From Corynebacterium humireducens NBRC 106098 = DSM 45392 (GTDB taxonomy: Bacteria > Actinomycetota > Actinomycetes > Mycobacteriales > Mycobacteriaceae): a stretch of 64,000 bases of DNA. Made by a program: the position numbers and the translations under genes. The notes below the pieces were generated by a model, which was given only the letters and a program-made list of their open reading frames with translations, did no database searches and was not told where the DNA came from. How positions within the stretch are numbered: the stretch's first letter is position 1; every line of letters begins with the position of its first letter. This document shows positions 1 through 64,000 of the stretch, one piece after another. The DNA is taken from contig NZ_CP005286.1 of NCBI RefSeq assembly GCF_000819445.1, positions 2,542,001 through 2,606,000 of the forward strand, written 5' to 3'.

Positions 1-114
1 CTCTACGGCTGGTTCTTCTGGCGCACCGGCCGGGTGTGGCCGCTCATCATCGCGCACTTCCTCATCGACGCCGTCGCGTTCGTCGGTTACGCGATCCTGC
101 TAAACCGGAACTGA
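1..114 (+). CDS. CPBP (Abi/CAAX-like) intramembrane metalloprotease, C-terminal fragment
   Basis: The window opens inside a gene; the last 37 codons are visible, ending in TGA at 112-114. The fragment reads as a membrane segment with a W-P-L-I-I-A-H-F-L-I-D-A pattern. This matches the last conserved motif of CPBP family intramembrane proteases (an H and a D in the final helix), followed by a hydrophobic helix and a short polar tail. The family cleaves or processes membrane substrates. The substrate here is unknown. Only the tail is present, so the family call is tentative. Confidence 0.55.
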   Translation, partial: LYGWFFWRTGRVWPLIIAHFLIDAVAFVGYAILLNRN

Positions 115-551
115 TTCTTTTAACCCTGAACTTTCCCACTGCAAAGGGCAAGGCTGCGCTATGTTCCGCATGATTTTTTGCTGAGAATTGTGTGCAGCGG
201 GTTGCAAACTGTCTTTTTCGTGAACAAAGTCACAAATAGCGCCCTCACCTGCATGGGTGATAGGGGCTTCCACTGTCTGTGATCTGAAAGTTGCTGAGAT
301 GTGACCGCTGACTCCCCCTGCTTCCACCCCCGAATCCAGGTAAAAGACAGCATTTCCGCAGCTCAATTCAACGCCATCCGCTTATGTGGGCGCAGGCTGT
401 AAGTTCCCTTTTGATTCCCGGAATGAGTTCTCTATATTCAAAATTGTTCTGATATAGCAGGAACACAGCTCGATTGGTCCGCACACGTTGCCGAGACGAG
501 CACTCAAGGCATACCGCGTGGCCCAAGCCCCTTCATACCCTGAGGATAGTT
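115..551 (+). promoter_or_regulatory. AT-richer intergenic region upstream of the pilus operon
   Basis: These 437 bases hold no convincing gene. Compared with the flanking genes the stretch is clearly AT-richer, above all around 400-465, where TATA-like tracts (tatattc, gatatag) lie about 90-120 bases before the pilin start. It probably carries the pilus-operon promoter and a long 5' untranslated leader. I could not fix a -35/-10 pair with confidence. Confidence 0.45.
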
Positions 552-2036
552 ATGCATAAGAACAATAAGCGGATCGCCGCTGCCGTCCTGAGCCTCGCGC
601 TCGGTTTCTCCGCCGCTGGTGCAGGCATCTTCGCACCGGTCGCAGGCGCGCAGGTCACGGTCACGGCTGGCGAGGTGTCCACCATCGACCTCAACGCTGA
701 CGTCACCCTGAACATCGAGAAGCTCAAGGGCAATCCGGATGGCAGCACCCCGGGCGCCACCGATCCGGTCGCGGGCATCAAGTTCGAGATCCGTAAGGTC
801 AACCTGACGAACGGTCTGGACACCCTGGCCGGCTGGCAGGAGGTCGCTGGACTGACTGCTGCAGGTGTCGCGGCGCAGGACCTCCCCGTCCTGACCACCC
901 TCACCACCGATAGCGACGGTAAGGCCTCGATCTCCACCGGTGACAACACAGACTTCACCGTCGGCCTCTACCTGGTGACCGAGAAGCAGTCCGCCGGTTA
1001 CTCCGTGATCGACCCCTTCCTGATCACCCTGCCGCTCAACGACTCCACCGGCTGGAACTACGCCCCGACCGTCAAGCCGAAGAACCAGATGGATGAGGGC
1101 GACATCTCGAAGACCGTCAACGACCTCGGTGCCGTGGTCGGCAAGGAGATCGAATACACCATCTCCGCAGGTGTGCCGGTCGGCAATCTGACCCAGGTGG
1201 TCGTGGAGGATGACCTGCAGACCGGCCTCACCCCGGCCACCAACGTGGTCGTCACGTACGGCACCACCACCTTCGAGGCGGGCACCGACTACACCGTGAA
1301 CTCCACCGATGGCGACGGCAACAAGCTCACCGTCACTTTCACGGCTGCCGGCCTGGCTACGCTGCAGCCCCTCGTGACCGAGGGCACCAAGCTGGAGGTC
1401 TCCTTCAAGACCACCATCGAGTCCCTGCCCGATGCAGAGAACGGCGGCGTCATCGAGAACGAGGCCTCCATCGACTTCGGCGGTGGCATCAAGTACTCCA
1501 CCGACCCGGATGAGGGCGGCGACGACACCGGTACCGAGACCCGTCTCGGTAAGCTGAGCATCAACAAGGTCGCCAAGGACGGCACCGCCATCACCGGCGA
1601 CGCAACCAAGGCCGCCACCTTCGAGCTGTGGCGTTGCAACCTCAACAACGACAACAAGTACGAGACTGTCGGCACCTCCCTCGGCTCCTACACCACCGAT
1701 CCGGCCACTGGTGTCGCCACGCAGGTCGTCCAGGTCTCCGACTGGGTCAACAACGCCACCCCGGGTACGGGCACTGGCGCTGAGCTCTGCGTCGTGGAGA
1801 CCTCTGCACCGGCCGGCTACGTCGTCAACCCGGCGCCGCAGAAGGTCGACTTCGACACCACCACCACCGATGACCCGTACGACATGATCGTCACCGTCAC
1901 CAACGTCGAGGACACCATCACCGGCAACCTGCCGAACACCGGTGGTCTGGGCACCATGGGCCTGATCGCCGCTGGTGTGGTCGTCGCTGCCGCAGGTGGC
2001 GCCGCTGCACTGCGCGGTAACCGCTCCCGCGCCTAG
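552..2036 (+). CDS. Spa-type major (shaft) pilin, LPNTG-anchored
   Basis: This is the backbone subunit of a sortase-assembled covalent pilus (495 aa). ATG 552 is preferred over an upstream in-frame start because it is followed at once by K-rich residues and a signal peptide ending near A-G-A-Q. A pilin-type motif starting at W168 ends in P-K, with Lys177 (or Lys175) as the likely lysine for isopeptide polymerisation. A strong E-box (V-V-E-T-S-A-P-A-G-Y, Glu416) indicates an internally cross-linked CnaB-like domain. A second E-box-like V-T-E-K-Q-S-A-G-Y lies near residue 140. The sorting signal L460-P-N-T-G is followed by a hydrophobic helix and an R-x-R tail. It is the first gene of the pilus operon and resembles SpaA/SpaD/SpaH of C. 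diphtheriae. The serotype-level match is not determined. Confidence 0.9.
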   Translation: MHKNNKRIAAAVLSLALGFSAAGAGIFAPVAGAQVTVTAGEVSTIDLNADVTLNIEKLKGNPDGSTPGATDPVAGIKFEIRKVNLTNGLDTLAGWQEVAGLTAAGVAAQDLPVLTTLTTDSDGKASISTGDNTDFTVGLYLVTEKQSAGYSVIDPFLITLPLNDSTGWNYAPTVKPKNQMDEGDISKTVNDLGAVVGKEIEYTISAGVPVGNLTQVVVEDDLQTGLTPATNVVVTYGTTTFEAGTDYTVNSTDGDGNKLTVTFTAAGLATLQPLVTEGTKLEVSFKTTIESLPDAENGGVIENEASIDFGGGIKYSTDPDEGGDDTGTETRLGKLSINKVAKDGTAITGDATKAATFELWRCNLNNDNKYETVGTSLGSYTTDPATGVATQVVQVSDWVNNATPGTGTGAELCVVETSAPAGYVVNPAPQKVDFDTTTTDDPYDMIVTVTNVEDTITGNLPNTGGLGTMGLIAAGVVVAAAGGAAALRGNRSRA

Positions 2037-2109
2037 TCACGTGACACCGCCCTCGTGTCCGGTTCCGGCCGGGCACAGGGCGGGCCACGCGGCATCGGCC
2101 ACGTAGAGA

Positions 2110-2991
2110 ATGGGTGTTCACACATTGCAGGTCCCCGAGAAGACTGCTCCCCGGAGGAGAAGCCTCGGCTATGTCCTGCGTTATGTCGTGACACCCATTC
2201 TTTTCGTTCTGGCGGGTATCAGCCTCATGCTGACGCCGGTGATCATCACCCAGCTGCAGAACCTGGAGCAGGCGCGGGCCGCCCGCGACTACTCCGCACA
2301 GGTGCTGCAGATGAAGGAGGAGATCCTCCGGCAGGAGCGTGACCAGGCGTCGGCGTGGAACGCGTCGACAAGCATCCCCATCGCAGGGGACCCGTGGACC
2401 AGCGACGCTGACCACGGGGACCCCGACTACCAGGCCTACCTGCGTCAACTGGATGTCGTGCCGGTGATGGCGCGCATCCGGGTTCCCGCCGCACAGATCG
2501 ATCTTCCGATCTACCACGGCACGGACGAGCAGACGCTGGCCAGGGGTGCCGGGCACCTGTTCGGCACCTCGTTGCCGGTGGGTGGGCCGGGTACGCACGC
2601 GGTGATCACGGGACACACCGGAATCACCTCGGCCACACTCTTCGACAACCTCATAGATGTCCGCGACGGCGACCTCATGGCCGTCGACGTCCTCAACGAG
2701 ACCCTCGTCTACCGCGTCACGCAGATCCAGACGGTGCTGCCACACGAGACGGAGTCTCTCGCCAGGGAGGCGGGACTCGACCAGCTCACGCTGATCACCT
2801 GCACCCCGTACGGCATCAACACGCACCGTCTGCTCGTCACCGGAGAGAGGATCAGCGACACCTCCCTCCCCACCCGGGACGTCGGATTCATCTGGCAACC
2901 CTGGATGATCCAGGCGCTCGTCCTGAGCGCAGTCCTTGTCGCCCTCATTTTCCTGGTCTGGATTTACCGGCACAGAAAGGAACGGAGATGA
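2110..2991 (+). CDS. Class C (pilin-polymerising) sortase
   Basis: Transpeptidase of 293 aa that joins pilin subunits by cleaving LPxTG signals and linking them to the pilin-motif lysine. An N-terminal membrane helix (about residues 25-45) is followed by a predicted extracytoplasmic sortase domain, and a second helix near the C-terminus ends in R-H-R-K-E-R-R, the two-helix layout of class C enzymes. Catalytic residues are visible: His169 in T-G-H-T-G, Cys231 in L-I-T-C-T-P-Y-G, Arg240. It lies 73 bases after the major pilin and overlaps the next gene by 4 bases (ATGA), so translation is probably coupled. Which subunit it prefers cannot be read from sequence. Confidence 0.9.
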   Translation: MGVHTLQVPEKTAPRRRSLGYVLRYVVTPILFVLAGISLMLTPVIITQLQNLEQARAARDYSAQVLQMKEEILRQERDQASAWNASTSIPIAGDPWTSDADHGDPDYQAYLRQLDVVPVMARIRVPAAQIDLPIYHGTDEQTLARGAGHLFGTSLPVGGPGTHAVITGHTGITSATLFDNLIDVRDGDLMAVDVLNETLVYRVTQIQTVLPHETESLAREAGLDQLTLITCTPYGINTHRLLVTGERISDTSLPTRDVGFIWQPWMIQALVLSAVLVALIFLVWIYRHRKERR

Positions 2992-4154
2992 CTGTAGTGA
3001 TACGCCTCCTGTCACTGCTGCTCGCTGCTCTGGTCATGGCGTTACCCGTCACGGCCACGGCACAGGGCGAGCTCGGGTCCGTGACCGTCACGAAGCTCCC
3101 CACCACCCTCGACAGCCCGGGGGTCAGCCCCGTGCGCTTCGAGCTGTCGGGAGGTGATCTCACCGCCCCGGTCACGCGGTTCAGCGACGGCAACTCCGTC
3201 CACTTCGGTGACCTCACCCCCGGCACGTACCACGTCCGTGAACTGGCCACGCGCACCGGCGACATCGCCCGTGCGACGTCCGCGCCCTTCACCGTGACCA
3301 TCCCCCGGGACGGTCGCTTCGACGTGACCGCCTACCCCAAGCCGCAGCCCCTCATGCTGGAGAAGTCCGCAGACGTGAGCAAGGTGGTGCCGGGGTCACG
3401 TTTCACCTACATTCTCGACGGCTCCGTCCCCCTGCCGGACACCAACGACCAGCTGCACCGCTACGTGCTTCGCGACGCCCTGCCGGAGGGTGTCACCCTC
3501 GTCGGCAGCACCCTCATGCAGGTGCACGTCGGGACCCGCACGGTCCCCCTGACCGAGGGCGTGCACTACAACGTCACCTCGGGCGATGACCGCGTGGTCA
3601 CCGCCACCCTCACCCCGGCCGGCCTCGAGCTGCTCGCCCACGAGCGCAGCAGCCACGACGACGTCACCGTGCGTTTCGCCTTCGGCGTGCGCGTCTCCAC
3701 CGGGGTGAAGCCGGGCAGCCACCTGCTCAACATCGCCCACCTCTACCCGGACGGCTACCCCGAGACCGGCCCGGACTCCGTCACCTCCAACGAACACGTC
3801 CTGCCGGTCACCGGCGCCGGCGGTTCCAGCGTGCCGGCCCTCCCGCTCCTGCCCCTGATCCCGTTCTTCCTGGGCTCCTCGGCGAGCAGCCTGGCCGGAT
3901 CCTCCGCCGCCCCGGACGAGTCCGCCGACGCCCCGGCGACAGCACCGGACACCGACGTCCCCCTGGCACCCACCCCTGACCAGGCCACAGGTGCAGCCCC
4001 CGGCACCGGCTCCACCCCCGCCACCGCCGCTCCGGCACGACCCGCCCGTTCGGGCCTGGCATCCACCGGTGCCAGCGTCCTCGGTGTCGTCGCCCTGGGC
4101 CTGATCCTCACCCTGGCCGGAATCACCTTCATGAAGCGAGGTCGCCGTGATTAA
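2988..4154 (+). CDS. Minor/base pilin with LASTG sorting signal
   Basis: 388 aa secreted protein with a signal peptide ending near A-T-A-Q and two fibrous domains; one resembles pilin-isopeptide repeats (residues about 110-265). The C-terminal signal is L357-A-S-T-G, then a hydrophobic helix and K-R-G-R-R-D. An LAxTG signal is what C. diphtheriae base pilin SpaB carries, and class E housekeeping sortases prefer LAxTG, so this is probably the subunit that anchors the fibre to peptidoglycan. An additional L272-P-V-T-G followed by a short hydrophobic stretch and an Ala/Pro/Thr-rich linker (about 295-350) is unusual. The gene overlaps the sortase upstream by 4 bases and the tip gene downstream by 8. 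Confidence 0.8.
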   Translation: MTVVIRLLSLLLAALVMALPVTATAQGELGSVTVTKLPTTLDSPGVSPVRFELSGGDLTAPVTRFSDGNSVHFGDLTPGTYHVRELATRTGDIARATSAPFTVTIPRDGRFDVTAYPKPQPLMLEKSADVSKVVPGSRFTYILDGSVPLPDTNDQLHRYVLRDALPEGVTLVGSTLMQVHVGTRTVPLTEGVHYNVTSGDDRVVTATLTPAGLELLAHERSSHDDVTVRFAFGVRVSTGVKPGSHLLNIAHLYPDGYPETGPDSVTSNEHVLPVTGAGGSSVPALPLLPLIPFFLGSSASSLAGSSAAPDESADAPATAPDTDVPLAPTPDQATGAAPGTGSTPATAAPARPARSGLASTGASVLGVVALGLILTLAGITFMKRGRRD

Positions 4155-7100
4155 GAACCTGTCAACGAAGATGCGCCGCCTGCTGGCCACGATCCTCAGC
4201 GCCCTGCTGGTGGTCAACGTGGCTCTGCCGGTGCAGGCACAGGCGCAGGATCCGAGCCCCTACGATCCCCTCGTCCACCTCGATGACGCCTACGCCTACG
4301 GCTACGGCGGCCTGCTGGATCTGCGTCTGCTCAACCAGTGGCTCACCATCGGAGCAAACGGTCGTGCACTGAGTGCCGCCGAGCTGCGCGGAGTGGACCA
4401 GCTGTGGGAAACCATCGCGGACAACGGCCAGGCACCGAACACCTCCGACATCGATGTCGAGCTCCTCGAGCTGATCTACATCAACCTCGGTGCGATCTCC
4501 CTGCCGCTGCTCGGTGAGGACGGTCTGCTGGAGTTCGTGCTCAACGACGCCCAGGTGGGTATCCTCCGTGAGTACGCCCACGCCCCCTCCGCCGCGCACG
4601 GGCACGGCGCCGCCGGTGTGGTCAGCGACTCCGGTGGTCTCGAACTGACACAGCCGGGTTCCGGCAAGAGCGCGTCGGTCGACATCCTCAGCCTGCTGAA
4701 CCTGGGTGGCTCCCCCTTCATCACCGACCACGTCATCTCCGAGGCCGCCCTGGAGCTCGGCGCCATCAGCGCCGTCGCCATCAACCCGGACGACTCCGAG
4801 TTCCCCGACTACGAGGTCACCTGTGACCCCGACCTCACCGCGACCGACATCGGGGACAGCGACATGCCGGAGGTCATCTGCCACGGCTACCAGGTGGCGG
4901 ACGCCATCGTCGTGCTCGACGCCCCCATCGTCAAGACCCTGATGAGCACCATCACGGACCTGCTGTCCGGCCTGGACACCACCATCAACGCCGCACTGGG
5001 GCAGAGCGGCCTCTTCAAGGGTCTGCTGGACACCCTCACCACGCTGCTCAAGGTGCTCACCCTCGGTCTCGTCGATCTGGAACTCAGCGTGACCGCGCGG
5101 GTGCCGGTCGTCGACATCCTCGACGACCTCCTGAACAAGGAGCTGAGCGACGAGTCCGGCCTGGTGAAGATCGACCTCAAGGAGGGCGTCATCAAGGTCG
5201 ACCTGGCACAGCTGCACGTCGGGGGGCTGAACAACCTGGACCCGAACACCCCCCTGCTCACCGCGGACAACATCAACGCCATCACCGCCTCGGTGCTCAG
5301 CCTCCTCACCGACGATGCCGTGACCAACCCGAACGGCCTCATGGCCCACCTGGAGAGCGTCCTCGTCGGCGACGTCGACCCCGTGACCGGGGAGAACCTG
5401 CGGACCGGTGGTCTCTACGACACCGAGCTGGAGATCCTCCTCGTCAACAGCCTCCCCGTGGTCGGAGTGACCGGGACCCTCGAGGTCAGCGGCACCCTGG
5501 GCGAGATGTTCAACGGTGGCTTCACCTACGAGGGAACCGGCATATTCTTCGCGGCGAACGTCCTCTCCGGCATCCTCAACCCGCTCACCAGCGGCGTCGG
5601 TGAGATCCTCGAGGCACTGCTTTTCGACGGCCCCACCTCCATCGTCAGCACCCTGATCGGCAGTGCCCAGAACGCTGTCCTGTCGCAGCTCGTCGGCGTC
5701 CTGGACCCGGTCCTCCAGCAGGTGCTGGCGCCCCTGGCCAACGTCATCATCAACAAGCAGACGACGACGCAGGTTCCGCACGGCAAGGTCTTCACGGTCT
5801 CTGCAGTCGAGGTCAACGTCCTGGACCTCAACACCCAGGGCGAGCTCATCCACCTGCCGCTGGCCACCGCCGCTGTCATGGCGCAGCCCCCGGTCAGGAT
5901 GGACTTTGACGTGGCCAAGGTCGGTGACGGCCGCAACCTCTACACCGGCGGGTACACCTACGACATGCTGTGCAAGCTGGGCGAACGCACCGTGGTGGAC
6001 AAGACCGGCCTCCAGTACGCGGAGGGCCAGGTGGGCGACGGCTTCTTCTACGAACCCCCCAATCTGTCTCTGACCGGGGCCACCGGCGGTCTGCCGATGC
6101 CGGTGCGGATCACGCCCGGTGCAGTCTGCACCGTGACCGCCACCTCGGAAACGCTGACCACACCCCACGCCGCCCTGCGTCCCACCGGTGACGGTGAGGG
6201 CACCCGCACGCCGTACACCTACTTCCTGGACGTCGACAAGACGGACGGTGTGCTGATCTCCGGTGCCACCCCGGCCGACGGGCTGACGGAGATGAACCCC
6301 ATCCCGATGACCGCTGCCGGCCAGGTGTCCCCGGACACCGACACCGTGGGTGACGAGTGGAAGAACCACACCTTCACCTTCGCGGTTCCCGCAGGCAAGA
6401 AGGTCCACCACGTCAGCATCGTCCATGCGTACGAGATCGACGACCGTGACGTCATCCTGTCGAAGGAGGCTGTCGGCGCGGTCCCGGAGGGTGAGACCTT
6501 CACCTTCGAGTACTCCCTCGACGGCGGGACGACCTGGATCTCCCAGGTGGCGGAGGAACCGCTGACGCTGACCGCCGGTGGTGACCCCGTCACCATCGCG
6601 GACGTCCCCGTGCTCGACCTGGACAGGCTCAACGCCACTCCGTCTGAGGTGGCCAACACCCAGATCATGATCCGCGAGAAGCTGGGATCGAACTCCGGGG
6701 CACAGTACGTCGACTGGACCGTTGACGGTGCCGAGCCCACCAGCGTGACATACATGACGGAGGGCGACTTCCAGTACGCCGTCGCCACGTTCGAGGCCGG
6801 CCCGGTCGAGAACGCCGCCACCGTTCCCACCCCGGACAAGAATGTGGAGATCACGAACTCCTACCTGGAGGTGAGCGTCGACAAGCACATCGACGGTCTG
6901 CTCGGCAGCATCAGCAACACCACGCTGCTGTCCTTCGGTCAGGACGAGATGACCATCCGCTACACCGTGACGGCCGAGGGTAACCCGACCTCGATCACGC
7001 TGTCCGACCCCTCGCTGAACAATGACCTGTTCACCCTGCCGTCCCACATCACCGTCGACCCTGACACCGGTGTCATCTCCGGGTGCCTGCTCACCGCTGT

Positions 7101-7392
7101 CGACGGCCGGGACGACACCTACTCCTGTGAGTTCACCGTCTCCATCAACGACCCGGAGGCACCGTTCCACTACAAGGCTGATGAAGCTGAGGTGACCGCG
7201 ACCGTGACCGTCACCCACAACGAGCGCACCGTCACCGCCAGCGACACCGACAAGCACGGCGCCATGCGCCTGGCTGACATCCCCGGCCTGCTGCCGGAGA
7301 CCGGTGCCACCTCCCTGGTGCTGGTGCTCGGCCTGGGCGTGCTCATCGCACTGGCGGCACTGGTCAACTTCGTCCGGAACCGGAGGAACTAA
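4147..7392 (+). CDS. Large tip pilin / surface adhesin, LPETG-anchored
   Basis: 1081 aa. The GTG start at 4147 overlaps the base pilin and is preceded by AGCGAGG. A signal peptide ends near V-Q-A-Q-A-Q. Residues about 30-600 form a large adhesin region rich in repeated L-L-D and N-x-x-L patterns. It resembles the choice-of-anchor G type of actinobacterial surface proteins (an S-A-A-H-G-H-G-A-A-G-V-V-S-D-S-G-G-L stretch). Residues about 640-1040 look like beta-rich stalk domains. The C-terminus is L1049-P-E-T-G, hydrophobic helix, R-N-R-R-N. By size and position it corresponds to SpaC/SpaF/SpaG-type tip adhesins. The receptor is unknown, and the domain family call is moderate. Confidence 0.8.
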   Translation: MIKNLSTKMRRLLATILSALLVVNVALPVQAQAQDPSPYDPLVHLDDAYAYGYGGLLDLRLLNQWLTIGANGRALSAAELRGVDQLWETIADNGQAPNTSDIDVELLELIYINLGAISLPLLGEDGLLEFVLNDAQVGILREYAHAPSAAHGHGAAGVVSDSGGLELTQPGSGKSASVDILSLLNLGGSPFITDHVISEAALELGAISAVAINPDDSEFPDYEVTCDPDLTATDIGDSDMPEVICHGYQVADAIVVLDAPIVKTLMSTITDLLSGLDTTINAALGQSGLFKGLLDTLTTLLKVLTLGLVDLELSVTARVPVVDILDDLLNKELSDESGLVKIDLKEGVIKVDLAQLHVGGLNNLDPNTPLLTADNINAITASVLSLLTDDAVTNPNGLMAHLESVLVGDVDPVTGENLRTGGLYDTELEILLVNSLPVVGVTGTLEVSGTLGEMFNGGFTYEGTGIFFAANVLSGILNPLTSGVGEILEALLFDGPTSIVSTLIGSAQNAVLSQLVGVLDPVLQQVLAPLANVIINKQTTTQVPHGKVFTVSAVEVNVLDLNTQGELIHLPLATAAVMAQPPVRMDFDVAKVGDGRNLYTGGYTYDMLCKLGERTVVDKTGLQYAEGQVGDGFFYEPPNLSLTGATGGLPMPVRITPGAVCTVTATSETLTTPHAALRPTGDGEGTRTPYTYFLDVDKTDGVLISGATPADGLTEMNPIPMTAAGQVSPDTDTVGDEWKNHTFTFAVPAGKKVHHVSIVHAYEIDDRDVILSKEAVGAVPEGETFTFEYSLDGGTTWISQVAEEPLTLTAGGDPVTIADVPVLDLDRLNATPSEVANTQIMIREKLGSNSGAQYVDWTVDGAEPTSVTYMTEGDFQYAVATFEAGPVENAATVPTPDKNVEITNSYLEVSVDKHIDGLLGSISNTTLLSFGQDEMTIRYTVTAEGNPTSITLSDPSLNNDLFTLPSHITVDPDTGVISGCLLTAVDGRDDTYSCEFTVSINDPEAPFHYKADEAEVTATVTVTHNERTVTASDTDKHGAMRLADIPGLLPETGATSLVLVLGLGVLIALAALVNFVRNRRN

Positions 7393-8304
7393 ATGGTCAC
7401 CCACACCCTGGAACACCGCCGGAAGGCGGAGAAGCCTAAGGACCAGGGGCGGAAATCCCGCCTCGTGTCCCTGGTGCTGCTCATCCTGAGCCTGCTGCTC
7501 ATGGCCTACCCGGTGGTGGCCACGGTGTGGAATGACTACCAGAACGTCAAGGTCGCCCAGCAGTACGACGAGGAGCTGGCGAAGTCCCCGGACACGCTGG
7601 CCGGCATCCGGCAGCAGGCTGAGGACTACAACGTCCGACTCGACGCCGCCGGGCACCACTTCCGCCCGGAGGACCCCGCCGACCCGGAGTACCAGGACTA
7701 CCTGTCCCAGATGCTCACGTCGGAGAGCAGCTCCATCATGTCCCGTCTGATCATCCCGGACATCGGTGTGGACCTGCCCGTCTACCACGGCACGACCGAC
7801 AAGGTCCTCTACCGCGGTGCCGGCCACATGTACGGCAGTGACCTGCCCATCGGAGGAGAGAGCAACACCGCCGCCATCACCGCCCACACGGGCATGGTCA
7901 ACGCGAGCATGTTCGACAACCTCTACAAGCTGAAGGAGGGGCAGCCCGTCTACATCAGTGTCCTCGGTGAGAAGCTGCGCTACCGGATGACCGGCTCCGA
8001 GATCGTCAAGCCGGACGACTACGACGCAGTGACCTACGAAGACGGTGTGGACAAGGTCGTCCTGATCACCTGCACCCCCTACGGCATCAACTCCGACCGC
8101 CTGCTGGTCACCGCCGTCCGTGACCACTCCCCGCTCACGGACGACGAGGCCGACAAGGGCTGGCAGCTCCAGCTGTCCTGGTGGATGAAGCTGGACCTGG
8201 CACTCATGGCCATCATCGTCGCCATCGCCCTGTGGTCGGCGCTGCGCCGCCGCAGGAGGCTCAAGGAGGAGGCCGAGGCCGCGGCCGAGGTCGCCGCCGA
8301 GTAG
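7393..8304 (+). CDS. Second class C sortase of the pilus operon
   Basis: 303 aa, starting directly after the tip-pilin stop (TAA then ATG) with a CGGAGG ribosome site inside the tip gene. It has the same layout as the first sortase: N-terminal helix (about 27-47), sortase domain, C-terminal helix and a charged R-R-R-R-R tail followed by an Ala/Glu-rich end. Catalytic His165 (A-H-T-G), Cys227 (I-T-C-T-P-Y-G) and Arg236 are present. Two class C sortases per locus are typical of the SpaDEF and SpaHIG clusters of C. diphtheriae, where one polymerises the shaft and the other incorporates the tip or minor subunit. That division is inferred here. Confidence 0.9.
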   Translation: MVTHTLEHRRKAEKPKDQGRKSRLVSLVLLILSLLLMAYPVVATVWNDYQNVKVAQQYDEELAKSPDTLAGIRQQAEDYNVRLDAAGHHFRPEDPADPEYQDYLSQMLTSESSSIMSRLIIPDIGVDLPVYHGTTDKVLYRGAGHMYGSDLPIGGESNTAAITAHTGMVNASMFDNLYKLKEGQPVYISVLGEKLRYRMTGSEIVKPDDYDAVTYEDGVDKVVLITCTPYGINSDRLLVTAVRDHSPLTDDEADKGWQLQLSWWMKLDLALMAIIVAIALWSALRRRRRLKEEAEAAAEVAAE

Positions 8305-8318
8305 CCGTACCGTCCCCC

Positions 8319-8357
8319 GTTCGGGCCGTCTGATCACCATGATCAGACGGCCCGAAC
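8319..8357. terminator. Long perfect hairpin ending the pilus operon
   Basis: Two 18-base perfectly complementary arms (GTTCGGGCCGTCTGATCA and its complement) are separated by only CCA. It sits 14 bases after the second sortase stop and 45 bases before the LCP gene. No T-run follows on either strand, so it may act as a structural block or processing site rather than a classical intrinsic terminator. Confidence 0.7.
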
Positions 8358-8402
8358 CCGTTGGTGAGGGTTCCCGCCCCGGGTGGCGTTACTCTATGAC
8401 CC

Positions 8403-9611
8403 ATGGATGATCGCGAACACCGCAGGCGGCAGCACCCCCGCCCGCTCGGCCATTCCTCCGACCCCCGCGACTCCGAAGACTTCGTCCTCGGCCGCGACGG
8501 CAAGCCCCTCGTCGACCGCTACGGGCGCCCCGTGCGCCGCCGCTCCCCGCAGCGGCCACCGCGACGGGAACCGCAACGACCGCCGCGTCGAGAAGCACCC
8601 TCCCCGGCGGAACGCCCGCAGCAGTACATCCCGCCCCGCCAGAAGGCACCGCGCCGGCAGGTCGCCCCGCCGCCCCCGGCCGCACCGCGCCCCCGCCGCC
8701 GCCGGGCCCGGTCCACGGGGGGCCCGCTGCGGAAGCTCGGCTGGCTCGTCGCCGTCGTCCTGGTGCTGGCACTGTCGCTGACGCTGTGGGCCGACGCCCA
8801 GCTCAACCGCGTCCAGGCACTGCCCGAGCAGCGGGTGGCCAACACGGCGGGCACCAACTGGCTGCTCGTCGGCTCCGACTCCCGCCAGGGAATGAGCGAG
8901 GAGGACGCCGAACGCCTCGGCACCGGCGGCGACATCGGCGTCGGACGCACCGACACGATCATGCTGCTGCACATCCCCAACGGCGGGCAGGCGCGTCTGG
9001 TGTCCCTGCCGCGTGACTCCTACGTCACCATCCCCGGCTACGGCGACGACAAGATCAACGCCGCCTTCACGTACGGCGGACCGCAGCTCCTGACGGCCAC
9101 CGTCGAGAACGCCACCGGCCTGCGCATCGACCACTACGCCGAGATCGGCATGGGCGGACTGGCCAACGTCGTCGACGCCATCGGCGGCGTCGAGCTGTGT
9201 CCCGCCGAACCCATCAACGACCCCCTGGCCCGCCTGGACATCCAGGCCGGCTGCCAGACCATGGACGGCCCCACCGCCCTCGGCTACGTGCGCACCCGCG
9301 CCACCCCGATGGGCGACCTCGACCGCGTCGACCGGCAGCGGGAGTTCTTCGCCGCGCTCATCGACGAGGCCACCGCCCCCAACACCCTGCTCAACCCGCT
9401 GGAGTTCTTCCCCCTGGTGACCAGCACGGCGAACTCCTTCACCGTGGGCCGGGGCGACCACGTGTGGAACCTCGCCCGCGTGGGCCTGGCCATGCGCAGC
9501 GGCGTGCAGACCGAGACGGTGCCCGTCGGCGGTTTCGCGGACACCGCGGTGGGCAACGTCGTGCTGTGGGAGCCGGGTGCCACGGCGGCGCTGTGGGAGT
9601 CGATGCGGTAG
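8403..9611 (+). CDS. LytR-CpsA-Psr (LCP) family cell-wall ligase
   Basis: 402 aa. The family transfers lipid-linked glycopolymers to peptidoglycan; in Corynebacterium LCP proteins attach arabinogalactan. Residues 1-110 are a cytoplasmic Arg/Pro-rich tail, followed by one membrane helix (about 111-130) and an extracytoplasmic LCP domain. Visible hallmarks are L-L-V-G-S-D-S-R, G-R-T-D-T-I-M-L, L-P-R-D-S-Y-V and the arginine-rich D-R-V-D-R-Q-R-E-F, which bind the polyprenyl-pyrophosphate substrate. ATG 8403 is the first start after the pilus hairpin; no clear ribosome site precedes it. There is no C-terminal LytR_C domain, so it is an LcpB-like short form rather than LcpA (inference). Confidence 0.88.
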   Translation: MDDREHRRRQHPRPLGHSSDPRDSEDFVLGRDGKPLVDRYGRPVRRRSPQRPPRREPQRPPRREAPSPAERPQQYIPPRQKAPRRQVAPPPPAAPRPRRRRARSTGGPLRKLGWLVAVVLVLALSLTLWADAQLNRVQALPEQRVANTAGTNWLLVGSDSRQGMSEEDAERLGTGGDIGVGRTDTIMLLHIPNGGQARLVSLPRDSYVTIPGYGDDKINAAFTYGGPQLLTATVENATGLRIDHYAEIGMGGLANVVDAIGGVELCPAEPINDPLARLDIQAGCQTMDGPTALGYVRTRATPMGDLDRVDRQREFFAALIDEATAPNTLLNPLEFFPLVTSTANSFTVGRGDHVWNLARVGLAMRSGVQTETVPVGGFADTAVGNVVLWEPGATAALWESMR

Positions 9612-9631
9612 GTGCCCCCTGAATCAGTGAA

Positions 9632-9657
9632 AGGAGTGCGCAGCTGCGCACTCCTTC
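9632..9657. terminator. Bidirectional terminator between LCP and DUF5926 genes
   Basis: A 26-base perfect palindrome with 13-base arms (AAGGAGTGCGCAG and its complement) lies 20 bases after the LCP stop and 21 bases before the convergent DUF5926 stop. CCTT follows on the plus strand and an A/T-containing stretch lies on the other side, so it can serve both genes. Confidence 0.75.
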
Positions 9658-9678
9658 CTTGCCTGACCTGCGGTGATG

Positions 9679-10593
9679 CTAGCGGATGGTCACCTGACGG
9701 GACTTGATGTTCTGCAGCTGCTTGCGCTCGTCGGCGGTGAGCTGCTCCTCGTTGGCCACCTCGGCGGCGACGGCCTCGGAGACGCGGGTCAGCTCGGCGC
9801 CGTAGGCGTCGTGGGCGACGGTCGGGTCGAGGTCGAAGACCGGGACGATGATGCCGTGGGTGCGGAACACACCGGCGAACTTCGTGCCCTCACCGAGGTT
9901 GAGCTCACCACGGGCGGCGACGCGGGCCAGTGCGTTGAGCAGGCCGTCCTCGTTGTCGTCGGGGCGGACCCACCGGATGTGGGCCTTGCCGCCACCGGGG
10001 TTGACCCACCAGACGGCGCCGGGGATCTCGGTGTCGACGCGGTGGGACTCCACGACGGCGTCGTTGGCCTGCTGCAGGGCCTGCGCGGTGACCGGGTCCA
10101 GCTGGGTGCCCTCCGGCATCCACCAGTTGAAGTCCTGGTACTCGGCGATCTCCAGCTGTGCGTCGGCGGCGATGAGCTCGCTCAGCGCGGGCTGGGAACC
10201 GTCGGCCACGCCCTGCTCGAGGGTGGCGCCGGCGGCGGCGTCACGGACCCACGCCAGGGCGTAGGCCAGGTCGCGGCCCGGGTTCTGGGAGGGGATGCGG
10301 GTCTGCAGGGCTACGAAGGCCTCGTTGCCGTCCTCGCGGACCAGGGCGGCGGCCCCGCCGGGCAGGACGGTCGCGATGTAGACGTCACGGTCGGTGCCGG
10401 CGACAGCCACCTTGGCGGTCGCGGCGGGGACGAACTCCTGCAGGGCGATGAGGTCGGCCTCACCGCCGATGCCTCCGAAGGGGCGGGCGTCCTTCTCCAG
10501 GGCGGCGCGCTCGGCGGCGCGGGCAGCGAGCTTCGCCTGACGACGGCTCATGCCCTCGGGCAGGTTCTCGTTCTTCTTGTTCTTCTTGGCCAT
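9679..10593 (-). CDS. DUF5926 family protein
   Basis: 304 aa cytosolic protein of unknown function, conserved in actinobacteria and often mislabelled as SecA-related. It begins M-A-K-K-N-K-K, then a conserved L-P-E-G-M-S-R-R-Q-A-K-L-A-A-R-A-A-E-R basic helix. The rest is a mixed alpha/beta domain with no transmembrane segment and no catalytic motif that I recognise. It is the last gene of the leftward ldh-pyk2-GDPD run, starting 23 bases after the GDPD stop, so co-transcription is likely. Confidence 0.85.
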   Translation of the reverse strand: MAKKNKKNENLPEGMSRRQAKLAARAAERAALEKDARPFGGIGGEADLIALQEFVPAATAKVAVAGTDRDVYIATVLPGGAAALVREDGNEAFVALQTRIPSQNPGRDLAYALAWVRDAAAGATLEQGVADGSQPALSELIAADAQLEIAEYQDFNWWMPEGTQLDPVTAQALQQANDAVVESHRVDTEIPGAVWWVNPGGGKAHIRWVRPDDNEDGLLNALARVAARGELNLGEGTKFAGVFRTHGIIVPVFDLDPTVAHDAYGAELTRVSEAVAAEVANEEQLTADERKQLQNIKSRQVTIR

Positions 10594-10616
10594 GCGTCAA
10601 AGATACCCGGCGGGTC

Positions 10617-11348
10617 CTAGCCGGACGCGCCCAACACCTGCAACGCCAGGGAGACCTCGTCCGTGGCGATCATGTCCACGCCCTGTTCGCAGGCCCAGAG
10701 CATGTCCTCGGGGTCGTTGACGGTCCACATGTAGGTGGGCAGCCCCTGCCTGCCGATGAGGGAGGGTCTCATCTTCGCCCGCAGCAGCGACAGCCCCAGC
10801 CCGGTCGGCCTGCCCGGGTGGACGTCCAGGGGGTTGGCCCAGCGCTCGTACTTGCGGCGCAGGTGGATGCGGTCGATGTGGGGTGCAAGGCGGCGCATGC
10901 GCACGATGGCGCTGGCGGCGAAGGAGATGACGTGGATACGTTCGTCCCGTTCCATGCCGTGGTGCCGCAGCACGCGCACGACCTGTTCCTCGACCATCGG
11001 GCCGTAGCGGGAGGGGTGCTTGGTCTCGATGTAGAGGTGCTTGTCCGTCGGCTCCACCATCTCCAGCAGCTCCGGGAGGGTGAGCATGTCCTGCGGCAGC
11101 TCGGCGGTGCCGTAGTTGTGGTCACGCAGGGCGTCCACCGTCATGCGGGAGACCCGCCCGGAGCCGTCCGCGACGCGGTCGATGAGCGGGTCATGCAACA
11201 CCACCACCTCCCCGTCGAGGCTGAGGCGTACATCGCACTCGATGCCGTGGACGGGCAGTTCCAGCGCCCGCTCGAAGGCGACGGGCGTCAACTCGGGGTA
11301 CTTCGCGGAGTAACCGCGGTGGGCGATGATCCTGGGTGCGGCGGTCAT
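10617..11348 (-). CDS. Glycerophosphodiester phosphodiesterase
   Basis: 243 aa enzyme that hydrolyses glycerophosphodiesters to glycerol-3-phosphate and an alcohol. Signature residues are visible: I-A-H-R-G-Y-S near the N-terminus, E-C-D-V-R-L-S-L-D-G and V-L-H-D-P, the conserved His-Arg, Glu-x-Asp and His-Asp sets that bind the metal and substrate. No signal peptide is seen, so it should be cytosolic. Its ATG follows the pyk2 stop directly (TAGATG), indicating translational coupling in the ldh-pyk2 operon. Confidence 0.9.
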   Translation of the reverse strand: MTAAPRIIAHRGYSAKYPELTPVAFERALELPVHGIECDVRLSLDGEVVVLHDPLIDRVADGSGRVSRMTVDALRDHNYGTAELPQDMLTLPELLEMVEPTDKHLYIETKHPSRYGPMVEEQVVRVLRHHGMERDERIHVISFAASAIVRMRRLAPHIDRIHLRRKYERWANPLDVHPGRPTGLGLSLLRAKMRPSLIGRQGLPTYMWTVNDPEDMLWACEQGVDMIATDEVSLALQVLGASG

Positions 11349-13220
11349 CTACTCATTCCCGGGCATCCAGCTCGAGATCTGGCGGAGCATCTGGCGGTTC
11401 TTGCGCTGGGAACGGCCGAGCTTGGTCGACAGGGTGTGGAGGATGCGGATCGCGTCGGTGATGTGCGGGCCCTTGTTGAGCATCACGGCCTCGGAGCGCA
11501 GGGCGTACGCGGCGTCGGTGATCTCGGCGCGGGTCGGCAGGCCGGACTTGGCCAGGTTCTCGAGCACCTGGGTGGCCATGATGACGGGCACGTGGGCGGC
11601 CTCCGCCATCTGGGCGATGAGGCGCGGGACCTCGGCCATGCGCTCGAAGCCGAGCTCGACGGCCAGGTCGCCGCGGGCGATCATGACTCCGAGGTTGGGG
11701 TGGCGCATGCCGGCGAGCAGGACGCTGCACAGGCCCTCGTAGGCGGGGATCGTCTCGATCTTGAGCACGATGCCGAGGTTGCGGACGCGCTCCGGGTCGT
11801 CGGACTCCTGCGCGATCTGCTCGAGGGTGTCGAGCACGAAGTTGACGTCGTCGGCGTCGCGAATGAAGGAGACGTTCGCGATGTCACCGTGCTCGGCCAC
11901 GAAGCGGAACGCCTCGATGTCCTCCTCGGTGAGGCTCGGCAGCGGCAGGACGGTGTCCGGCAGGTTGATGCCCTTGTACGCGGCGAGCTTGGTGCCCTCC
12001 GGCCCGGCGTAGGTCACCTCGAGGCGCACCTCGTGGTGGCCCTGCTCCGTGACCTGCTTGTCGACGGCGCGGGCGGCGATCGAGCCGTCGTCGAAAAGCA
12101 CCTTCTGCCCGACCTCGATGGCGGCGACGGCCTCCGGCAGCGTGCAGCCGATGCGCGGGGTGACGTCCGGGGCGACGACGGCGGGGGTCTGGTCGTCGGT
12201 GAGGATGAGCGTGTCTCCGATGCTCAGACGCAGGCGCTGCTCGGTCGGCGGGACGCCGGAGACGCGGGTCTTGGTCCAGTCGGTCTCGAGGAGGGTGGAG
12301 TTGGAGACGTAGGCGTTGCGACGCCCCTCCAGCAGCACCCCCTGCCCCTCGATGCGGGTGACGGTGAACCGGCGCTTCGCGTCGCGGTTGTCGTGGAAGG
12401 TGATCTCGGAGCCGATCTCCAGGGCCTCCAGCCAGTCACGCTCGACGCGCAGCGGCAGCGTCGGGCGGCCCGGCAGTCCGGCGGGGACCGGCGGGACCTC
12501 GTCGTCGGCCAGGTCGGCGGGGGTGAGCCAGATCTTCGACGGGGTGACCACCACGCCGGTGTCCTCGCGGGTGACGCGGGCGCGGCCGACCTCCGGGCCC
12601 GGCTCGATCTCCCCGGTGCGGACCTTCGGGCCCGCCAGGTCCATGGCGATCCTGATCTCCCGGCCGGCCTCGCGGGCGGCGGTGTGGACGTTGTCGATCA
12701 TGCGCCTCCACACCTCGGGGCCGTCGTGGGCGCAGTTGATGCGGGCCAGCTCCATGCCGGCCTCGACGAAACCGCGGACCAGGTCGAGGTCCTCGCCTGC
12801 CTCCGTCGGCAGGGTCACCATGATGCGGGAGTGCGTCTCCTCGGAGGAGTAGCCGAGGAGCTGCAGGGCGTGGTCCTCGAGGATGTCGTCGGCGGTGGCG
12901 AAGGCGTCACGGACCTCGCTGCCGGTGTACTTGAGCTGCTCACCGTTGTAGGCGGAGAGCACGTTCCGCGCCGCGTGGAGACGGGCGAGGACGGCCGGCT
13001 CCGCCGTCGACAGGCGGGTGGCGCCGATGGAGGCCAGGCCGCCCTGGACCGCGCGGACGTCGTGCTGCCGCAGCTCGGCGTAGTGGACGAGGTTCACCGC
13101 GCCGTGGCGGTGGTTCTCGGCGACCCGCCCGATCGCGGGGGCCACCTGCTCCTCGACCTCCTTGAGGCAGTCGATGAGACCGTCGACCTCGGTGATCAGT
13201 TCCTGCAGCCTGGCATCCAC
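11349..13220 (-). CDS. pyk2: Atypical pyruvate kinase, Pyk2 type
   Basis: 623 aa from a GTG start at 13220, chosen because GGGAGGA lies 5 bases upstream; an ATG at 13265 lacks such a site. Residues about 1-125 form a helical N-terminal extension not found in standard pyruvate kinases. The barrel then follows with diverged but recognisable motifs: A-R-I-N-C-A-H-D, M-D-L-A-G-P-K-V-R-T-G, S-F-I-R-D-A-D-D-V, L-K-I-E, M-I-A-R-G-D-L-A-V-E and M-A-T-Q-V-L-E-N, with an enlarged B-domain. The usual C-terminal allosteric domain is largely absent. In C. glutamicum the gene downstream of ldhA encodes the second pyruvate kinase used under oxygen limitation; this gene has the same place, 87 bases after ldh. 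Confidence 0.85.
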   Translation of the reverse strand: MDARLQELITEVDGLIDCLKEVEEQVAPAIGRVAENHRHGAVNLVHYAELRQHDVRAVQGGLASIGATRLSTAEPAVLARLHAARNVLSAYNGEQLKYTGSEVRDAFATADDILEDHALQLLGYSSEETHSRIMVTLPTEAGEDLDLVRGFVEAGMELARINCAHDGPEVWRRMIDNVHTAAREAGREIRIAMDLAGPKVRTGEIEPGPEVGRARVTREDTGVVVTPSKIWLTPADLADDEVPPVPAGLPGRPTLPLRVERDWLEALEIGSEITFHDNRDAKRRFTVTRIEGQGVLLEGRRNAYVSNSTLLETDWTKTRVSGVPPTEQRLRLSIGDTLILTDDQTPAVVAPDVTPRIGCTLPEAVAAIEVGQKVLFDDGSIAARAVDKQVTEQGHHEVRLEVTYAGPEGTKLAAYKGINLPDTVLPLPSLTEEDIEAFRFVAEHGDIANVSFIRDADDVNFVLDTLEQIAQESDDPERVRNLGIVLKIETIPAYEGLCSVLLAGMRHPNLGVMIARGDLAVELGFERMAEVPRLIAQMAEAAHVPVIMATQVLENLAKSGLPTRAEITDAAYALRSEAVMLNKGPHITDAIRILHTLSTKLGRSQRKNRQMLRQISSWMPGNE

Positions 13221-13307
13221 GGCTGTCCTCCCGTACGCGCACGACAAAATGGGTGATACCCCCATATTGTGCCTGTGTTCGGGAGGTTCGGCATCTCGGG
13301 GAAGCCG

Positions 13308-14261
13308 TCAGTCGGCGGGGAAGAACTCCTCCTTGATCGCGCGCAGCGTGTCAGCCGAGTGGGCGAAGCGCTCCGCCTCGTGCTCGTTGAGCTTCAGCTC
13401 GACCGTGCGGGCGATTCCGGCGCGGTTGATGATCGCCGGGGTGCCGATGTAGAGGTCCTTCTGCCCGTACTCGCCGTCGAGGTACGCGGACACCGGCAGA
13501 GCGACGTCCTGGTTCTGGATGATCGCCTTCGTGATGCGCGCCAGGCCCATGCCGATGCCGTAGGAGGTGGAGCCCTTGGCGTCGATGATCTCGTAGGCGG
13601 CGTCGCGGGTCTCCTCGAAGATCTTCTCGATCCGCTCCGAGAAACCCTCCTCCTTCTCCGCGCTGGCCGACAGCGGCACGCCCGCGATGGTGGCGGTGGA
13701 GACGACCGGCAGCTCGGTGTCGCCGTGCTCGCCGACGATGTAGGCGTGGATGGAGGTCGGCGAGGTGTGGAACAGTTCGCCCAGCATGAAGCGGTAGCGG
13801 GCGGAGTCGAGGACCGTGCCCGAGCCGATCACCTGGTGGTGGTCGAGGCCCGAGTAGCGCCACACGGCGTACGTGAGGATGTCGACCGGGTTGGTGGCGA
13901 CCAGGAAGATGCCGTCGAAGCCGTGGCCCATGACCTCGTCGACGATGGACTTCATGATCCTCATGTTCTTGTCGACGAGCTGCAGCCGCGTCTCGCCGGG
14001 CTTCTGTGCGGCACCGGCGCAGATGACGACGATCGCCGCTTCGCGGCAGTCCTCGTAGGTGCCCTCGGTGACGCGGGTGCGGGAGCTGGACCACACCACG
14101 CCGTGGTTGAGGTCCATGACGTTGCCGCGGAGCTTCTTCTCGTCGATGTCGATGATGGCCAGGTGGTCGACGGTGCCCTGGTTGACCAGTGCGTAGGCGT
14201 ACGCGACGCCGACGTCGCCGGCGCCGATGAGGACCACTTTGTTTCCGACTGCAGTGCGCAT
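13308..14261 (-). CDS. ldh: L-lactate dehydrogenase
   Basis: 317 aa NAD-dependent enzyme that reduces pyruvate to L-lactate. Start ATG 14261 has CGGAGA 4 bases upstream and gives the family's usual length; an upstream in-frame ATG at 14312 would add an unrelated 17-residue leader. Motifs: [10 protein letters not shown] (NAD-binding), D-x-D after beta-2, [12 protein letters not shown] (substrate-binding loop), [15 protein letters not shown] and G-E-H-G-D-T-E (catalytic His). It is the first gene of the ldh-pyk2-GDPD-DUF5926 run. Confidence 0.95.
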
Positions 14262-14347
14262 GGGGTCTCCGTGCTTCCGAATGTGTCCGAATGACTGTCG
14301 ATGTACAATCACCCCCTATTATGCCCCTTTCCGATCGGGCAGGCAGT

Positions 14348-14363
14348 GTGTAATGCGCTACAC
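14348..14363. promoter_or_regulatory. Imperfect palindrome upstream of ldh (CRP/GlxR-like)
   Basis: GTGTAATGCGCTACAC has inverted GTGTA/TACAC arms. It lies 87 bases upstream of the ldh start and 27 bases upstream of the divergent hydrolase. It partly resembles the TGTGA-N6-TCACA site of the CRP-type regulator GlxR, which is known to act on ldhA in C. glutamicum. The match to consensus is incomplete. Confidence 0.4.
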
Positions 14364-14389
14364 CTGATTCTCTGCCACACTCAGTGGTC

Positions 14390-16201
14390 ATGAGGGGCCA
14401 CCACCTGCGCCGTGCACTGACCTTCGTCGCACCCGCCGCCGTCGCCACGCTCCGCGCCGTGGCGTTCGGCCTCGAGGTGGTCAACGACCTCACCCCCGGC
14501 ATCCGCATGACCCGCCGCCGACGCCTCCCTCAGCACCTCGGCGCCGGGATCCTCGGCGCGGAGGTCGCCACCTGGTGGGCCGTGTCCCCCTCCCTGCTGC
14601 CCCGCCCGTGGTGGGTGACCGCCGCCAACGTCGCCATCGTGCAGGGCGTCGGCCACGTGGGCGCCACCGCCCTCGCCTACGTGCTGCGCCGCTGGCTCCC
14701 CCCGACGAACTGGTTCTGGACGGGCACCGGACACACCGTCGTCGCCGTGGTCACCGCCAACGCCCTGCTCCTCAGCCTGCGCCGCCAGACCCAGCAGGCG
14801 CGGATGGTGGGCGTCGGCAGACGGCGCGGACGCTCCCACGCCCTCATCGGCGGGCTCGTGGGCACCGCCGGGTACGGCGTCCTCCTCCTGCTCGGCGACG
14901 CCGCCCAGGCCTCCGTCGACCGCCTCGGCGCCCGCCTGGCCCGGCACATGCCCCTGTGGGTCGCGTGGCCGCTGGCCGCCGGGGGCCTCACGTGGCTCGC
15001 GCTGCTGCTCAGCGACAAGGTCCTCGTCCGCCGCATCCTCGCCGACATGTCACGCCAGGCCAGCGTGGTCAACCAGTCCGTGTTCCCCGGCTCGATGATG
15101 CCCTGGGAGCCCGAGCGCTCCGGCTCCCCCTGGTCACTGGAGCCGTGGTCGGCGGTCGGTTCCCAGGGTCGCGCGGTGCTCTCCCTCGGGCCGCGCGCCC
15201 GCGACATCCACGAGGTCACCGGCCTCGACGAAACCCACGAACCCATCCGCCTGTTCGTCGGCCTCGTCCCCGGCCGTTCCCTCGAGGCCGCGGCCCAGCT
15301 CATCCTCGCGGAGATGGACCGGACCGGCGCTTTCCGACGCGACACCCTCGTCATCCAGACCTCCGCCGGCACCGGCTGGATCACCGACTGGTCCGTCGGC
15401 GCCGTCGAGTTCCTCACCGGCGGCAACTGCGCCACCATGGCCATGCAGTACTCCTACCTGCCCTCGCCGGTGTCCTACGTCGTCGACCGTGACACCCCCG
15501 TCCGCGCCTCCCGCATCCTCATCTCCGCGGTGCTCTCCCGCCTCGCGCAGATGGACCCGGCGGACCGCCCGCGCCTCTACGTCGCCGGCGAGTCCCTCGG
15601 CGCCTACGGCATCGCCGACTCCTTCGCCGACCTCGACGAGCTGCTGGAACGCACCGACGGCGCCCTGCTCACCGGCGCGCCCCGCTTCACCCGCCTCATC
15701 CGCGACCTCACCCGCTCCCGCGACCCCGGCTCCCCCGAACGCGTCCCCGTCATCGACGGCGGCCGCCACGTCCGCTTCGCCGCCCGCCCCCTGCACCTGC
15801 ATCAGGACGTCCACGGCATGCCCTTCCCCCACGCCTGGGAGCACCCGCGGGTGGTCATCGGGCAGCACGCCTCCGACCCGATCGTGTGGTGGGACCGGCG
15901 GCTCTACTGGCGCCGCCCCGACTGGCTCACCGAGCCCGGTTCCCGCGGCATCCGCGCACCCCGTCCGCAGCACCTCGACGTGGTCCCCGGCATGCGCTGG
16001 GTGCCGTTCGTCTCCGGCTGGCAGGTCGGCCTCGACCAGCTCACGTCCGTCTCCGTGCCGGGCGGGCACGGGCACAACTACCACTCCGAGATGCTCTGGT
16101 ACTGGGACGCCGTCCTCGGCGACCACGCCACCGTGCGGCTCACGCGGCCGCTGGCGCTGCGGATGGCGGCGTTCATCCGGACGGACTCGATCAGGCGGTG
16201 A
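14390..16201 (+). CDS. Membrane-anchored alpha/beta-hydrolase (Abhydrolase_9 type)
   Basis: 603 aa. The N-terminal half has four or five membrane helices (about residues 40-215, e.g. W-V-T-A-A-N-V-A-I-V and A-L-I-G-G-L-V-G-T). The C-terminal half is an alpha/beta-hydrolase with the nucleophile elbow G-E-S-L-G-A-Y-G near residue 400 and a late catalytic His in G-G-H-G-H-N-Y-H. This matches the actinobacterial families with the Abhydrolase_9 N- and C-terminal domains; no substrate is known. ATG 14390 is used; GTG 14384 is equally possible and no ribosome site is seen. The 3' end overlaps the convergent phosphatase by 11 bases. Confidence 0.8.
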   Translation: MRGHHLRRALTFVAPAAVATLRAVAFGLEVVNDLTPGIRMTRRRRLPQHLGAGILGAEVATWWAVSPSLLPRPWWVTAANVAIVQGVGHVGATALAYVLRRWLPPTNWFWTGTGHTVVAVVTANALLLSLRRQTQQARMVGVGRRRGRSHALIGGLVGTAGYGVLLLLGDAAQASVDRLGARLARHMPLWVAWPLAAGGLTWLALLLSDKVLVRRILADMSRQASVVNQSVFPGSMMPWEPERSGSPWSLEPWSAVGSQGRAVLSLGPRARDIHEVTGLDETHEPIRLFVGLVPGRSLEAAAQLILAEMDRTGAFRRDTLVIQTSAGTGWITDWSVGAVEFLTGGNCATMAMQYSYLPSPVSYVVDRDTPVRASRILISAVLSRLAQMDPADRPRLYVAGESLGAYGIADSFADLDELLERTDGALLTGAPRFTRLIRDLTRSRDPGSPERVPVIDGGRHVRFAARPLHLHQDVHGMPFPHAWEHPRVVIGQHASDPIVWWDRRLYWRRPDWLTEPGSRGIRAPRPQHLDVVPGMRWVPFVSGWQVGLDQLTSVSVPGGHGHNYHSEMLWYWDAVLGDHATVRLTRPLALRMAAFIRTDSIRR

Positions 16202-17900
16202 CCAGGGCGCCGTCGTAACGCATGCGCAGCGCCTCGGTGACGGGCGAACCGGCGACGGTGACGTCGGCGACGCGGTGCCAGGACATCTCCACGTGCGTGG
16301 GCCGGACGGTGAGGATGGCGTAGCCGTGGGCGTCGAGGTCCACGTGGCTGATGTGGCGGTTGTGCGCGAGGACGTGACGCTCCGCGGTCTGCGAGACCGG
16401 GTTGTCCTCCGCCGCGCCGAGGAACTCGTCGACGTTGGCCGCCGTGACCGAGGAGCACACCAGCTCGGCGGCCACCACGCGGTCCCTGTGCCAGATGTGG
16501 TTGGCCCACTCGGAGTGGATGTCACCGGCGAGGAAGACGGTCCGGCCGTGCGCGTGCTGCTCCGCCAGCTGCGCGAGCAGACGGTCCCGGTCCGCCACGT
16601 AGCCGTCCCACTGGTCGACGTTGACGGGGGTGCCGGCGACGTCGAGGCCGACCATCCCCGTCAGCTGGGCACGCAGCTGGTGGTCGATGTGCACCAGGTT
16701 GAGCGGTGCCAGCATGACGGACGTGCCGATGAGGTTCCAGCCCGTGTTCGCGGTGGCCAGGCGCGCGGAGAGCCACGAGAACTGTTCGCCGCCCATGATG
16801 GTGCGGTCCACGGAGGTGCGGGCCGCGGGCTGGAGCATGCCCGGCGCGCTGCGGTGGGAACGCAGGTCGAGCATGTGCAGCTCCGCGAGGCGGCCGAAAC
16901 GCAGCGTGCGGTAGATGCGTCCCCCACGCGACGGGGAGGTGCCGCGGACGGGCAGCCACTCGAGGTAGGCCTGCATGGCGGCGTCGCGGCGCGTCTCCCA
17001 GTCCCCGTGGAAGTCGCTGTGTCCCTCGGCGCCGCCGGCCCAGGAGTCGTTGGCGATCTCGTGGTCGTCCCAGGTGACCACCCACGGGGCGGCTGCGTGG
17101 GCGTCCTGGAGCTCGACGTCGCGCCGGTAGTGCCCGTATCGCGAACGGTAGTCGGCGAGGGTGCGGATTTCCCACGTGGGCACGTGCGGGCGGACGACGC
17201 CGTACTTCCCCGCGTAGTCGCCGGAGGCGTACTCGTAGATGTAGTCGCCCAGGTGGACGACCACGTCGACCTCCCCGGCGTGCGCCCGCCGCGCGATGTC
17301 CGAGTAGGCGGAGAAGTAGCCCGCCTCGAAGTTCGCGCAGGAGCACACCGCCAGGGAGAGCTTCCCGATTTCCGCCTCGTCCGCCGGGGCCGTCCGCGTC
17401 CGCCCGGCGCGTGACACCCGCCCGGCGTGCTCGCCGTCGAGGACGGTGAAGCGGTACCAGTAGACGGTGTCCGGCTGCAGTCCGAAGGGGTCGACGTGGA
17501 CGGTGTGGTCGTGGGCGGCGCGGGCGGTGGTGGCCCCGGCGCGCGCCAGCCGGCGGAACTCCGGGTCGGCGGCGACCTCCCAGCGGACGTTCACGTCGGG
17601 GCCGAGGCCGGAGCCGGGCACGCACTCCGGGGTGGGGGTCACGCGGGTCCACAGGATCACGGAGTTGGGCACCGGGTCGCCCGAGGCCACGCCGTGCATG
17701 AACACGTGGTGCTCCGGCGCAGCGTAGGGCTGCGGGGCGTGGAGGGTGTCAAGGTCCACGTCCGCCCAGGCCTGCACGTCCGAGGCGCGCACGCGGGCGA
17801 GCGAGCTCGGGGCGGCCGCGGCGGCACCGGCGATGAGGGTGCCCTGCAGCAGGCCCCGTCGCGTGATCCGGTGTTCGCCTGTTTGCCTCACGCTGGTCAT
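16191..17900 (-). CDS. PhoD-type alkaline phosphatase/phosphodiesterase, Tat-exported
   Basis: 569 aa from ATG 17900; a GTG at 17948 would add 16 residues and neither has a ribosome site. An N-terminal twin-arginine signal (I-T-R-R-G-L-L-Q-G) is followed by an Ala-rich helix, indicating folded export with metal. A PhoD N-terminal beta domain (about 45-140) precedes the metallophosphoesterase domain with V-H-L-G-D-Y-I-Y-E-Y, T-W-D-D-H-E-I-A-N-D and A-G-D-I-H-S-E-W, which coordinate Fe and Ca in the family. It is expected to release phosphate from phosphodiesters outside the membrane. No Pho-box was identified. Confidence 0.88.
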   Translation of the reverse strand: MTSVRQTGEHRITRRGLLQGTLIAGAAAAAPSSLARVRASDVQAWADVDLDTLHAPQPYAAPEHHVFMHGVASGDPVPNSVILWTRVTPTPECVPGSGLGPDVNVRWEVAADPEFRRLARAGATTARAAHDHTVHVDPFGLQPDTVYWYRFTVLDGEHAGRVSRAGRTRTAPADEAEIGKLSLAVCSCANFEAGYFSAYSDIARRAHAGEVDVVVHLGDYIYEYASGDYAGKYGVVRPHVPTWEIRTLADYRSRYGHYRRDVELQDAHAAAPWVVTWDDHEIANDSWAGGAEGHSDFHGDWETRRDAAMQAYLEWLPVRGTSPSRGGRIYRTLRFGRLAELHMLDLRSHRSAPGMLQPAARTSVDRTIMGGEQFSWLSARLATANTGWNLIGTSVMLAPLNLVHIDHQLRAQLTGMVGLDVAGTPVNVDQWDGYVADRDRLLAQLAEQHAHGRTVFLAGDIHSEWANHIWHRDRVVAAELVCSSVTAANVDEFLGAAEDNPVSQTAERHVLAHNRHISHVDLDAHGYAILTVRPTHVEMSWHRVADVTVAGSPVTEALRMRYDGALVTA

Positions 17901-17993
17901 TATGGGCGTTGTCCAGCGGTTTCGCAGCACAACGGGGGAAGTGTTCACGCTGGCTTCATAAAGGTCACGGCACCGTCATTTATGGTGTGACCC

Positions 17994-18659
17994 ATGCTAC
18001 TTCCCGCTGACACCCGCGCCGTCCTCTACGACCTGGACGGCACCCTCGTCGACCACGAGCACGCCGCCCGCGCCGGCGTCGAGTCCTGGAGCCGGGCCCT
18101 CGGGCTCCCCGCCGGGCAGTGGCAGCGCTGGCTCACCATCGAGAGGAAATGGTTCACCGCCTTCGAGAACGGCGAGGTCAGTCACCTCGGGCAGCGCGTC
18201 GCACGCTGCCGCGAGTTCATCGGCCGGGCGGAGCTCAGCGACGAGGAGGCCCTCACCATGTACGAGGACTACCTCGCCGTGTACCGCAGCAACTGGGTGG
18301 CCTACCCGGACGCACTGCCCTCCCTGCGGGCCGCGCTGGAGCGGGGCCTGACGGTGGGCGTCCTCACCAACGGCGCCGAGGAGATGCAGCGCGCCAAGCT
18401 CGAGCGCACCGGCCTGTGGCTCGACGGGATGATCATGTGCGCCACGGTGGAGCTCGGGGCCCCGAAACCGCAGCCGGAGTCCTACCGGGCGGCGCTGGAG
18501 AAGGTCGGCGCGTCCGCGGGGCACACCGTCATGATCGGCGACTCCTGGGAGAACGACGTCGCCGGGGCCCGCCGCGCGGGCCTGCACGCCGTGTACCTGG
18601 ACCGGACGGGGAACGAGGGGACGTCGATAAGCAGCCTCGACGAGCTCGTCTGGCCCTAG
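17994..18659 (+). CDS. HAD-superfamily hydrolase (phosphatase type)
   Basis: 221 aa. All four HAD motifs are present: Y-D-L-D-G-T-L-V (nucleophile Asp), V-L-T-N-G-A, the Lys in G-A-P-K-P-Q-P-E, and G-D-S-W-E-N-D-V. A helical cap follows motif I, as in subclass I phosphatases of the PGP/YjjG kind. The substrate cannot be told from sequence. The stop overlaps the convergent amidase-MsrA gene by 4 bases. A short-spaced divergent arrangement with phoD (93 bases) suggests separate promoters there. Confidence 0.85.
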   Translation: MLLPADTRAVLYDLDGTLVDHEHAARAGVESWSRALGLPAGQWQRWLTIERKWFTAFENGEVSHLGQRVARCREFIGRAELSDEEALTMYEDYLAVYRSNWVAYPDALPSLRAALERGLTVGVLTNGAEEMQRAKLERTGLWLDGMIMCATVELGAPKPQPESYRAALEKVGASAGHTVMIGDSWENDVAGARRAGLHAVYLDRTGNEGTSISSLDELVWP

Positions 18660-20980
18660 TCGGGCAGGCGGCAGGCCACTCCGGTGGAGTGGTGCGGGCA
18701 GTAGCCGTGGGGCACCTTGTGCAGGTACTGCTGGTGCTCGTCCTCGGCGAGGAAGTAGGCGCCGGAGGGCGTGTCCGCGAGCGGCTTCACCTCGGTGGTC
18801 ACCTCGCCGAACCCCTCCTTCTTCAGGTCCGCGGCATACTTGTCGACGATCGCCTGCACCCTCTCCGCCTCCTCCCGGGCCTCCGGACCGGTGGTGTAGA
18901 TGGCGGAACGGTACTGCGTGCCGACGTCGTTGCCCTGCCGCATCCCCTGGGTCGGGTCGTGGTTCTCCAGGGCCAGGGCGACGAGCTCGTCGAGGGAGAC
19001 CTTCTCCGGGTCGTAGACCACCTCCACCACCTCGGTGTGGTTGGTGCGCCCGGAGCAGACCTCCCGGTAGGTGGGGTGCGGGCTGACGCCGCCGGCGTAG
19101 CCGACGGACGTGCCCTCCACGCCGTCGAGCTCCCAGTACATCTTCTCCACGCCCCAGAAGCAGCCGATGCCGACGATGAGGGAACGCTGCCCCTCACGCC
19201 ACGGGCCGGTGATGGGGGTGCCCAGCACGGCATGGGGGCGCGGGTGCGCCAGGATCGGGGTGTCGCGGCCGGGCAGGGCCTGCTCGGTGGGCACCAGTTC
19301 GGGGGTTCTGACAAACATCCAGGACATGTTGCCCAGGGTACCGTCCGTTCCGCGTGGGTCGAGGGCCTCGGCGATGGCGAGCACCTGCGGCAGGGCGTCC
19401 TCGCCGGCCGCGGTGACCTCGAGCGTGACCTCCGCACCCGGCACCACCACGCGCGGCACCCCGGCGAGCGCCAGGGCGTCCAGGCTCTTTCCCTCTGTGA
19501 CCAGCGCATCCACCCCGGCGGCCCGCAGGGCGGTGTCGATCTCCGCGGCCAGCTGCCGGATCTTCCCCAGCTGCGCGTCACCGTCGGCGCGGTCCCTCGC
19601 ATCCATCTCCTGCGCGTCCCGGAACACGCGGTACCCGAAGGGCGCGGTGTCCGGGTGGGCGCGGAAGTAGTCGATGATGTCGCCCAGGGTGCGGGCCGCA
19701 CCGGCGGAATCCGCCAGGTGCCGCTCCATGGAGGGACCGGCCCCGGCGAGGAGCACGGACTCGGACTCGGTCCCCTGCAGCCGGTCGTACAGGTCCCGGA
19801 TGTTCTCCGGTACCTCCACCAGCTCGACGCCGGCCTCCCGGGCCCGGTCCCGGAGCTGCGGGCTGATCTCCCCCATGACCATCACCCGGGCCGGACGCCC
19901 GGGCTGCTCTGCGGGCGGGCAGGCGGCGTCGTGGCCGAGCCGCACGTCCCGCAGGCTGCGCCCGAAAAAGCCCACCGAGTCGACGCGGTCGTCGATGGGC
20001 ACGATCCCCCGGATGGAGCAGTCGGAGTGGGCGGCCTTGAGCCCGACCACCTTGTTCGCCTGCGCCGGGGAGATGACGGACCCGGAGGTCTCCGTGCCCA
20101 CCGTCAGGTCCGCGTAGTCGAGGGCGACGGCGGTGGCCGAACCCGTCGAGGAGCCGAGCGGGTCGACCGTCAGCGGCCCGAGCGGGCTCAGCGCCTGCCC
20201 GCCCCGGCCGGAGAATCCGTTGGGTGCCTTGTAGGAGAGGAAGTTGGCGAACTCCGACAGGTTCGTCCGCCCCGCGATGACGGCACCGCGGGAACGCAGC
20301 TGCTTCACGACGTCCGCGTCCTCCCCCGCCACCGCATCCGCCAGCGCCCAGGAGCCCGAGTCGTTGGGCAGCCCCTCCACCGCCACGTTGCCCTTCACCA
20401 TGACCACGGCCCCGTGGAGCGGGTTGTCCGGGTCCGGCGCCCCGGCCTGCTCGGCGGCGGCGATGGCGCGGGGATCCAGTTCCAGGACGGCCCGGTAGTA
20501 GGAGTTCGGCCGGTCCCCGTCCTGCATCCGCCACACGTGGTAGGCCAGCATGTCGCTGGCGGTGTAGCCGTGCTCGAGGCGGACCCGGTGGCGGTCCACC
20601 AGGTCCCGGTTCCCGAGACGCTCCTTCATCTCCTGCAGCCTTTCCTTCCCCACCGCGGCGAGGAGCTGCCCGAAGGGGCCGAAATCCACGTCCACCTGGC
20701 GGTCGAAACGGTTCTCCGTCTCGGTGAGGGTGAAGGCCGGGCCGGTGCCCCGCTGCAGGCCGCCGGCCTGCTGCATGAGGCGGGTGCCGCCGACGACCAG
20801 GCCCGCGCCCAGCGCCAGGACGATGATGAGGGCGGTGAGCAGCTTCGTGCCCCGGCTCCCCCGGTTCCCCCGCCGTCGCCGGACGAGGGAGACGGCCCCC
20901 AGCAGGACCGCGGCCACCACGAGGGTCACCGCGAGGAAGAGGAGGAGGGGGACGCCGTAGGCGTCGAGAAGCGAGGTCAT
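18656..20980 (-). CDS. msrA: Membrane-anchored amidase fused to methionine sulfoxide reductase A
   Basis: 774 aa single frame. Two helices (about 9-32 and 48-68) flank an Arg-rich loop, so by the positive-inside rule the rest should face outside. Residues about 160-550 form an amidase-signature domain with the Lys of M-V-K-G-N-V, cis-Ser in G-S-S-T-G-S and the nucleophile Ser in T-E-T-S-G-S, all intact. From Met552 (base 19327) a full 223-aa MsrA follows: catalytic Cys in G-I-G-C-F-W and C-terminal resolving cysteines in G-Y-C-P-H-H and V-A-C-R. No stop separates the two, and no good ribosome site precedes Met552. MsrA normally is a separate cytosolic repair enzyme using thioredoxin or mycoredoxin. 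A leaderless or internal start producing free MsrA remains possible. Confidence 0.82.
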   Translation of the reverse strand: MTSLLDAYGVPLLLFLAVTLVVAAVLLGAVSLVRRRRGNRGSRGTKLLTALIIVLALGAGLVVGGTRLMQQAGGLQRGTGPAFTLTETENRFDRQVDVDFGPFGQLLAAVGKERLQEMKERLGNRDLVDRHRVRLEHGYTASDMLAYHVWRMQDGDRPNSYYRAVLELDPRAIAAAEQAGAPDPDNPLHGAVVMVKGNVAVEGLPNDSGSWALADAVAGEDADVVKQLRSRGAVIAGRTNLSEFANFLSYKAPNGFSGRGGQALSPLGPLTVDPLGSSTGSATAVALDYADLTVGTETSGSVISPAQANKVVGLKAAHSDCSIRGIVPIDDRVDSVGFFGRSLRDVRLGHDAACPPAEQPGRPARVMVMGEISPQLRDRAREAGVELVEVPENIRDLYDRLQGTESESVLLAGAGPSMERHLADSAGAARTLGDIIDYFRAHPDTAPFGYRVFRDAQEMDARDRADGDAQLGKIRQLAAEIDTALRAAGVDALVTEGKSLDALALAGVPRVVVPGAEVTLEVTAAGEDALPQVLAIAEALDPRGTDGTLGNMSWMFVRTPELVPTEQALPGRDTPILAHPRPHAVLGTPITGPWREGQRSLIVGIGCFWGVEKMYWELDGVEGTSVGYAGGVSPHPTYREVCSGRTNHTEVVEVVYDPEKVSLDELVALALENHDPTQGMRQGNDVGTQYRSAIYTTGPEAREEAERVQAIVDKYAADLKKEGFGEVTTEVKPLADTPSGAYFLAEDEHQQYLHKVPHGYCPHHSTGVACRLPD

Positions 20981-21001
20981 GCCCCCATTATGAAACGCGG
21001 A

Positions 21002-21027
21002 ACGCCGTCCCCGGAGGGGGACGGCGT
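21002..21027 (-). terminator. Terminator of the aromatic-acid transporter gene
   Basis: Hairpin of 11-base arms (ACGCCGTCCCC and its complement) with a GGAG loop, placed 26 bases after the minus-strand transporter stop. A T-containing stretch (TTCCGCGTTTC) follows on that strand. Confidence 0.7.
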
Positions 21028-21052
21028 CGGCGGTGGGAACTACCTGGTGGGG

Positions 21053-22411
21053 TTACTTGTTGTCGCGCGGCGGGACGAACGCGGTGGCGACGGCACCGAT
21101 GACGGTGGCGACGGCGAACACCAGGAAGGCGTCCGAGGCGCCGAGGCCGAGGGCGATGATGAAGCCACCCATGGCCGGGCCGGCGATTCCGCCGAGGCGA
21201 CCGAAGCCGGCGGCCCAGGACATGCCGGCCTGACGGGCGCGGGTCGGGTAGTAGTTCGAGGTCATGCCGTAGACGAGGATCTGGGTACCGGTGACGCCCA
21301 GGCCGGTGAGGGCGATGGCGGTGTACATCAGCGGGGCGGCGGTGAGGTACGGCATGGCGAACATGCAGGCGGAGGCGATGAGGAAGGTGGTGATGATGAC
21401 CGGCTTCGGGCCGATGACGTCGGCGATCTTGGCGGCGGCCAGGGCACCGAGGGCGGCACCTGCGTTGAGGGCGACGAGGGAGTAGAGCGAGCCGTCGGAG
21501 GACATGCCGTTGATCTGCATGATCTGCGGGAGCCAGGTGTTGAGGCCGTAGGTGGCCATGATGGCCATGAAGCTCATGAGGCCGATCATGAGGGTGCCGA
21601 GCAGGAAGTGGCGGGAGAAGATGGCGGCCAGGCCGATCTTCTGCTTCTTCACGACGGCGCCGTCGTGGTCCAGCTTCACGATCTCGTCACGGGTGAACTG
21701 CTCCTCCGGGAAGTCGTACTTGCGGCAGATCTCGCGGGCACGGTCGGTGCGGCCCATGGCGGTGAGCCAGCGCGGGGACTCCGGCAGCAGGAACCAGGCG
21801 AGCGGCAGGAGGATGAGGATCGGGGAGGCGCCGATGAGGAAGAGGCCACGCCAGGAGATGGCGTCCTCGAACCAGAGGGCGGAGAAGGAGGCGATGACGC
21901 CGCCGAAGGGGATGCCGGCGTAGCCGATCGCGTTGAACATGTTCTTGCGGTGTGCCGGGGCGAACTCGGCGATGACCGCGCCACCGCCGGCGGTGATGAC
22001 GCCGAGGGCCAGGCCGGTGAAGAAGCGGGTGGCGCCGAAGAAGGCGATGCTGGTGGAGAAGGCGGACATCGCCATGCCGACGGAGAACCACGCCAGTGCC
22101 GCGAGCATCATCTTGCGGCGTCCGATGCGGTCACCGATCGCGCCGGCGCCGAGGGCACCGAAGAGGATGCCGATCATGGTGTAGGAGCCGAGGGTGCCGG
22201 CGACGGCCGGGGCGAGGTGGCCGATGTGGTGCGGCTCCGCGAGGAGCGTCGGCAGGACGGCGCCGTAGATGACGATGTCGTAGCCGTCGAACACCATCGT
22301 GAGGAACATGACGGCGACGACGCCGAGAACGGACATCTTGTGTTGGTTGGACTTCCAGCCGGGGGCGGCGGTCGTCATGCGCGGTAGGGCGGCGGGGGCT
22401 TTCACGGACAT
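21053..22411 (-). CDS. MFS transporter of the aromatic acid:H+ symporter (AAHS) type
   Basis: 452 aa with about 12 membrane helices. ATG 22411 is chosen because AAGGAG lies 8 bases upstream. The first helix carries F-D-G-Y-D-I-V-I-Y-G, the acidic signature of the AAHS family (BenK, PcaK, GenK types), and loop 2-3 has G-D-R-I-G-R-R-K. The likely role is uptake of an aromatic acid such as benzoate or a hydroxybenzoate. No catabolic genes are nearby, so the substrate is not fixed. It is monocistronic with its own terminator and diverges from sodA. Confidence 0.8.
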   Translation of the reverse strand: MSVKAPAALPRMTTAAPGWKSNQHKMSVLGVVAVMFLTMVFDGYDIVIYGAVLPTLLAEPHHIGHLAPAVAGTLGSYTMIGILFGALGAGAIGDRIGRRKMMLAALAWFSVGMAMSAFSTSIAFFGATRFFTGLALGVITAGGGAVIAEFAPAHRKNMFNAIGYAGIPFGGVIASFSALWFEDAISWRGLFLIGASPILILLPLAWFLLPESPRWLTAMGRTDRAREICRKYDFPEEQFTRDEIVKLDHDGAVVKKQKIGLAAIFSRHFLLGTLMIGLMSFMAIMATYGLNTWLPQIMQINGMSSDGSLYSLVALNAGAALGALAAAKIADVIGPKPVIITTFLIASACMFAMPYLTAAPLMYTAIALTGLGVTGTQILVYGMTSNYYPTRARQAGMSWAAGFGRLGGIAGPAMGGFIIALGLGASDAFLVFAVATVIGAVATAFVPPRDNK

Positions 22412-22607
22412 GGTGTCACTCCTTGGGTGAGATCTGGGGTGTGGCGTGACCCTCACCACAGATCGCTATGGCCTGGCTCACATTGATGGAGGATTTATAA
22501 CAAGGATTCGACCCACCCGGAACACCTTCCGTGGGGAACTACCCACGTCGGCATTGTTGTGACCTTCCCCCTTTGAGTGCGATGACCTGCGGATTCATCC
22601 TTTAATT

Positions 22608-22627
22608 CAGTTAATGCGGGCTAACTG
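22608..22627. promoter_or_regulatory. Inverted repeat between transporter and sodA
   Basis: Perfect 6-base arms CAGTTA and TAACTG separated by 8 bases, about 200 bases upstream of the transporter start and 235 bases upstream of sodA. This is operator-like. The binding protein is unknown. The rest of the 448-base gap (22412-22859) holds no gene that I can support. Confidence 0.4.
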
Positions 22628-22762
22628 TAAAGTTTGCAACAGGGGGTGATCACAAGTCACACCAAAGGCCTCCGGGGTCCGGTCGCGCCTCATCGCCGAA
22701 AGCCACGGAAACGCACTTCCCCCTCCCGGAAGCGGCATTCATTCAATTCCGCAACACTAACG

Positions 22763-22790
22763 TTGCCGAAATCAAAGATTCGCCTATCAT
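22763..22790 (+). promoter_or_regulatory. Candidate sodA promoter
   Basis: TTGCCG at 22763-22768 and TATCAT at 22785-22790 are 16 bases apart, giving a sigma-A-like promoter about 70 bases upstream of the sodA start. Confidence 0.5.
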
Positions 22791-22859
22791 GGTGGCAACG
22801 CGCCATCCGCCGGTACAGTCGGAAGGCGCACCCCGTTTAACGACAGGAAAGAGAACAAC

Positions 22860-23459
22860 ATGGCTGTTTACACCCTTCCGGAGCTCGACTACGCCTACGA
22901 CGCCCTCGAGCCGCACATCGCCGCCGAGATCATGGAGCTGCACCACTCCAAGCACCACGCCGCCTACGTCGCCGGCGCCAACGCCGCCCTCGAGGCCCTC
23001 GAGGCCGAGCGCGACGGCGAGGCCAACCCGGACAAGATCCGCGCCCTGTCCAAGAACCTGGCCTTCAACCTCGGTGGCCACGCCAACCACTCCATCTTCT
23101 GGAAGAACCTCTCCCCGAACGGCGGCGGCGAGCCGACCGGCGAGCTGGCTGAGGCCATCAACCGCGACTTCGGCTCCTTCGACAAGTTCAAGGCGCACTT
23201 CACCGGTGCCGCCATGGGCCTGCAGGGCTCCGGCTGGGCCGTCCTCGGCTTCGACCACGTCGCTGACCGCCTCATCATCCAGCAGCTGACCGACCAGCAG
23301 GGCAACATCTCCGTGAACTTCACCCCGCTGCTCATGCTGGACATGTGGGAGCACGCCTTCTACCTCCAGTACAAGAACGTCAAGGCCGACTACGTCAAGG
23401 CCGTCTGGAACGTCTTCAACTGGGACGACGTCGCAGAGCGCTACGCCTCCGCGAAGTAA
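22860..23459 (+). CDS. sodA: Superoxide dismutase (Mn/Fe family)
   Basis: 199 aa cytosolic enzyme that dismutes superoxide to peroxide and oxygen. AGGAAAGAG precedes the ATG. Metal ligands are visible: His in M-E-L-H-H-S-K-H-H, His in G-H-A-N-H-S-I-F-W, and Asp/His in D-M-W-E-H-A-F-Y. The [11 protein letters not shown] block is typical, with the manganese form expected in Corynebacterium. It is followed by a strong terminator, so it is monocistronic. Confidence 0.96.
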
Positions 23460-23475
23460 CCCCCGCTTCTCGACG

Positions 23476-23518
23476 CCGCCGCACCCCGGGACACCCCGGG
23501 CTGCGGCGGTGTCGCCTT
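23476..23518 (+). terminator. sodA terminator
   Basis: GC-rich hairpin: CCGCCGCA plus CCCCGGG pair with CCCGGGG and TGCGGCGG around a short loop (23476-23509), followed by a T-run (ccttttct). It lies 16 bases after the sodA stop. Confidence 0.85.
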
Positions 23519-23525
23519 TTCTGCG

Positions 23526-24419
23526 CTACCTCCCCATGACGAAACGCCGGAACTGGTCCACCGGCGGCGCCTCCTGCGCCCCGGCGCGCCACACCATCCC
23601 CAGCTCCCGGTGGGCGGGCGGGTCCAGCGGGCGCAGCACGATGCTGCGGGGCGCGAGGTAGGGGTCGTCGAGGGGCAGCAGCGCCACACCCAGCCCCGCA
23701 GAGACCAGCCCCGCGACGGTGGTGAGCTCCATCGACTCGAACACCAGGTGCGGGCTGAACCCGAGCTCCCCCGTGAGGCGGTCGAGCAGCATGCGGGTGC
23801 CGTAGCCCGGGAGCATCCCGATGAAGGGCTCCTCCACCGCCTCCCGCAGGCTGACCGGCCCCTCCCCGGCCAGGCGGTGCCCCTCCGGGACGGCGAGCGC
23901 CAGGCGCTGCAACTCGAGTTCGTCCCACGCCAGCACGGCGTCCGCCCCGACGGACTCGCCCGGGCGGGGACCGACGAGGGCGATGTCGGCGGCGTCGGCA
24001 AGCACGCGGTCGATGAGGACCCGCGCCGCCCCCTGGTGGAGCTGGACGTCGACGTGCGGGTGCAGCGCGCGGTAGTCGCGGAGCAGGTCCGGGACCATCC
24101 ACGTGCCCAGGGAGTGCATGAAGTCGAGGCGCACCGTGCCGCGCTCCGGGTCCATGAGACGTGCGACCTTCGTGCGGCCCTCCGCGAGTTCGCGCAACCC
24201 GGCGCGGGCGTGAGGCAGGTAGGCGCGGCCCCGGCCGTTGAGCACGAGACGGCGGCCCACGCGGTCGAAGAGGTCGGCCCCGACGGCCTCCTCCACCCGG
24301 CGGACGCGGCGGGTGAGCGTCGGCTGCGGGATGCCCAGGGCGGCGGCCGACTCCGTGAGGTGCCCGATCTCGGCGACGGCGATGAATCCGCGCAGGTCGG
24401 AGGTCGTGAGAGTGCTCAT
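23526..24419 (-). CDS. LysR-family transcriptional regulator
   Basis: 297 aa. An N-terminal winged helix-turn-helix (D-L-R-G-F-I-A-V-A-E, then A-A-A-L-G-I-P-Q-P-T-L-T-R-R-V-R-R-V-E) is followed by a periplasmic-binding-like effector domain, the normal LysR layout and length. It diverges from the MFS gene at 24490 with a 70-base gap, the classical arrangement in which the regulator controls its neighbour and itself. The effector is unknown. Confidence 0.9.
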   Translation of the reverse strand: MSTLTTSDLRGFIAVAEIGHLTESAAALGIPQPTLTRRVRRVEEAVGADLFDRVGRRLVLNGRGRAYLPHARAGLRELAEGRTKVARLMDPERGTVRLDFMHSLGTWMVPDLLRDYRALHPHVDVQLHQGAARVLIDRVLADAADIALVGPRPGESVGADAVLAWDELELQRLALAVPEGHRLAGEGPVSLREAVEEPFIGMLPGYGTRMLLDRLTGELGFSPHLVFESMELTTVAGLVSAGLGVALLPLDDPYLAPRSIVLRPLDPPAHRELGMVWRAGAQEAPPVDQFRRFVMGR

Positions 24420-24489
24420 GCGCTAACCGTATCAATATGCGTCAATCCGCACATTTTACACATGATCCCCGGTGGGCCACGATGGGCAC

Positions 24490-25680
24490 ATGAGCCCAGG
24501 CCTGACCCGCACCGACCGCAACTACCGGCGAGCCGTCCTCGCCATGCTCGCCGCCGGCCTGGCCACCTTCAACGCCCTCTACGCCACGCAGGCGCTGCTG
24601 CCGACCCTCGTCGAGGACCTCGGCATCACCCCCACCGAGGCCGCCCTCACCGTCTCCGCGACGACCGGCCTGCTGGCGGTGTGCATCGTGCCGATGTCGA
24701 TCCTCTCGGAACGCTTCGGCCGCGGCCGCCTGCTCGTCATCTCCGCCCTGACCGCCACCGCCCTGGGTCTCCTGCTGCCCCTCGCACCCGACGCCCCCAC
24801 CCTCATCGCGCTGCGCGCCCTGCAGGGCATCGCCATCGCCGGCGTGCCCGCCGTCGCCATGACCTGGCTCGCCGAGGAACTCGACCCCGCCGCCCTGGGC
24901 CGCGCCATGGGCATCTACGTCGCCGGCACCACCGTCGGCGGACTCACCGGCCGCCTCATCCCGGCCGGCCTGCTGGAGATCGTCGACTGGCGGGCGGCCC
25001 TCGTCGTCAGCTCGCTCGTGGCGCTGGGCATGGCGGTCCTCATGACCGTCCTCCTGCCCCGCCAGCGCCGCTTCACCCCCAAACGGATCGGTCTGCGGAC
25101 CGAACTCGCCGCCATGCTCGAGCACCTGCGCAACCCCCGGCTGGTCGGCCTGTTCGTCATCGCGTTCGTCGGCATGGGCGTGTTCGTGTCGCTGTACAAC
25201 TTCTTCGGCTTCCGCATGATCGACCACTTCGGGCTCTCCCCCGCGCTGGTCGGCCTGGTGTTCCTCATGTACCTCTCCGGCACGTGGAGCTCCGCCCGCG
25301 CCGGCGCGCTGACCGACAAGTACGGCCGCGGCCGGGTGCTCATCGCCGGTGCCGCGCTCATGTTCCTCGGCCTGCTGGCCACGATGTCCGGCTGGCTGCC
25401 CGGCGCGCTCACCGGCCTGTTCCTGTTCACGGCGTCGTTCTTCGCCATGCACTCCACCGCCTCCAGCTGGATCGGCCTGGCCGCCACCAGCCACCGCGCG
25501 GAGGCGTCGAGCATGTACCTGTTCTCCTACTACGCCGGCTCCTCGCTGGTGGGCGCGGCCACGGGCGTGGTCTTCGCCCTGACCACCTGGTCCGGGTTCA
25601 TCCTCGTCCTCGCAGCGCTCCTGCTGCTCGTCGTGGCCACGGCGCTGGTGCTGGGACGCGCGGAGGTGCGCGTGGCGTAG
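24490..25680 (+). CDS. MFS transporter paired with the LysR regulator
   Basis: 396 aa from ATG 24490; another in-frame ATG lies 18 bases upstream. About 12 membrane helices, with the MFS loop motif S-E-R-F-G-R-G-R and a second-half copy T-D-K-Y-G-R-G-R. The first helix pattern (N-A-L-Y-A-T-Q-A-L-L-P) resembles YnfM/arabinose-efflux-like exporters. Probably a drug or metabolite exporter controlled by the divergent LysR protein; the substrate is not known. Confidence 0.85.
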   Translation: MSPGLTRTDRNYRRAVLAMLAAGLATFNALYATQALLPTLVEDLGITPTEAALTVSATTGLLAVCIVPMSILSERFGRGRLLVISALTATALGLLLPLAPDAPTLIALRALQGIAIAGVPAVAMTWLAEELDPAALGRAMGIYVAGTTVGGLTGRLIPAGLLEIVDWRAALVVSSLVALGMAVLMTVLLPRQRRFTPKRIGLRTELAAMLEHLRNPRLVGLFVIAFVGMGVFVSLYNFFGFRMIDHFGLSPALVGLVFLMYLSGTWSSARAGALTDKYGRGRVLIAGAALMFLGLLATMSGWLPGALTGLFLFTASFFAMHSTASSWIGLAATSHRAEASSMYLFSYYAGSSLVGAATGVVFALTTWSGFILVLAALLLLVVATALVLGRAEVRVA

Positions 25681-25699
25681 CTGCCCCGGCCGGGTACGG

Positions 25700-27220
25700 C
25701 TAGAGCCGCTCCACGCCCGGCGCGCCCGCCCGCAGCCAGTGCCGCACCGCGGCCGTCGCGCGGCAGTCGTCCTCGTTGTAGCGCAGCAGCTGACGCCGGG
25801 CCTCCAGGGCCGCCGTGTCCGATCCCCGGGAGATCCGGCGGGCGTTGACGGACTCCTCGCCGTCGAAGTCACCGTCCTCCCACGTGTAGCCCGCCTCCGG
25901 GGCCACCACCTTGAGGCCCAGCCCACCCGGGCCGGCCAGCTGCGCGCGGACCAGGCGGAACACGTCCACCCACTCCGGGGAGGAGATGAAGGCCCGGACC
26001 TCGGCCTCGGTGGGCACCCTGACGGGACCGAAGGTACGCCCCGCGAAACGCCGCGCGCTCATGAGCAGCCAGTGGTTCTCGCCGTGGTTGGACCAGCAGT
26101 AGGCCGCGAAGCTCTGCCCCGCGGCGTGGGCCCGCTCCCGGCGTTCCATGAGCCAGTGCCAGAAGCGGGCGAAGTTCTCGGCCTCCCCGTCCCCGCCGAG
26201 CGGCACCCACGTGGCGAAGGGCTGGTAGTTCTCCCCGTCGAAGGCACCCCACAGGTAGGCGCCCTGGTCGAGGTAGGCCTCCATGTCGACGTCGATCTCC
26301 ACGTCCGTCGCCGGTGCCGTCACCTCGTCGACCTTCCGCAGCAGCACGACGCCGTCGCGCCAGGCCTGCGCCAGGCGGCTGGCGTCGCCGAGGTCGGCCT
26401 CGATGAGCCCGCCGACGGTGTCGATGCCCTCGTCGCGGTACTTCCTCGCCCGGTCACCGGCGAGGTAGAGGGAGATGTCGTCGACGGCGACCAGCTGCTC
26501 CTCGCACAGGGGCCAGAAACGGCAGGTCGCGCACTCCTTCACGCGGCGCGGGAAGTCCGGCAGCTCCGCGGTCAGCGCGGCGTCGAGGGCCGGCTGCAGC
26601 GGGGCGGTCGGCGTGAGGAAGGCACGGGAACGGTCTTGACCGATGGCGGCGCCGACCCCGGAGTCGACGCCGATATCCTCCAGCGCGCGGGCCGCGAGGC
26701 CGAGGCGGTAGCCGTCGGTGACGTGGTGACGCAGCCGGTAGCGGGCCTCCACCGCCTGCCCGAGGCCGAGGCGGGCGGTGGCGATGACCGGGGTGGAGCT
26801 GCCGTCGTCGGCACGCGCCACCCGGTGGTTGCTGATGATCACCGGCATGTACGTGTCGTCCGGCCGCCGGACCAGCAGATCGACGTCGACACGCCAGTCC
26901 ACGCCGGACGAGGTGCCCATGAACACGGCGCCGGTGATGAGGTCCGCCTGCGCCGCCAGGGCCTCGAGGGTGGCCATCTCCGCGTGGAAGGAGTCGTCCT
27001 CGAGGGGGACCGGGGGGACGTCGACACGCAGGAAACGCTGACGGTCACCGCGGGCGGGGCGCACCGGAAGCAGGGCGTGGACGGCGGCGCGGGCGGCCTC
27101 GACGCGTTCCTGCCGCATCCGGGCCGCGCGGGTCCGCGGCACCTCCGGATGCCTGAGCTTCTGGACCTGCCGGTAGCGGCAACCCACCAGATCAGCGGCG
27201 CTCACAGGCTGGGCAATCAC
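25700..27220 (-). CDS. TM0106-family RecB-like / RNase H-like putative nuclease
   Basis: 506 aa from GTG 27220; a much longer open frame continues upstream across the start of the DUF6474 gene and is not credible. The N-terminal half is Cas4/RecB-like: G-C-R-Y-R near the start and C-A-T-C-R-F-W-P-L-C at about 280, together giving four cysteines for an Fe-S cluster, plus V-D-L-L-V-R-R. The C-terminal half is an RNase H-fold exonuclease domain with D-V-D-M-E-A-Y and a terminal Y-N-E-D-D-C. The family is widespread in actinobacteria and its substrate is unknown. A TATGCT box 9 bases before GTG suggests a leaderless transcript. Confidence 0.8.
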   Translation of the reverse strand: MIAQPVSAADLVGCRYRQVQKLRHPEVPRTRAARMRQERVEAARAAVHALLPVRPARGDRQRFLRVDVPPVPLEDDSFHAEMATLEALAAQADLITGAVFMGTSSGVDWRVDVDLLVRRPDDTYMPVIISNHRVARADDGSSTPVIATARLGLGQAVEARYRLRHHVTDGYRLGLAARALEDIGVDSGVGAAIGQDRSRAFLTPTAPLQPALDAALTAELPDFPRRVKECATCRFWPLCEEQLVAVDDISLYLAGDRARKYRDEGIDTVGGLIEADLGDASRLAQAWRDGVVLLRKVDEVTAPATDVEIDVDMEAYLDQGAYLWGAFDGENYQPFATWVPLGGDGEAENFARFWHWLMERRERAHAAGQSFAAYCWSNHGENHWLLMSARRFAGRTFGPVRVPTEAEVRAFISSPEWVDVFRLVRAQLAGPGGLGLKVVAPEAGYTWEDGDFDGEESVNARRISRGSDTAALEARRQLLRYNEDDCRATAAVRHWLRAGAPGVERL

Positions 27221-27299
27221 AATGGCGTGAGCATAACCCACCCTGACAGGTAATGTTGAACCCGACCACGAACTTCCGGAAAGACTGAGGCTAATCCAC

Positions 27300-27935
27300 A
27301 TGGGCATTTTCGAGGCCATCCGTAAGGGCCGCGCTAAGACGAAGGCAGAGATCCAGGCCGCGAAGGTCCGTGCCAGGAGCGAGGCCAAGCAGGAGGCGAA
27401 GCTGCAGCTGAAGCGTGAACAGCTGCTGCAGAAGTTCGAGAAGGACCTTCTCAAGGAGGAGCGCAAGGGCCTCAAGGCGAAGCGGAAGCACGAGCGCCGC
27501 ATGGCGGAGAACACCCTCGAGCAGCTGCGCGCCGGCCGCCTCAATGCAGCCACCTTCAAGCGTTACGCCGGACTCGCCCGCGTCGCCCTGCCGGTCATGC
27601 TGCCCCTCATCTACCGGGCGGTCACCGCCGGCCGCGAGCAGGTCGTGGACGCCCGCGCCCGCAAGCTCGGCGTCAGCGCCGATGAACTGGCCCGTTTCTC
27701 CGGCCACGGCGCCGACCTGAAGGCACGTATCGACGGCATCAGCCGCACCCTCAACCGGGACCACCTGCCCACCGGTTTCATCCGTGACGTGGAGGACCGC
27801 CTCGCCGAGCTCCACACCGCGACCGACAACGCGGAGTTCATGACCCCGGAGCAGCGGCGCCGCGCCCACGCCACCATCTCCCGTGACATCGACGCCGTGA
27901 CCCAGGAGATCCAGGAGCGTCTGCGCCGCCCCTAG
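27300..27935 (+). CDS. DUF6474-like coiled-coil protein
   Basis: 211 aa soluble protein of unknown function. Residues 1-75 are strongly charged and helical (K, R, E and A-rich), a predicted coiled coil. A short hydrophobic stretch A-L-P-V-M-L-P-L-I-Y near residue 100 may touch the membrane, and a helical C-terminal half follows. I believe it belongs to the Corynebacteriales DUF6474 group, from memory of its opening M-G-I-F-E-A-I-R-K-G-R-A-K-T-K-A-E-I. It diverges from the nuclease gene and ends in its own terminator. Confidence 0.7.
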   Translation: MGIFEAIRKGRAKTKAEIQAAKVRARSEAKQEAKLQLKREQLLQKFEKDLLKEERKGLKAKRKHERRMAENTLEQLRAGRLNAATFKRYAGLARVALPVMLPLIYRAVTAGREQVVDARARKLGVSADELARFSGHGADLKARIDGISRTLNRDHLPTGFIRDVEDRLAELHTATDNAEFMTPEQRRRAHATISRDIDAVTQEIQERLRRP

Positions 27936-27956
27936 GGTCATTTCCCCCGCAAAAAT

Positions 27957-27996
27957 ACCGCCGCCAATACGCCCCTGTAAGCGTATCGACGGCGGT
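27957..27996. terminator. Terminator after the DUF6474-like gene
   Basis: 16-base arms matching at 14 positions (ACCGCCGCCAATACGC against GCGTATCGACGGCGGT) around an 8-base loop, with AAAAAT before and TTTA after. It starts 21 bases after the stop codon. Confidence 0.8.
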
Positions 27997-28128
27997 TTAC
28001 ATTTCCCATGTGAATCACTATTGGGCAATATGCATTCAGGGTACCCATAAAGTGCCCCGAAACGTTACTATGTGAATGACCGCTTAAACGGATAGTGGCT
28101 TTATCCCCACAAAAGGAGAGACATTCCC

Positions 28129-28482
28129 ATGGCCCGTCGCGAAATCACCCAGTACTTTGATGACCTCGACAATTCCCCCCTCGAGGACTCGGAGGTGAAT
28201 ATCATTCATTTCAGCGTGGACGGCAGCCACTACACCCTCGATCTCTCGGAGGAGAACGCCGCCGCTTTCCGGGCCGCACTTGATCCGTGGATCGCCGTCG
28301 CCCAGGTGGCCCAGGCCCCGCAGAAGAGCCCGGCCCGCGCCTCCTCCGCGTCCACCGCAGCCCAGCGTGAGAGGTCCCGCGCCATCCGAGAGTGGGCCCG
28401 TGCGAACGGCATGGACGTCTCCGACCGCGGCAAGATCGCCGCGTCCGTCCTCGAGGCCTACGAGAAGGCCCAGGGCAGGTAG
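28129..28482 (+). CDS. lsr2: Lsr2-type nucleoid-associated protein / xenogeneic silencer
   Basis: 117 aa. The N-terminal part (residues 1-65) is the Lsr2 dimerisation/oligomerisation domain: it opens M-A-R-R-E-I-T-Q-Y-F-D-D-L-D and continues with V-D-G-x-x-Y-x-L-D-L-S. An Ala/Ser/Gln linker follows, then the C-terminal DNA-binding domain (I-R-E-W-A-R-A-N-G-M-D-V-S-D-R-G-K-I). Lsr2 proteins bind AT-rich minor grooves and silence foreign DNA. The usual R-G-R hook reads R-G-K here. AAGGAGAG lies 9 bases before the ATG. It converges with hrrA, with only 13 bases between stops. Confidence 0.93.
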   Translation: MARREITQYFDDLDNSPLEDSEVNIIHFSVDGSHYTLDLSEENAAAFRAALDPWIAVAQVAQAPQKSPARASSASTAAQRERSRAIREWARANGMDVSDRGKIAASVLEAYEKAQGR

Positions 28483-28495
28483 CCCCCGGGGAAGG

Positions 28496-29134
28496 TCAGA
28501 GCACGCCCTGCTCGCGTGCGGCCGCCACGGCGGAGGTCCGCGAGCGCACACCCAGCTTGTCGTAGATGTGGACGAGGTGGGACTTCACCGTCGCCTCCGA
28601 GAGCATGAGCTCGTGGCCGATCTCCCGGTTCGAGGAACCGGCGGCGACGAGGGTGAGCACCTCCAGCTCACGGGGGGTGAGCGAGGTACGCGGGGTACGC
28701 ACACGCGTCATGAGGCGGTCCGCGACCACCGGCGACAGCGCCGAGTCACCCTCCGCGGCGGAACGCACCGCGGCGAGCAGCTCCGCCGGCGGGGCGTCCT
28801 TGAGCATGTAGCCGACGGCCCCGGCCTCGATGGCGCCGAGGATGTCGGCGTCGGTGTCATAGTTGGTCACCACGAGCACGTGCGGCGGGTTGGACATGGA
28901 CGCCTTGATGCGGGCGGTCGCCTCGGCACCGGTGGTCACCCGGGTGCCCTCGACGCCGGGTCCGAAGCGCAGGTCCATGAGCAGCACGTCGATGCCGCCC
29001 GCCTGGGCGGCGGCGACGGCCGCGTCCGCGGTCGCCACCTCGCCGACGACCTCGATGTCCTCGGCCTCCTCGAGCACGGCTCGCAGTCCCATACGGACGA
29101 TCTCATGATCATCGGCCAGCAGCACACGGATCAT
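28496..29134 (-). CDS. hrrA: Response regulator HrrA (heme-responsive, LuxR-type)
   Basis: 212 aa from ATG 29134. The receiver domain has L-A-D-D-H-E (acidic pocket), phospho-Asp in L-L-M-D-L-R-F-G-P-G-V-E-G and the Lys in L-K-D-A-P. The C-terminal LuxR-type helix-turn-helix carries L-T-P-R-E-L-E-V-L and S-E-A-T-V-K-S-H-L-V-H-I-Y-D-K-L-G-V. The sequence closely matches what I remember of C. glutamicum HrrA, which with HrrS controls heme-oxygenase, respiratory and heme-synthesis genes. It starts 7 bases after the hrrS stop, with GAGGAAGGGG inside hrrS serving as ribosome site. Confidence 0.88.
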   Translation of the reverse strand: MIRVLLADDHEIVRMGLRAVLEEAEDIEVVGEVATADAAVAAAQAGGIDVLLMDLRFGPGVEGTRVTTGAEATARIKASMSNPPHVLVVTNYDTDADILGAIEAGAVGYMLKDAPPAELLAAVRSAAEGDSALSPVVADRLMTRVRTPRTSLTPRELEVLTLVAAGSSNREIGHELMLSEATVKSHLVHIYDKLGVRSRTSAVAAAREQGVL

Positions 29135-29141
29135 GACGGCA

Positions 29142-30425
29142 TCAGGCCCCTTCCTCGTTCGACGTTTCTGGTTCGAGTGTAGTCGTCTCCGCGGCGTCCT
29201 CCGGAAGGGGGATTGCCACGGACACCGCGGTGCCGTATCCGGGCGTCGCCTCCACCTCGAGCACACCGCCCTGTTCGGCGGCGCGCTGCCGCATGGCGTC
29301 GAGGCCGACGTGCCCCAGCCCGGCGGGGCGTTCCTGCACCGTCGCGGGGTCGAATCCCCGCCCGTTGTCCACGACGTCGAGGCGTACCTCGTCCGGCTCG
29401 TAGGTCACGGTCACGCGGCACCGGCTCGCCGCCGCATGCTTCGCGACGTTGCCCACCGCCCCCTGCGCGATACGCAGCAGGGCGGCCTCGGTCCGCATGG
29501 GCAGCTGCCGCACGGCCCCCTCCACGCCGACGTCGATGGTCAGCTCGCCGGCGGCGGCGAAGCCGGCGGCCATCCGCTCGAGCGCGGCCTCCAGCGAGGT
29601 CTCCTGCAGGGAGGCGGGCGTGAGGGCGGCGATCATGGCGCGGGCCTCGCTGAGGTTGTCCCGAGCGGTGGTGCGCGCCAGGTCGATGAACCGGGTGGGG
29701 CCGGCCAGCTGCTCCGGGGAGAGGCCGAGCTTCTCCAGGTCCCGGTCGGCGGAGTGCAGCAGCATCTGGATGCTCGACAGCCCCTGCGCGACGGTGTCGT
29801 GGATCTCGTGGGCGAGGCGCTGGCGTTCCGCGGCGACGCCGGCGGCGCGTTCGGTCTCCGCGAGCTGGGTGCGGGTGTTGATGAGCTGGGCGATCAGCTC
29901 CTCACGTTCCCGGCTGATGCGGATCAGCGTGCGGAACGCGTAGTGGATCGCCAGGACCACTCCCGCGGACACGGCCGGCCCCATGACGCCGCCGACGGTC
30001 AGCCCGTTGGGCACCTGCGTGAACACCGACGCGAGTGTCGCGGCAATGACGGCGACCACGCCGCGGATGTCGTCCATCACCCGGAGGTAGAGGAAGAACA
30101 GGGTGAACACGAGGTAGATGCCCACCGGCGAGATCATCATTGCCAGCACCCACAGCATCGTCAGGCTGAACAGCCACGCCAGGGCGGTGGGTTCCCGCCA
30201 CTCGGGCAGCAGGGCGGTGCCGTAGAAGTAGAGCACCGCGAAACCCGAACCGAGCAGCAGGTTGAGGGCCGCCTCGCCGAAGGGCAGGTTCACCGAGGAC
30301 ACGAGCGCCGCGATCAGCAGCACCGTCGTGAGGATGTGCACACCGTCGATGAGCGCGTCCTCGTCGGGGGCCCGGGTGCGCCGGAGCTCCTCCACGTCGT
30401 CGAGGGGATCTAGGCTGGTCTCCAT
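29142..30425 (-). CDS. hrrS: Sensor histidine kinase HrrS
   Basis: 427 aa from ATG 30425. Five or six membrane helices occupy residues about 25-165; in the HrrS/ChrS family this region senses heme in the membrane. The HisKA_3 dimerisation motif R-L-A-H-E-I-H-D-T-V-A-Q-G-L holds the phospho-acceptor His. The ATPase domain has N-V-A-K-H-A and V-V-D-N-G-R-G-F-D. It forms an operon with hrrA. The start codon overlaps that of the divergent lipoprotein gene by 2 bases, and a TAGGCT box 7 bases upstream predicts a leaderless mRNA. Confidence 0.85.
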   Translation of the reverse strand: METSLDPLDDVEELRRTRAPDEDALIDGVHILTTVLLIAALVSSVNLPFGEAALNLLLGSGFAVLYFYGTALLPEWREPTALAWLFSLTMLWVLAMMISPVGIYLVFTLFFLYLRVMDDIRGVVAVIAATLASVFTQVPNGLTVGGVMGPAVSAGVVLAIHYAFRTLIRISREREELIAQLINTRTQLAETERAAGVAAERQRLAHEIHDTVAQGLSSIQMLLHSADRDLEKLGLSPEQLAGPTRFIDLARTTARDNLSEARAMIAALTPASLQETSLEAALERMAAGFAAAGELTIDVGVEGAVRQLPMRTEAALLRIAQGAVGNVAKHAAASRCRVTVTYEPDEVRLDVVDNGRGFDPATVQERPAGLGHVGLDAMRQRAAEQGGVLEVEATPGYGTAVSVAIPLPEDAAETTTLEPETSNEEGA

Positions 30426-30438
30426 GCGTCTGAGCCTA
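30411..30438. promoter_or_regulatory. Mirrored divergent leaderless promoters of hrrS and lipoprotein gene
   Basis: TAGGCT at 30411-30416 stands 7 bases before the plus-strand ATG (30424-30426). AGCCTA at 30433-30438, i.e. TAGGCT on the minus strand, stands 7 bases before the hrrS ATG (30425-30423). Each -10 box lies inside the first codons of the opposite gene, and the start codons share two bases. The boxes fit the TAnnnT consensus; no clear -35 elements are seen. Confidence 0.65.
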
Positions 30439-31029
30439 CCGAGCGTCCTGCCCGTCGCCCTCCTCACCGCACTCACCGCGGCGCTGGCGGGCTGTTCCCC
30501 GTCGGAGAGCCCCGAGTCGACCCCGCGTGCCGACGCCCCCGGGATCACTGAGGCCCCCGAGACCGCCGAGGTCACCGACTCCGGCCTGCCCCACGACGCC
30601 CTGCCGGAAGTCCCCGGCGGGCGGGACAGCTGGGAGGAGTGCCCGTACCTGGACACCGAGTGGGTCTCGGACACGAACGGGCAGCGGACCCTGGGGGTGG
30701 GCGTCGACACGCGTTTCGACACCCCGGCCTGCGTCTTCTGGTCCTACCCCGAGGAACCGCACCTGACGGTCATCGTCCGGGACATGGCCGACGTCGACGC
30801 AGCCATCGCCGTCGTGGACTGGGCCGCACCGATCGACACGACGGAACCCGCGGAGGACCCCGCGGGCTGGTCCGGGGGCCGGGCGGGCGCGGGCATGGTG
30901 CCGGACCGGGTGGGCTCCGTGTACGCGGTGCAGAAGGACGACCGGGCCGTGGTGGTGTTCAGCAACCAGGATCAGTCGGTCAAGGCGGAACTGGTCGCTA
31001 CGGAGGTCATCTCACGCCTGGGGCTCTAG
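30424..31029 (+). CDS. DUF2020-type lipoprotein
   Basis: 201 aa. The signal peptide ends in a lipobox (A-A-L-A-G-C, Cys24), so the protein should be lipid-anchored on the outer face of the membrane, followed by a Ser/Pro/Thr/Glu linker (25-65). The globular domain has two cysteines (E-E-C-P-Y-L and P-A-C-V-F-W) likely to form a disulfide, and no catalytic motif. The domain fits the corynebacterial DUF2020 family of unknown function. Adjacency to hrrS across overlapping promoters suggests linked regulation; a heme-related role is only a guess. Confidence 0.75.
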   Translation: MRLSLPSVLPVALLTALTAALAGCSPSESPESTPRADAPGITEAPETAEVTDSGLPHDALPEVPGGRDSWEECPYLDTEWVSDTNGQRTLGVGVDTRFDTPACVFWSYPEEPHLTVIVRDMADVDAAIAVVDWAAPIDTTEPAEDPAGWSGGRAGAGMVPDRVGSVYAVQKDDRAVVVFSNQDQSVKAELVATEVISRLGL

Positions 31030-31030
31030 A

Positions 31031-31183
31031 TCACACGGCCACGTCGTTGTAGGGCATGAGCGTGGACACCCACGGGAACACGACCTCCATGAGCAGGAGG
31101 AACACCGCCACGACGAGCGCCACGACCAGCAGGAGCTTCACCGGCCAGGGGCCCGGCAGGGCCCGCCACAGTGGTCCGTACAT
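31031..31183 (-). CDS. Small membrane protein coupled to the class E sortase
   Basis: 50 aa. The ATG follows the sortase stop directly (TAGATG), and GGAGGAG inside the sortase 3' end supplies a strong ribosome site. The protein opens M-Y-G-P-L-W-R, has one hydrophobic helix (about residues 15-34, V-K-L-L-L-V-V-A-L-V-V) and a short C-terminal tail with P-W-V and M-P-Y-N-D. Its function is unknown. Tight coupling suggests a partner or membrane adaptor of the sortase. The plus-strand lipoprotein ends 1 base before its stop. Confidence 0.75.
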   Translation of the reverse strand: MYGPLWRALPGPWPVKLLLVVALVVAVFLLLMEVVFPWVSTLMPYNDVAV

Positions 31184-31990
31184 CTACTTCTCCTCCAGTA
31201 CTGCCGGACGCTGCCCGGCGATCTTCGGGGTCGACTCGACCTCGATGGCGTGGACGATCATGCGCTCGGCGTTCGAGAACTGCGGGTGGCACGTGGTCAG
31301 GGTGATGAGCGACTCCATCGACTCGTCGACCTGGGTCGCCGCGAGACCCGGCACCGGGTTGATCACCTCGACGGCGCCCGGCAGGGTGATGTGCCGGCCC
31401 TGCACCCCGGCGTACTCGCCGGTGGTGATCCGCTCGACCTGCTCGGGGGTGAGGCAGCCGGTGGCCTCCGCGCGGCGGGCGTCCCCGACGGCGTCGATGG
31501 GCAGGACACGGTAGGTGATCCACTCGGTCTGCGTCTCGACGACCACCGCGTCACACACCTTCAGGTTCCCCAGGTCGTTGAACGGGGCGCCCTTGCCCAC
31601 GCGGTGCCCGGCGACGGCGAAGTTGCCCGGCTCCCCCGGCATCTGCGTGTCGACGTACCGGCCCGGCCCCGCGTTGAGGTCCTCGTCGGAGGTGCCCTCG
31701 ACGATGGCGAACTGGAAGTCCGAGCCGAACGCCGGCACGTACATGCGGGCGAAGGCCTCACCGAGTTCCGGGGTCAGCCGCTGCCGCGGGTTGACCCGCT
31801 CCCCGTCGCCGCCCCAGCGCGCCTCCAGGGCGGAGGCCTTCTCGTCCTGCAGTTTCCCCGCCGCGATGTTGGTCCAGTAGGACTCGTAGAAGGCGAAGAG
31901 CATGACGATCACGCCCGCGGTGAGCAGCAGTTCCCCGAGGACCTGGGAGACGCTCACACGTCGCCGGGGATTGTCGGTGCGGTTGCTCAT
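31184..31990 (-). CDS. Class E (housekeeping) sortase
   Basis: 268 aa. One N-terminal membrane helix (about 15-38) is followed by a sortase barrel with catalytic His in V-A-G-H-R-V, Cys in T-L-T-T-C-H-P-Q and a downstream Arg. Class E sortases attach LAxTG proteins to peptidoglycan; the C. diphtheriae equivalent anchors pilus bases. The base pilin at 2988-4154 ends in LASTG, so this enzyme is the likely last step of pilus assembly although it lies 23 kb away. AGGAG lies 10 bases before ATG 31990. Confidence 0.88.
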   Translation of the reverse strand: MSNRTDNPRRRVSVSQVLGELLLTAGVIVMLFAFYESYWTNIAAGKLQDEKASALEARWGGDGERVNPRQRLTPELGEAFARMYVPAFGSDFQFAIVEGTSDEDLNAGPGRYVDTQMPGEPGNFAVAGHRVGKGAPFNDLGNLKVCDAVVVETQTEWITYRVLPIDAVGDARRAEATGCLTPEQVERITTGEYAGVQGRHITLPGAVEVINPVPGLAATQVDESMESLITLTTCHPQFSNAERMIVHAIEVESTPKIAGQRPAVLEEK

Positions 31991-32080
31991 GCGGGATAGA
32001 CTCCTGGGAACGATACGATCGTCAAAGACTCACTGCAGTCTAGCGCCGAATGCATTTCTGCTGAATCCACTGAAGGTCAG

Positions 32081-33313
32081 GTGTCGCCCACCGTGCTCGA
32101 ACCGTTCATCTACCCCGTCTCAGGGGTCCTGAAGCTCTGGCACATACTGCTGCACTCGGTGCTCGGGATCAACGACTCGACCGCCTGGATCATCTCCCTC
32201 TTCGGACTGGTGCTCACGGTCCGCCTCTTCCTCGTGCCCTTCTTCTGGGCGCAGGCGAAGACGGCCCGCATCTCGACGGCCATGCGCCCCGAGCAGATGG
32301 CCCTCAAGGATGAGTACGCCACCCGCACCGACAGGGAGTCGGTCGCGGAGCAGATGCGGCGCGAGAAGGAACTGAAGGAACGCTACGGGCACAAGGTGTC
32401 CGCCGGCTGCGTCCCGGCGCTCATCCAGCTGCCTGTGTTCCTCGGCCTGTACCAGGTGCTCATCCGCATCGCCCGCCCCACCGACGAGCTGGCGGTGGCG
32501 GCCGACACCCGCGTCGGCTTCCTCAACGCGGAGGAGATCAAGGCGTTCCTGCGTGCCACGGTCAACGACGTCCCCCTGCCCGCCTACATCTCCATGCCCG
32601 AGGAGACCCTCGCCCGCCTGGGCACCACCGCCGGCGACGTGCGTTCCTTCGTGCTCCCCTACCTGCTGGCTGCGGTGGTGTTCACCAGCGTGAACATGGC
32701 GGTGTCGATCTGGCGCAACCAGCAGACCCTCGACTGGGAGTCGGGGATGGCGCGCGGCATGCACCGCGTCATCATCATCCTCGCGGTGCTCGTGCCGTTC
32801 CTGCTGTTCTGGATCGCGTTCACCGGCCCCCTGCCGGTGGCGATCGTCCTCTACTGGTTCGCCAACAACCTGTGGACCATGGTGCAGACCCTCATCATGT
32901 ACCCGATCCTCCACCGTCAGATCCCGCTCGACGAGTCCTTCCACGAGCTGCACCGGCAGGGCCGGGAGAAGGCCCGGGCGGCGGCGCGTGAGGCGCGGCA
33001 GGTGAAGTGGGACGCGCGGCGTCGGAAAGCAGTGGGCGCCGTGCAGCCGTGGCGGATCCCCGAGATCAGCCGCGAACTGAAGGCCGAGAAGGCCGAACGT
33101 CGCGAGCGGCTGGCGGCGGAGAAGGCGGAGCGGAAGGCGCTCGAGAAGGAGCGTCAGCAGGCCCGCAGCGCCCTGCAGCGGGAGGAGACGAACGCCCGCG
33201 TCGAGCGGTGGAGGGCGAAGCTGGAGGCGCGGAAGAACGCTAGATCGAGTAGTCCGCCGGAGGAGCCGACAGCATCTGACGGGCCAGATCACGGGCCGTC
33301 TGCAGCGGAGTGA
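32081..33313 (+). CDS. yidC: YidC/Oxa1-family membrane protein insertase
   Basis: 410 aa from GTG 32081 (GAAGG 5 bases upstream). Conserved features are an N-terminal helix near V-L-K-L-W-H-I-L-L-H, the L-T-V-R-L-F-L-V-P block with its hydrophilic-groove Arg, a cytoplasmic helical hairpin (A-M-R-P-E-Q-M-A-L-K-D-E), G-C-V-P-A-L-I-Q-L-P-V-F-L-G-L-Y and later helices ending F-A-N-N-L-W-T. A very long charged cytoplasmic tail (about 280-410, K/R/E/A-rich) may bind ribosomes. It is probably a paralogue rather than the rnpA-linked copy. The 3' end overlaps the convergent TetR gene by 74 bases. Confidence 0.85.
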   Translation: MSPTVLEPFIYPVSGVLKLWHILLHSVLGINDSTAWIISLFGLVLTVRLFLVPFFWAQAKTARISTAMRPEQMALKDEYATRTDRESVAEQMRREKELKERYGHKVSAGCVPALIQLPVFLGLYQVLIRIARPTDELAVAADTRVGFLNAEEIKAFLRATVNDVPLPAYISMPEETLARLGTTAGDVRSFVLPYLLAAVVFTSVNMAVSIWRNQQTLDWESGMARGMHRVIIILAVLVPFLLFWIAFTGPLPVAIVLYWFANNLWTMVQTLIMYPILHRQIPLDESFHELHRQGREKARAAAREARQVKWDARRRKAVGAVQPWRIPEISRELKAEKAERRERLAAEKAERKALEKERQQARSALQREETNARVERWRAKLEARKNARSSSPPEEPTASDGPDHGPSAAE

Positions 33314-33872
33314 CCTCCCGGGCGAAGCGCGCGCCCGCCAGGCCGCCGTCGAGGAAGATGAGCAGCTGGTTCGCCTGCGTGGCGGAGGGGTAGCCGTTCT
33401 TCGCGGTGAGCAGGTCCGTCATCGTCTGGTGCATCCAGCGGCGGTGCTCCCGGCAGGCGGCGACGATGCCGTGCTCGGACTCGGTCTCCGGGCGCGGGTA
33501 CTCGTTGGCGGCGTTCTGGAAGTGGGAGCCGCGGAACTCCTTGCCCGGCTCCTCCGCGATGGCGAGGTCGAAGAAGGCGAGGATCTTGTCCTCGGCGTCC
33601 GTCATCCCCTTCGTCCGCTCCTCCCAGGCCGTCCGGTACTGCTCGTCGAGGTTCTCCAGGTAGGAGATGACCAGGGCGTCCTTCGAGCCGAAGAGGGAGT
33701 ACAGGGACGCCTTGGCGACGTCCGCCTCCCGCAGGATCCGGTCGATGCCGATGACCCGGATGCCCTCCGTGGTGAACAGGTTGGTCGCCGAGTCGAGCAG
33801 TCGCTGACGCGGGCTCGGTCGGTTGCGACGCCGCGCGGTCGTCGTCTTCTTCCTCACTGTTCCTGCGGACAC
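33240..33872 (-). CDS. TetR-family transcriptional regulator
   Basis: 210 aa from GTG 33872, with AAAGGAA upstream; a longer frame reaching 34001 would run through the promoter and the terminator of the next gene. The N-terminal helix-turn-helix (A-T-N-L-F-T-T-E-G, then V-A-K-A-S-L-Y-S-L-F-G-S-K-D-A-L) is followed by a helical ligand domain of normal length. A palindrome over its own promoter suggests autoregulation. Its other targets are unknown. Confidence 0.85.
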   Translation of the reverse strand: MSAGTVRKKTTTARRRNRPSPRQRLLDSATNLFTTEGIRVIGIDRILREADVAKASLYSLFGSKDALVISYLENLDEQYRTAWEERTKGMTDAEDKILAFFDLAIAEEPGKEFRGSHFQNAANEYPRPETESEHGIVAACREHRRWMHQTMTDLLTAKNGYPSATQANQLLIFLDGGLAGARFAREVTPLQTARDLARQMLSAPPADYSI

Positions 33873-33921
33873 GTGGGTACCGGTTCCTTTCCGGGATCGT
33901 TCGGGACTACCTCTCCCACAC

Positions 33922-33944
33922 AATATAGACAAACCGGTACGTCT
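33922..33944 (-). promoter_or_regulatory. Promoter and palindromic operator of the TetR gene
   Basis: On the minus strand TATATT (33927-33922) is a good -10 box. A palindrome with arms AGAC/GTCT and centre ACCGGT (33927-33944) sits just upstream, in the -35/-10 spacer. A regulator bound there would block RNA polymerase, consistent with TetR autorepression. Confidence 0.6.
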
Positions 33945-33972
33945 TTTGACAGTCGCCCTGCATACGGGCATG

Positions 33973-33998
33973 AAAAAACCCGCCCCGAGGGGCGGGTT
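33973..33998 (-). terminator. Terminator of the GlsB-type gene
   Basis: 10-base arms AACCCGCCCC and GGGGCGGGTT with a GA loop, followed on the minus strand by a run of T (six A on the plus strand). It begins about 19 bases after the stop at 34017. Confidence 0.9.
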
Positions 33999-34016
33999 CA
34001 TGCGGGGACCCGCAGG

Positions 34017-34286
34017 CTAGCTCCGGCTGCGACCGGTCACCATGTTGACGATGGTCAGCAGGATCACCGCACCGAGCAGACAGGTGAGGAAGCTGAAGAT
34101 CAGGCCTCCGCCGGCCACGTCGACCCCCAGGAGGCTGAGGAGGAAGCCACCGAGTAGACCGCCGACCACACCGACGACGATGTTGAGCAGGAGACCCTGC
34201 TGGGCGTCCGTGCCCTTGATCTTGGAGGCGATCCAACCGGCCAGGCCGCCGATGATGATCCAACCGAGAATTCCGAGTCCGAGCAT
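34017..34286 (-). CDS. GlsB/YeaQ/YmgE-type stress membrane protein
   Basis: 89 aa with three hydrophobic helices and Gly-rich motifs (I-I-G-G-L-A-G-W-I-A, G-V-V-G-G-L-L-G-G-F), typical of the transglycosylase-associated/GlsB family induced under general stress. No catalytic residues are known for the family. AAAGGAGAA precedes the ATG. It is monocistronic with its own terminator. The 230 bases between it and the universal stress gene hold its promoter and that gene's terminator. Confidence 0.88.
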   Translation of the reverse strand: MLGLGILGWIIIGGLAGWIASKIKGTDAQQGLLLNIVVGVVGGLLGGFLLSLLGVDVAGGGLIFSFLTCLLGAVILLTIVNMVTGRSRS

Positions 34287-34466
34287 TGTGTTCTCCTTTG
34301 GTCCGTGCAGTTACCTGCCATTCATGCGTATGTGAACATGTCTAGTCTGTCACGACACCGGCGCGACCGCACGGGGCAAAGCAAAAAGTAACGGGATCGT
34401 TGCAGAAATGAACACAGATGTTGACCGCCGGGAATCCCACATAAAACAACTACCGGAAATGACAGA

Positions 34467-34499
34467 TCCCCCGTGCCGGTCCGGGACCGGCACGGGGGA
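34467..34499 (-). terminator. Terminator of the universal stress protein gene
   Basis: 14-base perfect arms (TCCCCCGTGCCGGT and complement) around a CCGGG loop, beginning 18 bases after the stop at 34517. The minus-strand downstream sequence is moderately T-rich (TCTGTCATTTC). Confidence 0.8.
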
Positions 34500-34516
34500 A
34501 CGTCGACGGGCAGAGG

Positions 34517-35413
34517 TTAGAGCGACTCGGGTCGCACCACCATCATCGGGCACGGCGCCGACTGCAGCAGCGCACGCGAGGTCGAACCGAGCAGCATGCC
34601 CTTGAAGCCGCCACGACCGTGGGAACCCACGACGAGGAGCTGCGCACCCTCGGAGTTCTCCACCAGGGCCCGCACCGGACGGTCACGCGTGATCACCTTG
34701 CGCACCTGGACGTCCGGGTACTTCTCGGTCATCGGCGCGAGACGCTCGGCCAGCATGTCGATCTGCTCACGCTCGACCTCCTCCCACTGCTGCTGGGCGG
34801 CGGACAGGCCGGCCAGCGAGGCCTGGACCTGCATGTCCATCCAGGTGTGGACGGCGACCAGCTCCGCACCGCGGGCGTGGGCCTCGGCGAAGGCGATCTC
34901 GGTGGCCTTCTGGGAGACGTCGGAACCGTCGACACCGATGACGACCGGGCCGTACTTGGTGGACTCGTCGACGGTGTTGTCCTCGCGCACGACCACGACC
35001 GGGCAGGAGGCGTGGGAGACGACGGCCGCGGAGACCGAACCCATCACCATGCCGGACAGACCACCCAGGCCACGCGAGCCCATGACGATCATGGTGACGT
35101 CACGGGACATGTCGAGCAGCATGTCGATCGGGGAGCCCTCGGCGATGGTGTGGCCGATCTTCAGCTCCGGCGCGACCTCGTGGGCGATGGCACGGGCCTC
35201 GTCGATCTTCTCCATGGTCTCGGACTGCAGGTCGTCGAAAAGCTCCTGCGGCGGGACCATGCCTTCCGCGTAGAGGAACTGCGGCATCGTGTACGACGAT
35301 GCCAGCCGCAGCGGGATGCCCCGCTTGTTGGCAGTGTTGGCTGCCCAACGGACCGCGTTGTGGGAGGCCGGGGAGCCGTCAACTGCTACAACGACGATAT
35401 CTTCCTGAGTCAT
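34517..35413 (-). CDS. Tandem universal stress protein (two UspA domains)
   Basis: 298 aa with two Usp domains (about 1-145 and 155-298). Each starts with a V-x-V-D-G-S strand and ends with the ATP-binding G-S-R-G-x-G-G or G-S-H-G-R-G-G block followed by G-S. The protein is cytosolic and probably binds ATP, as in actinobacterial tandem Usp proteins linked to stress or stasis. On the minus strand a TACAAT -10 box (35468-35463) lies about 50 bases before the ATG. GAAAGG provides the ribosome site. Confidence 0.92.
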   Translation of the reverse strand: MTQEDIVVVAVDGSPASHNAVRWAANTANKRGIPLRLASSYTMPQFLYAEGMVPPQELFDDLQSETMEKIDEARAIAHEVAPELKIGHTIAEGSPIDMLLDMSRDVTMIVMGSRGLGGLSGMVMGSVSAAVVSHASCPVVVVREDNTVDESTKYGPVVIGVDGSDVSQKATEIAFAEAHARGAELVAVHTWMDMQVQASLAGLSAAQQQWEEVEREQIDMLAERLAPMTEKYPDVQVRKVITRDRPVRALVENSEGAQLLVVGSHGRGGFKGMLLGSTSRALLQSAPCPMMVVRPESL

Positions 35414-35551
35414 CTCGTGCGCCCTTTCCTTCGTGAGGATCAGATTATGAGTATCACAAATTATTGTACCGGTTGATGACAGGTTTGAGTCAGATGTTAC
35501 AACCAGTTGACCTGGCGCCCGCAGGGCAGGATAGGCTGCTCTAAGCTGCGT

Positions 35552-35698
35552 TTACGCCGGGATGTCGATGGGTCGTGCGGCATCCGAGTTCGCCGGGTAC
35601 AGCAGGCTGTAGATGACCTTTGCGATATCGAGCATGACCGCTCCGATACCCTCAGAGGAAAAAGCGATGGCCGGGTTAAGGATTGCGTCGAAGTTCAT
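35552..35698 (-). CDS. 48-residue hypothetical peptide
   Basis: Begins M-N-F-D-A-I-L-N-P-A-I-A-F and ends in P-I-D-I-P-A. The middle (G-I-G-A-V-M-L-D-I-A-K-V-I-Y-S-L-L) is an amphipathic or weakly hydrophobic helix. A TACTCT box on the minus strand stands exactly 7 bases before the ATG, the same leaderless geometry as dnaB and hrrS here, which supports a real gene. Size and helix resemble the small secreted or porin-like proteins of Corynebacterium (PorA/PorH are 45-57 aa without signal peptides), but I see no direct homology. The start codon overlaps that of the pseudouridine synthase. Confidence 0.6.
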   Translation of the reverse strand: MNFDAILNPAIAFSSEGIGAVMLDIAKVIYSLLYPANSDAARPIDIPA

Positions 35699-36698
35699 GT
35701 CTGACAGAGTAGTACAGCCTCCCCGCGGACAACGGTCACCACTTCCGGTCCGCGACGGACTCACCGCCACCCGCGCCCGCCTCCCCGAGGACGCCGCGCC
35801 GATGACCGCCGGCGAATGGGTCGGCCACCTCATCGCCACCCAACGTCACCGTCACCCGCGTGACGACGCCCGCGCGCTCCGGCAGCGTTTCGAGGACGGC
35901 CTCGTCGTCGACCGCCGCGGAGTGGCCTTCGGCTTCGAGGACCCCGTCGCCCCCGGGCAGGACGTGTTCTTCTACCGCCTGCCGGCCCCCGAGCCCGAGG
36001 TCCCCTACGAGATCGGCATCCTCCACCGCGACCGGGACCTGCTCGTGGCCGACAAGCCACCCTTCCTGGCAACCATGCCCCGCGGGAAGCACATCACCGA
36101 GACACTCACCGTCCGCCTGCGCCGGGCGCTGGATCTTCCCGAGCTCACCCCGGCCCACCGCCTCGACCGCCTCACCTCCGGCCTGCTCCTGTGCACACTG
36201 CGTCGCGACGTCCGCGGCGCCTACCAGCAGCTCTTCGCCTCCCGCGCCGTGACCAAGACCTACGAGGCGATCGCCGTCCACGACCCGGCCCTCCAGCCGG
36301 GCACCGTGTGGCGTTCCCGCATGATCAAGGTCCCCGGCGAGATCCAGGGCCACATCGTCCCCGGGGAACCCAACGCCACCACCACACTTGTCGACGTCAT
36401 CCCCCTCACCCCCGAGGAACAGGCCACACTCGAATCCGTCCACGGCCCCTGCCCACCCCTGGCGCACTACGTCCTGCAGCCGGAGACCGGCCGCACCCAC
36501 CAGCTGCGCCTGCACATGTGGGAGGCCGGCGTCCCGATCCTCGGCGACGACATCTACCCACGGATCCACACCGAGGATGAGGAGGACTTCCGACGCCCCC
36601 TGCACCTGGTGTCCACCGGACTCTCCTTCGTAGACCCGCTCAGCGGCGAGGGCCGAACCTTCACGGCACCGCGCCGGCTGCTGCCGGTGCAGTACTGA
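35697..36698 (+). CDS. RluA-type pseudouridine synthase
   Basis: 333 aa from ATG 35697. The catalytic motif H-R-L-D-R-L-T-S-G-L-L with its essential Asp is present, as are the RluA-type L-V-A-D-K-P segment, R-T-H-Q-L-R-L-H and G-D-x-I-Y-P near the end. A short N-terminal domain replaces a clear S4 domain. It should isomerise uridines in rRNA or tRNA; the site is unknown. Two bases of its ATG are shared with the divergent peptide gene (CATG at 35696-35699). Confidence 0.85.
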   Translation: MSDRVVQPPRGQRSPLPVRDGLTATRARLPEDAAPMTAGEWVGHLIATQRHRHPRDDARALRQRFEDGLVVDRRGVAFGFEDPVAPGQDVFFYRLPAPEPEVPYEIGILHRDRDLLVADKPPFLATMPRGKHITETLTVRLRRALDLPELTPAHRLDRLTSGLLLCTLRRDVRGAYQQLFASRAVTKTYEAIAVHDPALQPGTVWRSRMIKVPGEIQGHIVPGEPNATTTLVDVIPLTPEEQATLESVHGPCPPLAHYVLQPETGRTHQLRLHMWEAGVPILGDDIYPRIHTEDEEDFRRPLHLVSTGLSFVDPLSGEGRTFTAPRRLLPVQY

Positions 36699-36772
36699 CC
36701 CGGGCCACAAGGAGGCACCCCGGGCCAGAAGGCACGGGGTGCGGATGGACGGGGTTCAGACGGGGCGGACTA

Positions 36773-37195
36773 TCACTGCTTCCAGGCGACGAAAACGTAG
36801 AGGTAGTTGCCCTCCTCCTTGACTTCCACGCCAAGGCCAGGATTACCGGTGACCGGCTTCTGGCCCGAGGGGTCGACGAAGATGTCGGCGCTGGCCTTCG
36901 GGACCCTGTGGATGCCCGCAAAGTATCCCGGCTTGGCCGGCAGATCTGCCCATCGGCAGTCGCCACAACGGCTCCGCTTGGTCCACTTCTGGGCGGAGAG
37001 GTCAACCTGGAGGAACTGCTTCAGGTAGTTGTTCAACGCCGGGTCGTAGGGGTTCCAACCCAGATACTGGTAGTAGTTGAGCGTGTCCTGCTTGAACTTC
37101 GCCACGTCAAAGCCCGGGACCGGAGGCGGATCAGGCTGAGGCTGCGGCGCGCCCCCGGAGGAGCCCTGGGAGGTCAGGTCAAAGAGGCTCTTCAC
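36773..37195 (-). pseudogene. Remnant of a secreted protein cut by the ISL3 element
   Basis: 140-residue open frame whose first four codons (GTG 37195 onward) lie inside the inverted repeat of the neighbouring insertion element, so the native start and any signal peptide are lost. What remains is a Gly/Gln/Pro-rich linker, then a domain with L-N-Y-Y-Q-Y-L-G-W, two cysteines (R-C-G-D-C-R) and a beta-rich end (G-N-Y-L-Y-V-F-V-A-W-K-Q). The pattern is vaguely like CAP/SCP extracellular domains, which I cannot confirm. It may still be expressed from the element's outward reading, since the transposase stop is in the same frame two codons upstream. Confidence 0.55.
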
Positions 37196-37209
37196 GATTT
37201 AGAGTGCGT
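37186..37209 (+). repeat. Terminal inverted repeat, left end of the ISL3 element
   Basis: Starts GGCTCTTCACGATTT and continues AGAGTGCGT. It matches the other end at 22 of 24 positions when inverted and contains the transposase stop codon (37199-37201). Confidence 0.88.
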
Positions 37210-38512
37210 TGATCCGGTTGTGTATCTGGCCGGAGTGGATCAGTGACCGCAAGATGTAGTGGTTGAGATTCCTGAACCCCAGAGCAATCCCGCGTAGATG
37301 CTCAAGCCGTCCGTTGATCGCCTCGACCGGACCGTTGGACGCCCCGATATCGAAGTACGCCAGGACATCTTCCCGCCGACGCCACAGGGTTCTCCCGAGT
37401 TGAGCCAGCTCCTCCAGACCTTTCGGCAAGCCTTTGCGCAGGGTGTTGATGATCCGGTCCATCAACTTCTTGCCCTCCGACTTCTTCGGATGCCCGTACG
37501 CCTGGATCACGTCCTGATAGAACATCCACGTCACCTCCAGGGCCACGTAGTCGTCATCGGTGGCCCACAGCATGTCCAGTCGCTGTTTCTGCCGCTCGGT
37601 GAGGTAGTCCGTCCTGGTCAGTAGCGTGCGACGGTGCTTGTACAGCGGATCGTCCTTGCGGCCCCGGCGTCCGGTGGTCTCTCGTTGGAGCCGTTGCCGG
37701 CATCCGGTGAGCTTGTCAGCTGCCAGATGGACCACGTGAAAGGGATCCATGACCTTGGTGGCGCCCGGGAGGACCTGGTCGACAGCGCTGGCGTAGCCGG
37801 TGAACCCGTCCATGGTCACGACCTGCACCTGCTCCCGGAAGCCAGGGTCGCGTTCCTGCAGCCACGTGCGCAGCACGTCTGCGCTGCGGCCTGGGCGGAT
37901 ATCCAGTAGTCGGGCCGGCCCACGTCCGTCGACCAGCGGGGTGAGGTCGACCAGGATCGTCACCAGGTTGGACGGCTGGCCTGGCTTTCGGGTGTGCTTC
38001 CAGACATGTTCGTCCACACCGAGGATCCGGACTCCATCGAGGTGGGAAGCATCGTCGTAGACGAGCTGGCGGCAGGCATCCAGTGCGACCTGGTTGACCA
38101 GCTCCCACCCGACGCCCAGCGCTGTGGCGGTCGCAGCCACGCTCATCCGGTCAATCGCTAGTCGCTGGAGGACCCAGCGGGTGACGCGGTGGGTGAGCTT
38201 GGATCGGTCATCCGCGCAGGCCAGTGAAGCCTGGAAGATCTTGCGGGGACAGGACGCCATCGTGCACAGGAATCTGGGGACGCGCACATGCAGGCGGGTG
38301 GGGAACCCCACCACCGGCAGGTCGACCAGAGTCCGGACCACGTGATCACGTTTCGTCCCGGGGTGTCCGCACTCGGGACAGGTGGTGGCCACGGCCACCG
38401 GGGTGGCGTCGATGATGGTGATGTTGCCGGCGTCAGCGGCTCCGGTGATGGTCAGGCCGATTTCTGCCGTGCGGCAGATGGTGTCGGCGACGAGGTTGCC
38501 ACTAGGCTGCAC
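37199..38512 (-). CDS. ISL3-family transposase
   Basis: 437 aa, full length for the family. An N-terminal zinc-finger region has C-P-E-C-G-H-P and a later F-L-C-x5-C-P pair, and a helix-turn-helix region follows. The DDE core shows D in I-L-G-V-D-E-H-V-W, D in V-T-M-D-G-F-T-G-Y and E in N-G-P-V-E-A-I-N-G-R. It starts at GTG 38512, about 130 bases inside the element's right end. No frameshift or stop interrupts it, so the element may be active. Confidence 0.93.
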   Translation of the reverse strand: MQPSGNLVADTICRTAEIGLTITGAADAGNITIIDATPVAVATTCPECGHPGTKRDHVVRTLVDLPVVGFPTRLHVRVPRFLCTMASCPRKIFQASLACADDRSKLTHRVTRWVLQRLAIDRMSVAATATALGVGWELVNQVALDACRQLVYDDASHLDGVRILGVDEHVWKHTRKPGQPSNLVTILVDLTPLVDGRGPARLLDIRPGRSADVLRTWLQERDPGFREQVQVVTMDGFTGYASAVDQVLPGATKVMDPFHVVHLAADKLTGCRQRLQRETTGRRGRKDDPLYKHRRTLLTRTDYLTERQKQRLDMLWATDDDYVALEVTWMFYQDVIQAYGHPKKSEGKKLMDRIINTLRKGLPKGLEELAQLGRTLWRRREDVLAYFDIGASNGPVEAINGRLEHLRGIALGFRNLNHYILRSLIHSGQIHNRINAL

Positions 38513-38616
38513 AGTAGGGTCCTGGTTCGGTCAGATGGAAGCTTCGCAACTCTCATCTTGTACCGGCCAGGACCTCTACATGTTGTGCCACCCCGAACCC
38601 CACCCCGTGGTCAGCT

Positions 38617-38640
38617 ACGCATTCCAAATCGTGAAGAGCC
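38617..38640 (-). repeat. Terminal inverted repeat, right end of the ISL3 element
   Basis: Read on the minus strand it starts GGCTCTTCACGATTT and continues GGAATGCGT, differing from the left repeat at two of 24 positions. Confidence 0.88.
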
Positions 38641-38734
38641 AATAAAAGCCAACCTACATGCAGAAACAGCTATGCGATCACTGGTAGCCGGTCTTCCCGA
38701 CGCCGGCTGCGGGGTCGGCAGTTTCTGGAATCAC

Positions 38735-38792
38735 AAAAAGGGTGGGTGGCCCCGGGCTGGAACTGTTGTTCCTGTCCCGGGGCCACCCACCC
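38735..38792 (-). terminator. rRNA operon terminator
   Basis: 17-base perfect arms (GGGTGGGTGGCCCCGGG at 38740-38756 and its complement at 38776-38792) with a 19-base loop, followed on the minus strand by TTTTT. It lies 25 bases beyond the 3' end of 5S rRNA. Confidence 0.92.
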
Positions 38793-38817
38793 TCATATTC
38801 AGTTGTTCAATTTTTTA

Positions 38818-38937
38818 GCGTCGGCGGCAACCTACTCTCCCACACCCTCCCGAGTGCAGTACCATCAGCGCGGGCAGGCTTAGCTTCCGGGTTCGGAATG
38901 GGACCGGGCGTTTCCCTGCCGCTATCAACCACCGACA
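38818..38937 (-). rRNA. rrf: 5S ribosomal RNA
   Basis: On the minus strand the sequence runs from GTGTCGGTGGTTGATAGCGG to GAGTAGGTTGCCGCCGACGC, with the conserved CCGAACCCGGAAGCTAAG core and pairing ends. Boundaries are accurate to a few bases. It is the last gene of the 16S-23S-5S operon. Confidence 0.93.
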
Positions 38938-38983
38938 CACCCACAGGACAACCACCACCACAGGTGGGGGTCCCGGTGACGGG

Positions 38984-39019
38984 CGTGTTGTGTCAGACAC
39001 TGCATAGTGGACGCGAGCA
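38984..39019 (-). other. Downstream arm of the 23S rRNA processing stem
   Basis: The block containing GCATAGTGGACGCGAGCA is the inverted complement, with few mismatches, of 42278-42312 in the 16S-23S spacer. The pair brackets 23S and should form the long stem cut by RNase III in the primary transcript. Confidence 0.7.
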
Positions 39020-39089
39020 AACCATGTGTTGCTATGTGTTGTTACGTTGCGTTGCACACACCCCACCACGAAGGGGGGTAAAGTTTGTG

Positions 39090-44108
<5,019 letters not shown>

Positions 44109-44509
44109 ACTTCTATCAGAAGAATCAGGCAGGAAAGCCCAAACCCAACCAAAAACAAACAACCAGCACACCACCACCCCACAACGAGGCGATGATGAAA
44201 ATGATTGTCCAAAATGATGATTCACAAACACCCCCACCACCAACCACCAAAGGCTGGTACCGGGGACATGTCCGCAACCCGGCCCCCACCACTTCGACGA
44301 GGAAGAAGAAGGAGGCCGGAAAAAATTCACGGCCATGATCATGCCTGCACCACAACAACTCACACCACACAACATGGTGGTGCGCATTATTTCCAGTGGC
44401 ACCCTGTCATAGAAAAGGTACCACCCGGCACACACCCACCAACCCGAACATCATACGCCCGAGGCTGGCCGGCACACACAACCAATAGACCACAAACAAA
44501 AGTACATTG

Positions 44510-44536
44510 GCACACTATTGAGTTCTCACACAACAC
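44510..44536 (-). promoter_or_regulatory. rRNA leader antitermination/processing element
   Basis: On the minus strand the motif GAGAACTCAATAGTGTGC, preceded by GTGTTGTGT, is the conserved actinobacterial rRNA leader element. A near copy (GAGAACTGTATAGTGG) recurs in the 16S-23S spacer. The rest of 44109-44598 is leader RNA without genes. Confidence 0.55.
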
Positions 44537-44598
44537 TTGCACACCTCGACACACACCCGGGAGAATATCCCTGGCACCGGTCTTGGCGACGAGTTACG

Positions 44599-44628
44599 AA
44601 CTTACCGAAGTGATCCGACCGAAGTCAA
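44599..44628 (-). promoter_or_regulatory. rRNA operon promoter
   Basis: On the minus strand TTGACT (44628-44623) and TAAGTT (44604-44599) are 18 bases apart, about 490 bases upstream of 16S. This is the best sigma-A-type promoter in the leader. Further promoters may lie between here and the GntR gene, where 44640-44860 holds no gene. Confidence 0.65.
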
Positions 44629-44861
44629 ATCCGTGTTCTGTTCGTGAATTTTTCTTAGCTTGTCAGGGCCTGTTTTCCTGCCGCCTACTCACATCCAGCA
44701 CTCCCTGGTGGGGGTGTTGTCTGCGGGGCGTTGTCGGTCGCGCTGACTCACATAAAGTTACACACCCCCACACACCAACACAAATCCCCAGCTCACAGCA
44801 CCTAAACGTCACACACCACACACGCCGATCGGCACCCAACAGGCAATCGTGAGCGCCTACG

Positions 44862-45236
44862 TCAGCGGTAGAGTCCCCGGCTCTCGGCGACAGCCTCGAT
44901 GAGTGTCCGCACCTCTGCGCGGGTGAAGTCGAGCTTGGCGGCTTCGTCGACAAGCGGGACCAGGAAGTTGGCCGCGAAGTCCTCGCGCCGGCGGGCGAGG
45001 ATGATGTCCCGCGCCCGTGGGGTGACGAACATGCCGAGGCCGCGCCTCTTCTCCAGGATCCCCCGGTCGGCGAGGAGTGTGAGTCCCCGGCGGGCGGTGG
45101 CGGGGTTGATGTCGTGGAAGTCGGCGAGCTCGTTGGTTGAGGGGGCGCGCGATCCGGGGGAGAGGGTGCCGTCGATGATGCCGTCCTCGATGAGTCCGGC
45201 GATCTGACGGAACAGTGGGGCGGTTGTATCGTCCAT
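44862..45236 (-). CDS. GntR-family regulator, YtrA type
   Basis: 124 aa from ATG 45236 with GAAGAG at a normal distance; a GTG two codons earlier is less likely. A winged helix (P-L-F-R-Q-I-A-G-L-I, then P-S-T-N-E-L-A, N-P-A-T-A-R-R-G-L and G-L-G-M-F-V) is followed by only a short helical tail, the layout of the YtrA subfamily. Such regulators usually sit with ABC-transporter genes, but none is present here. It is placed upstream of the rRNA operon in the same direction. A loose inverted repeat (GGTTGATTA ... ACTAACC near 45252) may be its operator. Confidence 0.85.
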   Translation of the reverse strand: MDDTTAPLFRQIAGLIEDGIIDGTLSPGSRAPSTNELADFHDINPATARRGLTLLADRGILEKRRGLGMFVTPRARDIILARRREDFAANFLVPLVDEAAKLDFTRAEVRTLIEAVAESRGLYR

Positions 45237-45429
45237 CGGCACTCTTCAGCGGTTGATTACATCACTAACCAACCTATCGGCGAGATTACGATCCGGCAAC
45301 CGTCACCCCCTGCCACCTGCGTGAATGCCGGGAATCCCCTGCCCGCCATCGACGTGGCGCCCCGGGTTAAGGCATGCTGGTGGGGAAGAAACTCACCTTA
45401 GATACCGGACAAAAAAGAAATTAGGAGCC

Positions 45430-46791
45430 ATGCTTGAACGCACACTTGTCTTCGTCGACACCTCTTATCTCCTCGCGAGTTTCTACAACTCGTGGGAGAC
45501 GGGTGCTCGTGCGCAGTTAGAAATTGATCTCCCCGAGGTCGTCAACGTCCTCGGGTCGATGATCCAGAACCAGCTCCATCAGCCGATTCACCGGCAGCTC
45601 TGGTACGACGGCATCCCCGAGTCGGGGCCGCACCGCTACCAGCGGGCCCTCCGGACCTGCGACGGCGTGCAGCTGCGCGCCGGCCAGCTCATCGAGTGGG
45701 GCGAGCGCCGTACCCAGAAGGCCGTGGACACCCGCCTGGTCGCGGACATGGTCGTTGCCGCCTGCCGCCAGCAGGTCTCCGACATCGTCCTCGTCTCCGG
45801 CGACGCCGACATGATCCCCGGCGTCAACGAGGCCACCAACCACGGCATCCGTGTCCATCTCTACGGCTTCGGCTGGGACTCCATGTCCTCGGCCCTGCGC
45901 CACGCCTGTGATTCCACGACCATCCTCGATCCGCGGGAGGACTTCGCCGAGGCCATGCAGCTGCAGGTTCTCGAGGGTCCGCTGCCGCCAGTCGTGCGCG
46001 ACCGCCCGCTGTCCGACGCCGAGCCCATCGAGGACCTCGGCATGACGGCGGTGCCCAGCCCGCACGGCGCACCCCGGGCCGAGAGCACCGAGAGCACCGA
46101 CACCGCCGAGACTCCGGCGGCCCCCCACTCCCCCACCGTCCCGGCGGAGGACTGCAGCCCGGCCGAGGGCACCTTCGCCCCGGCCAGCCCGTTGTCGCAG
46201 GCCCCGTCGCCGGTGGAGGCCGCCGTCCAGGAGGCGGCCGCGGTGTCGGCGCAGCCGGAGCCGCTCCGCCCGCCGCAGCAGGCCTCCGAGATCGACGACG
46301 CCGACATGCCGCTCCCCGAGCGGCCCCTGCAGGAGGACCGCACTCCGACACAGCCGCCCGCCCCCGCGGCGGCGGAGAAGGAGAAGGAGGGGGACGTCGA
46401 GAAGCAGGAGGAGGAGACGCCGAAGCCGGCTCCCCGTCCGGCGGCCCCGAAGCCGTCGATGATGGCTCCCCGCCGGAAGCTGCGTTCGCGTTATGTGCCG
46501 CTGCCGGAGGAGGTCTGGTCCTCGGCCGGTTTCCAGACGCCCTTCGACGTCGGTCAGCAGTACGCGACCTGGTGGTACGAGAATGCCGCCACGTCGGAGC
46601 AGCGTGACCAGGCACATCTGCTCTCCGGTGGCGGCCTGCCCCCGGAGATCGACCGTCCGCTGCTGCAGTTCGCGTGCGAGACCCTCCACGAGTACACGCT
46701 CAGCGAGTCGCAGCGCGTCAACCTCCGGGACGGGTTCCACTCCGGGATCCGCGGCGTACTGATCAACTTCCGCCGCGAGATCCGCGAGTAG
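45430..46791 (+). CDS. NYN (PIN-like) domain protein with long acidic linker
   Basis: 453 aa from ATG 45430 (TTAGGAG 5 bases upstream). Residues 1-185 form a NYN/LabA-type PIN-fold nuclease domain: V-F-V-D-T-S-Y-L, K-A-V-D-T-R-L-V-A-D-M-V and V-L-V-S-G-D-A-D-M-I-P supply the acidic metal-binding residues. Residues about 200-375 are a disordered Pro/Ala/Glu-rich linker. The last 80 residues form a separate helical domain (P-L-P-E-E-V-W-S-S-A-G-F). The family is thought to process RNA; its target here is unknown. Confidence 0.85.
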   Translation: MLERTLVFVDTSYLLASFYNSWETGARAQLEIDLPEVVNVLGSMIQNQLHQPIHRQLWYDGIPESGPHRYQRALRTCDGVQLRAGQLIEWGERRTQKAVDTRLVADMVVAACRQQVSDIVLVSGDADMIPGVNEATNHGIRVHLYGFGWDSMSSALRHACDSTTILDPREDFAEAMQLQVLEGPLPPVVRDRPLSDAEPIEDLGMTAVPSPHGAPRAESTESTDTAETPAAPHSPTVPAEDCSPAEGTFAPASPLSQAPSPVEAAVQEAAAVSAQPEPLRPPQQASEIDDADMPLPERPLQEDRTPTQPPAPAAAEKEKEGDVEKQEEETPKPAPRPAAPKPSMMAPRRKLRSRYVPLPEEVWSSAGFQTPFDVGQQYATWWYENAATSEQRDQAHLLSGGGLPPEIDRPLLQFACETLHEYTLSESQRVNLRDGFHSGIRGVLINFRREIRE

Positions 46792-46800
46792 CTCCCTGTT

Positions 46801-47649
46801 CTACTGCTTGTCGACGCCGTCGGGACCCGGGGTCTCCCCCTTCCCGGCGGCGTCGTCGTCATTCTCGACCGGCTCCGCCTCGACGAGCTCCGGCTGTTCC
46901 TCAGCCTTGCCCTCGGTGAGCTCCTTGCCGCCGGCCATGGAGGCGCGGATCTCGGCGAGCCGGGCGGCGGCCTTCATGTCGGTGCCGGCGCTGGTGATCT
47001 CCGCGATGCGGTCGCCGACGGAGTTCTGGGTGAGTTCCTGCGCACCGAGTGCCTCGGCGTAACGACGCTCGATCTTCTCCCGCACCGCGTCCAGGGTGGG
47101 CACGTTGCCGTCCGGACGCAGCTCCTGCATGGAGTCCATCGCCTTCGTGGCGGTCTCCTGCATGGCGGCCTGGTCGGCCTGGGCACGCAGCTGGTCGATC
47201 TGTGCGAGCTGCTCACGCAGGCGGGCCTCGGACTCGAGCTGCTGGCGGGTGGCCTGCTCCGCATTCTGCGTGGCCTGGGCGTGGAGCTGCTTGGTCTCCT
47301 CGAGCTGCTGCTCGACGGCGACGAGCTGGGAGGCGAAGATCTCCGCGGTGTTCGTGTACTCCTGCGCCTTGGCCTCATTGCCTTCGGCGGTGGCGCGGTC
47401 GGCGGCCTGCAGGGCGGTGCGCGTCTGGTCCTGGTGCTCCTGCTGCGACCTGAGCAGGCGGTCCAGCTTCATCTCGAGCTGCTTCTGGTTGCCGATGACG
47501 GCCGCCGCCTGCTCGGTGATCTGCTGGTGCTGCTTCTTGGCCGCGTCGGCGGCCTGTTGGATCTGGACCTTGGGGTCGGCATTCTCGTCGATCTTCGCAT
47601 CGAAGGACGCCAGCAGGTACTTCCAGCCCTTGGAGAGGGGATTAGACAT
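46801..47649 (-). CDS. PspA/IM30-like phage-shock protein
   Basis: 282 aa from ATG 47649. It opens M-S-N-P-L-S-K-G-W-K-Y-L-L-A-S-F-D-A-K-I and continues as an almost unbroken coiled coil (Q, E, A, L-rich, about 30-230), as in PspA proteins that oligomerise on damaged membranes. An acidic tail (about 245-282) ends G-P-D-G-V-D-K-Q. A long upstream continuation of the frame into the thioredoxin gene is ignored. It follows the thioredoxin terminator, so it is transcribed separately. Confidence 0.85.
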   Translation of the reverse strand: MSNPLSKGWKYLLASFDAKIDENADPKVQIQQAADAAKKQHQQITEQAAAVIGNQKQLEMKLDRLLRSQQEHQDQTRTALQAADRATAEGNEAKAQEYTNTAEIFASQLVAVEQQLEETKQLHAQATQNAEQATRQQLESEARLREQLAQIDQLRAQADQAAMQETATKAMDSMQELRPDGNVPTLDAVREKIERRYAEALGAQELTQNSVGDRIAEITSAGTDMKAAARLAEIRASMAGGKELTEGKAEEQPELVEAEPVENDDDAAGKGETPGPDGVDKQ

Positions 47650-47723
47650 ATCGTGGGTCTCGCTTTCTGACGAAAATGGGTATACGACAGAGTTTAGAGC
47701 GAAAGACGCGGTCATGTCGGCAC

Positions 47724-47769
47724 GAAAAAGCCCGGTCCGCACTCTTCCGGAAGGAATGTGGACCGGGCT
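47724..47769 (-). terminator. Thioredoxin gene terminator
   Basis: Arms AGCCCGGTCC (47729-47738) and GGACCGGGCT (47760-47769) around a 21-base loop that itself contains a small TTCCGGAA palindrome, with TTTTT following on the minus strand. It starts 11 bases after the stop at 47781. Confidence 0.88.
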
Positions 47770-47780
47770 GCAGCCGGGGG

Positions 47781-48164
47781 TTACTGGCTCTCGGCGTCGC
47801 GGGCCGCGTTGGCCTCGGCGACCTGGCGGCGGACGTCCTCCATGTCCAGCGCCTTGACCTGACCGATGAGGTCCTCGAGGGCGGCCGGGGGCAGGGCGCC
47901 GGCGTCGCGGTAGACCATGATTCCGTCGCGGAAGATCATCAGGGTCGGGATGGACTGGATCTGCAGGGCCGCAGCGAGACCCTGGTGGGCCTCGGTGTCC
48001 AGCTTCGCGAAGGTGGCATCCGGGTGCTTCTCGGAGGCGGCCTCGAAGGTCGGGGCGAAGGCGCGGCACGGGCCGCACCACGATGCCCAGGCGTCGACGA
48101 GGACGATGCCCTCGCCGGTCACGGTCTGCTCGAAGGTGGCCTCAGTGACGTCAATGGTTGCCAA
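47781..48164 (-). CDS. Thioredoxin
   Basis: 127 aa from a TTG start at 48164, chosen because AGGAGA lies 5 bases upstream; the upstream ATG adds a 16-residue leader without a ribosome site. The active site W-C-G-P-C and the cis-Pro segment I-P-T-L-M-I-F are intact. A helical extension of about 25 residues after the thioredoxin fold ends in A-R-D-A-E-S-Q. It is cytosolic, with a reductant role. No thioredoxin reductase gene is nearby. Confidence 0.88.
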   Translation of the reverse strand: MATIDVTEATFEQTVTGEGIVLVDAWASWCGPCRAFAPTFEAASEKHPDATFAKLDTEAHQGLAAALQIQSIPTLMIFRDGIMVYRDAGALPPAALEDLIGQVKALDMEDVRRQVAEANAARDAESQ

Positions 48165-48205
48165 GGGATTCTCCTGTTGGGTCGTTTTGTATGGTTCTAC
48201 ATATG

Positions 48206-48221
48206 ACCGCATTTATGCGGT
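48206..48221. promoter_or_regulatory. Palindrome between thioredoxin and copper chaperone genes
   Basis: ACCGCATTTATGCGGT has perfect 7-base arms and a 2-base centre. It lies in the 129-base divergent gap, 42 bases upstream of the thioredoxin start and 73 bases upstream of the first chaperone. It is operator-like, and no protein can be assigned. Confidence 0.45.
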
Positions 48222-48293
48222 GTCTTTCTAGCTCAACCCTACCCGGCTGAACCTTATTCCCATTCGGAGGGAACACCCGGAGGAAAGGACCCC

Positions 48294-48500
48294 ATGATCA
48301 AGAACTACGTCGTCGAGGGCATGACCTGTGACGCCTGCCGTGCCTCGGTGGAGGAGGAGATCAACGAGATCCCCGGCACCCAGGGCGTCGATGTGGACCT
48401 GGAGACCGGCCGTGTGGCGGTGACCGGCGAGGAGATCTCCGACGAGCTGGTCGCCCGCGCGGTGGAGGCGGCCGGCTACCGGCTGCAGGAGCAGGACTAG
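48294..48500 (+). CDS. Heavy-metal-associated (CopZ-like) copper chaperone 1
   Basis: 68 aa single HMA domain (ferredoxin-like fold) with the metal-binding M-T-C-D-A-C. It should carry Cu(I) to CopA or buffer it in the cytosol. GGAAAGGA precedes the ATG. It is strongly acidic. It is followed by a CsoR-type operator and a second chaperone. Confidence 0.9.
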   Translation: MIKNYVVEGMTCDACRASVEEEINEIPGTQGVDVDLETGRVAVTGEEISDELVARAVEAAGYRLQEQD

Positions 48501-48510
48501 TCTTTTTCGG

Positions 48511-48527
48511 ATACCTCCTGAGGGTAT
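48511..48527 (+). promoter_or_regulatory. CsoR-type operator upstream of chaperone 2
   Basis: ATACC-TCCTGA-GGGTAT is an inverted repeat of the kind bound by the copper repressor CsoR (TACCC/GGGTA half-sites). It is followed by TAGACT as a possible -10 box, 54 bases before the second chaperone. Confidence 0.65.
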
Positions 48528-48564
48528 AGACTCGACCTCATCACCCACCGAGGAGAGGAATCTC

Positions 48565-48768
48565 ATGGCCGTCAAGAACTACCAGGTAGAGGGCATGACC
48601 TGCGGACACTGCGAGCTGTCCGTGCAGGAGGAGGTCGGCGAGGTCGCCGGCGTCTCCGGCGTGGAGGCCTCGCACGAGACCGGCACCGTGACCGTCACCG
48701 GTGAGGGCTTCACCGACGAGCAGGTCACCGCCGCCATCGAGGAGGCCGGCTACCGGGTCGTCGAGTAG
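48565..48768 (+). CDS. Heavy-metal-associated (CopZ-like) copper chaperone 2
   Basis: 67 aa HMA domain with M-T-C-G-H-C, the more typical CopZ motif, and the same overall pattern as chaperone 1, suggesting an old duplication with diverged metal loops. GAGGAGAGGA gives a strong ribosome site. It has its own operator upstream and a terminator 19 bases downstream, so it is a separate transcription unit. Confidence 0.92.
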   Translation: MAVKNYQVEGMTCGHCELSVQEEVGEVAGVSGVEASHETGTVTVTGEGFTDEQVTAAIEEAGYRVVE

Positions 48769-48786
48769 CCGCCGGCAGCCCGGGCC

Positions 48787-48817
48787 GCCCGGACCCCACC
48801 GAGGGTCCGGGCTTTTT
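48787..48817 (+). terminator. Terminator after chaperone 2
   Basis: Arms GCCCGGACCC (48787-48796) and GGGTCCGGGC (48803-48812) with a 6-base loop, followed by TTTTT. Confidence 0.9.
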
Positions 48818-48829
48818 CGTCGTTGCCCG

Positions 48830-48851
48830 ATACCCTAGGGGGGTATAGGCT
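48830..48851 (+). promoter_or_regulatory. CsoR-type operator overlapping the copA -10 box
   Basis: ATACCC-TAGGG-GGGTAT (48830-48846) is a near-perfect CsoR-type inverted repeat. Its right edge runs into TAGGCT (48846-48851), the probable -10 box, which stands 6 bases before the copA ATG. Repressor binding would directly occlude the promoter. Confidence 0.7.
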
Positions 48852-48857
48852 GTGGGT

Positions 48858-51140
48858 ATGACACAGACACAGCCACCCGTCGACGTGGTCCGCCTCGACC
48901 TCGGCGTCACCGGCATGACGTGCACCGCCTGCTCGGGCCGCGTGGAGCGCAAGCTCAACAAGGTCGACGGCGTGGAGGCCACCGTCAACTTCGCCACCGA
49001 GTCCGCGTCCATCTCCTACGACCCGGCCAAGGTCGACCCCGACGCGCTCATCGACGTCGTCCGCGGCGCAGGCTACGACGCCTTCGAGCTCGCCGACGAG
49101 ACCGCAGTGACCGCGGGGACGGCGGAGACCCCCGCGGAGGAGGATGCGGGAGCAGGTGAGAGCCCCCACGAGGCCGCCCGCCGTCGCGAGTCCGCGGACC
49201 TCCGGCAGCGCCTCATCATGTCGGCGGTGCTCACCGTCCCGATCGTGCTGCTGAGCATGATCCCGGCGCTGCAGTTCACCAACTGGCAGTGGGCGGTGCT
49301 GACGATGACCACGCCGGTGTTCTTCTTCGGTGGCGCCCCGTTCCACAGGGCAACGTGGGCGAACCTCCGGCAGCGTTCCTTCACGATGGACACGCTCATC
49401 ACGCTCGGCACCTCCGCCGCGTACCTGTGGAGCCTGTGGGCGCTGTTCCTCGGCAACGCCGGCCACCCGGGGATGAAGATGCAGATGCACCTCTTCCCCT
49501 CCGACACCACGATGGACGAGATCTACCTCGAGACCACCGCCGTCGTGATCACGTTCCTGCTGCTCGGCCGCTGGTTCGAGGTCCGCGCCAAGGGGCGTTC
49601 CTCGGAGGCGCTGCGCGCGCTGCTCGACATGGGGGCCAAGGACGCCGCCGTGCTTCGCGACGACCGCGAGGTCCGCGTCCCCGTCCGGGATCTGCAGGTC
49701 GGCGACGTCATCATCGTGCGCCCCGGCGAGAAGATCGCCACCGACGGCCGCGTCATCGAGGGTTCCTCCGCGGTCGACGAGTCCATGCTCACCGGCGAGT
49801 CGGTGCCGGTCGAGGTGAGCGTCGGCTCCCGCGTCACGGGCGCGACGATCAACGCCTCCGGCCGTCTCCTCGTCGAGGTCACCCGCGTGGGCGGTGACAC
49901 GACGCTCGCCCAGATGGCCCGGCTGGTCTCCGACGCGCAGGCCCGGAAGGCCCCGGTCCAGCGGCTCGTCGACCGGATCTCCCAGGTCTTCGTGCCGGTG
50001 GTCATCGTGATCTCGCTGATCACCCTCGGTGTCCACCTGGCGCTCGGCGCCGGACTGGCCCCGTCGTTCACGGCCGCCGTCGCCGTCCTCATCATCGCCT
50101 GCCCCTGCGCCCTCGGCCTGGCCACCCCGACCGCGCTGCTCGTGGGCACCGGCCGGGGCGCGCAGCTGGGACTGCTCATCAAGGGTCCGGAGGTCCTCGA
50201 GTCGACCCGGCGCGTGGACACCATCGTCATGGACAAGACCGGCACCGTCACCGCCGGCGTCATGTCCGTCACGGACGTCCAGGCTGGTGAGGGACACTCA
50301 GCCGAGGACGTGCTCCGGTGGGGTGCCGCCGTCGAGGCGGGGTCCGAGCACCCCATCGCCGCCGCCGTCGTCCGCCACGCGGGCCAGGGGCTGCCCGAGG
50401 TCAGTGACTTCCGGAACCTCGCCGGCCAGGGCGTGACCGGCACCGTCGAGGGCCGCACGATCGCCGTCGGCCGCCCCGCCGGTGAGCTGCCCGGCGCGCT
50501 GCAGGACGCCTTCACCGCCGCCCAGGAACAGGGCGGCACCCCGGTCGTCGTGTCCGTCGACGGACAGCCGGCCGGCGTCATCACCGTCCGCGACACCGTG
50601 AAGGAGACCTCCGCCGCCGCCGTGGCCGCCCTGCGGGAGCTGGGCATGATCCCGATGCTGCTCACCGGTGACAACGCCGGGGCCGCCCGGGCCGTGGCCG
50701 CGGAGGTGGGCATCGACCCCGAGCACGTCATCGCGGAGGTGATGCCGGAGGACAAGGTGGCGGTCGTCGAGAAGCTCCAGCGGGAGGGACGCCACGTCGC
50801 GATGGTCGGTGACGGCGTCAACGACGCCGCCGCCCTGGCCCAGTCCGACCTCGGCCTGGCGATGGGGGCCGGCACGGACGTGGCCATCGAGGCCTCCGAC
50901 ATCACCCTGATGAACAACGACCTGCGCTCCGCCGTCGACGCCATCCGGCTGTCCCGCCGCACGCTCGGCACGATCAAGGGCAACCTGTTCTGGGCGTTCG
51001 CCTACAACGTGGTGCTCATCCCGGTCGCGGCACTCGGCTTCCTCAACCCCATGCTCGCGGGCATCGCCATGGCGTTCTCCTCGGTGTTCGTCGTGACGAA
51101 CTCCCTGCGGCTGCGCGGCTTCCGGGCACAGCACCGGTAG
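48858..51140 (+). CDS. copA: Copper-exporting P1B-type ATPase
   Basis: 760 aa from ATG 48858 (leaderless geometry; a GTG two codons earlier is possible). An N-terminal HMA domain has [10 protein letters not shown]. Eight membrane helices surround the [10 protein letters not shown] motif. The catalytic modules are T-G-E-S, phospho-Asp in D-K-T-G-T, the S-E-H-P-I motif and G-D-G-V-N-D. Late helices carry A-Y-N and M-A-F-S-S, the Cu(I)-selective set. It exports cytosolic Cu(I) using ATP, fed by the two chaperones upstream. Confidence 0.94.
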
Positions 51141-51172
51141 TCGGCGCAGACGCGCGGGTTTAGGATCAGAAC

Positions 51173-52513
51173 ATGAACCAACAACTGACCAGGAACCAGC
51201 GCCTCGACAGGCTGCCGGTCACAGGCAAACACCGGAAACTGCTGTTCGGCTCCGGCATCGGATGGGCGCTCGACGCGATGGACGTCGGCCTCATCTCCTT
51301 CATCATGGCGGCGCTGGTCGTCCACTGGGGGCTGACCCCCACCCAGACCTCCTGGCTCGGTTCCGTCGGCTTCGTCGGCATGGCGCTGGGCGCCACGTTC
51401 GGTGGTCTGCTGGCCGACCGCATCGGCCGCCGCCAGGTCTTCGCCCTCACCCTGCTGGTCTACGGCCTGGCCACCGGCGCCTCCGCCCTGGCGGGCAGCC
51501 TCGCGGTGCTCATCGCCCTGCGCTTCGTGGTGGGCCTCGGCCTGGGTGCGGAACTGCCCGTCGCCTCCACCCTGGTCTCCGAGTTCTCGCCGCGTCGGTA
51601 CCGCGGCCGCATGGTCGTCATCCTCGAGGCCTTCTGGGCCGTCGGCTGGATCTCCGCCGCCCTCATCGGCTACTTCGTGGTCACCAGCGGCGACAACGGC
51701 TGGCGCTGGGCCCTGGCCCTCGGCATGATCCCCACCTTCTACGCCATCTACGTGCGCCGCAGCCTGCCGGAGTCCGTCCGCTTCCTGGAGGACAAGGGCC
51801 GCCACGAGAAGGCGGAGGAGGTCGTCGCCTCCTTCGAGGCGGACGTCGACACGCAGGAACTGCAGCGTATCGACGCCGCCGAGCAGCAGCGCCTCCGCGA
51901 TCTCCCACGCGAGGACTTCGCGGACGCCACGTCGATCTGGGCGCCGGGCCTGCGGCGCCGTACCGCCGCCCTGTGGATCGTGTGGTTCTGCGTGAACCTC
52001 TCGTACTACGGCGCGTTCATCTGGATCCCGTCACTGCTGGTGGCGGACGGCTTCACGCTGGTGAAGTCCTTCCAGTTCACGCTCATCATCACGCTGGCGC
52101 AGCTGCCGGGCTACGCCGTGGCGGCCTGGCTCATCGAGGCGTGGGGGCGGCGACACACGCTGGCGACGTTCCTGGTGGGCTCGGCGGCGTCGGCACTGTT
52201 CTTCGGCACCGCCTCCACGGAGACGACGATCATCGCCGCCGGCTGCCTGCTGTCCTTCTTCAACCTGGGCGCCTGGGGCGCGCTGTACGCCATCGGCCCG
52301 GAGCTCTACCCCTCGCACGTGCGTGGGGCGGGCACGGGTGCGGCGGCCGGATTCGGACGCATCGCGTCCATCATGGCGCCGCTGATCGTCCCCCCGATCC
52401 TGCTGTGGGGCGACTCGATCGCCCTGTTCGGCCTTTTCTCCGCGGCGTTCCTGCTGGCCGCGGTGGCCACGCTGACACTCCCCGAGCAGCGCGGCAAGGT
52501 GCTGGACGTCTAG
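51173..52513 (+). CDS. niaP: MFS transporter, probable niacin permease NiaP
   Basis: 446 aa with 12 membrane helices. The first helix block W-A-L-D-A-M-D-V-G-L-I-S-F-I, then E-L-P-V-A-S-T-L-V-S-E, V-W-F-C-V-N-L-S-Y-Y-G and S-F-F-N-L-G-A-W-G closely follow Bacillus NiaP (YceI), which takes up nicotinate. AGGATCAG precedes the ATG. Other organic-acid sugar-porter-like MFS members share part of this pattern, so the substrate is probable, not proven. The stop overlaps the next minus-strand gene by 4 bases. Confidence 0.72.
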   Translation: MNQQLTRNQRLDRLPVTGKHRKLLFGSGIGWALDAMDVGLISFIMAALVVHWGLTPTQTSWLGSVGFVGMALGATFGGLLADRIGRRQVFALTLLVYGLATGASALAGSLAVLIALRFVVGLGLGAELPVASTLVSEFSPRRYRGRMVVILEAFWAVGWISAALIGYFVVTSGDNGWRWALALGMIPTFYAIYVRRSLPESVRFLEDKGRHEKAEEVVASFEADVDTQELQRIDAAEQQRLRDLPREDFADATSIWAPGLRRRTAALWIVWFCVNLSYYGAFIWIPSLLVADGFTLVKSFQFTLIITLAQLPGYAVAAWLIEAWGRRHTLATFLVGSAASALFFGTASTETTIIAAGCLLSFFNLGAWGALYAIGPELYPSHVRGAGTGAAAGFGRIASIMAPLIVPPILLWGDSIALFGLFSAAFLLAAVATLTLPEQRGKVLDV

Positions 52514-52680
52514 CCGAAGTAGAACATCCACGCGAGGCGGTCGAGCAGGCTCGGCCTGCGCTCGCGGGTGAAGTCGTCGAGGTTGCGCGGGACCGAGAGG
52601 ATGGTGGCCCTCTCGGTGCGCTCGACGCGGATGGCCGGGTTGAAGGCTGCGGTCCGGGGGTTGAACTCTCGAGTGGTCAT
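52510..52680 (-). CDS. 56-residue conserved-looking small protein
   Basis: The ATG at 52680 has GGAGGGA 5 bases upstream, a strong signal. The protein starts M-T-T-R-E-F-N-P-R-T-A-A-F-N-P-A-I-R and ends L-L-D-R-L-A-W-M-F-Y-F-G. It is basic, with an aromatic amphipathic C-terminus that could touch the membrane. I do not recognise a family. Its stop overlaps the stop of the niaP gene. Confidence 0.7.
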   Translation of the reverse strand: MTTREFNPRTAAFNPAIRVERTERATILSVPRNLDDFTRERRPSLLDRLAWMFYFG

Positions 52681-53016
52681 GATGTCCCTCCTTGGTGCTG
52701 CGTCTTATTCGTTGCTTTGTTGATGCTGAGCCTACGGCGTTTTCGCAGGTCAGGCACCATTGGCAAGCCATACCTTAGTAATGCCCGCCTTAAATAGGTG
52801 ACCCTAAGAAGCAGGGAAACCGCAGGAAATCAACCCTTTGAGGCGTGACCTTCCTCACTTATAGCCGGGGCGCCATCAGGGGCATCACGGGCATCCCACC
52901 CCTTTCCGGGGGTGCGTTGGTGTCCGACCCACCCGGAGGGCGGTTGTCCCCGCATCCTCCCCGCAGGACATAGACTGTGCGGACCGTCACAAGTACCACC
53001 ATCCCTGGAGGACCGG
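52681..53016. promoter_or_regulatory. Intergenic region between the small gene and the MFS gene
   Basis: 336 bases without a supportable gene. It is AT-richer around 52690-52810, where the promoter of the leftward small gene is expected (several T/A tracts, e.g. taccttagtaatg), and GC-rich to the right. No clear terminator or operator was found. Confidence 0.4.
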
Positions 53017-54198
53017 ATGAGCACCGATTCCCGCACCTGGGTCCGCGTCGGCCTGGGCATGTTCGTCCTCGCCTTCGGCGCCAACCTCTTCGCCCCGCTC
53101 CTGCTCTCCTACCGGGCGGAGGTGGGACTCACCCAGCCGCAGGTGACCTTCCTCCTCGCGGTCTACGTGCTCGGTCTGGTCCCCGCACTCCTCATCGGCG
53201 GCCCCCTGTCGGACGTGAAGGGCCGCCGCGCGATGATCCGTCCCGCGCTCATCCTGGGCGGGGTGGGGTCCGCGATCCTGGCCCTCGGTGCGGGCGGCTC
53301 CTTCCTCGCCCTCTCTGTGGGGCGTCTCGTCGCCGGCACCGCCATCGGGCTCATCATGGCCGCGGGCGCCGCCTGGCTGCAGGAGCTGTCGACGGGCCCG
53401 GTCCACCTGGGGGCCCGTCGCGCCACGGTTGCCCTCTCCCTCGGCTTCGGAGGCGGCCCCCTGCTGGCGGGCCTCATCGCCGAGTTCCTCCCCCACCCCA
53501 ACCTGCTGCCCTACCTGGTGCACATCGTCCTGCTCACCCTCATCGCGCCACTGGTGTGGCGGACACCCGGCGGCGCGCCCCGGCCGGGGGTGGAACGGCG
53601 GGCGCTGTTCTCCCGCAGCGTGCTCTCCCGCCACTTCCTCTTCGCCGTGGCCGCCTGGGCGCCGTGGGGTTTCGGCGCGGTGGCGACCTCCTTCGCCGTC
53701 CTCCCCGCTCTGGTCGACGACGCCCTGACCTGGCCGGTGGCCTTCACCGGACTCGTCGTGGCGGTTACCATGGGCACCGGCGTGCTCATCCAGCCACTGG
53801 TCTCCCGCTTCGGGTCGGACCTGGTGCCGCCGGCGATCCTGGGCCTCGGCTTCGTCATCCTGGGCATGCTGGCGGCGACCGCCGTCGCGGTGACGGGGTC
53901 GCCCTGGCTGGTGTTTCCGGCGGCAGTGCTGCTCGGCGCCGCCTACGGCGTGATGATGGTCTCCGGCCTGCGCGAGGTGCAGATCATCGCCCCGCCACGG
54001 GAACTGGGCGCGGCCACCGCGGTCTTCTACTCCCTGACCTACGTCGGCTTCTTCGTCCCGCTCGTCCTGTCCTACCTCGGCCCGCTGCTCGGCTACCCAC
54101 CGCTCTTCCTCGGCGGCGCGGTGATCGCCGCCGCCTCAATCGGGCCGGTGGTGCACATCGCTAGAGGCCGCGGATCCGCTCCGCCGCCGCAGCGATGA
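53017..54198 (+). CDS. MFS transporter
   Basis: 393 aa from ATG 53017 (GGAGGA 6 bases upstream). About 12 membrane helices, with an MFS motif in loop 2-3 (G-P-L-S-D-V-K-G-R-R). It is likely an exporter of a drug or metabolite. It has no divergent regulator but converges with the PadR gene, overlapping it by 38 bases. PadR repressors often control exporters, so a functional link is possible. Confidence 0.85.
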   Translation: MSTDSRTWVRVGLGMFVLAFGANLFAPLLLSYRAEVGLTQPQVTFLLAVYVLGLVPALLIGGPLSDVKGRRAMIRPALILGGVGSAILALGAGGSFLALSVGRLVAGTAIGLIMAAGAAWLQELSTGPVHLGARRATVALSLGFGGGPLLAGLIAEFLPHPNLLPYLVHIVLLTLIAPLVWRTPGGAPRPGVERRALFSRSVLSRHFLFAVAAWAPWGFGAVATSFAVLPALVDDALTWPVAFTGLVVAVTMGTGVLIQPLVSRFGSDLVPPAILGLGFVILGMLAATAVAVTGSPWLVFPAAVLLGAAYGVMMVSGLREVQIIAPPRELGAATAVFYSLTYVGFFVPLVLSYLGPLLGYPPLFLGGAVIAAASIGPVVHIARGRGSAPPPQR

Positions 54199-54733
54199 TC
54201 TCGGCGACCTCCTCCTGCTTGTCGACGCCCGCCTCCCGCACCGCCTCCTTCAGCTCCCGGAAGGCGCGTCCGTAACGGCCCCGCGGATCCTCGTCGGAAC
54301 GCTCGCGGTAGTCGTCGAGGATGCCCGCCCACCCGGGGTTCGCCTCGACCCGGGCACGGCCCTCGGCGGTGAGGGTGGCGAGCTTGCGACCCTCCTCCAC
54401 CGACATGGTGATCAGGCCCTCGTCCTCGAGGAGGCTGAGGTTGGGGTAGATGCCGCCCGGTGACGGGGTCCACGCCCCCTCGGTGCGCTCGTCGATCTCG
54501 GAGATGAGCTGGTAGCCGTGCATGGGTTCGTCGGCAAGCAGCACGAGGATGACCTGGCGGAGGTCGCCGCGTCCCGCGCGCCCGCCGCGCCCCCTGCCCC
54601 GGCGGCCGTGACCTCCGTGGTGGCCGTGGTAGCCGTGCCGCCCGTGCATGCGGCGGCGCCGGCGGTGGCCGTGTCCGCCGTAACCGCCACAGCAGTCGTC
54701 GGCGGGACCGTGATTGATGGTGATGTCGTACAT
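54161..54733 (-). CDS. PadR-family regulator with His/Gly/Arg-rich N-terminus
   Basis: 190 aa from ATG 54733 (GGAAGAGAG upstream). Residues 10-60 are unusual: D-D-C-C-G-G-Y-G-G-H-G-H, then R-R-R-R-R-M-H and repeated H-G/H-H-G blocks, a likely metal-binding or nucleic-acid-binding tail. From about residue 60 a PadR winged helix follows (L-L-A-D-E-P-M-H-G-Y-Q-L-I-S-E-I and P-S-P-G-G-I-Y-P-N-L-S-L-L-E-D-E-G-L-I), then a helical dimerisation region. Three palindromes upstream are probable operators. Confidence 0.88.
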   Translation of the reverse strand: MYDITINHGPADDCCGGYGGHGHRRRRRMHGRHGYHGHHGGHGRRGRGRGGRAGRGDLRQVILVLLADEPMHGYQLISEIDERTEGAWTPSPGGIYPNLSLLEDEGLITMSVEEGRKLATLTAEGRARVEANPGWAGILDDYRERSDEDPRGRYGRAFRELKEAVREAGVDKQEEVAEIIAAAAERIRGL

Positions 54734-54746
54734 TCTCTCTTCCTTT

Positions 54747-54814
54747 CGATATATCGGAATGTCTGTCGTCACCATAACTTGCGATGTATCGCTATGGCAA
54801 TAGTGATGTATCGC
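54747..54814. promoter_or_regulatory. Three operator-like palindromes upstream of padR
   Basis: CGATATATCG (54747-54756), GCGATGTATCGC (54781-54792) and GTGATGTATCGC (54803-54814) share the core GAT-n-TATC. The last two are 22 bases apart, two helical turns. They surround the likely padR promoter (TATGGT on the minus strand), which suggests cooperative autorepression. Confidence 0.65.
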
Positions 54815-54857
54815 TACCTTCTCGGCGGAGAGCCCCACCGGAGCGGTGGGCCCCCTG

Positions 54858-56351
54858 TCAGCCGCGCGCCATGTCCACGAAACGGGAGAAGTGCAGCTGG
54901 TGGGCGACGGTCACGGTGTCGATCGGGCCACCACGGTGCTTCGCCAGGATGATGTCGGCCTCGCCGGCGCGGACGTCCTCGCGGTCCTGCGAGTCCGGGC
55001 GGTAGAGCAGCATGACCATGTCGGCGTCCTGCTCGAGGGAGCCCGACTCACGAAGGTCGGCGAGCTGCGGACGCTTGTCGGTACGCGCCTCCGGACCACG
55101 GTTGAGCTGCGAGATCGCCACCAGCGGCACATCCAGCTCCTTGGCCAGCAGCTTGAGCTGACGGGAGAACTCCGAGACCTCCTGCTGACGGGACTCGACC
55201 TTCTTGCCGGAGCTCATCAGCTGCAGATAGTCGATGACGATGAGCTGCAGGTCGTGCTTCTGCTTGAGGCGGCGCGCCTTGGAACGGATCTCCATCATGG
55301 TGAGGTTCGGGGAGTCGTCGATGAACAGCGGCGCCTCGGAGATCTGCCCCACCCGGTTGGCCAGGGTGGTCCAGGACTCGTCGGTCATGCGGCCGGAACG
55401 CATGTCGGAGAGCTTGATCGACGTCTCCGCCGACATGAGACGCATGACGATCTCCGACTTGCTCATCTCCAGCGAGAAGATGACCGACGCCTTGTTGTGC
55501 TTGATCGAGCACGAACGCATGAAGTCCAGCGCGATCGTCGACTTACCCACGCCCGGGCGGGCGGCGACGATGATCATCTGCCCGCCGTGCAGCCCGTTCG
55601 TCAGGTTGTCGAGGTCGACGAACCCGGTCGGCACCCCCTGCGCCAGGCCACCGAGGTTGGCGATCTGGTCGAGCTCCTCCATCGTCGGCTCGATGATGTC
55701 GGCCAGGACTGCGTAGTCCTCGGTCTCGGTCTTCTGCGCGATGGCGAAGACCTCCTGCTGCGCCAGGTCGAGGACGGTCTCGACCTCCGCGCCCTCGTTG
55801 CCCTCGTAACCGAGCTGGACGACGCGCGTGCCGGCGTCGACGAGCCGGCGGAGGATCGCCTTCTCCGCGACGATCTCCGCGTAGTAGCGGGCGTTTGCGG
55901 CCGTCGGCACCGAGGAGATGAGGGTGTGCAGGTAGGGGGCGCCGCCGACGCGCTCGAGGTCGTTGTGCCGGTCGAGGCGGCCGGCGACGATGACCGGGTC
56001 GATGTCCTTGCTCTCGCCGAACAGGTCGATCATCGCCGAGTAGATGAGCTGGTGCGCCGGGTGGTAGAAGTCCTCCGGCGAGAGCTCGCCGATGATCTCC
56101 ACGACGGTGTTCGGGCTCAGCAGCATCGCGCCGAGCACGCCCTGCTCCGCCTCCCGGTCATGCGGCGGCTGGCGGTACTCGCCGAAGGCGGCGCCCGTGT
56201 TCCCCCGGTTGCGGCGCCGCTCCGGCCGTCCGCCCTGGCGTTCCGGGGCCTGGAACGCGGGGACCAGTGCACCCGGGTCCTCCGGGAGGTCCGGCTCCGA
56301 CGGCGGCACGTAGTCGTCGTCGAAGCTGGCGTCACCGATTCCTGAAGTCAT
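54858..56351 (-). CDS. dnaB: Replicative DNA helicase DnaB
   Basis: 497 aa, hexameric 5'-3' helicase of the replication fork. The N-terminal helical domain (P-P-H-D-R-E-A-E-Q-G-V-L-G-A-M-L-L) begins near residue 60 after an acidic extension. The RecA-like domain has Walker A A-R-P-G-V-G-K-S-T, Walker B L-I-V-I-D-Y-L-Q-L-M and S-R-Q-Q-E-V-S-E-F-S-R. There is no intein. ATG 56351 is preferred since TAGACT stands exactly 7 bases upstream (leaderless); a longer in-frame extension has no support. It is separated from rplI by a 545-base gap. Confidence 0.96.
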   Translation of the reverse strand: MTSGIGDASFDDDYVPPSEPDLPEDPGALVPAFQAPERQGGRPERRRNRGNTGAAFGEYRQPPHDREAEQGVLGAMLLSPNTVVEIIGELSPEDFYHPAHQLIYSAMIDLFGESKDIDPVIVAGRLDRHNDLERVGGAPYLHTLISSVPTAANARYYAEIVAEKAILRRLVDAGTRVVQLGYEGNEGAEVETVLDLAQQEVFAIAQKTETEDYAVLADIIEPTMEELDQIANLGGLAQGVPTGFVDLDNLTNGLHGGQMIIVAARPGVGKSTIALDFMRSCSIKHNKASVIFSLEMSKSEIVMRLMSAETSIKLSDMRSGRMTDESWTTLANRVGQISEAPLFIDDSPNLTMMEIRSKARRLKQKHDLQLIVIDYLQLMSSGKKVESRQQEVSEFSRQLKLLAKELDVPLVAISQLNRGPEARTDKRPQLADLRESGSLEQDADMVMLLYRPDSQDREDVRAGEADIILAKHRGGPIDTVTVAHQLHFSRFVDMARG

Positions 56352-56358
56352 GAGTCGC

Positions 56359-56364
56359 AGTCTA
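56359..56364 (-). promoter_or_regulatory. dnaB -10 box (leaderless)
   Basis: TAGACT on the minus strand, 7 bases before the dnaB ATG, so transcription should begin at or next to the start codon. The nearest DnaA-box-like sequence lies 38 bases further upstream. Confidence 0.6.
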
Positions 56365-56401
56365 GTCACCGCCCCGGCGGACACGAATCTGCACAGGAAC
56401 C

Positions 56402-56775
56402 TGTGGATAACTCACTTCCCCCGACACGTGACAAGGGGACATCCACAGGTCCGCAGACCCCTCGGAGGGGGGTTTATCCACAGGTTCTGTGGATAACTCT
56501 TGGTTAACGGCAGTCAAAGCGCTTTTCGACGCCACCGGCCCTGTGGACAAACTGTGGACAACCCCCTCCCCCATCCGGGGATGAAGCACCATAACAGCAG
56601 GCCAGAAGCCTTTTCCGGGGCTGTGGATAACTGTCCACGAACAGTGAATAACTGCCCTCACCAGCACCTTTGACAGGGCCCGCCAGGAGAGCCACAGGCG
56701 ACGGCCGGGCATCCGCCGGGCCACCGGAGGGTTAAGTGGAGGTTACACTCCCCAGTTTGTCCACAATTGTCCACA
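56402..56775. promoter_or_regulatory. Cluster of DnaA-box-like nonamers between dnaB and rplI
   Basis: Four exact TTATCCACA nonamers occur at 56402-56410(-), 56474-56482(+), 56488-56496(-) and 56622-56630(-). Four one-mismatch TTGTCCACA copies occur at 56542-56550(-), 56553-56561(-), 56757-56765(+) and 56767-56775(+). Several pairs are 2-6 bases apart or inverted. No gene is seen in the 56365-56895 gap. An AT-rich unwinding element is not obvious. Confidence 0.8.
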
Positions 56776-56793
56776 CCCCGGCGTACACGGACG

Positions 56794-56830
56794 AAAACGA
56801 CGCCCCGCGGTTCACGTTCCGCGGGGCGTC
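56794..56830 (-). terminator. Terminator of the rpsF-ssb-rplI operon
   Basis: 12-base arms GACGCCCCGCGG and complement around an 8-base loop, followed on the minus strand by a short T-run (GTTTTC). It lies 66 bases after the rplI stop and separates rplI from dnaB. Confidence 0.85.
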
Positions 56831-56895
56831 GAGAGCTGTTGTCGTTGGGCCGGCAGACCTCCCGGGGGAGGCTCCGACCGTCGTCATGGCGCGAG

Positions 56896-57348
56896 TTACG
56901 CGGCGACGACCTCGAAGTTGATCTTGCCGGTCACGTCGTCGTGGAGCTTGACGATGACCTGGTAGTTACCGGTCTTCTTCACGAGACCCTTGGGCAGCTC
57001 GATGTTGCGCTTGTCCAGGGCCGGGCCGCCTGCCTTCTTCACTGCGTCGGCGATGTCGTCGGTCTTCACGGAACCGAAGAGCTTGCCGGAGTCAGAGGTG
57101 CGAACCTGCACGGTCACGCCGGACAGCTGCTCGAGCTGCTCGCGGACCTCACGGGCGTGGTCGAGGTCGCGGATTGCGCGGGCCTCCTGGGCACGCTGAA
57201 TGCCCTCGATCTGCTTCTCAGCACCACGGGTGGCCACGATGGCCAGGCCGCGGGGAAGCAGGTAGTTGCGTCCGTAACCGTTCTTGACCTCGACGACGTC
57301 TCCTGCGTCTCCGAGGTTCTCAACGGCAGCGGTGAGGATCAGCTTCAT
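56896..57348 (-). CDS. rplI: 50S ribosomal protein L9 (bL9)
   Basis: 150 aa from ATG 57348 (GGCAGGGA upstream). The N-terminal L9 domain M-K-L-I-L-T-A-A-V-E-N-L-G, G-D-V-V-E-V-K-N-G-Y-G-R-N-Y-L-L-P-R-G-L-A is followed by the long connecting helix and the C-terminal rRNA-binding domain. An in-frame extension into ssb is not credible. It is the last gene of the rpsF-ssb-rplI operon, 64 bases after ssb. Confidence 0.96.
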   Translation of the reverse strand: MKLILTAAVENLGDAGDVVEVKNGYGRNYLLPRGLAIVATRGAEKQIEGIQRAQEARAIRDLDHAREVREQLEQLSGVTVQVRTSDSGKLFGSVKTDDIADAVKKAGGPALDKRNIELPKGLVKKTGNYQVIVKLHDDVTGKINFEVVAA

Positions 57349-57412
57349 GATCCCTGCCTTTCGTTGTTCATCCCTGTCGGGAAAGTTCTGTTGAGTGGTT
57401 TGATCTGCTCGA

Positions 57413-58048
57413 TCAGAACGGAGGCTCGTCATCGGCCGCACCGCCGAAACCACCGGCCGGCGGGGCGGAACCCCACGGGTCGTTGGCCGGCATCTGCTGC
57501 GGCTGCTGGGGTGCCTGCTGGGGCTGGACGTGCGGGGCCTGCTGGCCCTGCTGTCCGAAACCGCCCTGGTACTGAGACTGCTGCTGCTGGGGCTGACCCT
57601 GCGGCATGCGCTGGCCCTGGGGCTGGCCCTGGGGCTGGCCACCGCCGAAACCACCGCCGCCGTAGGAACCGCCACCTTCACGTGGGTTGCGGTTGACCTG
57701 GGCGGAGGCGAACTTCAGCGACGGGCCGACCTCATCGACCTCGATCTCGAACACCGTGCGGTTCTCGCCCTCCTTCGTCTGGTAGCTGCGCTGCTTGAGG
57801 CGGCCGTTGACGATGACGCGCATGCCCTTCGTGAGGGTCTCCGCGACATTCTCGGCTGCCTGGCGCCAGACGTTGCAGGTGAGGAACAGGGCCTCGCCGT
57901 CTTCCCACTGGTTCGTGTCCCTGTTGAAGGCACGGGGGGTCGAGGCGATACGGAAATTGGCCACCGCTGCACCCGAGGGGGTGAAACGGAGTTCAGGGTC
58001 GGCGACGACGTTGCCGACAACGGTGATGGGGGTATCTCCAATAGCCAT
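57413..58048 (-). CDS. ssb: Single-stranded DNA-binding protein
   Basis: 211 aa. The OB fold (residues 1-115: [40 protein letters not shown]) is followed by a disordered Gly/Gln/Pro-rich tail with Q-G-Q-P repeats. The acidic tip D-D-E-P-P-F recruits replication and repair partners. It is encoded between rpsF and rplI, as in most bacteria. Confidence 0.96.
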
Positions 58049-58113
58049 GTTCTTCTTACCTTCCAGTGACGGGCCCGGGCGACGGGCGTGTGCTCGTCAC
58101 CCAGTATCCGTTC

Positions 58114-58401
58114 TTAAGCGTCGGTGCGCAGAACCTTGGTGCGCAGGACGGAGTCGTTCAGGTTGAGAACGCGGTCCAGCTCAAGCACGGTCGCAGACTC
58201 GCACTCGAGGTTGATGACGGCGTAGACGCCCTCTTCCTTCTTGTTGATCGGGTAGGCAAGACGACGCTTACCCCAGACATCAACCTTCTCGACCTTGCCG
58301 TTGTCCTTACGGACATTCTCAAGGTACTTATCCAGGGACGGGGCAACGGTGCGCTCATCCTGGGACGGATCCAGGATGATCATGATTTCGTAGTGACGCA
58401 T
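58114..58401 (-). CDS. rpsF: 30S ribosomal protein S6 (bS6)
   Basis: 95 aa from ATG 58401, giving the usual [12 protein letters not shown] start. AGGAGG lies 11 bases upstream, and an earlier in-frame ATG would be only 2 bases from it. Complete ferredoxin-like S6 fold with G-K-R-R-L-A-Y-P-I. It heads the rpsF-ssb-rplI operon. rpsR, its usual neighbour, is not present in this window. Confidence 0.96.
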
Positions 58402-58441
58402 CGACCTCATCACCTCCTATGGTCTAGTAATTGTGTTCGGC

Positions 58442-58460
58442 CACGCCCCATGTGGGCGTG
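58442..58460 (-). promoter_or_regulatory. Hairpin in the rpsF leader region
   Basis: Perfect 7-base arms CACGCCC/GGGCGTG with a 5-base loop, 41 bases upstream of the rpsF start. There is no T-run, so it is not an ordinary terminator. It may be an mRNA structure for S6 autoregulation or an operator. Confidence 0.4.
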
Positions 58461-58543
58461 ACAGGAGGGTCTGTTGCGTCAAGCAACCCCAGCAGCGTAC
58501 CGCACGAAGGGCGCAAAGAGTTAATCGCTTCCCGACGCCCGCG

Positions 58544-58744
58544 TCACCGCGTGACGTCGCCGGGCATCGTCGCGAAGAACACCGCGAGGATCACCGGGAT
58601 GACGGTGACGAAGATGAAGGCGCCGATGCCGAAGGCGACGGGCCAGACGGTCGGGTACTTCTTCATGAAGGTGTGGAACGCCGCGGCGATGCAGAGGAAG
58701 CCGATGACGATGGAGGCGATGCCGAGGACGGTGACAGTGCTCAT
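58544..58744 (-). CDS. Small two-helix membrane protein
   Basis: 66 aa with two hydrophobic helices (V-L-G-I-A-S-I-V-I-G-F-L-C-I-A-A-A and V-A-F-G-I-G-A-F-I-F-V-T-V-I-P-V-I-L-A-V-F-F) joined by a short M-K-K-Y-P-T-V-W loop. Function unknown. It overlaps the GT87 stop by 4 bases (ATGA), so it is the third gene of a ponA-GT87 operon and may assist that glycosyltransferase. Confidence 0.75.
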   Translation of the reverse strand: MSTVTVLGIASIVIGFLCIAAAFHTFMKKYPTVWPVAFGIGAFIFVTVIPVILAVFFATMPGDVTR

Positions 58745-60147
58745 GCGTCCACCATACGACGGTCCTCCGCCGACTCCTCAGCCTCCTCAGCCTCCACCGG
58801 GGCGAGCATCTGCCGCACCACCAGCACCACCATGACGGTGAGCAGGACGAGGCGGGTGAGCAGGGCGGCGTCGAGAAGCTCGGAGGGGATGCCCTTGTTC
58901 TCCGCGCCCATCATGTACCACATGAGCAGGGGCCACACGAGGGCGTCGACAGTCATCCACGTGAGCAGCAGACGCCAGCGCGGCAGCGCCAGGACGGCGG
59001 GGACCACCAGCCACAGGGAGTACTGCGGGGACCACACCTTGTTGAAGATCAGGAACGCCACCACGATGAGGAAGATCAGCTCGACGGCACGGGGGCGACG
59101 GGCGGCCCGCAGCCCGAGGACGAGGATCGCCAGGCACGCGCCGGCGAACAGACCGAACGAGAGGACGTTGAGCAGCGGGACGGGAAGCGTCGGCAGGAGG
59201 GTGTTGCGGTCGACGATCGCGTAGACCGTGGTCCACTCCGCGCCGCGTTCACTGTTGAGGCGCAGGAACTCCCCCCACCCCTCCGGGTACAGCACCATGA
59301 CCGGGACGTTGACCACCAGCCAGGCGACGAGCCCCGTGCCCACCATGGTGAGGAAGGGGACGAAACGGCGGTCCCGGATCGCCAGCACCAGGTACGCGCC
59401 GAGCAGGTACAGGGGCCACAGCTTGAAGGCCGCGCCCAGGCCGGTGAGCAGACCCGCCGTCGCGTAACGGCCCCGGGAGGCCGCCAGGATCGCCCCGACC
59501 GCGAACGTGATGGACGGGATGTCCCAGTTCGTGAACGCGTGGACGATGACCAGCGGGGAGGCCGCGACGAGGACCGTGTCCCAGACACGGTTGCCCGCCA
59601 GCTCCGCGACCGTGCGGATGGTGAGCACCCACAGCGCGGACATCGCCAGCGCCGTGAGCGCGAAGTACCAGGATGCCTCCGCGATGATGAGCGGCGTCCG
59701 CGCGACCAGCGGGTACGTCAGACGCGAGAACCCCGCGACGACCCCCTGGAACAGACCCGCCAGCACCGGGTACTCCAGGTAACGGGTGAGGCCGTCCTCC
59801 ACCCAGGAGAACGCATAGGGGAACCCCGGGAGGTTCAGCCCGCGCCCCTCGTAGAGCGGGGTGATGTCGTTGTAGCAGGCCGCCACGTACTGACGGTTGC
59901 CCGACCAGTTCAGACCGATGACGCCGTCCTCCCCACGCACCCCCTCGAGGCAGCGCGCCTTCGACAGGAAACCGAAGGAGAGAAACACCAGCGCCACGGA
60001 GATGAGCACCCGCAGCGGGGTCCACCACCGTTGGCGGCCCACCGCCGCGAACCGCCCGACGGGCCCACCCAGGAAATCGACGACGCCCCGCGCCACCGGC
60101 TCCGTGGCGGCCGGCGAGACGCGCTCCGTCACCTCTCGGGCCGCCAT
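58741..60147 (-). CDS. GT87-type membrane glycosyltransferase
   Basis: 468 aa with about 10-12 helices. ATG 60147 overlaps the ponA stop (TGATG). The extracytoplasmic loop after helix 1 contains C-Y-N-D-I-T-P-L-Y, the acidic motif expected for a GT-C polyprenyl-phosphate-sugar enzyme. The gene order ponA-GT87-rpsF is like M. tuberculosis Rv0050-Rv0051-Rv0053. Enzymes of this family (DUF2029) add mannose or arabinose residues to cell-envelope glycans; the precise sugar is unknown. Coupling to ponA suggests a cell-wall role. Confidence 0.82.
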   Translation of the reverse strand: MAAREVTERVSPAATEPVARGVVDFLGGPVGRFAAVGRQRWWTPLRVLISVALVFLSFGFLSKARCLEGVRGEDGVIGLNWSGNRQYVAACYNDITPLYEGRGLNLPGFPYAFSWVEDGLTRYLEYPVLAGLFQGVVAGFSRLTYPLVARTPLIIAEASWYFALTALAMSALWVLTIRTVAELAGNRVWDTVLVAASPLVIVHAFTNWDIPSITFAVGAILAASRGRYATAGLLTGLGAAFKLWPLYLLGAYLVLAIRDRRFVPFLTMVGTGLVAWLVVNVPVMVLYPEGWGEFLRLNSERGAEWTTVYAIVDRNTLLPTLPVPLLNVLSFGLFAGACLAILVLGLRAARRPRAVELIFLIVVAFLIFNKVWSPQYSLWLVVPAVLALPRWRLLLTWMTVDALVWPLLMWYMMGAENKGIPSELLDAALLTRLVLLTVMVVLVVRQMLAPVEAEEAEESAEDRRMVDA

Positions 60148-62324
60148 CAGTTGGGCAGCTCGATCACGAGGCCCGGGAGGATCTCGATGGTGTCCGGCTC
60201 CGGCTCCGGGACCGGCTCGAACGGGACCTCCTCGACGGGCTCCTCGACGGGCTCCTCCACCGGCTCCGGCTCGGGAGCCGGGGCGGGGGCCTGGTACACC
60301 GGGGCCGGCGGGGCCGGGATGTAGCTCAGGGCGTTGCCACCGGACGGGATGCCGGTGCCGAAGTTGATCGGGCCCGGGGTGGCGAAGTACCTGATCTCCT
60401 TGCCCTCGTGGGCCCCGTCCATCGACGCCTTCCAGATCGACGCCGGGCTGCCGGCACCGAACATGTTGCCGCCCCACTGGTTGTAGATCGCGGTGGTGTT
60501 GTCGGCGGTGCCCACCCACACGGCGGTGGCCAGCTGCGGGGTCGCGCCGATCATCCAGGCGTCCTTGTTGCGGCCCGTGTCACCGAGCTGCGCGGTGCCG
60601 GTCTTGGCGGCCGAGGGGCGGCCCCCGGCCAGGGCGTTGCCGTTGGAGTAGGCGGCGATGGGCTCCATCGCGCTGAGCAGGTTGTCGGCGACGACCTCCG
60701 CCACGCGACGCTCACCCTCCCCGGCCTCGTGCTGGAAGAGCAGCTCACCATCGGAGGTCTCCACCCGCTCGACGAAGTAGGTCTCGTGCCACACGCCACG
60801 GTTGGCCAGGGTGGCCAGCGCCGTCGCCATGTCCAGCGGACGGGACTGGTACTGGCCGAGGATGATGCCCTCGTAGGGCTGCTCACCGGCCTCGGTGAGC
60901 GTCGCCGGCACGCCCGGCAGGGTCTTCGCCATGCCCAGGGCGTGCGCCATGTCGGCGGTGTCCTGGGTGGTGTTGATGAGGTCGTCCTGCAGGCGGATGA
61001 AGCTGGTGTTGAAGGACTGCTTGAGCGCCTCGGACAGGGTGGTGTAGCCGGCGCTGCCGCCGTCCCAGTTGTTCACCACGATGTTGCCCGGCAGGCGGAC
61101 CGGGGAGGAGTCGTACACGGCGGACAGCGGGATGCCCTGCTGGAGGGCGGCGGCCAGGCCGAAGATCTTGAAGGTGGAGCCGGTCTGCAGGGCGGCGTTG
61201 CCGTAGTCCCAGCCGGCGGCGTCGTCACCGCCGAAGTAGGCGCGGACGGCGCCGGTGCCCGGCTCCACGGAGACGACGCCCGCGCGGGCGTCCTCCTGCA
61301 GCTGCGCCAGGTTGGCGTGGACCGCGTCGACCGTGGCGTTCTGGGCCTGCATGTCGATGGTCGTGGTGATCCGCAGACCGCGGGTGGTCACGTCCTCCTC
61401 GCTGATGCCGATGCGCTTGAGCTCGTCCATGACATGGTTCTTGATCATGCCGTTGGTGCCGGTGGCCTCGGTGTAGGCGGAGTACTCGGCCGGGTTACGG
61501 GTCTCCGGGTAGTGCAGGCCGGCACGCTCCGTCTCCGGGAGGACGTCCATCTCGACCATGCCGTCGAGGACGTAGTTCCAGCGGGCCTGAGCGCCCTCCG
61601 GGTTGTTCCACGGGTCGAGCTGGCTCGGCAGCTGGATGGTGGCCGCGAGGACCGCGCCCTCCTCGGGGGTCAGCTCGGAGATCGACTTGTTGAAGTACGC
61701 GTGCGACGCGGCCTCCACGCCGTAGGCGTTGCGGCCGAGGTAGACGGTGTTGAGGTAGGCGGAGAGGATGTCCTCCTTGGCCCACTCGTTGGTCATCTTC
61801 ACGGAGTAGACGAGCTCGCGGGCCTTACGCACGTAGGAGTGCTCGTCACCCACGAGGGCGTTCTTCACGTACTGCTGCGTGATCGTGGAGCCACCACCCG
61901 CGGACGGGTTGCCGGTGATCTGGCCGATCACGGCACGGCCGAAACCGGTGAAGGAGAAGCCCTGGTTGGTCCAGAACTCACGGTCCTCCGCGGCGAGGAC
62001 CGCGTTCTGCACGTGCACCGGCACCTCCTCCAGCGGCACCTGCCGACGGTTGCCCTCCGGCGGCACGACACGCGCCAGCTCCGTCGTGGAGTCCGACGCG
62101 TAGATGGCGGACACCTGCGCGGAGGTCAGCTCGCCCGGCTCGGGCACGTCCACGGTGGCGTAAGCCACGAGGAACACGCCCAGCGGGATGAGGATCAGCG
62201 CCGCCAGGGCTCCGAGAGCGGTCGTGAGAATCGGGTGGCGACGGGCCCGGGCACCGATGCCCTTCTTCTCCCGGTCTGCCGCCCGCGACGAGCCGGTGGA
62301 GCTGGTGTTCTTCTTGTCTGACAC
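60147..62324 (-). CDS. ponA: Class A penicillin-binding protein
   Basis: 725 aa bifunctional peptidoglycan synthase from GTG 62324. A cytoplasmic basic tail and one membrane helix (about 36-57) precede a GT51 transglycosylase domain with catalytic Glu in A-A-E-D-R-E-F-W and G-G-S-T-I-T-Q-Q. The transpeptidase has S-x-x-K in G-S-T-F-K, S-x-N in Q-S-F-N-T and K-T-G-T-A. The C-terminus is a Pro/Glu/Val repeat tail (P-V-E-E three times) without a PASTA domain. First gene of the ponA-GT87-small membrane protein operon. Confidence 0.95.
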
Positions 62325-62422
62325 GTGTTGTCCCCGCTGTGATCACTGATGAGGGTTGTTACACACGTGAACACTACTGCCCCGAGGGCCTCTTGGGGAA
62401 TCTTTCCGCAGGGTCGGGCGGG

Positions 62423-62797
62423 TCAGCGGGTCGTGGCGGTCACCGCGGTCAGCAGATGATTCCACCGGCAGCGGGGGCAGACCTCCACGGTGTGCACGGT
62501 CGCCTCCCGGCCGGAGGCCACGATCCGGGCGATCTCCTCGTCGCTGCGGGCCGTCCCCGCCATCCGGCCGAGCTGCTCCCCGTGGATCCACTGCACGATG
62601 CGCAGGTCGTCGGATTCACACACCGGGCAGACATGGCCCGCGGGCACGCCGTGGTACTGCGCTGCGGTGACGAGCAGGAAGTCGGCGTCGCACACCTCGT
62701 CACGGGACACCTCACCGGCCCGCCACCGACGCAGCAGCTCAGCGCGGGCGAAACGGTGCGAGACCTCATTGCGGTAGACGACGTGTTCTCCTGTCAC
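62423..62797 (-). CDS. DUF5318 family zinc-ribbon-like protein
   Basis: 124 aa from GTG 62797, chosen because TAGACT lies exactly 7 bases upstream (leaderless) and because homologues start near this [10 protein letters not shown]. Two C-x-x-C pairs (V-C-P-V-C-E and C-P-R-C-R) form a probable zinc site. It matches the position of M. tuberculosis Rv0049 next to ponA1. Function unknown. It precedes ponA on the same strand with a 98-base gap and diverges from ino1. Confidence 0.82.
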
Positions 62798-62804
62798 GCC
62801 GTGC

Positions 62805-62810
62805 AGTCTA
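62805..62810 (-). promoter_or_regulatory. -10 box of the DUF5318 gene
   Basis: TAGACT on the minus strand, 7 bases before the GTG start; identical box and spacing to dnaB. Confidence 0.6.
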
Positions 62811-62842
62811 CGCACGTCCGCGCCCCGCCTGCACCGGCCATC

Positions 62843-62895
62843 TTGATCGATCCTGCTGGGCCCGATCTGCTTTCCGCGCATGCGACGGCATACGA
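62843..62895 (+). promoter_or_regulatory. Candidate ino1 promoter and LacI-like operator
   Basis: TTGATCGATC (62843-62852) contains the palindrome GATCGATC with a central CG, as LacI-type regulators prefer; in C. glutamicum ino1 is controlled by the LacI-type regulator IpsA. TACGAT at 62890-62895 is a possible -10 box, 41 bases before the start. Both assignments are tentative. Confidence 0.35.
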
Positions 62896-62935
62896 TGGAA
62901 CGTTGAATAACCTGACGCAAGGAGTGAACGGATAT

Positions 62936-64000
62936 ATGAGCAAGGTTCGCGTGGCAATTGTCGGTGTGGGCAACTGCGCCACTTCACTGGTCCAGGGCGT
63001 GGAGTTCTACAGGGACACCCCCGCCGATGAGAAGGTCCCGGGCCTGATGCACGTCCAGTTCGGTGACTACCACGTCTCCGACGTGGAGTTCGTCGCCGCC
63101 TTCGACGTCGATGCCGCCAAGGTGGGCACCGACCTCGCGGACGCCATCCTGGCGGCCCCGAACTGCACCATCAAGATCGCCGACGTCCCGGCGACCGGCG
63201 TGACCGTGCAGCGTGGCCCGACCCTCGACGGCCTGGGCAAGCACTACCAGGAGACCGTCGAGGAGTCCTCCGAGGCGCCGGTCGACGTCGCCCAGGCGCT
63301 TCGCGACGCCGAGGTGGACGTCGTCGTCTCCTACCTGCCGGTCGGCTCCGAGCAGGCGGACAAGTTCTACGCCCAGGCCGCCATCGACGCGGGCTGCGCC
63401 TTCGTCAACGCCCTGCCGGTGTTCATCGCCTCCGACCCGGAGTGGGCCCAGAAGTTCATCGACGCCGGCCTCCCGATCGTCGGCGACGACATCAAGTCCC
63501 AGGTCGGCGCCACCATCACCCACCGCGTGATGGCCAAGCTGTTCGAGGACCGCGGCGTCCGCCTGGAGCGCACCATGCAGCTCAACGTGGGCGGCAACAT
63601 GGACTTCAAGAACATGCTCGACCGTGACCGTCTGGAGTCCAAGAAGATCTCCAAGACCCAGGCCGTCACCTCGAACCTGGTGGAGTCCCCCATCGCCGGC
63701 AAGACCGAGGACCGCAACGTCCACATCGGCCCCTCCGACTACGTCGAGTGGCTCGACGACCGCAAGTGGGCCTACGTCCGCCTGGAGGGCACCGCCTTCG
63801 GTGAGGTCCCGCTCAACCTGGAGTACAAGCTCGAGGTCTGGGACTCCCCGAACTCCGCCGGCATCATCATCGACGCCGTCCGCGCCGCCAAGATCGCCCT
63901 CGACCGCAAGGTCGCCGGCCCGGTCCTGCCGGCCTCCGCCTACCTGATGAAGTCCCCGCCGGTGCAGATGGCCGACGAGGACGCCCGCGCACAGCTCGAG
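62936..64000 (+). CDS. ino1: Inositol-1-phosphate synthase, 3' end beyond the window
   Basis: 355 codons are visible without a stop; the family is about 365 aa, so only the last residues are missing. The enzyme converts glucose-6-phosphate to myo-inositol-1-phosphate with NAD, feeding phosphatidylinositol and mycothiol synthesis. The NAD-binding G-V-G-N-C-A-T-S-L, the [10 protein letters not shown] block, the catalytic [11 protein letters not shown] and N-V-G-G-N-M-D-F are all present. AAGGAG lies 11 bases upstream of ATG 62936. Confidence 0.95.

Follow-up and report, generated by a model that had tools for sequence, protein, structure and literature searches.

The window, by which we mean the whole 64-kb stretch of DNA that was analysed, comprises bases 2,542,001-2,606,000 of a single 2,681,312-bp contig, which we assumed to be circular and which opens with dnaA (start at G000:C1:1; Pfam Bac_DnaA). 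At about 83 kb from dnaA, an oriC-proximal position of the kind described for DnaA-box clusters outside oriC, a gap of ~545 bp without a recognised gene separates dnaB from rplI; a mechanical 120-codon open reading frame in the ORF listing runs across this gap. The features of this region, in window coordinates, are as follows.

54858..56351, minus strand: dnaB, replicative helicase (ATG at 56349-56351; Pfam DnaB and DnaB_C)
56359..56364, minus strand: -10-like TAGACT, 7 bp ahead of the dnaB ATG, without promoter-scan support
56402..56410, minus strand: DnaA box TTATCCACA, exact match, dnaB-proximal
56474..56482, plus strand: DnaA box TTATCCACA, exact match, one arm of a convergent pair with a 14-bp offset
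56488..56496, minus strand: DnaA box TTATCCACA, exact match, second arm of the convergent pair
56542..56550, minus strand: DnaA box TTGTCCACA, exact match, in a tandem pair with an 11-bp offset, 68 bp from the box at 56474
56553..56561, minus strand: DnaA box TTGTCCACA, exact match, second box of the tandem pair, at 79 bp from the convergent arm at 56474
56597..56605, minus strand: CTGGCCTGC, one mismatch from the second-motif consensus CTGACCTGC, at the aligned place of that consensus
56622..56630, minus strand: DnaA box TTATCCACA, exact match
56643..56651, minus strand: weak DnaA box-like TTATTCACT after the GCTGGT half-site, aligning with a weak box in the genus
56660..56665, minus strand: GCTGGT half-site of the second motif (consensus GCWGGT), from sequence reading and the genus consensus
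56669..56675, minus strand: TGTCAAA, 3 bp ahead of the half-site and found repeatedly in the genus alignment
56757..56765, plus strand: DnaA box TTGTCCACA, exact match, rplI-proximal pair
56767..56775, plus strand: DnaA box TTGTCCACA, exact match, rplI-proximal pair
56798..56831, minus strand: terminator-like hairpin of 13 pairs 3' of rplI (hairpin scan)
56896..57348, minus strand: rplI, ribosomal protein L9, 150 aa, named from its translation

A gene for a PadR-like transcriptional regulator (54161-54838, minus strand; Pfam E 6.9e-18) directly follows dnaB. Between 56300 and 56950, no sigma-70-like pair came out of the promoter scan. The single Rfam match up to E=1 (E 0.12, 23.8 bits, the gathering score being 55) lies within dnaB and off the cluster, and a reading of the cluster as an RNA element was rejected on this ground.

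The sequence-only reading had placed four TTATCCACA and four TTGTCCACA boxes between dnaB and the rplI terminator, and exact pattern search recovered all eight at their places within 374 bp (56402-56775). It had also put the nearest box 38 bp from the dnaB -10; the box does lie upstream, at 37 bp by our count, but the TAGACT taken as the -10 gained no support from the promoter scan. Across the 64-kb window, 13 sites matched TTATCCACA with at most one mismatch, compared to 3.25 expected, a number reached in none of 100 shuffles, and eight of these 13 fall in the cluster. A genome-wide count, as the sequence-only reading had suggested, returned 31 TTATCCACA and 23 TTGTCCACA sites over the 2,681,312 bp (reversed-pattern controls gave 3 and 4, respectively), with eight of the 54 in the cluster and other groups around dnaA. 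When 54 sites were placed at random in 20,000 trials, no 374-bp window received more than 3, bearing out the claim that this cluster, which lies outside oriC and has several high-affinity boxes, exceeds chance.

At least three TTATCCACA boxes per 400 bp were found at four places in the genome: between dnaA and dnaN, upstream of dnaA, on the crgA side at 26.8-27.0 kb, and between rplI and dnaB. Among the 14 relatives searched, the three with a complete match list (G006, G012 and G028) had no such groups other than those around dnaA, on the crgA side and at dnaB. A separate observation concerns nine dispersed palindromic pairs, TGTGGAYAA-N7-TTRTCCACA with arms 16 bp apart, which account for 18 of the genome's 54 exact box sites (G000:C1 at 279947, 719447, 862693, 1420213, 1537416, 1682371, 2151959, 2349553 and 2414473; loci L009-L024). 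Several of them lie just ahead of members of a repeated gene family, one member of which, at L009, carries a domain of the HNH endonuclease type (Pfam E 3.1e-5), and the pairs and this gene family are possibly an element that carries DnaA-box-like sites.

We evaluated conservation in our own genome and 60 others drawn evenly from the genus Corynebacterium. DnaB was found in all 61, and G045 was left out because its dnaB match is incomplete, running out where the contig stops, leaving 60 readable genomes. At least two exact TTRTCCACA boxes were present in the rplI-dnaB interval of 58 of these 60, which answers the check on conservation upstream of dnaB that the sequence-only reading had suggested; in 52 of the 60, at least two exact boxes stand beside dnaB, with the nearest box at most 403 bp from the estimated dnaB start. 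Loss of the boxes with the dnaB context kept, which that reading had regarded as evidence against itself, was looked for, and all eight genomes with fewer than two exact boxes near dnaB (G007, G008, G011, G025, G031, G042, G044 and G057) have other genes or long DNA separating rplI from dnaB. A set of 13 Corynebacterium-type named loci, from the 51 of 80 loci examined and with 1.5 kb read per locus, contained at least three exact boxes in 11 cases (for example five in C. striatum, four each in C. aurimucosum, C. tuberculostearicum and C. riegelii, and three each in C. pygosceleis and C. dentalis) and no exact box in the 1.5 kb of L195 and L197.

The arrangement of these sites was recurrent as well as their presence. 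In the alignment rows listed, the consensus order toward dnaB begins with a minus-strand box, TGTCAAA, a GCWGGT half-site, a weak box, CTGACCTGC and GCWGGTCA, and ends with two tandem plus-strand boxes 11 bp apart followed by the convergent TTnTCCACA-N5/6-TGTGGATAA. A box 67-69 or 78-80 bp before the convergent box occurred in 33 of 58 clusters, this spacing between exact boxes being missing in the other 25. The exact convergent pair at 14-15 bp was present in 16 of 58 clusters, its looser form TCCACA-N5/6-TGTGGA in 31, and the exact 11-bp tandem pair in 11. Of the 30 loci with an estimable dnaB start, 19 have the 67-69 or 78-80 bp spacing, and over these 19 the distance from the last minus-strand box to the dnaB start ranged from 53 to 300 bp. 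The total box count over the 58 genus clusters was 208 compared to 0.4 in shuffled sequence, a comparison that is partly circular because the clusters were picked for at least two boxes and trimmed to boxes; the motif counts given below were not so picked. Counts across related genomes are not independent events.

In seven genomes (G007, G008, G011, G025, G031, G042 and G044), genes are inserted between the site and dnaB. In none of the seven did the 500 bp upstream of dnaB contain a box, even with one mismatch allowed; six retain at least two exact boxes beside rplI, and G031 a single exact box parted from dnaB. The intervening gene lies on the strand opposite dnaB in G011 and G044, as judged from the translations read, and G011 keeps a palindrome of the second motif. 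The remaining five share a glycosidase-like neighbour, apparently the same gene, which runs in the same direction as dnaB wherever its direction was read; since it is common to five of the seven, the parted genomes probably represent three independent insertions. The persistence of boxes beside rplI without dnaB suggests that the site is not an obligatory part of the dnaB promoter, though it is usually found there. Conversely, of the 22 genomes in which no adjacent rplI was found, 15 keep the cluster at dnaB; one of these 15, G026, has rplI near a contig end. A natural loss case was observed in G057 (L124), in which dnaB and rplI are ~18.5 kb apart with no exact box between them and one box with one mismatch 197 bp before dnaB.

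Besides the boxes, the genus clusters contained a second motif, GCWGGTCA, with 47 occurrences in 58 clusters compared to 1.6 after shuffling (maximum 5 in 100 shuffles). At least one GCWGGTCA was present in 31 of 58 clusters and at least one GCWGGT in 47 of 58; the copies in our own window, GCTGGT at 56660-56665 and CTGGCCTGC at 56597-56605, are degenerate. In 15 clusters of the crgA side, GCWGGTCA occurred 4 times compared to 0.2 shuffled (maximum 2), GCAGGT 8 times compared to 2.0 (maximum 9), and GCWGGT 11 times compared to 4.6 (maximum 11), while in 21 dnaA-dnaN arrays the single GCWGGTCA (0.4 shuffled) was not above chance. The second motif is therefore strong at dnaB and modest on the crgA side, and across the class its occurrence at crgA is patchy (of 30 loci, 23 were read and 7 were not located). 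A palindromic form, TGACCWGC-N10-20-GCWGGTCA, had at least one match in 27 of 61 genus genomes; a match lay at the rplI-dnaB cluster in nine of the 27 (G001, G006, G010, G011, G012, G032, G035, G050 and G056) and other matches lay elsewhere, so that a general regulon site was rejected for this palindrome. The presence of the second motif makes a partner protein plausible, and by analogy GCWGGTCA is probably the site of a putative partner whose role would resemble the one IHF has at datA.

The crgA-side cluster, the second non-oriC cluster of DnaA boxes in this genome (G000:C1:26816-27102, or L032:6816-7102), lies ~27 kb from dnaA between the 3' ends of a convergent rhomboid gene and crgA, a position where a promoter is not expected. 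A narrow look at 1.5 kb around crgA found at least three boxes in 3 of 30 loci (2 of them not orientable). When 13 kb was read on the crgA side in 20 genomes, a group of at least three boxes was present in 13 and absent from 7, indicating that this cluster is less conserved than the one at dnaB; 8 of the 13 groups have all or most of the offsets near 0, 10, 126 and 186 in common, in mirror image at two loci of opposite orientation. The Streptomyces-like genome G078 (4406 kb) also has a 3-box cluster between a rhomboid gene and crgA (L328:7025-7226), which contains GCAGGTCA, as well as a 4-box cluster flanked by pheA and serS (L329:5089-5415; Pfam), with ACCTGC 9 bp before its first box. We take the latter to be, perhaps, the D78 cluster of S. 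coelicolor, one of the clusters (H69, H24 and D78) that Smulczyk-Krawczyszyn reportedly described in 2006 as oriC-proximal and outside oriC, and which resemble the present locus in both respects. A D78-like pattern with ACCTGC was found in 7 of 41 genomes of the G078 genus, a count that is no test of the motif, as the pattern selects for it.

Beyond the genus, we examined 87 dnaB upstream regions of 800 bp each (67 named loci and 20 of the class). Exact TTRTCCACA was present in 55 of the 87, compared to 0.3 in 40 rounds of shuffling, and in four control windows of the named loci it was found in 5/63, 1/64, 1/65 and 0/67. Same-strand TCCMCA spacings in these regions peaked at 11, 44, 56, 33 and 12 bp. 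The rplI-dnaB context and its boxes also occur in mycobacteria, where an orthologous region can be recognised; the boxes there are often one mismatch off, and L217 and L235 have none. The sequence GCAGGTCA was present in 26 of the 87 regions (14 of 67 named loci and 12 of 20 class loci) compared to 3.1 shuffled (maximum 7), with control windows at 5/63, 5/64, 4/65 and 1/67; in 6 of 8 loci of the Streptomyces-like family f19 it stands 36-37 bp before the next box-like site, and it is missing in 61 of the 87. Outside the genus, GCWGGTCA (20 of 67 named loci) and GCAGGT (56 of 67) were each hardly above one control window (18/64 and 52/67, respectively), and an unbiased ranking of 8-mers over the 87 regions put DnaA-box words first and GCAGGTCA outside the top 25. 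A further motif, CGACACGCC, was found in 44 of the 87 regions compared to 3.4 shuffled, and in 0-2 of 63-67 control windows; it lies in the rplI-dnaB interval of Mycobacteriales and Pseudonocardiales (e.g. L200, L209 and L222) and was seen in 1 of 58 Corynebacterium clusters and 1 of 20 class loci.

We take Rv0011c to be crgA, and on this assumption the context of the crgA-side cluster is probably that of the mycobacterial Rv0010c-Rv0011c DnaA site. The four box groups of the present genome would then each have a counterpart among the five DnaA regions of mycobacteria. Mapping of DnaA in mycobacteria placed it upstream of dnaB, at Rv0010c-Rv0011c, at oriC, at rpmH-dnaA and at one further region, and ChIP-seq in M. 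smegmatis recovered the homologues of the same five regions (PMC7738170). The M. tuberculosis Rv0057/dnaB region and its M. smegmatis homologue resemble the present locus in lying upstream of dnaB, and they belong to the five regions most enriched with DnaA; unlike the present locus, this region is treated as a dnaB promoter site, with no conserved array or second motif described in the text available to us (PMC7738170). Compared with Corynebacterium, the mycobacterial loci read in this analysis have fewer boxes or more degenerate ones. That DnaA binds upstream of dnaB in an actinomycete is already known (PMC7738170), while the recurrent array, its separation from dnaB in seven genomes, its class-wide reach beyond the genus and the GCWGGTCA motif appear to be new. 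The literature searched, to the extent that its text was accessible, contains no description of the Corynebacterium array or of the GCWGGTCA motif.

A search for an E. coli-type IHF site, with WATCARNNNNTTR taken as the consensus, gave no match with up to one mismatch within 56402-56775, and such a site in the cluster was rejected. This differs from E. coli datA, which has an IHF site, whereas the candidate for a partner motif at the present locus is GCWGGTCA. Because the IHF site is absent, we did not assign the locus to datA, and a datA-like activity is a candidate activity. The locus otherwise has, like E. coli datA and DARS2 as described in the part of the source available, several boxes and a candidate partner-protein site in a set spacing outside oriC (PMC10380432). 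The clusters of DnaA boxes in B. subtilis, which are likened to the locus by description, and those in Streptomyces have been called analogous to datA, and those of B. subtilis are said to repress untimely initiation (Okumura 2012, as cited in PMC5742627).

The boxes, their conservation and recurrent spacing, the enrichment of the second motif at the locus and its independence from dnaB in seven genomes are what we observed, and by analogy we think it somewhat probable that they mark a conserved locus near oriC which controls DnaA in the manner of datA and perhaps tunes dnaB as well. Among the roles that the sequence-only reading had offered, a DnaA titration or reactivation site is the one that fared best, in view of the conservation, the recurrent spacing, the position ~83 kb from dnaA and the persistence apart from dnaB. 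The variable distance to dnaB (53 to 300 bp), set beside an inner spacing that recurs in 33 of 58 clusters, argues for DnaA control. Several observations argue against it: the boxes stand beside dnaB in 52 of 60 genomes, as expected of a promoter element; G057 has no exact box, G031 one, and L195 and L197 none; and the recurrent spacing is missing in 25 of 58 clusters and GCAGGTCA in 61 of 87 regions.

In the mechanism that we envisage, DnaA would load on the recurrently spaced box array and the convergent pair, and the putative partner protein would bind GCWGGTCA in a recurrent register with the boxes. At ~83 kb from dnaA, the locus would be duplicated soon after initiation, and the duplicated locus would then draw DnaA off the newly copied origins. 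DnaA drawn to the array might also be changed there, so that the locus would act on the cell's supply or activity of DnaA, as has been said of datA and of the Bacillus and Streptomyces clusters.

It is also possible, though we consider it rather unlikely, that the region is a DnaA-responsive control region of dnaB, in which bound DnaA activates or represses dnaB and couples helicase supply to initiation with no separate effect on DnaA. The sequence-only reading had included a DnaA-controlled dnaB promoter among its proposals, and this part of it agrees with the 52 of 60 genus genomes in which the array stands beside dnaB, with the boxes upstream of dnaB in other families, and with the 15 of 22 genomes in which the cluster stayed with dnaB when rplI was not found adjacent. 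It is not the whole story, however, since dnaB lacks a box within 500 bp in all seven genomes with intervening genes, while six of these still carry two or more exact boxes next to rplI; in two (G011 and G044) the gene standing between cluster and dnaB is on the opposite strand. The distance of 53 to 300 bp to dnaB over 19 loci with the recurrent inner spacing, and the location of our own crgA-side cluster between convergent 3' ends, likewise do not fit a promoter role. A weak point of this counter-evidence is that in five of the seven parted genomes the inserted glycosidase-like gene appears, where read, to run like dnaB, such that dnaB could still be read from a promoter beyond that gene.

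An improbable alternative is that the clusters form a DnaA-organised anchor of the chromosome, in which DnaA, alone or together with segregation proteins, would tie the dnaB and crgA-side clusters to oriC, and these would give the origin domain its shape instead of controlling DnaA supply. One cluster lies on each side of oriC in this genome, at ~27 kb and ~83 kb, the box-core spacings outside the genus have the preferred values given above, and domain I of actinomycete DnaA dimerises (PMC13270200), all of which would suit bridging, but no observation at the locus requires it. The accessory origin element that the sequence-only reading had also considered, or a relic origin, is very improbable: the box density does resemble that of the arrays around dnaA, but the lowest GC content is 53% (60-bp windows, step 30) where an AT-rich unwinding element would be expected, the GC skew is small between 46 and 64 kb of the window, deviating from zero by no more than 0.06, with no sharp or clear switch, and box arrays stand on both sides of dnaA, so that an accessory origin was rejected on AT content and on those arrays. 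A chance or compositional artefact, for which we found no supporting point, has almost no probability given the maximum of 3 sites in 20,000 placements and the conservation of two or more exact boxes in 58 of 60 genomes.

Returning to a datA-like locus of DnaA control, we propose more tentatively, as a possibility rather than a probability, that it is a composite element peculiar to the Actinomycetes, in which the array is combined with GCWGGTCA for a putative sequence-specific partner that would replace IHF and switch the states of bound DnaA. The question of how DnaA is restrained in actinomycetes is raised by mycobacteria, for which one source reports that no homologue has been identified of Hda, YabA, SeqA, SirA or DiaA, the proteins that regulate DnaA in E. 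coli and B. subtilis (PMC5720831). A conserved non-coding array with a second motif gives a concrete handle on DnaA control, and the locus ties the mycobacterial DnaA sites and the Streptomyces-like clusters into a syntenic set flanking oriC. If the proposal of a composite element is true, that element would be a missing DnaA regulator in a class whose mycobacteria lack recognisable Hda, YabA and SeqA.
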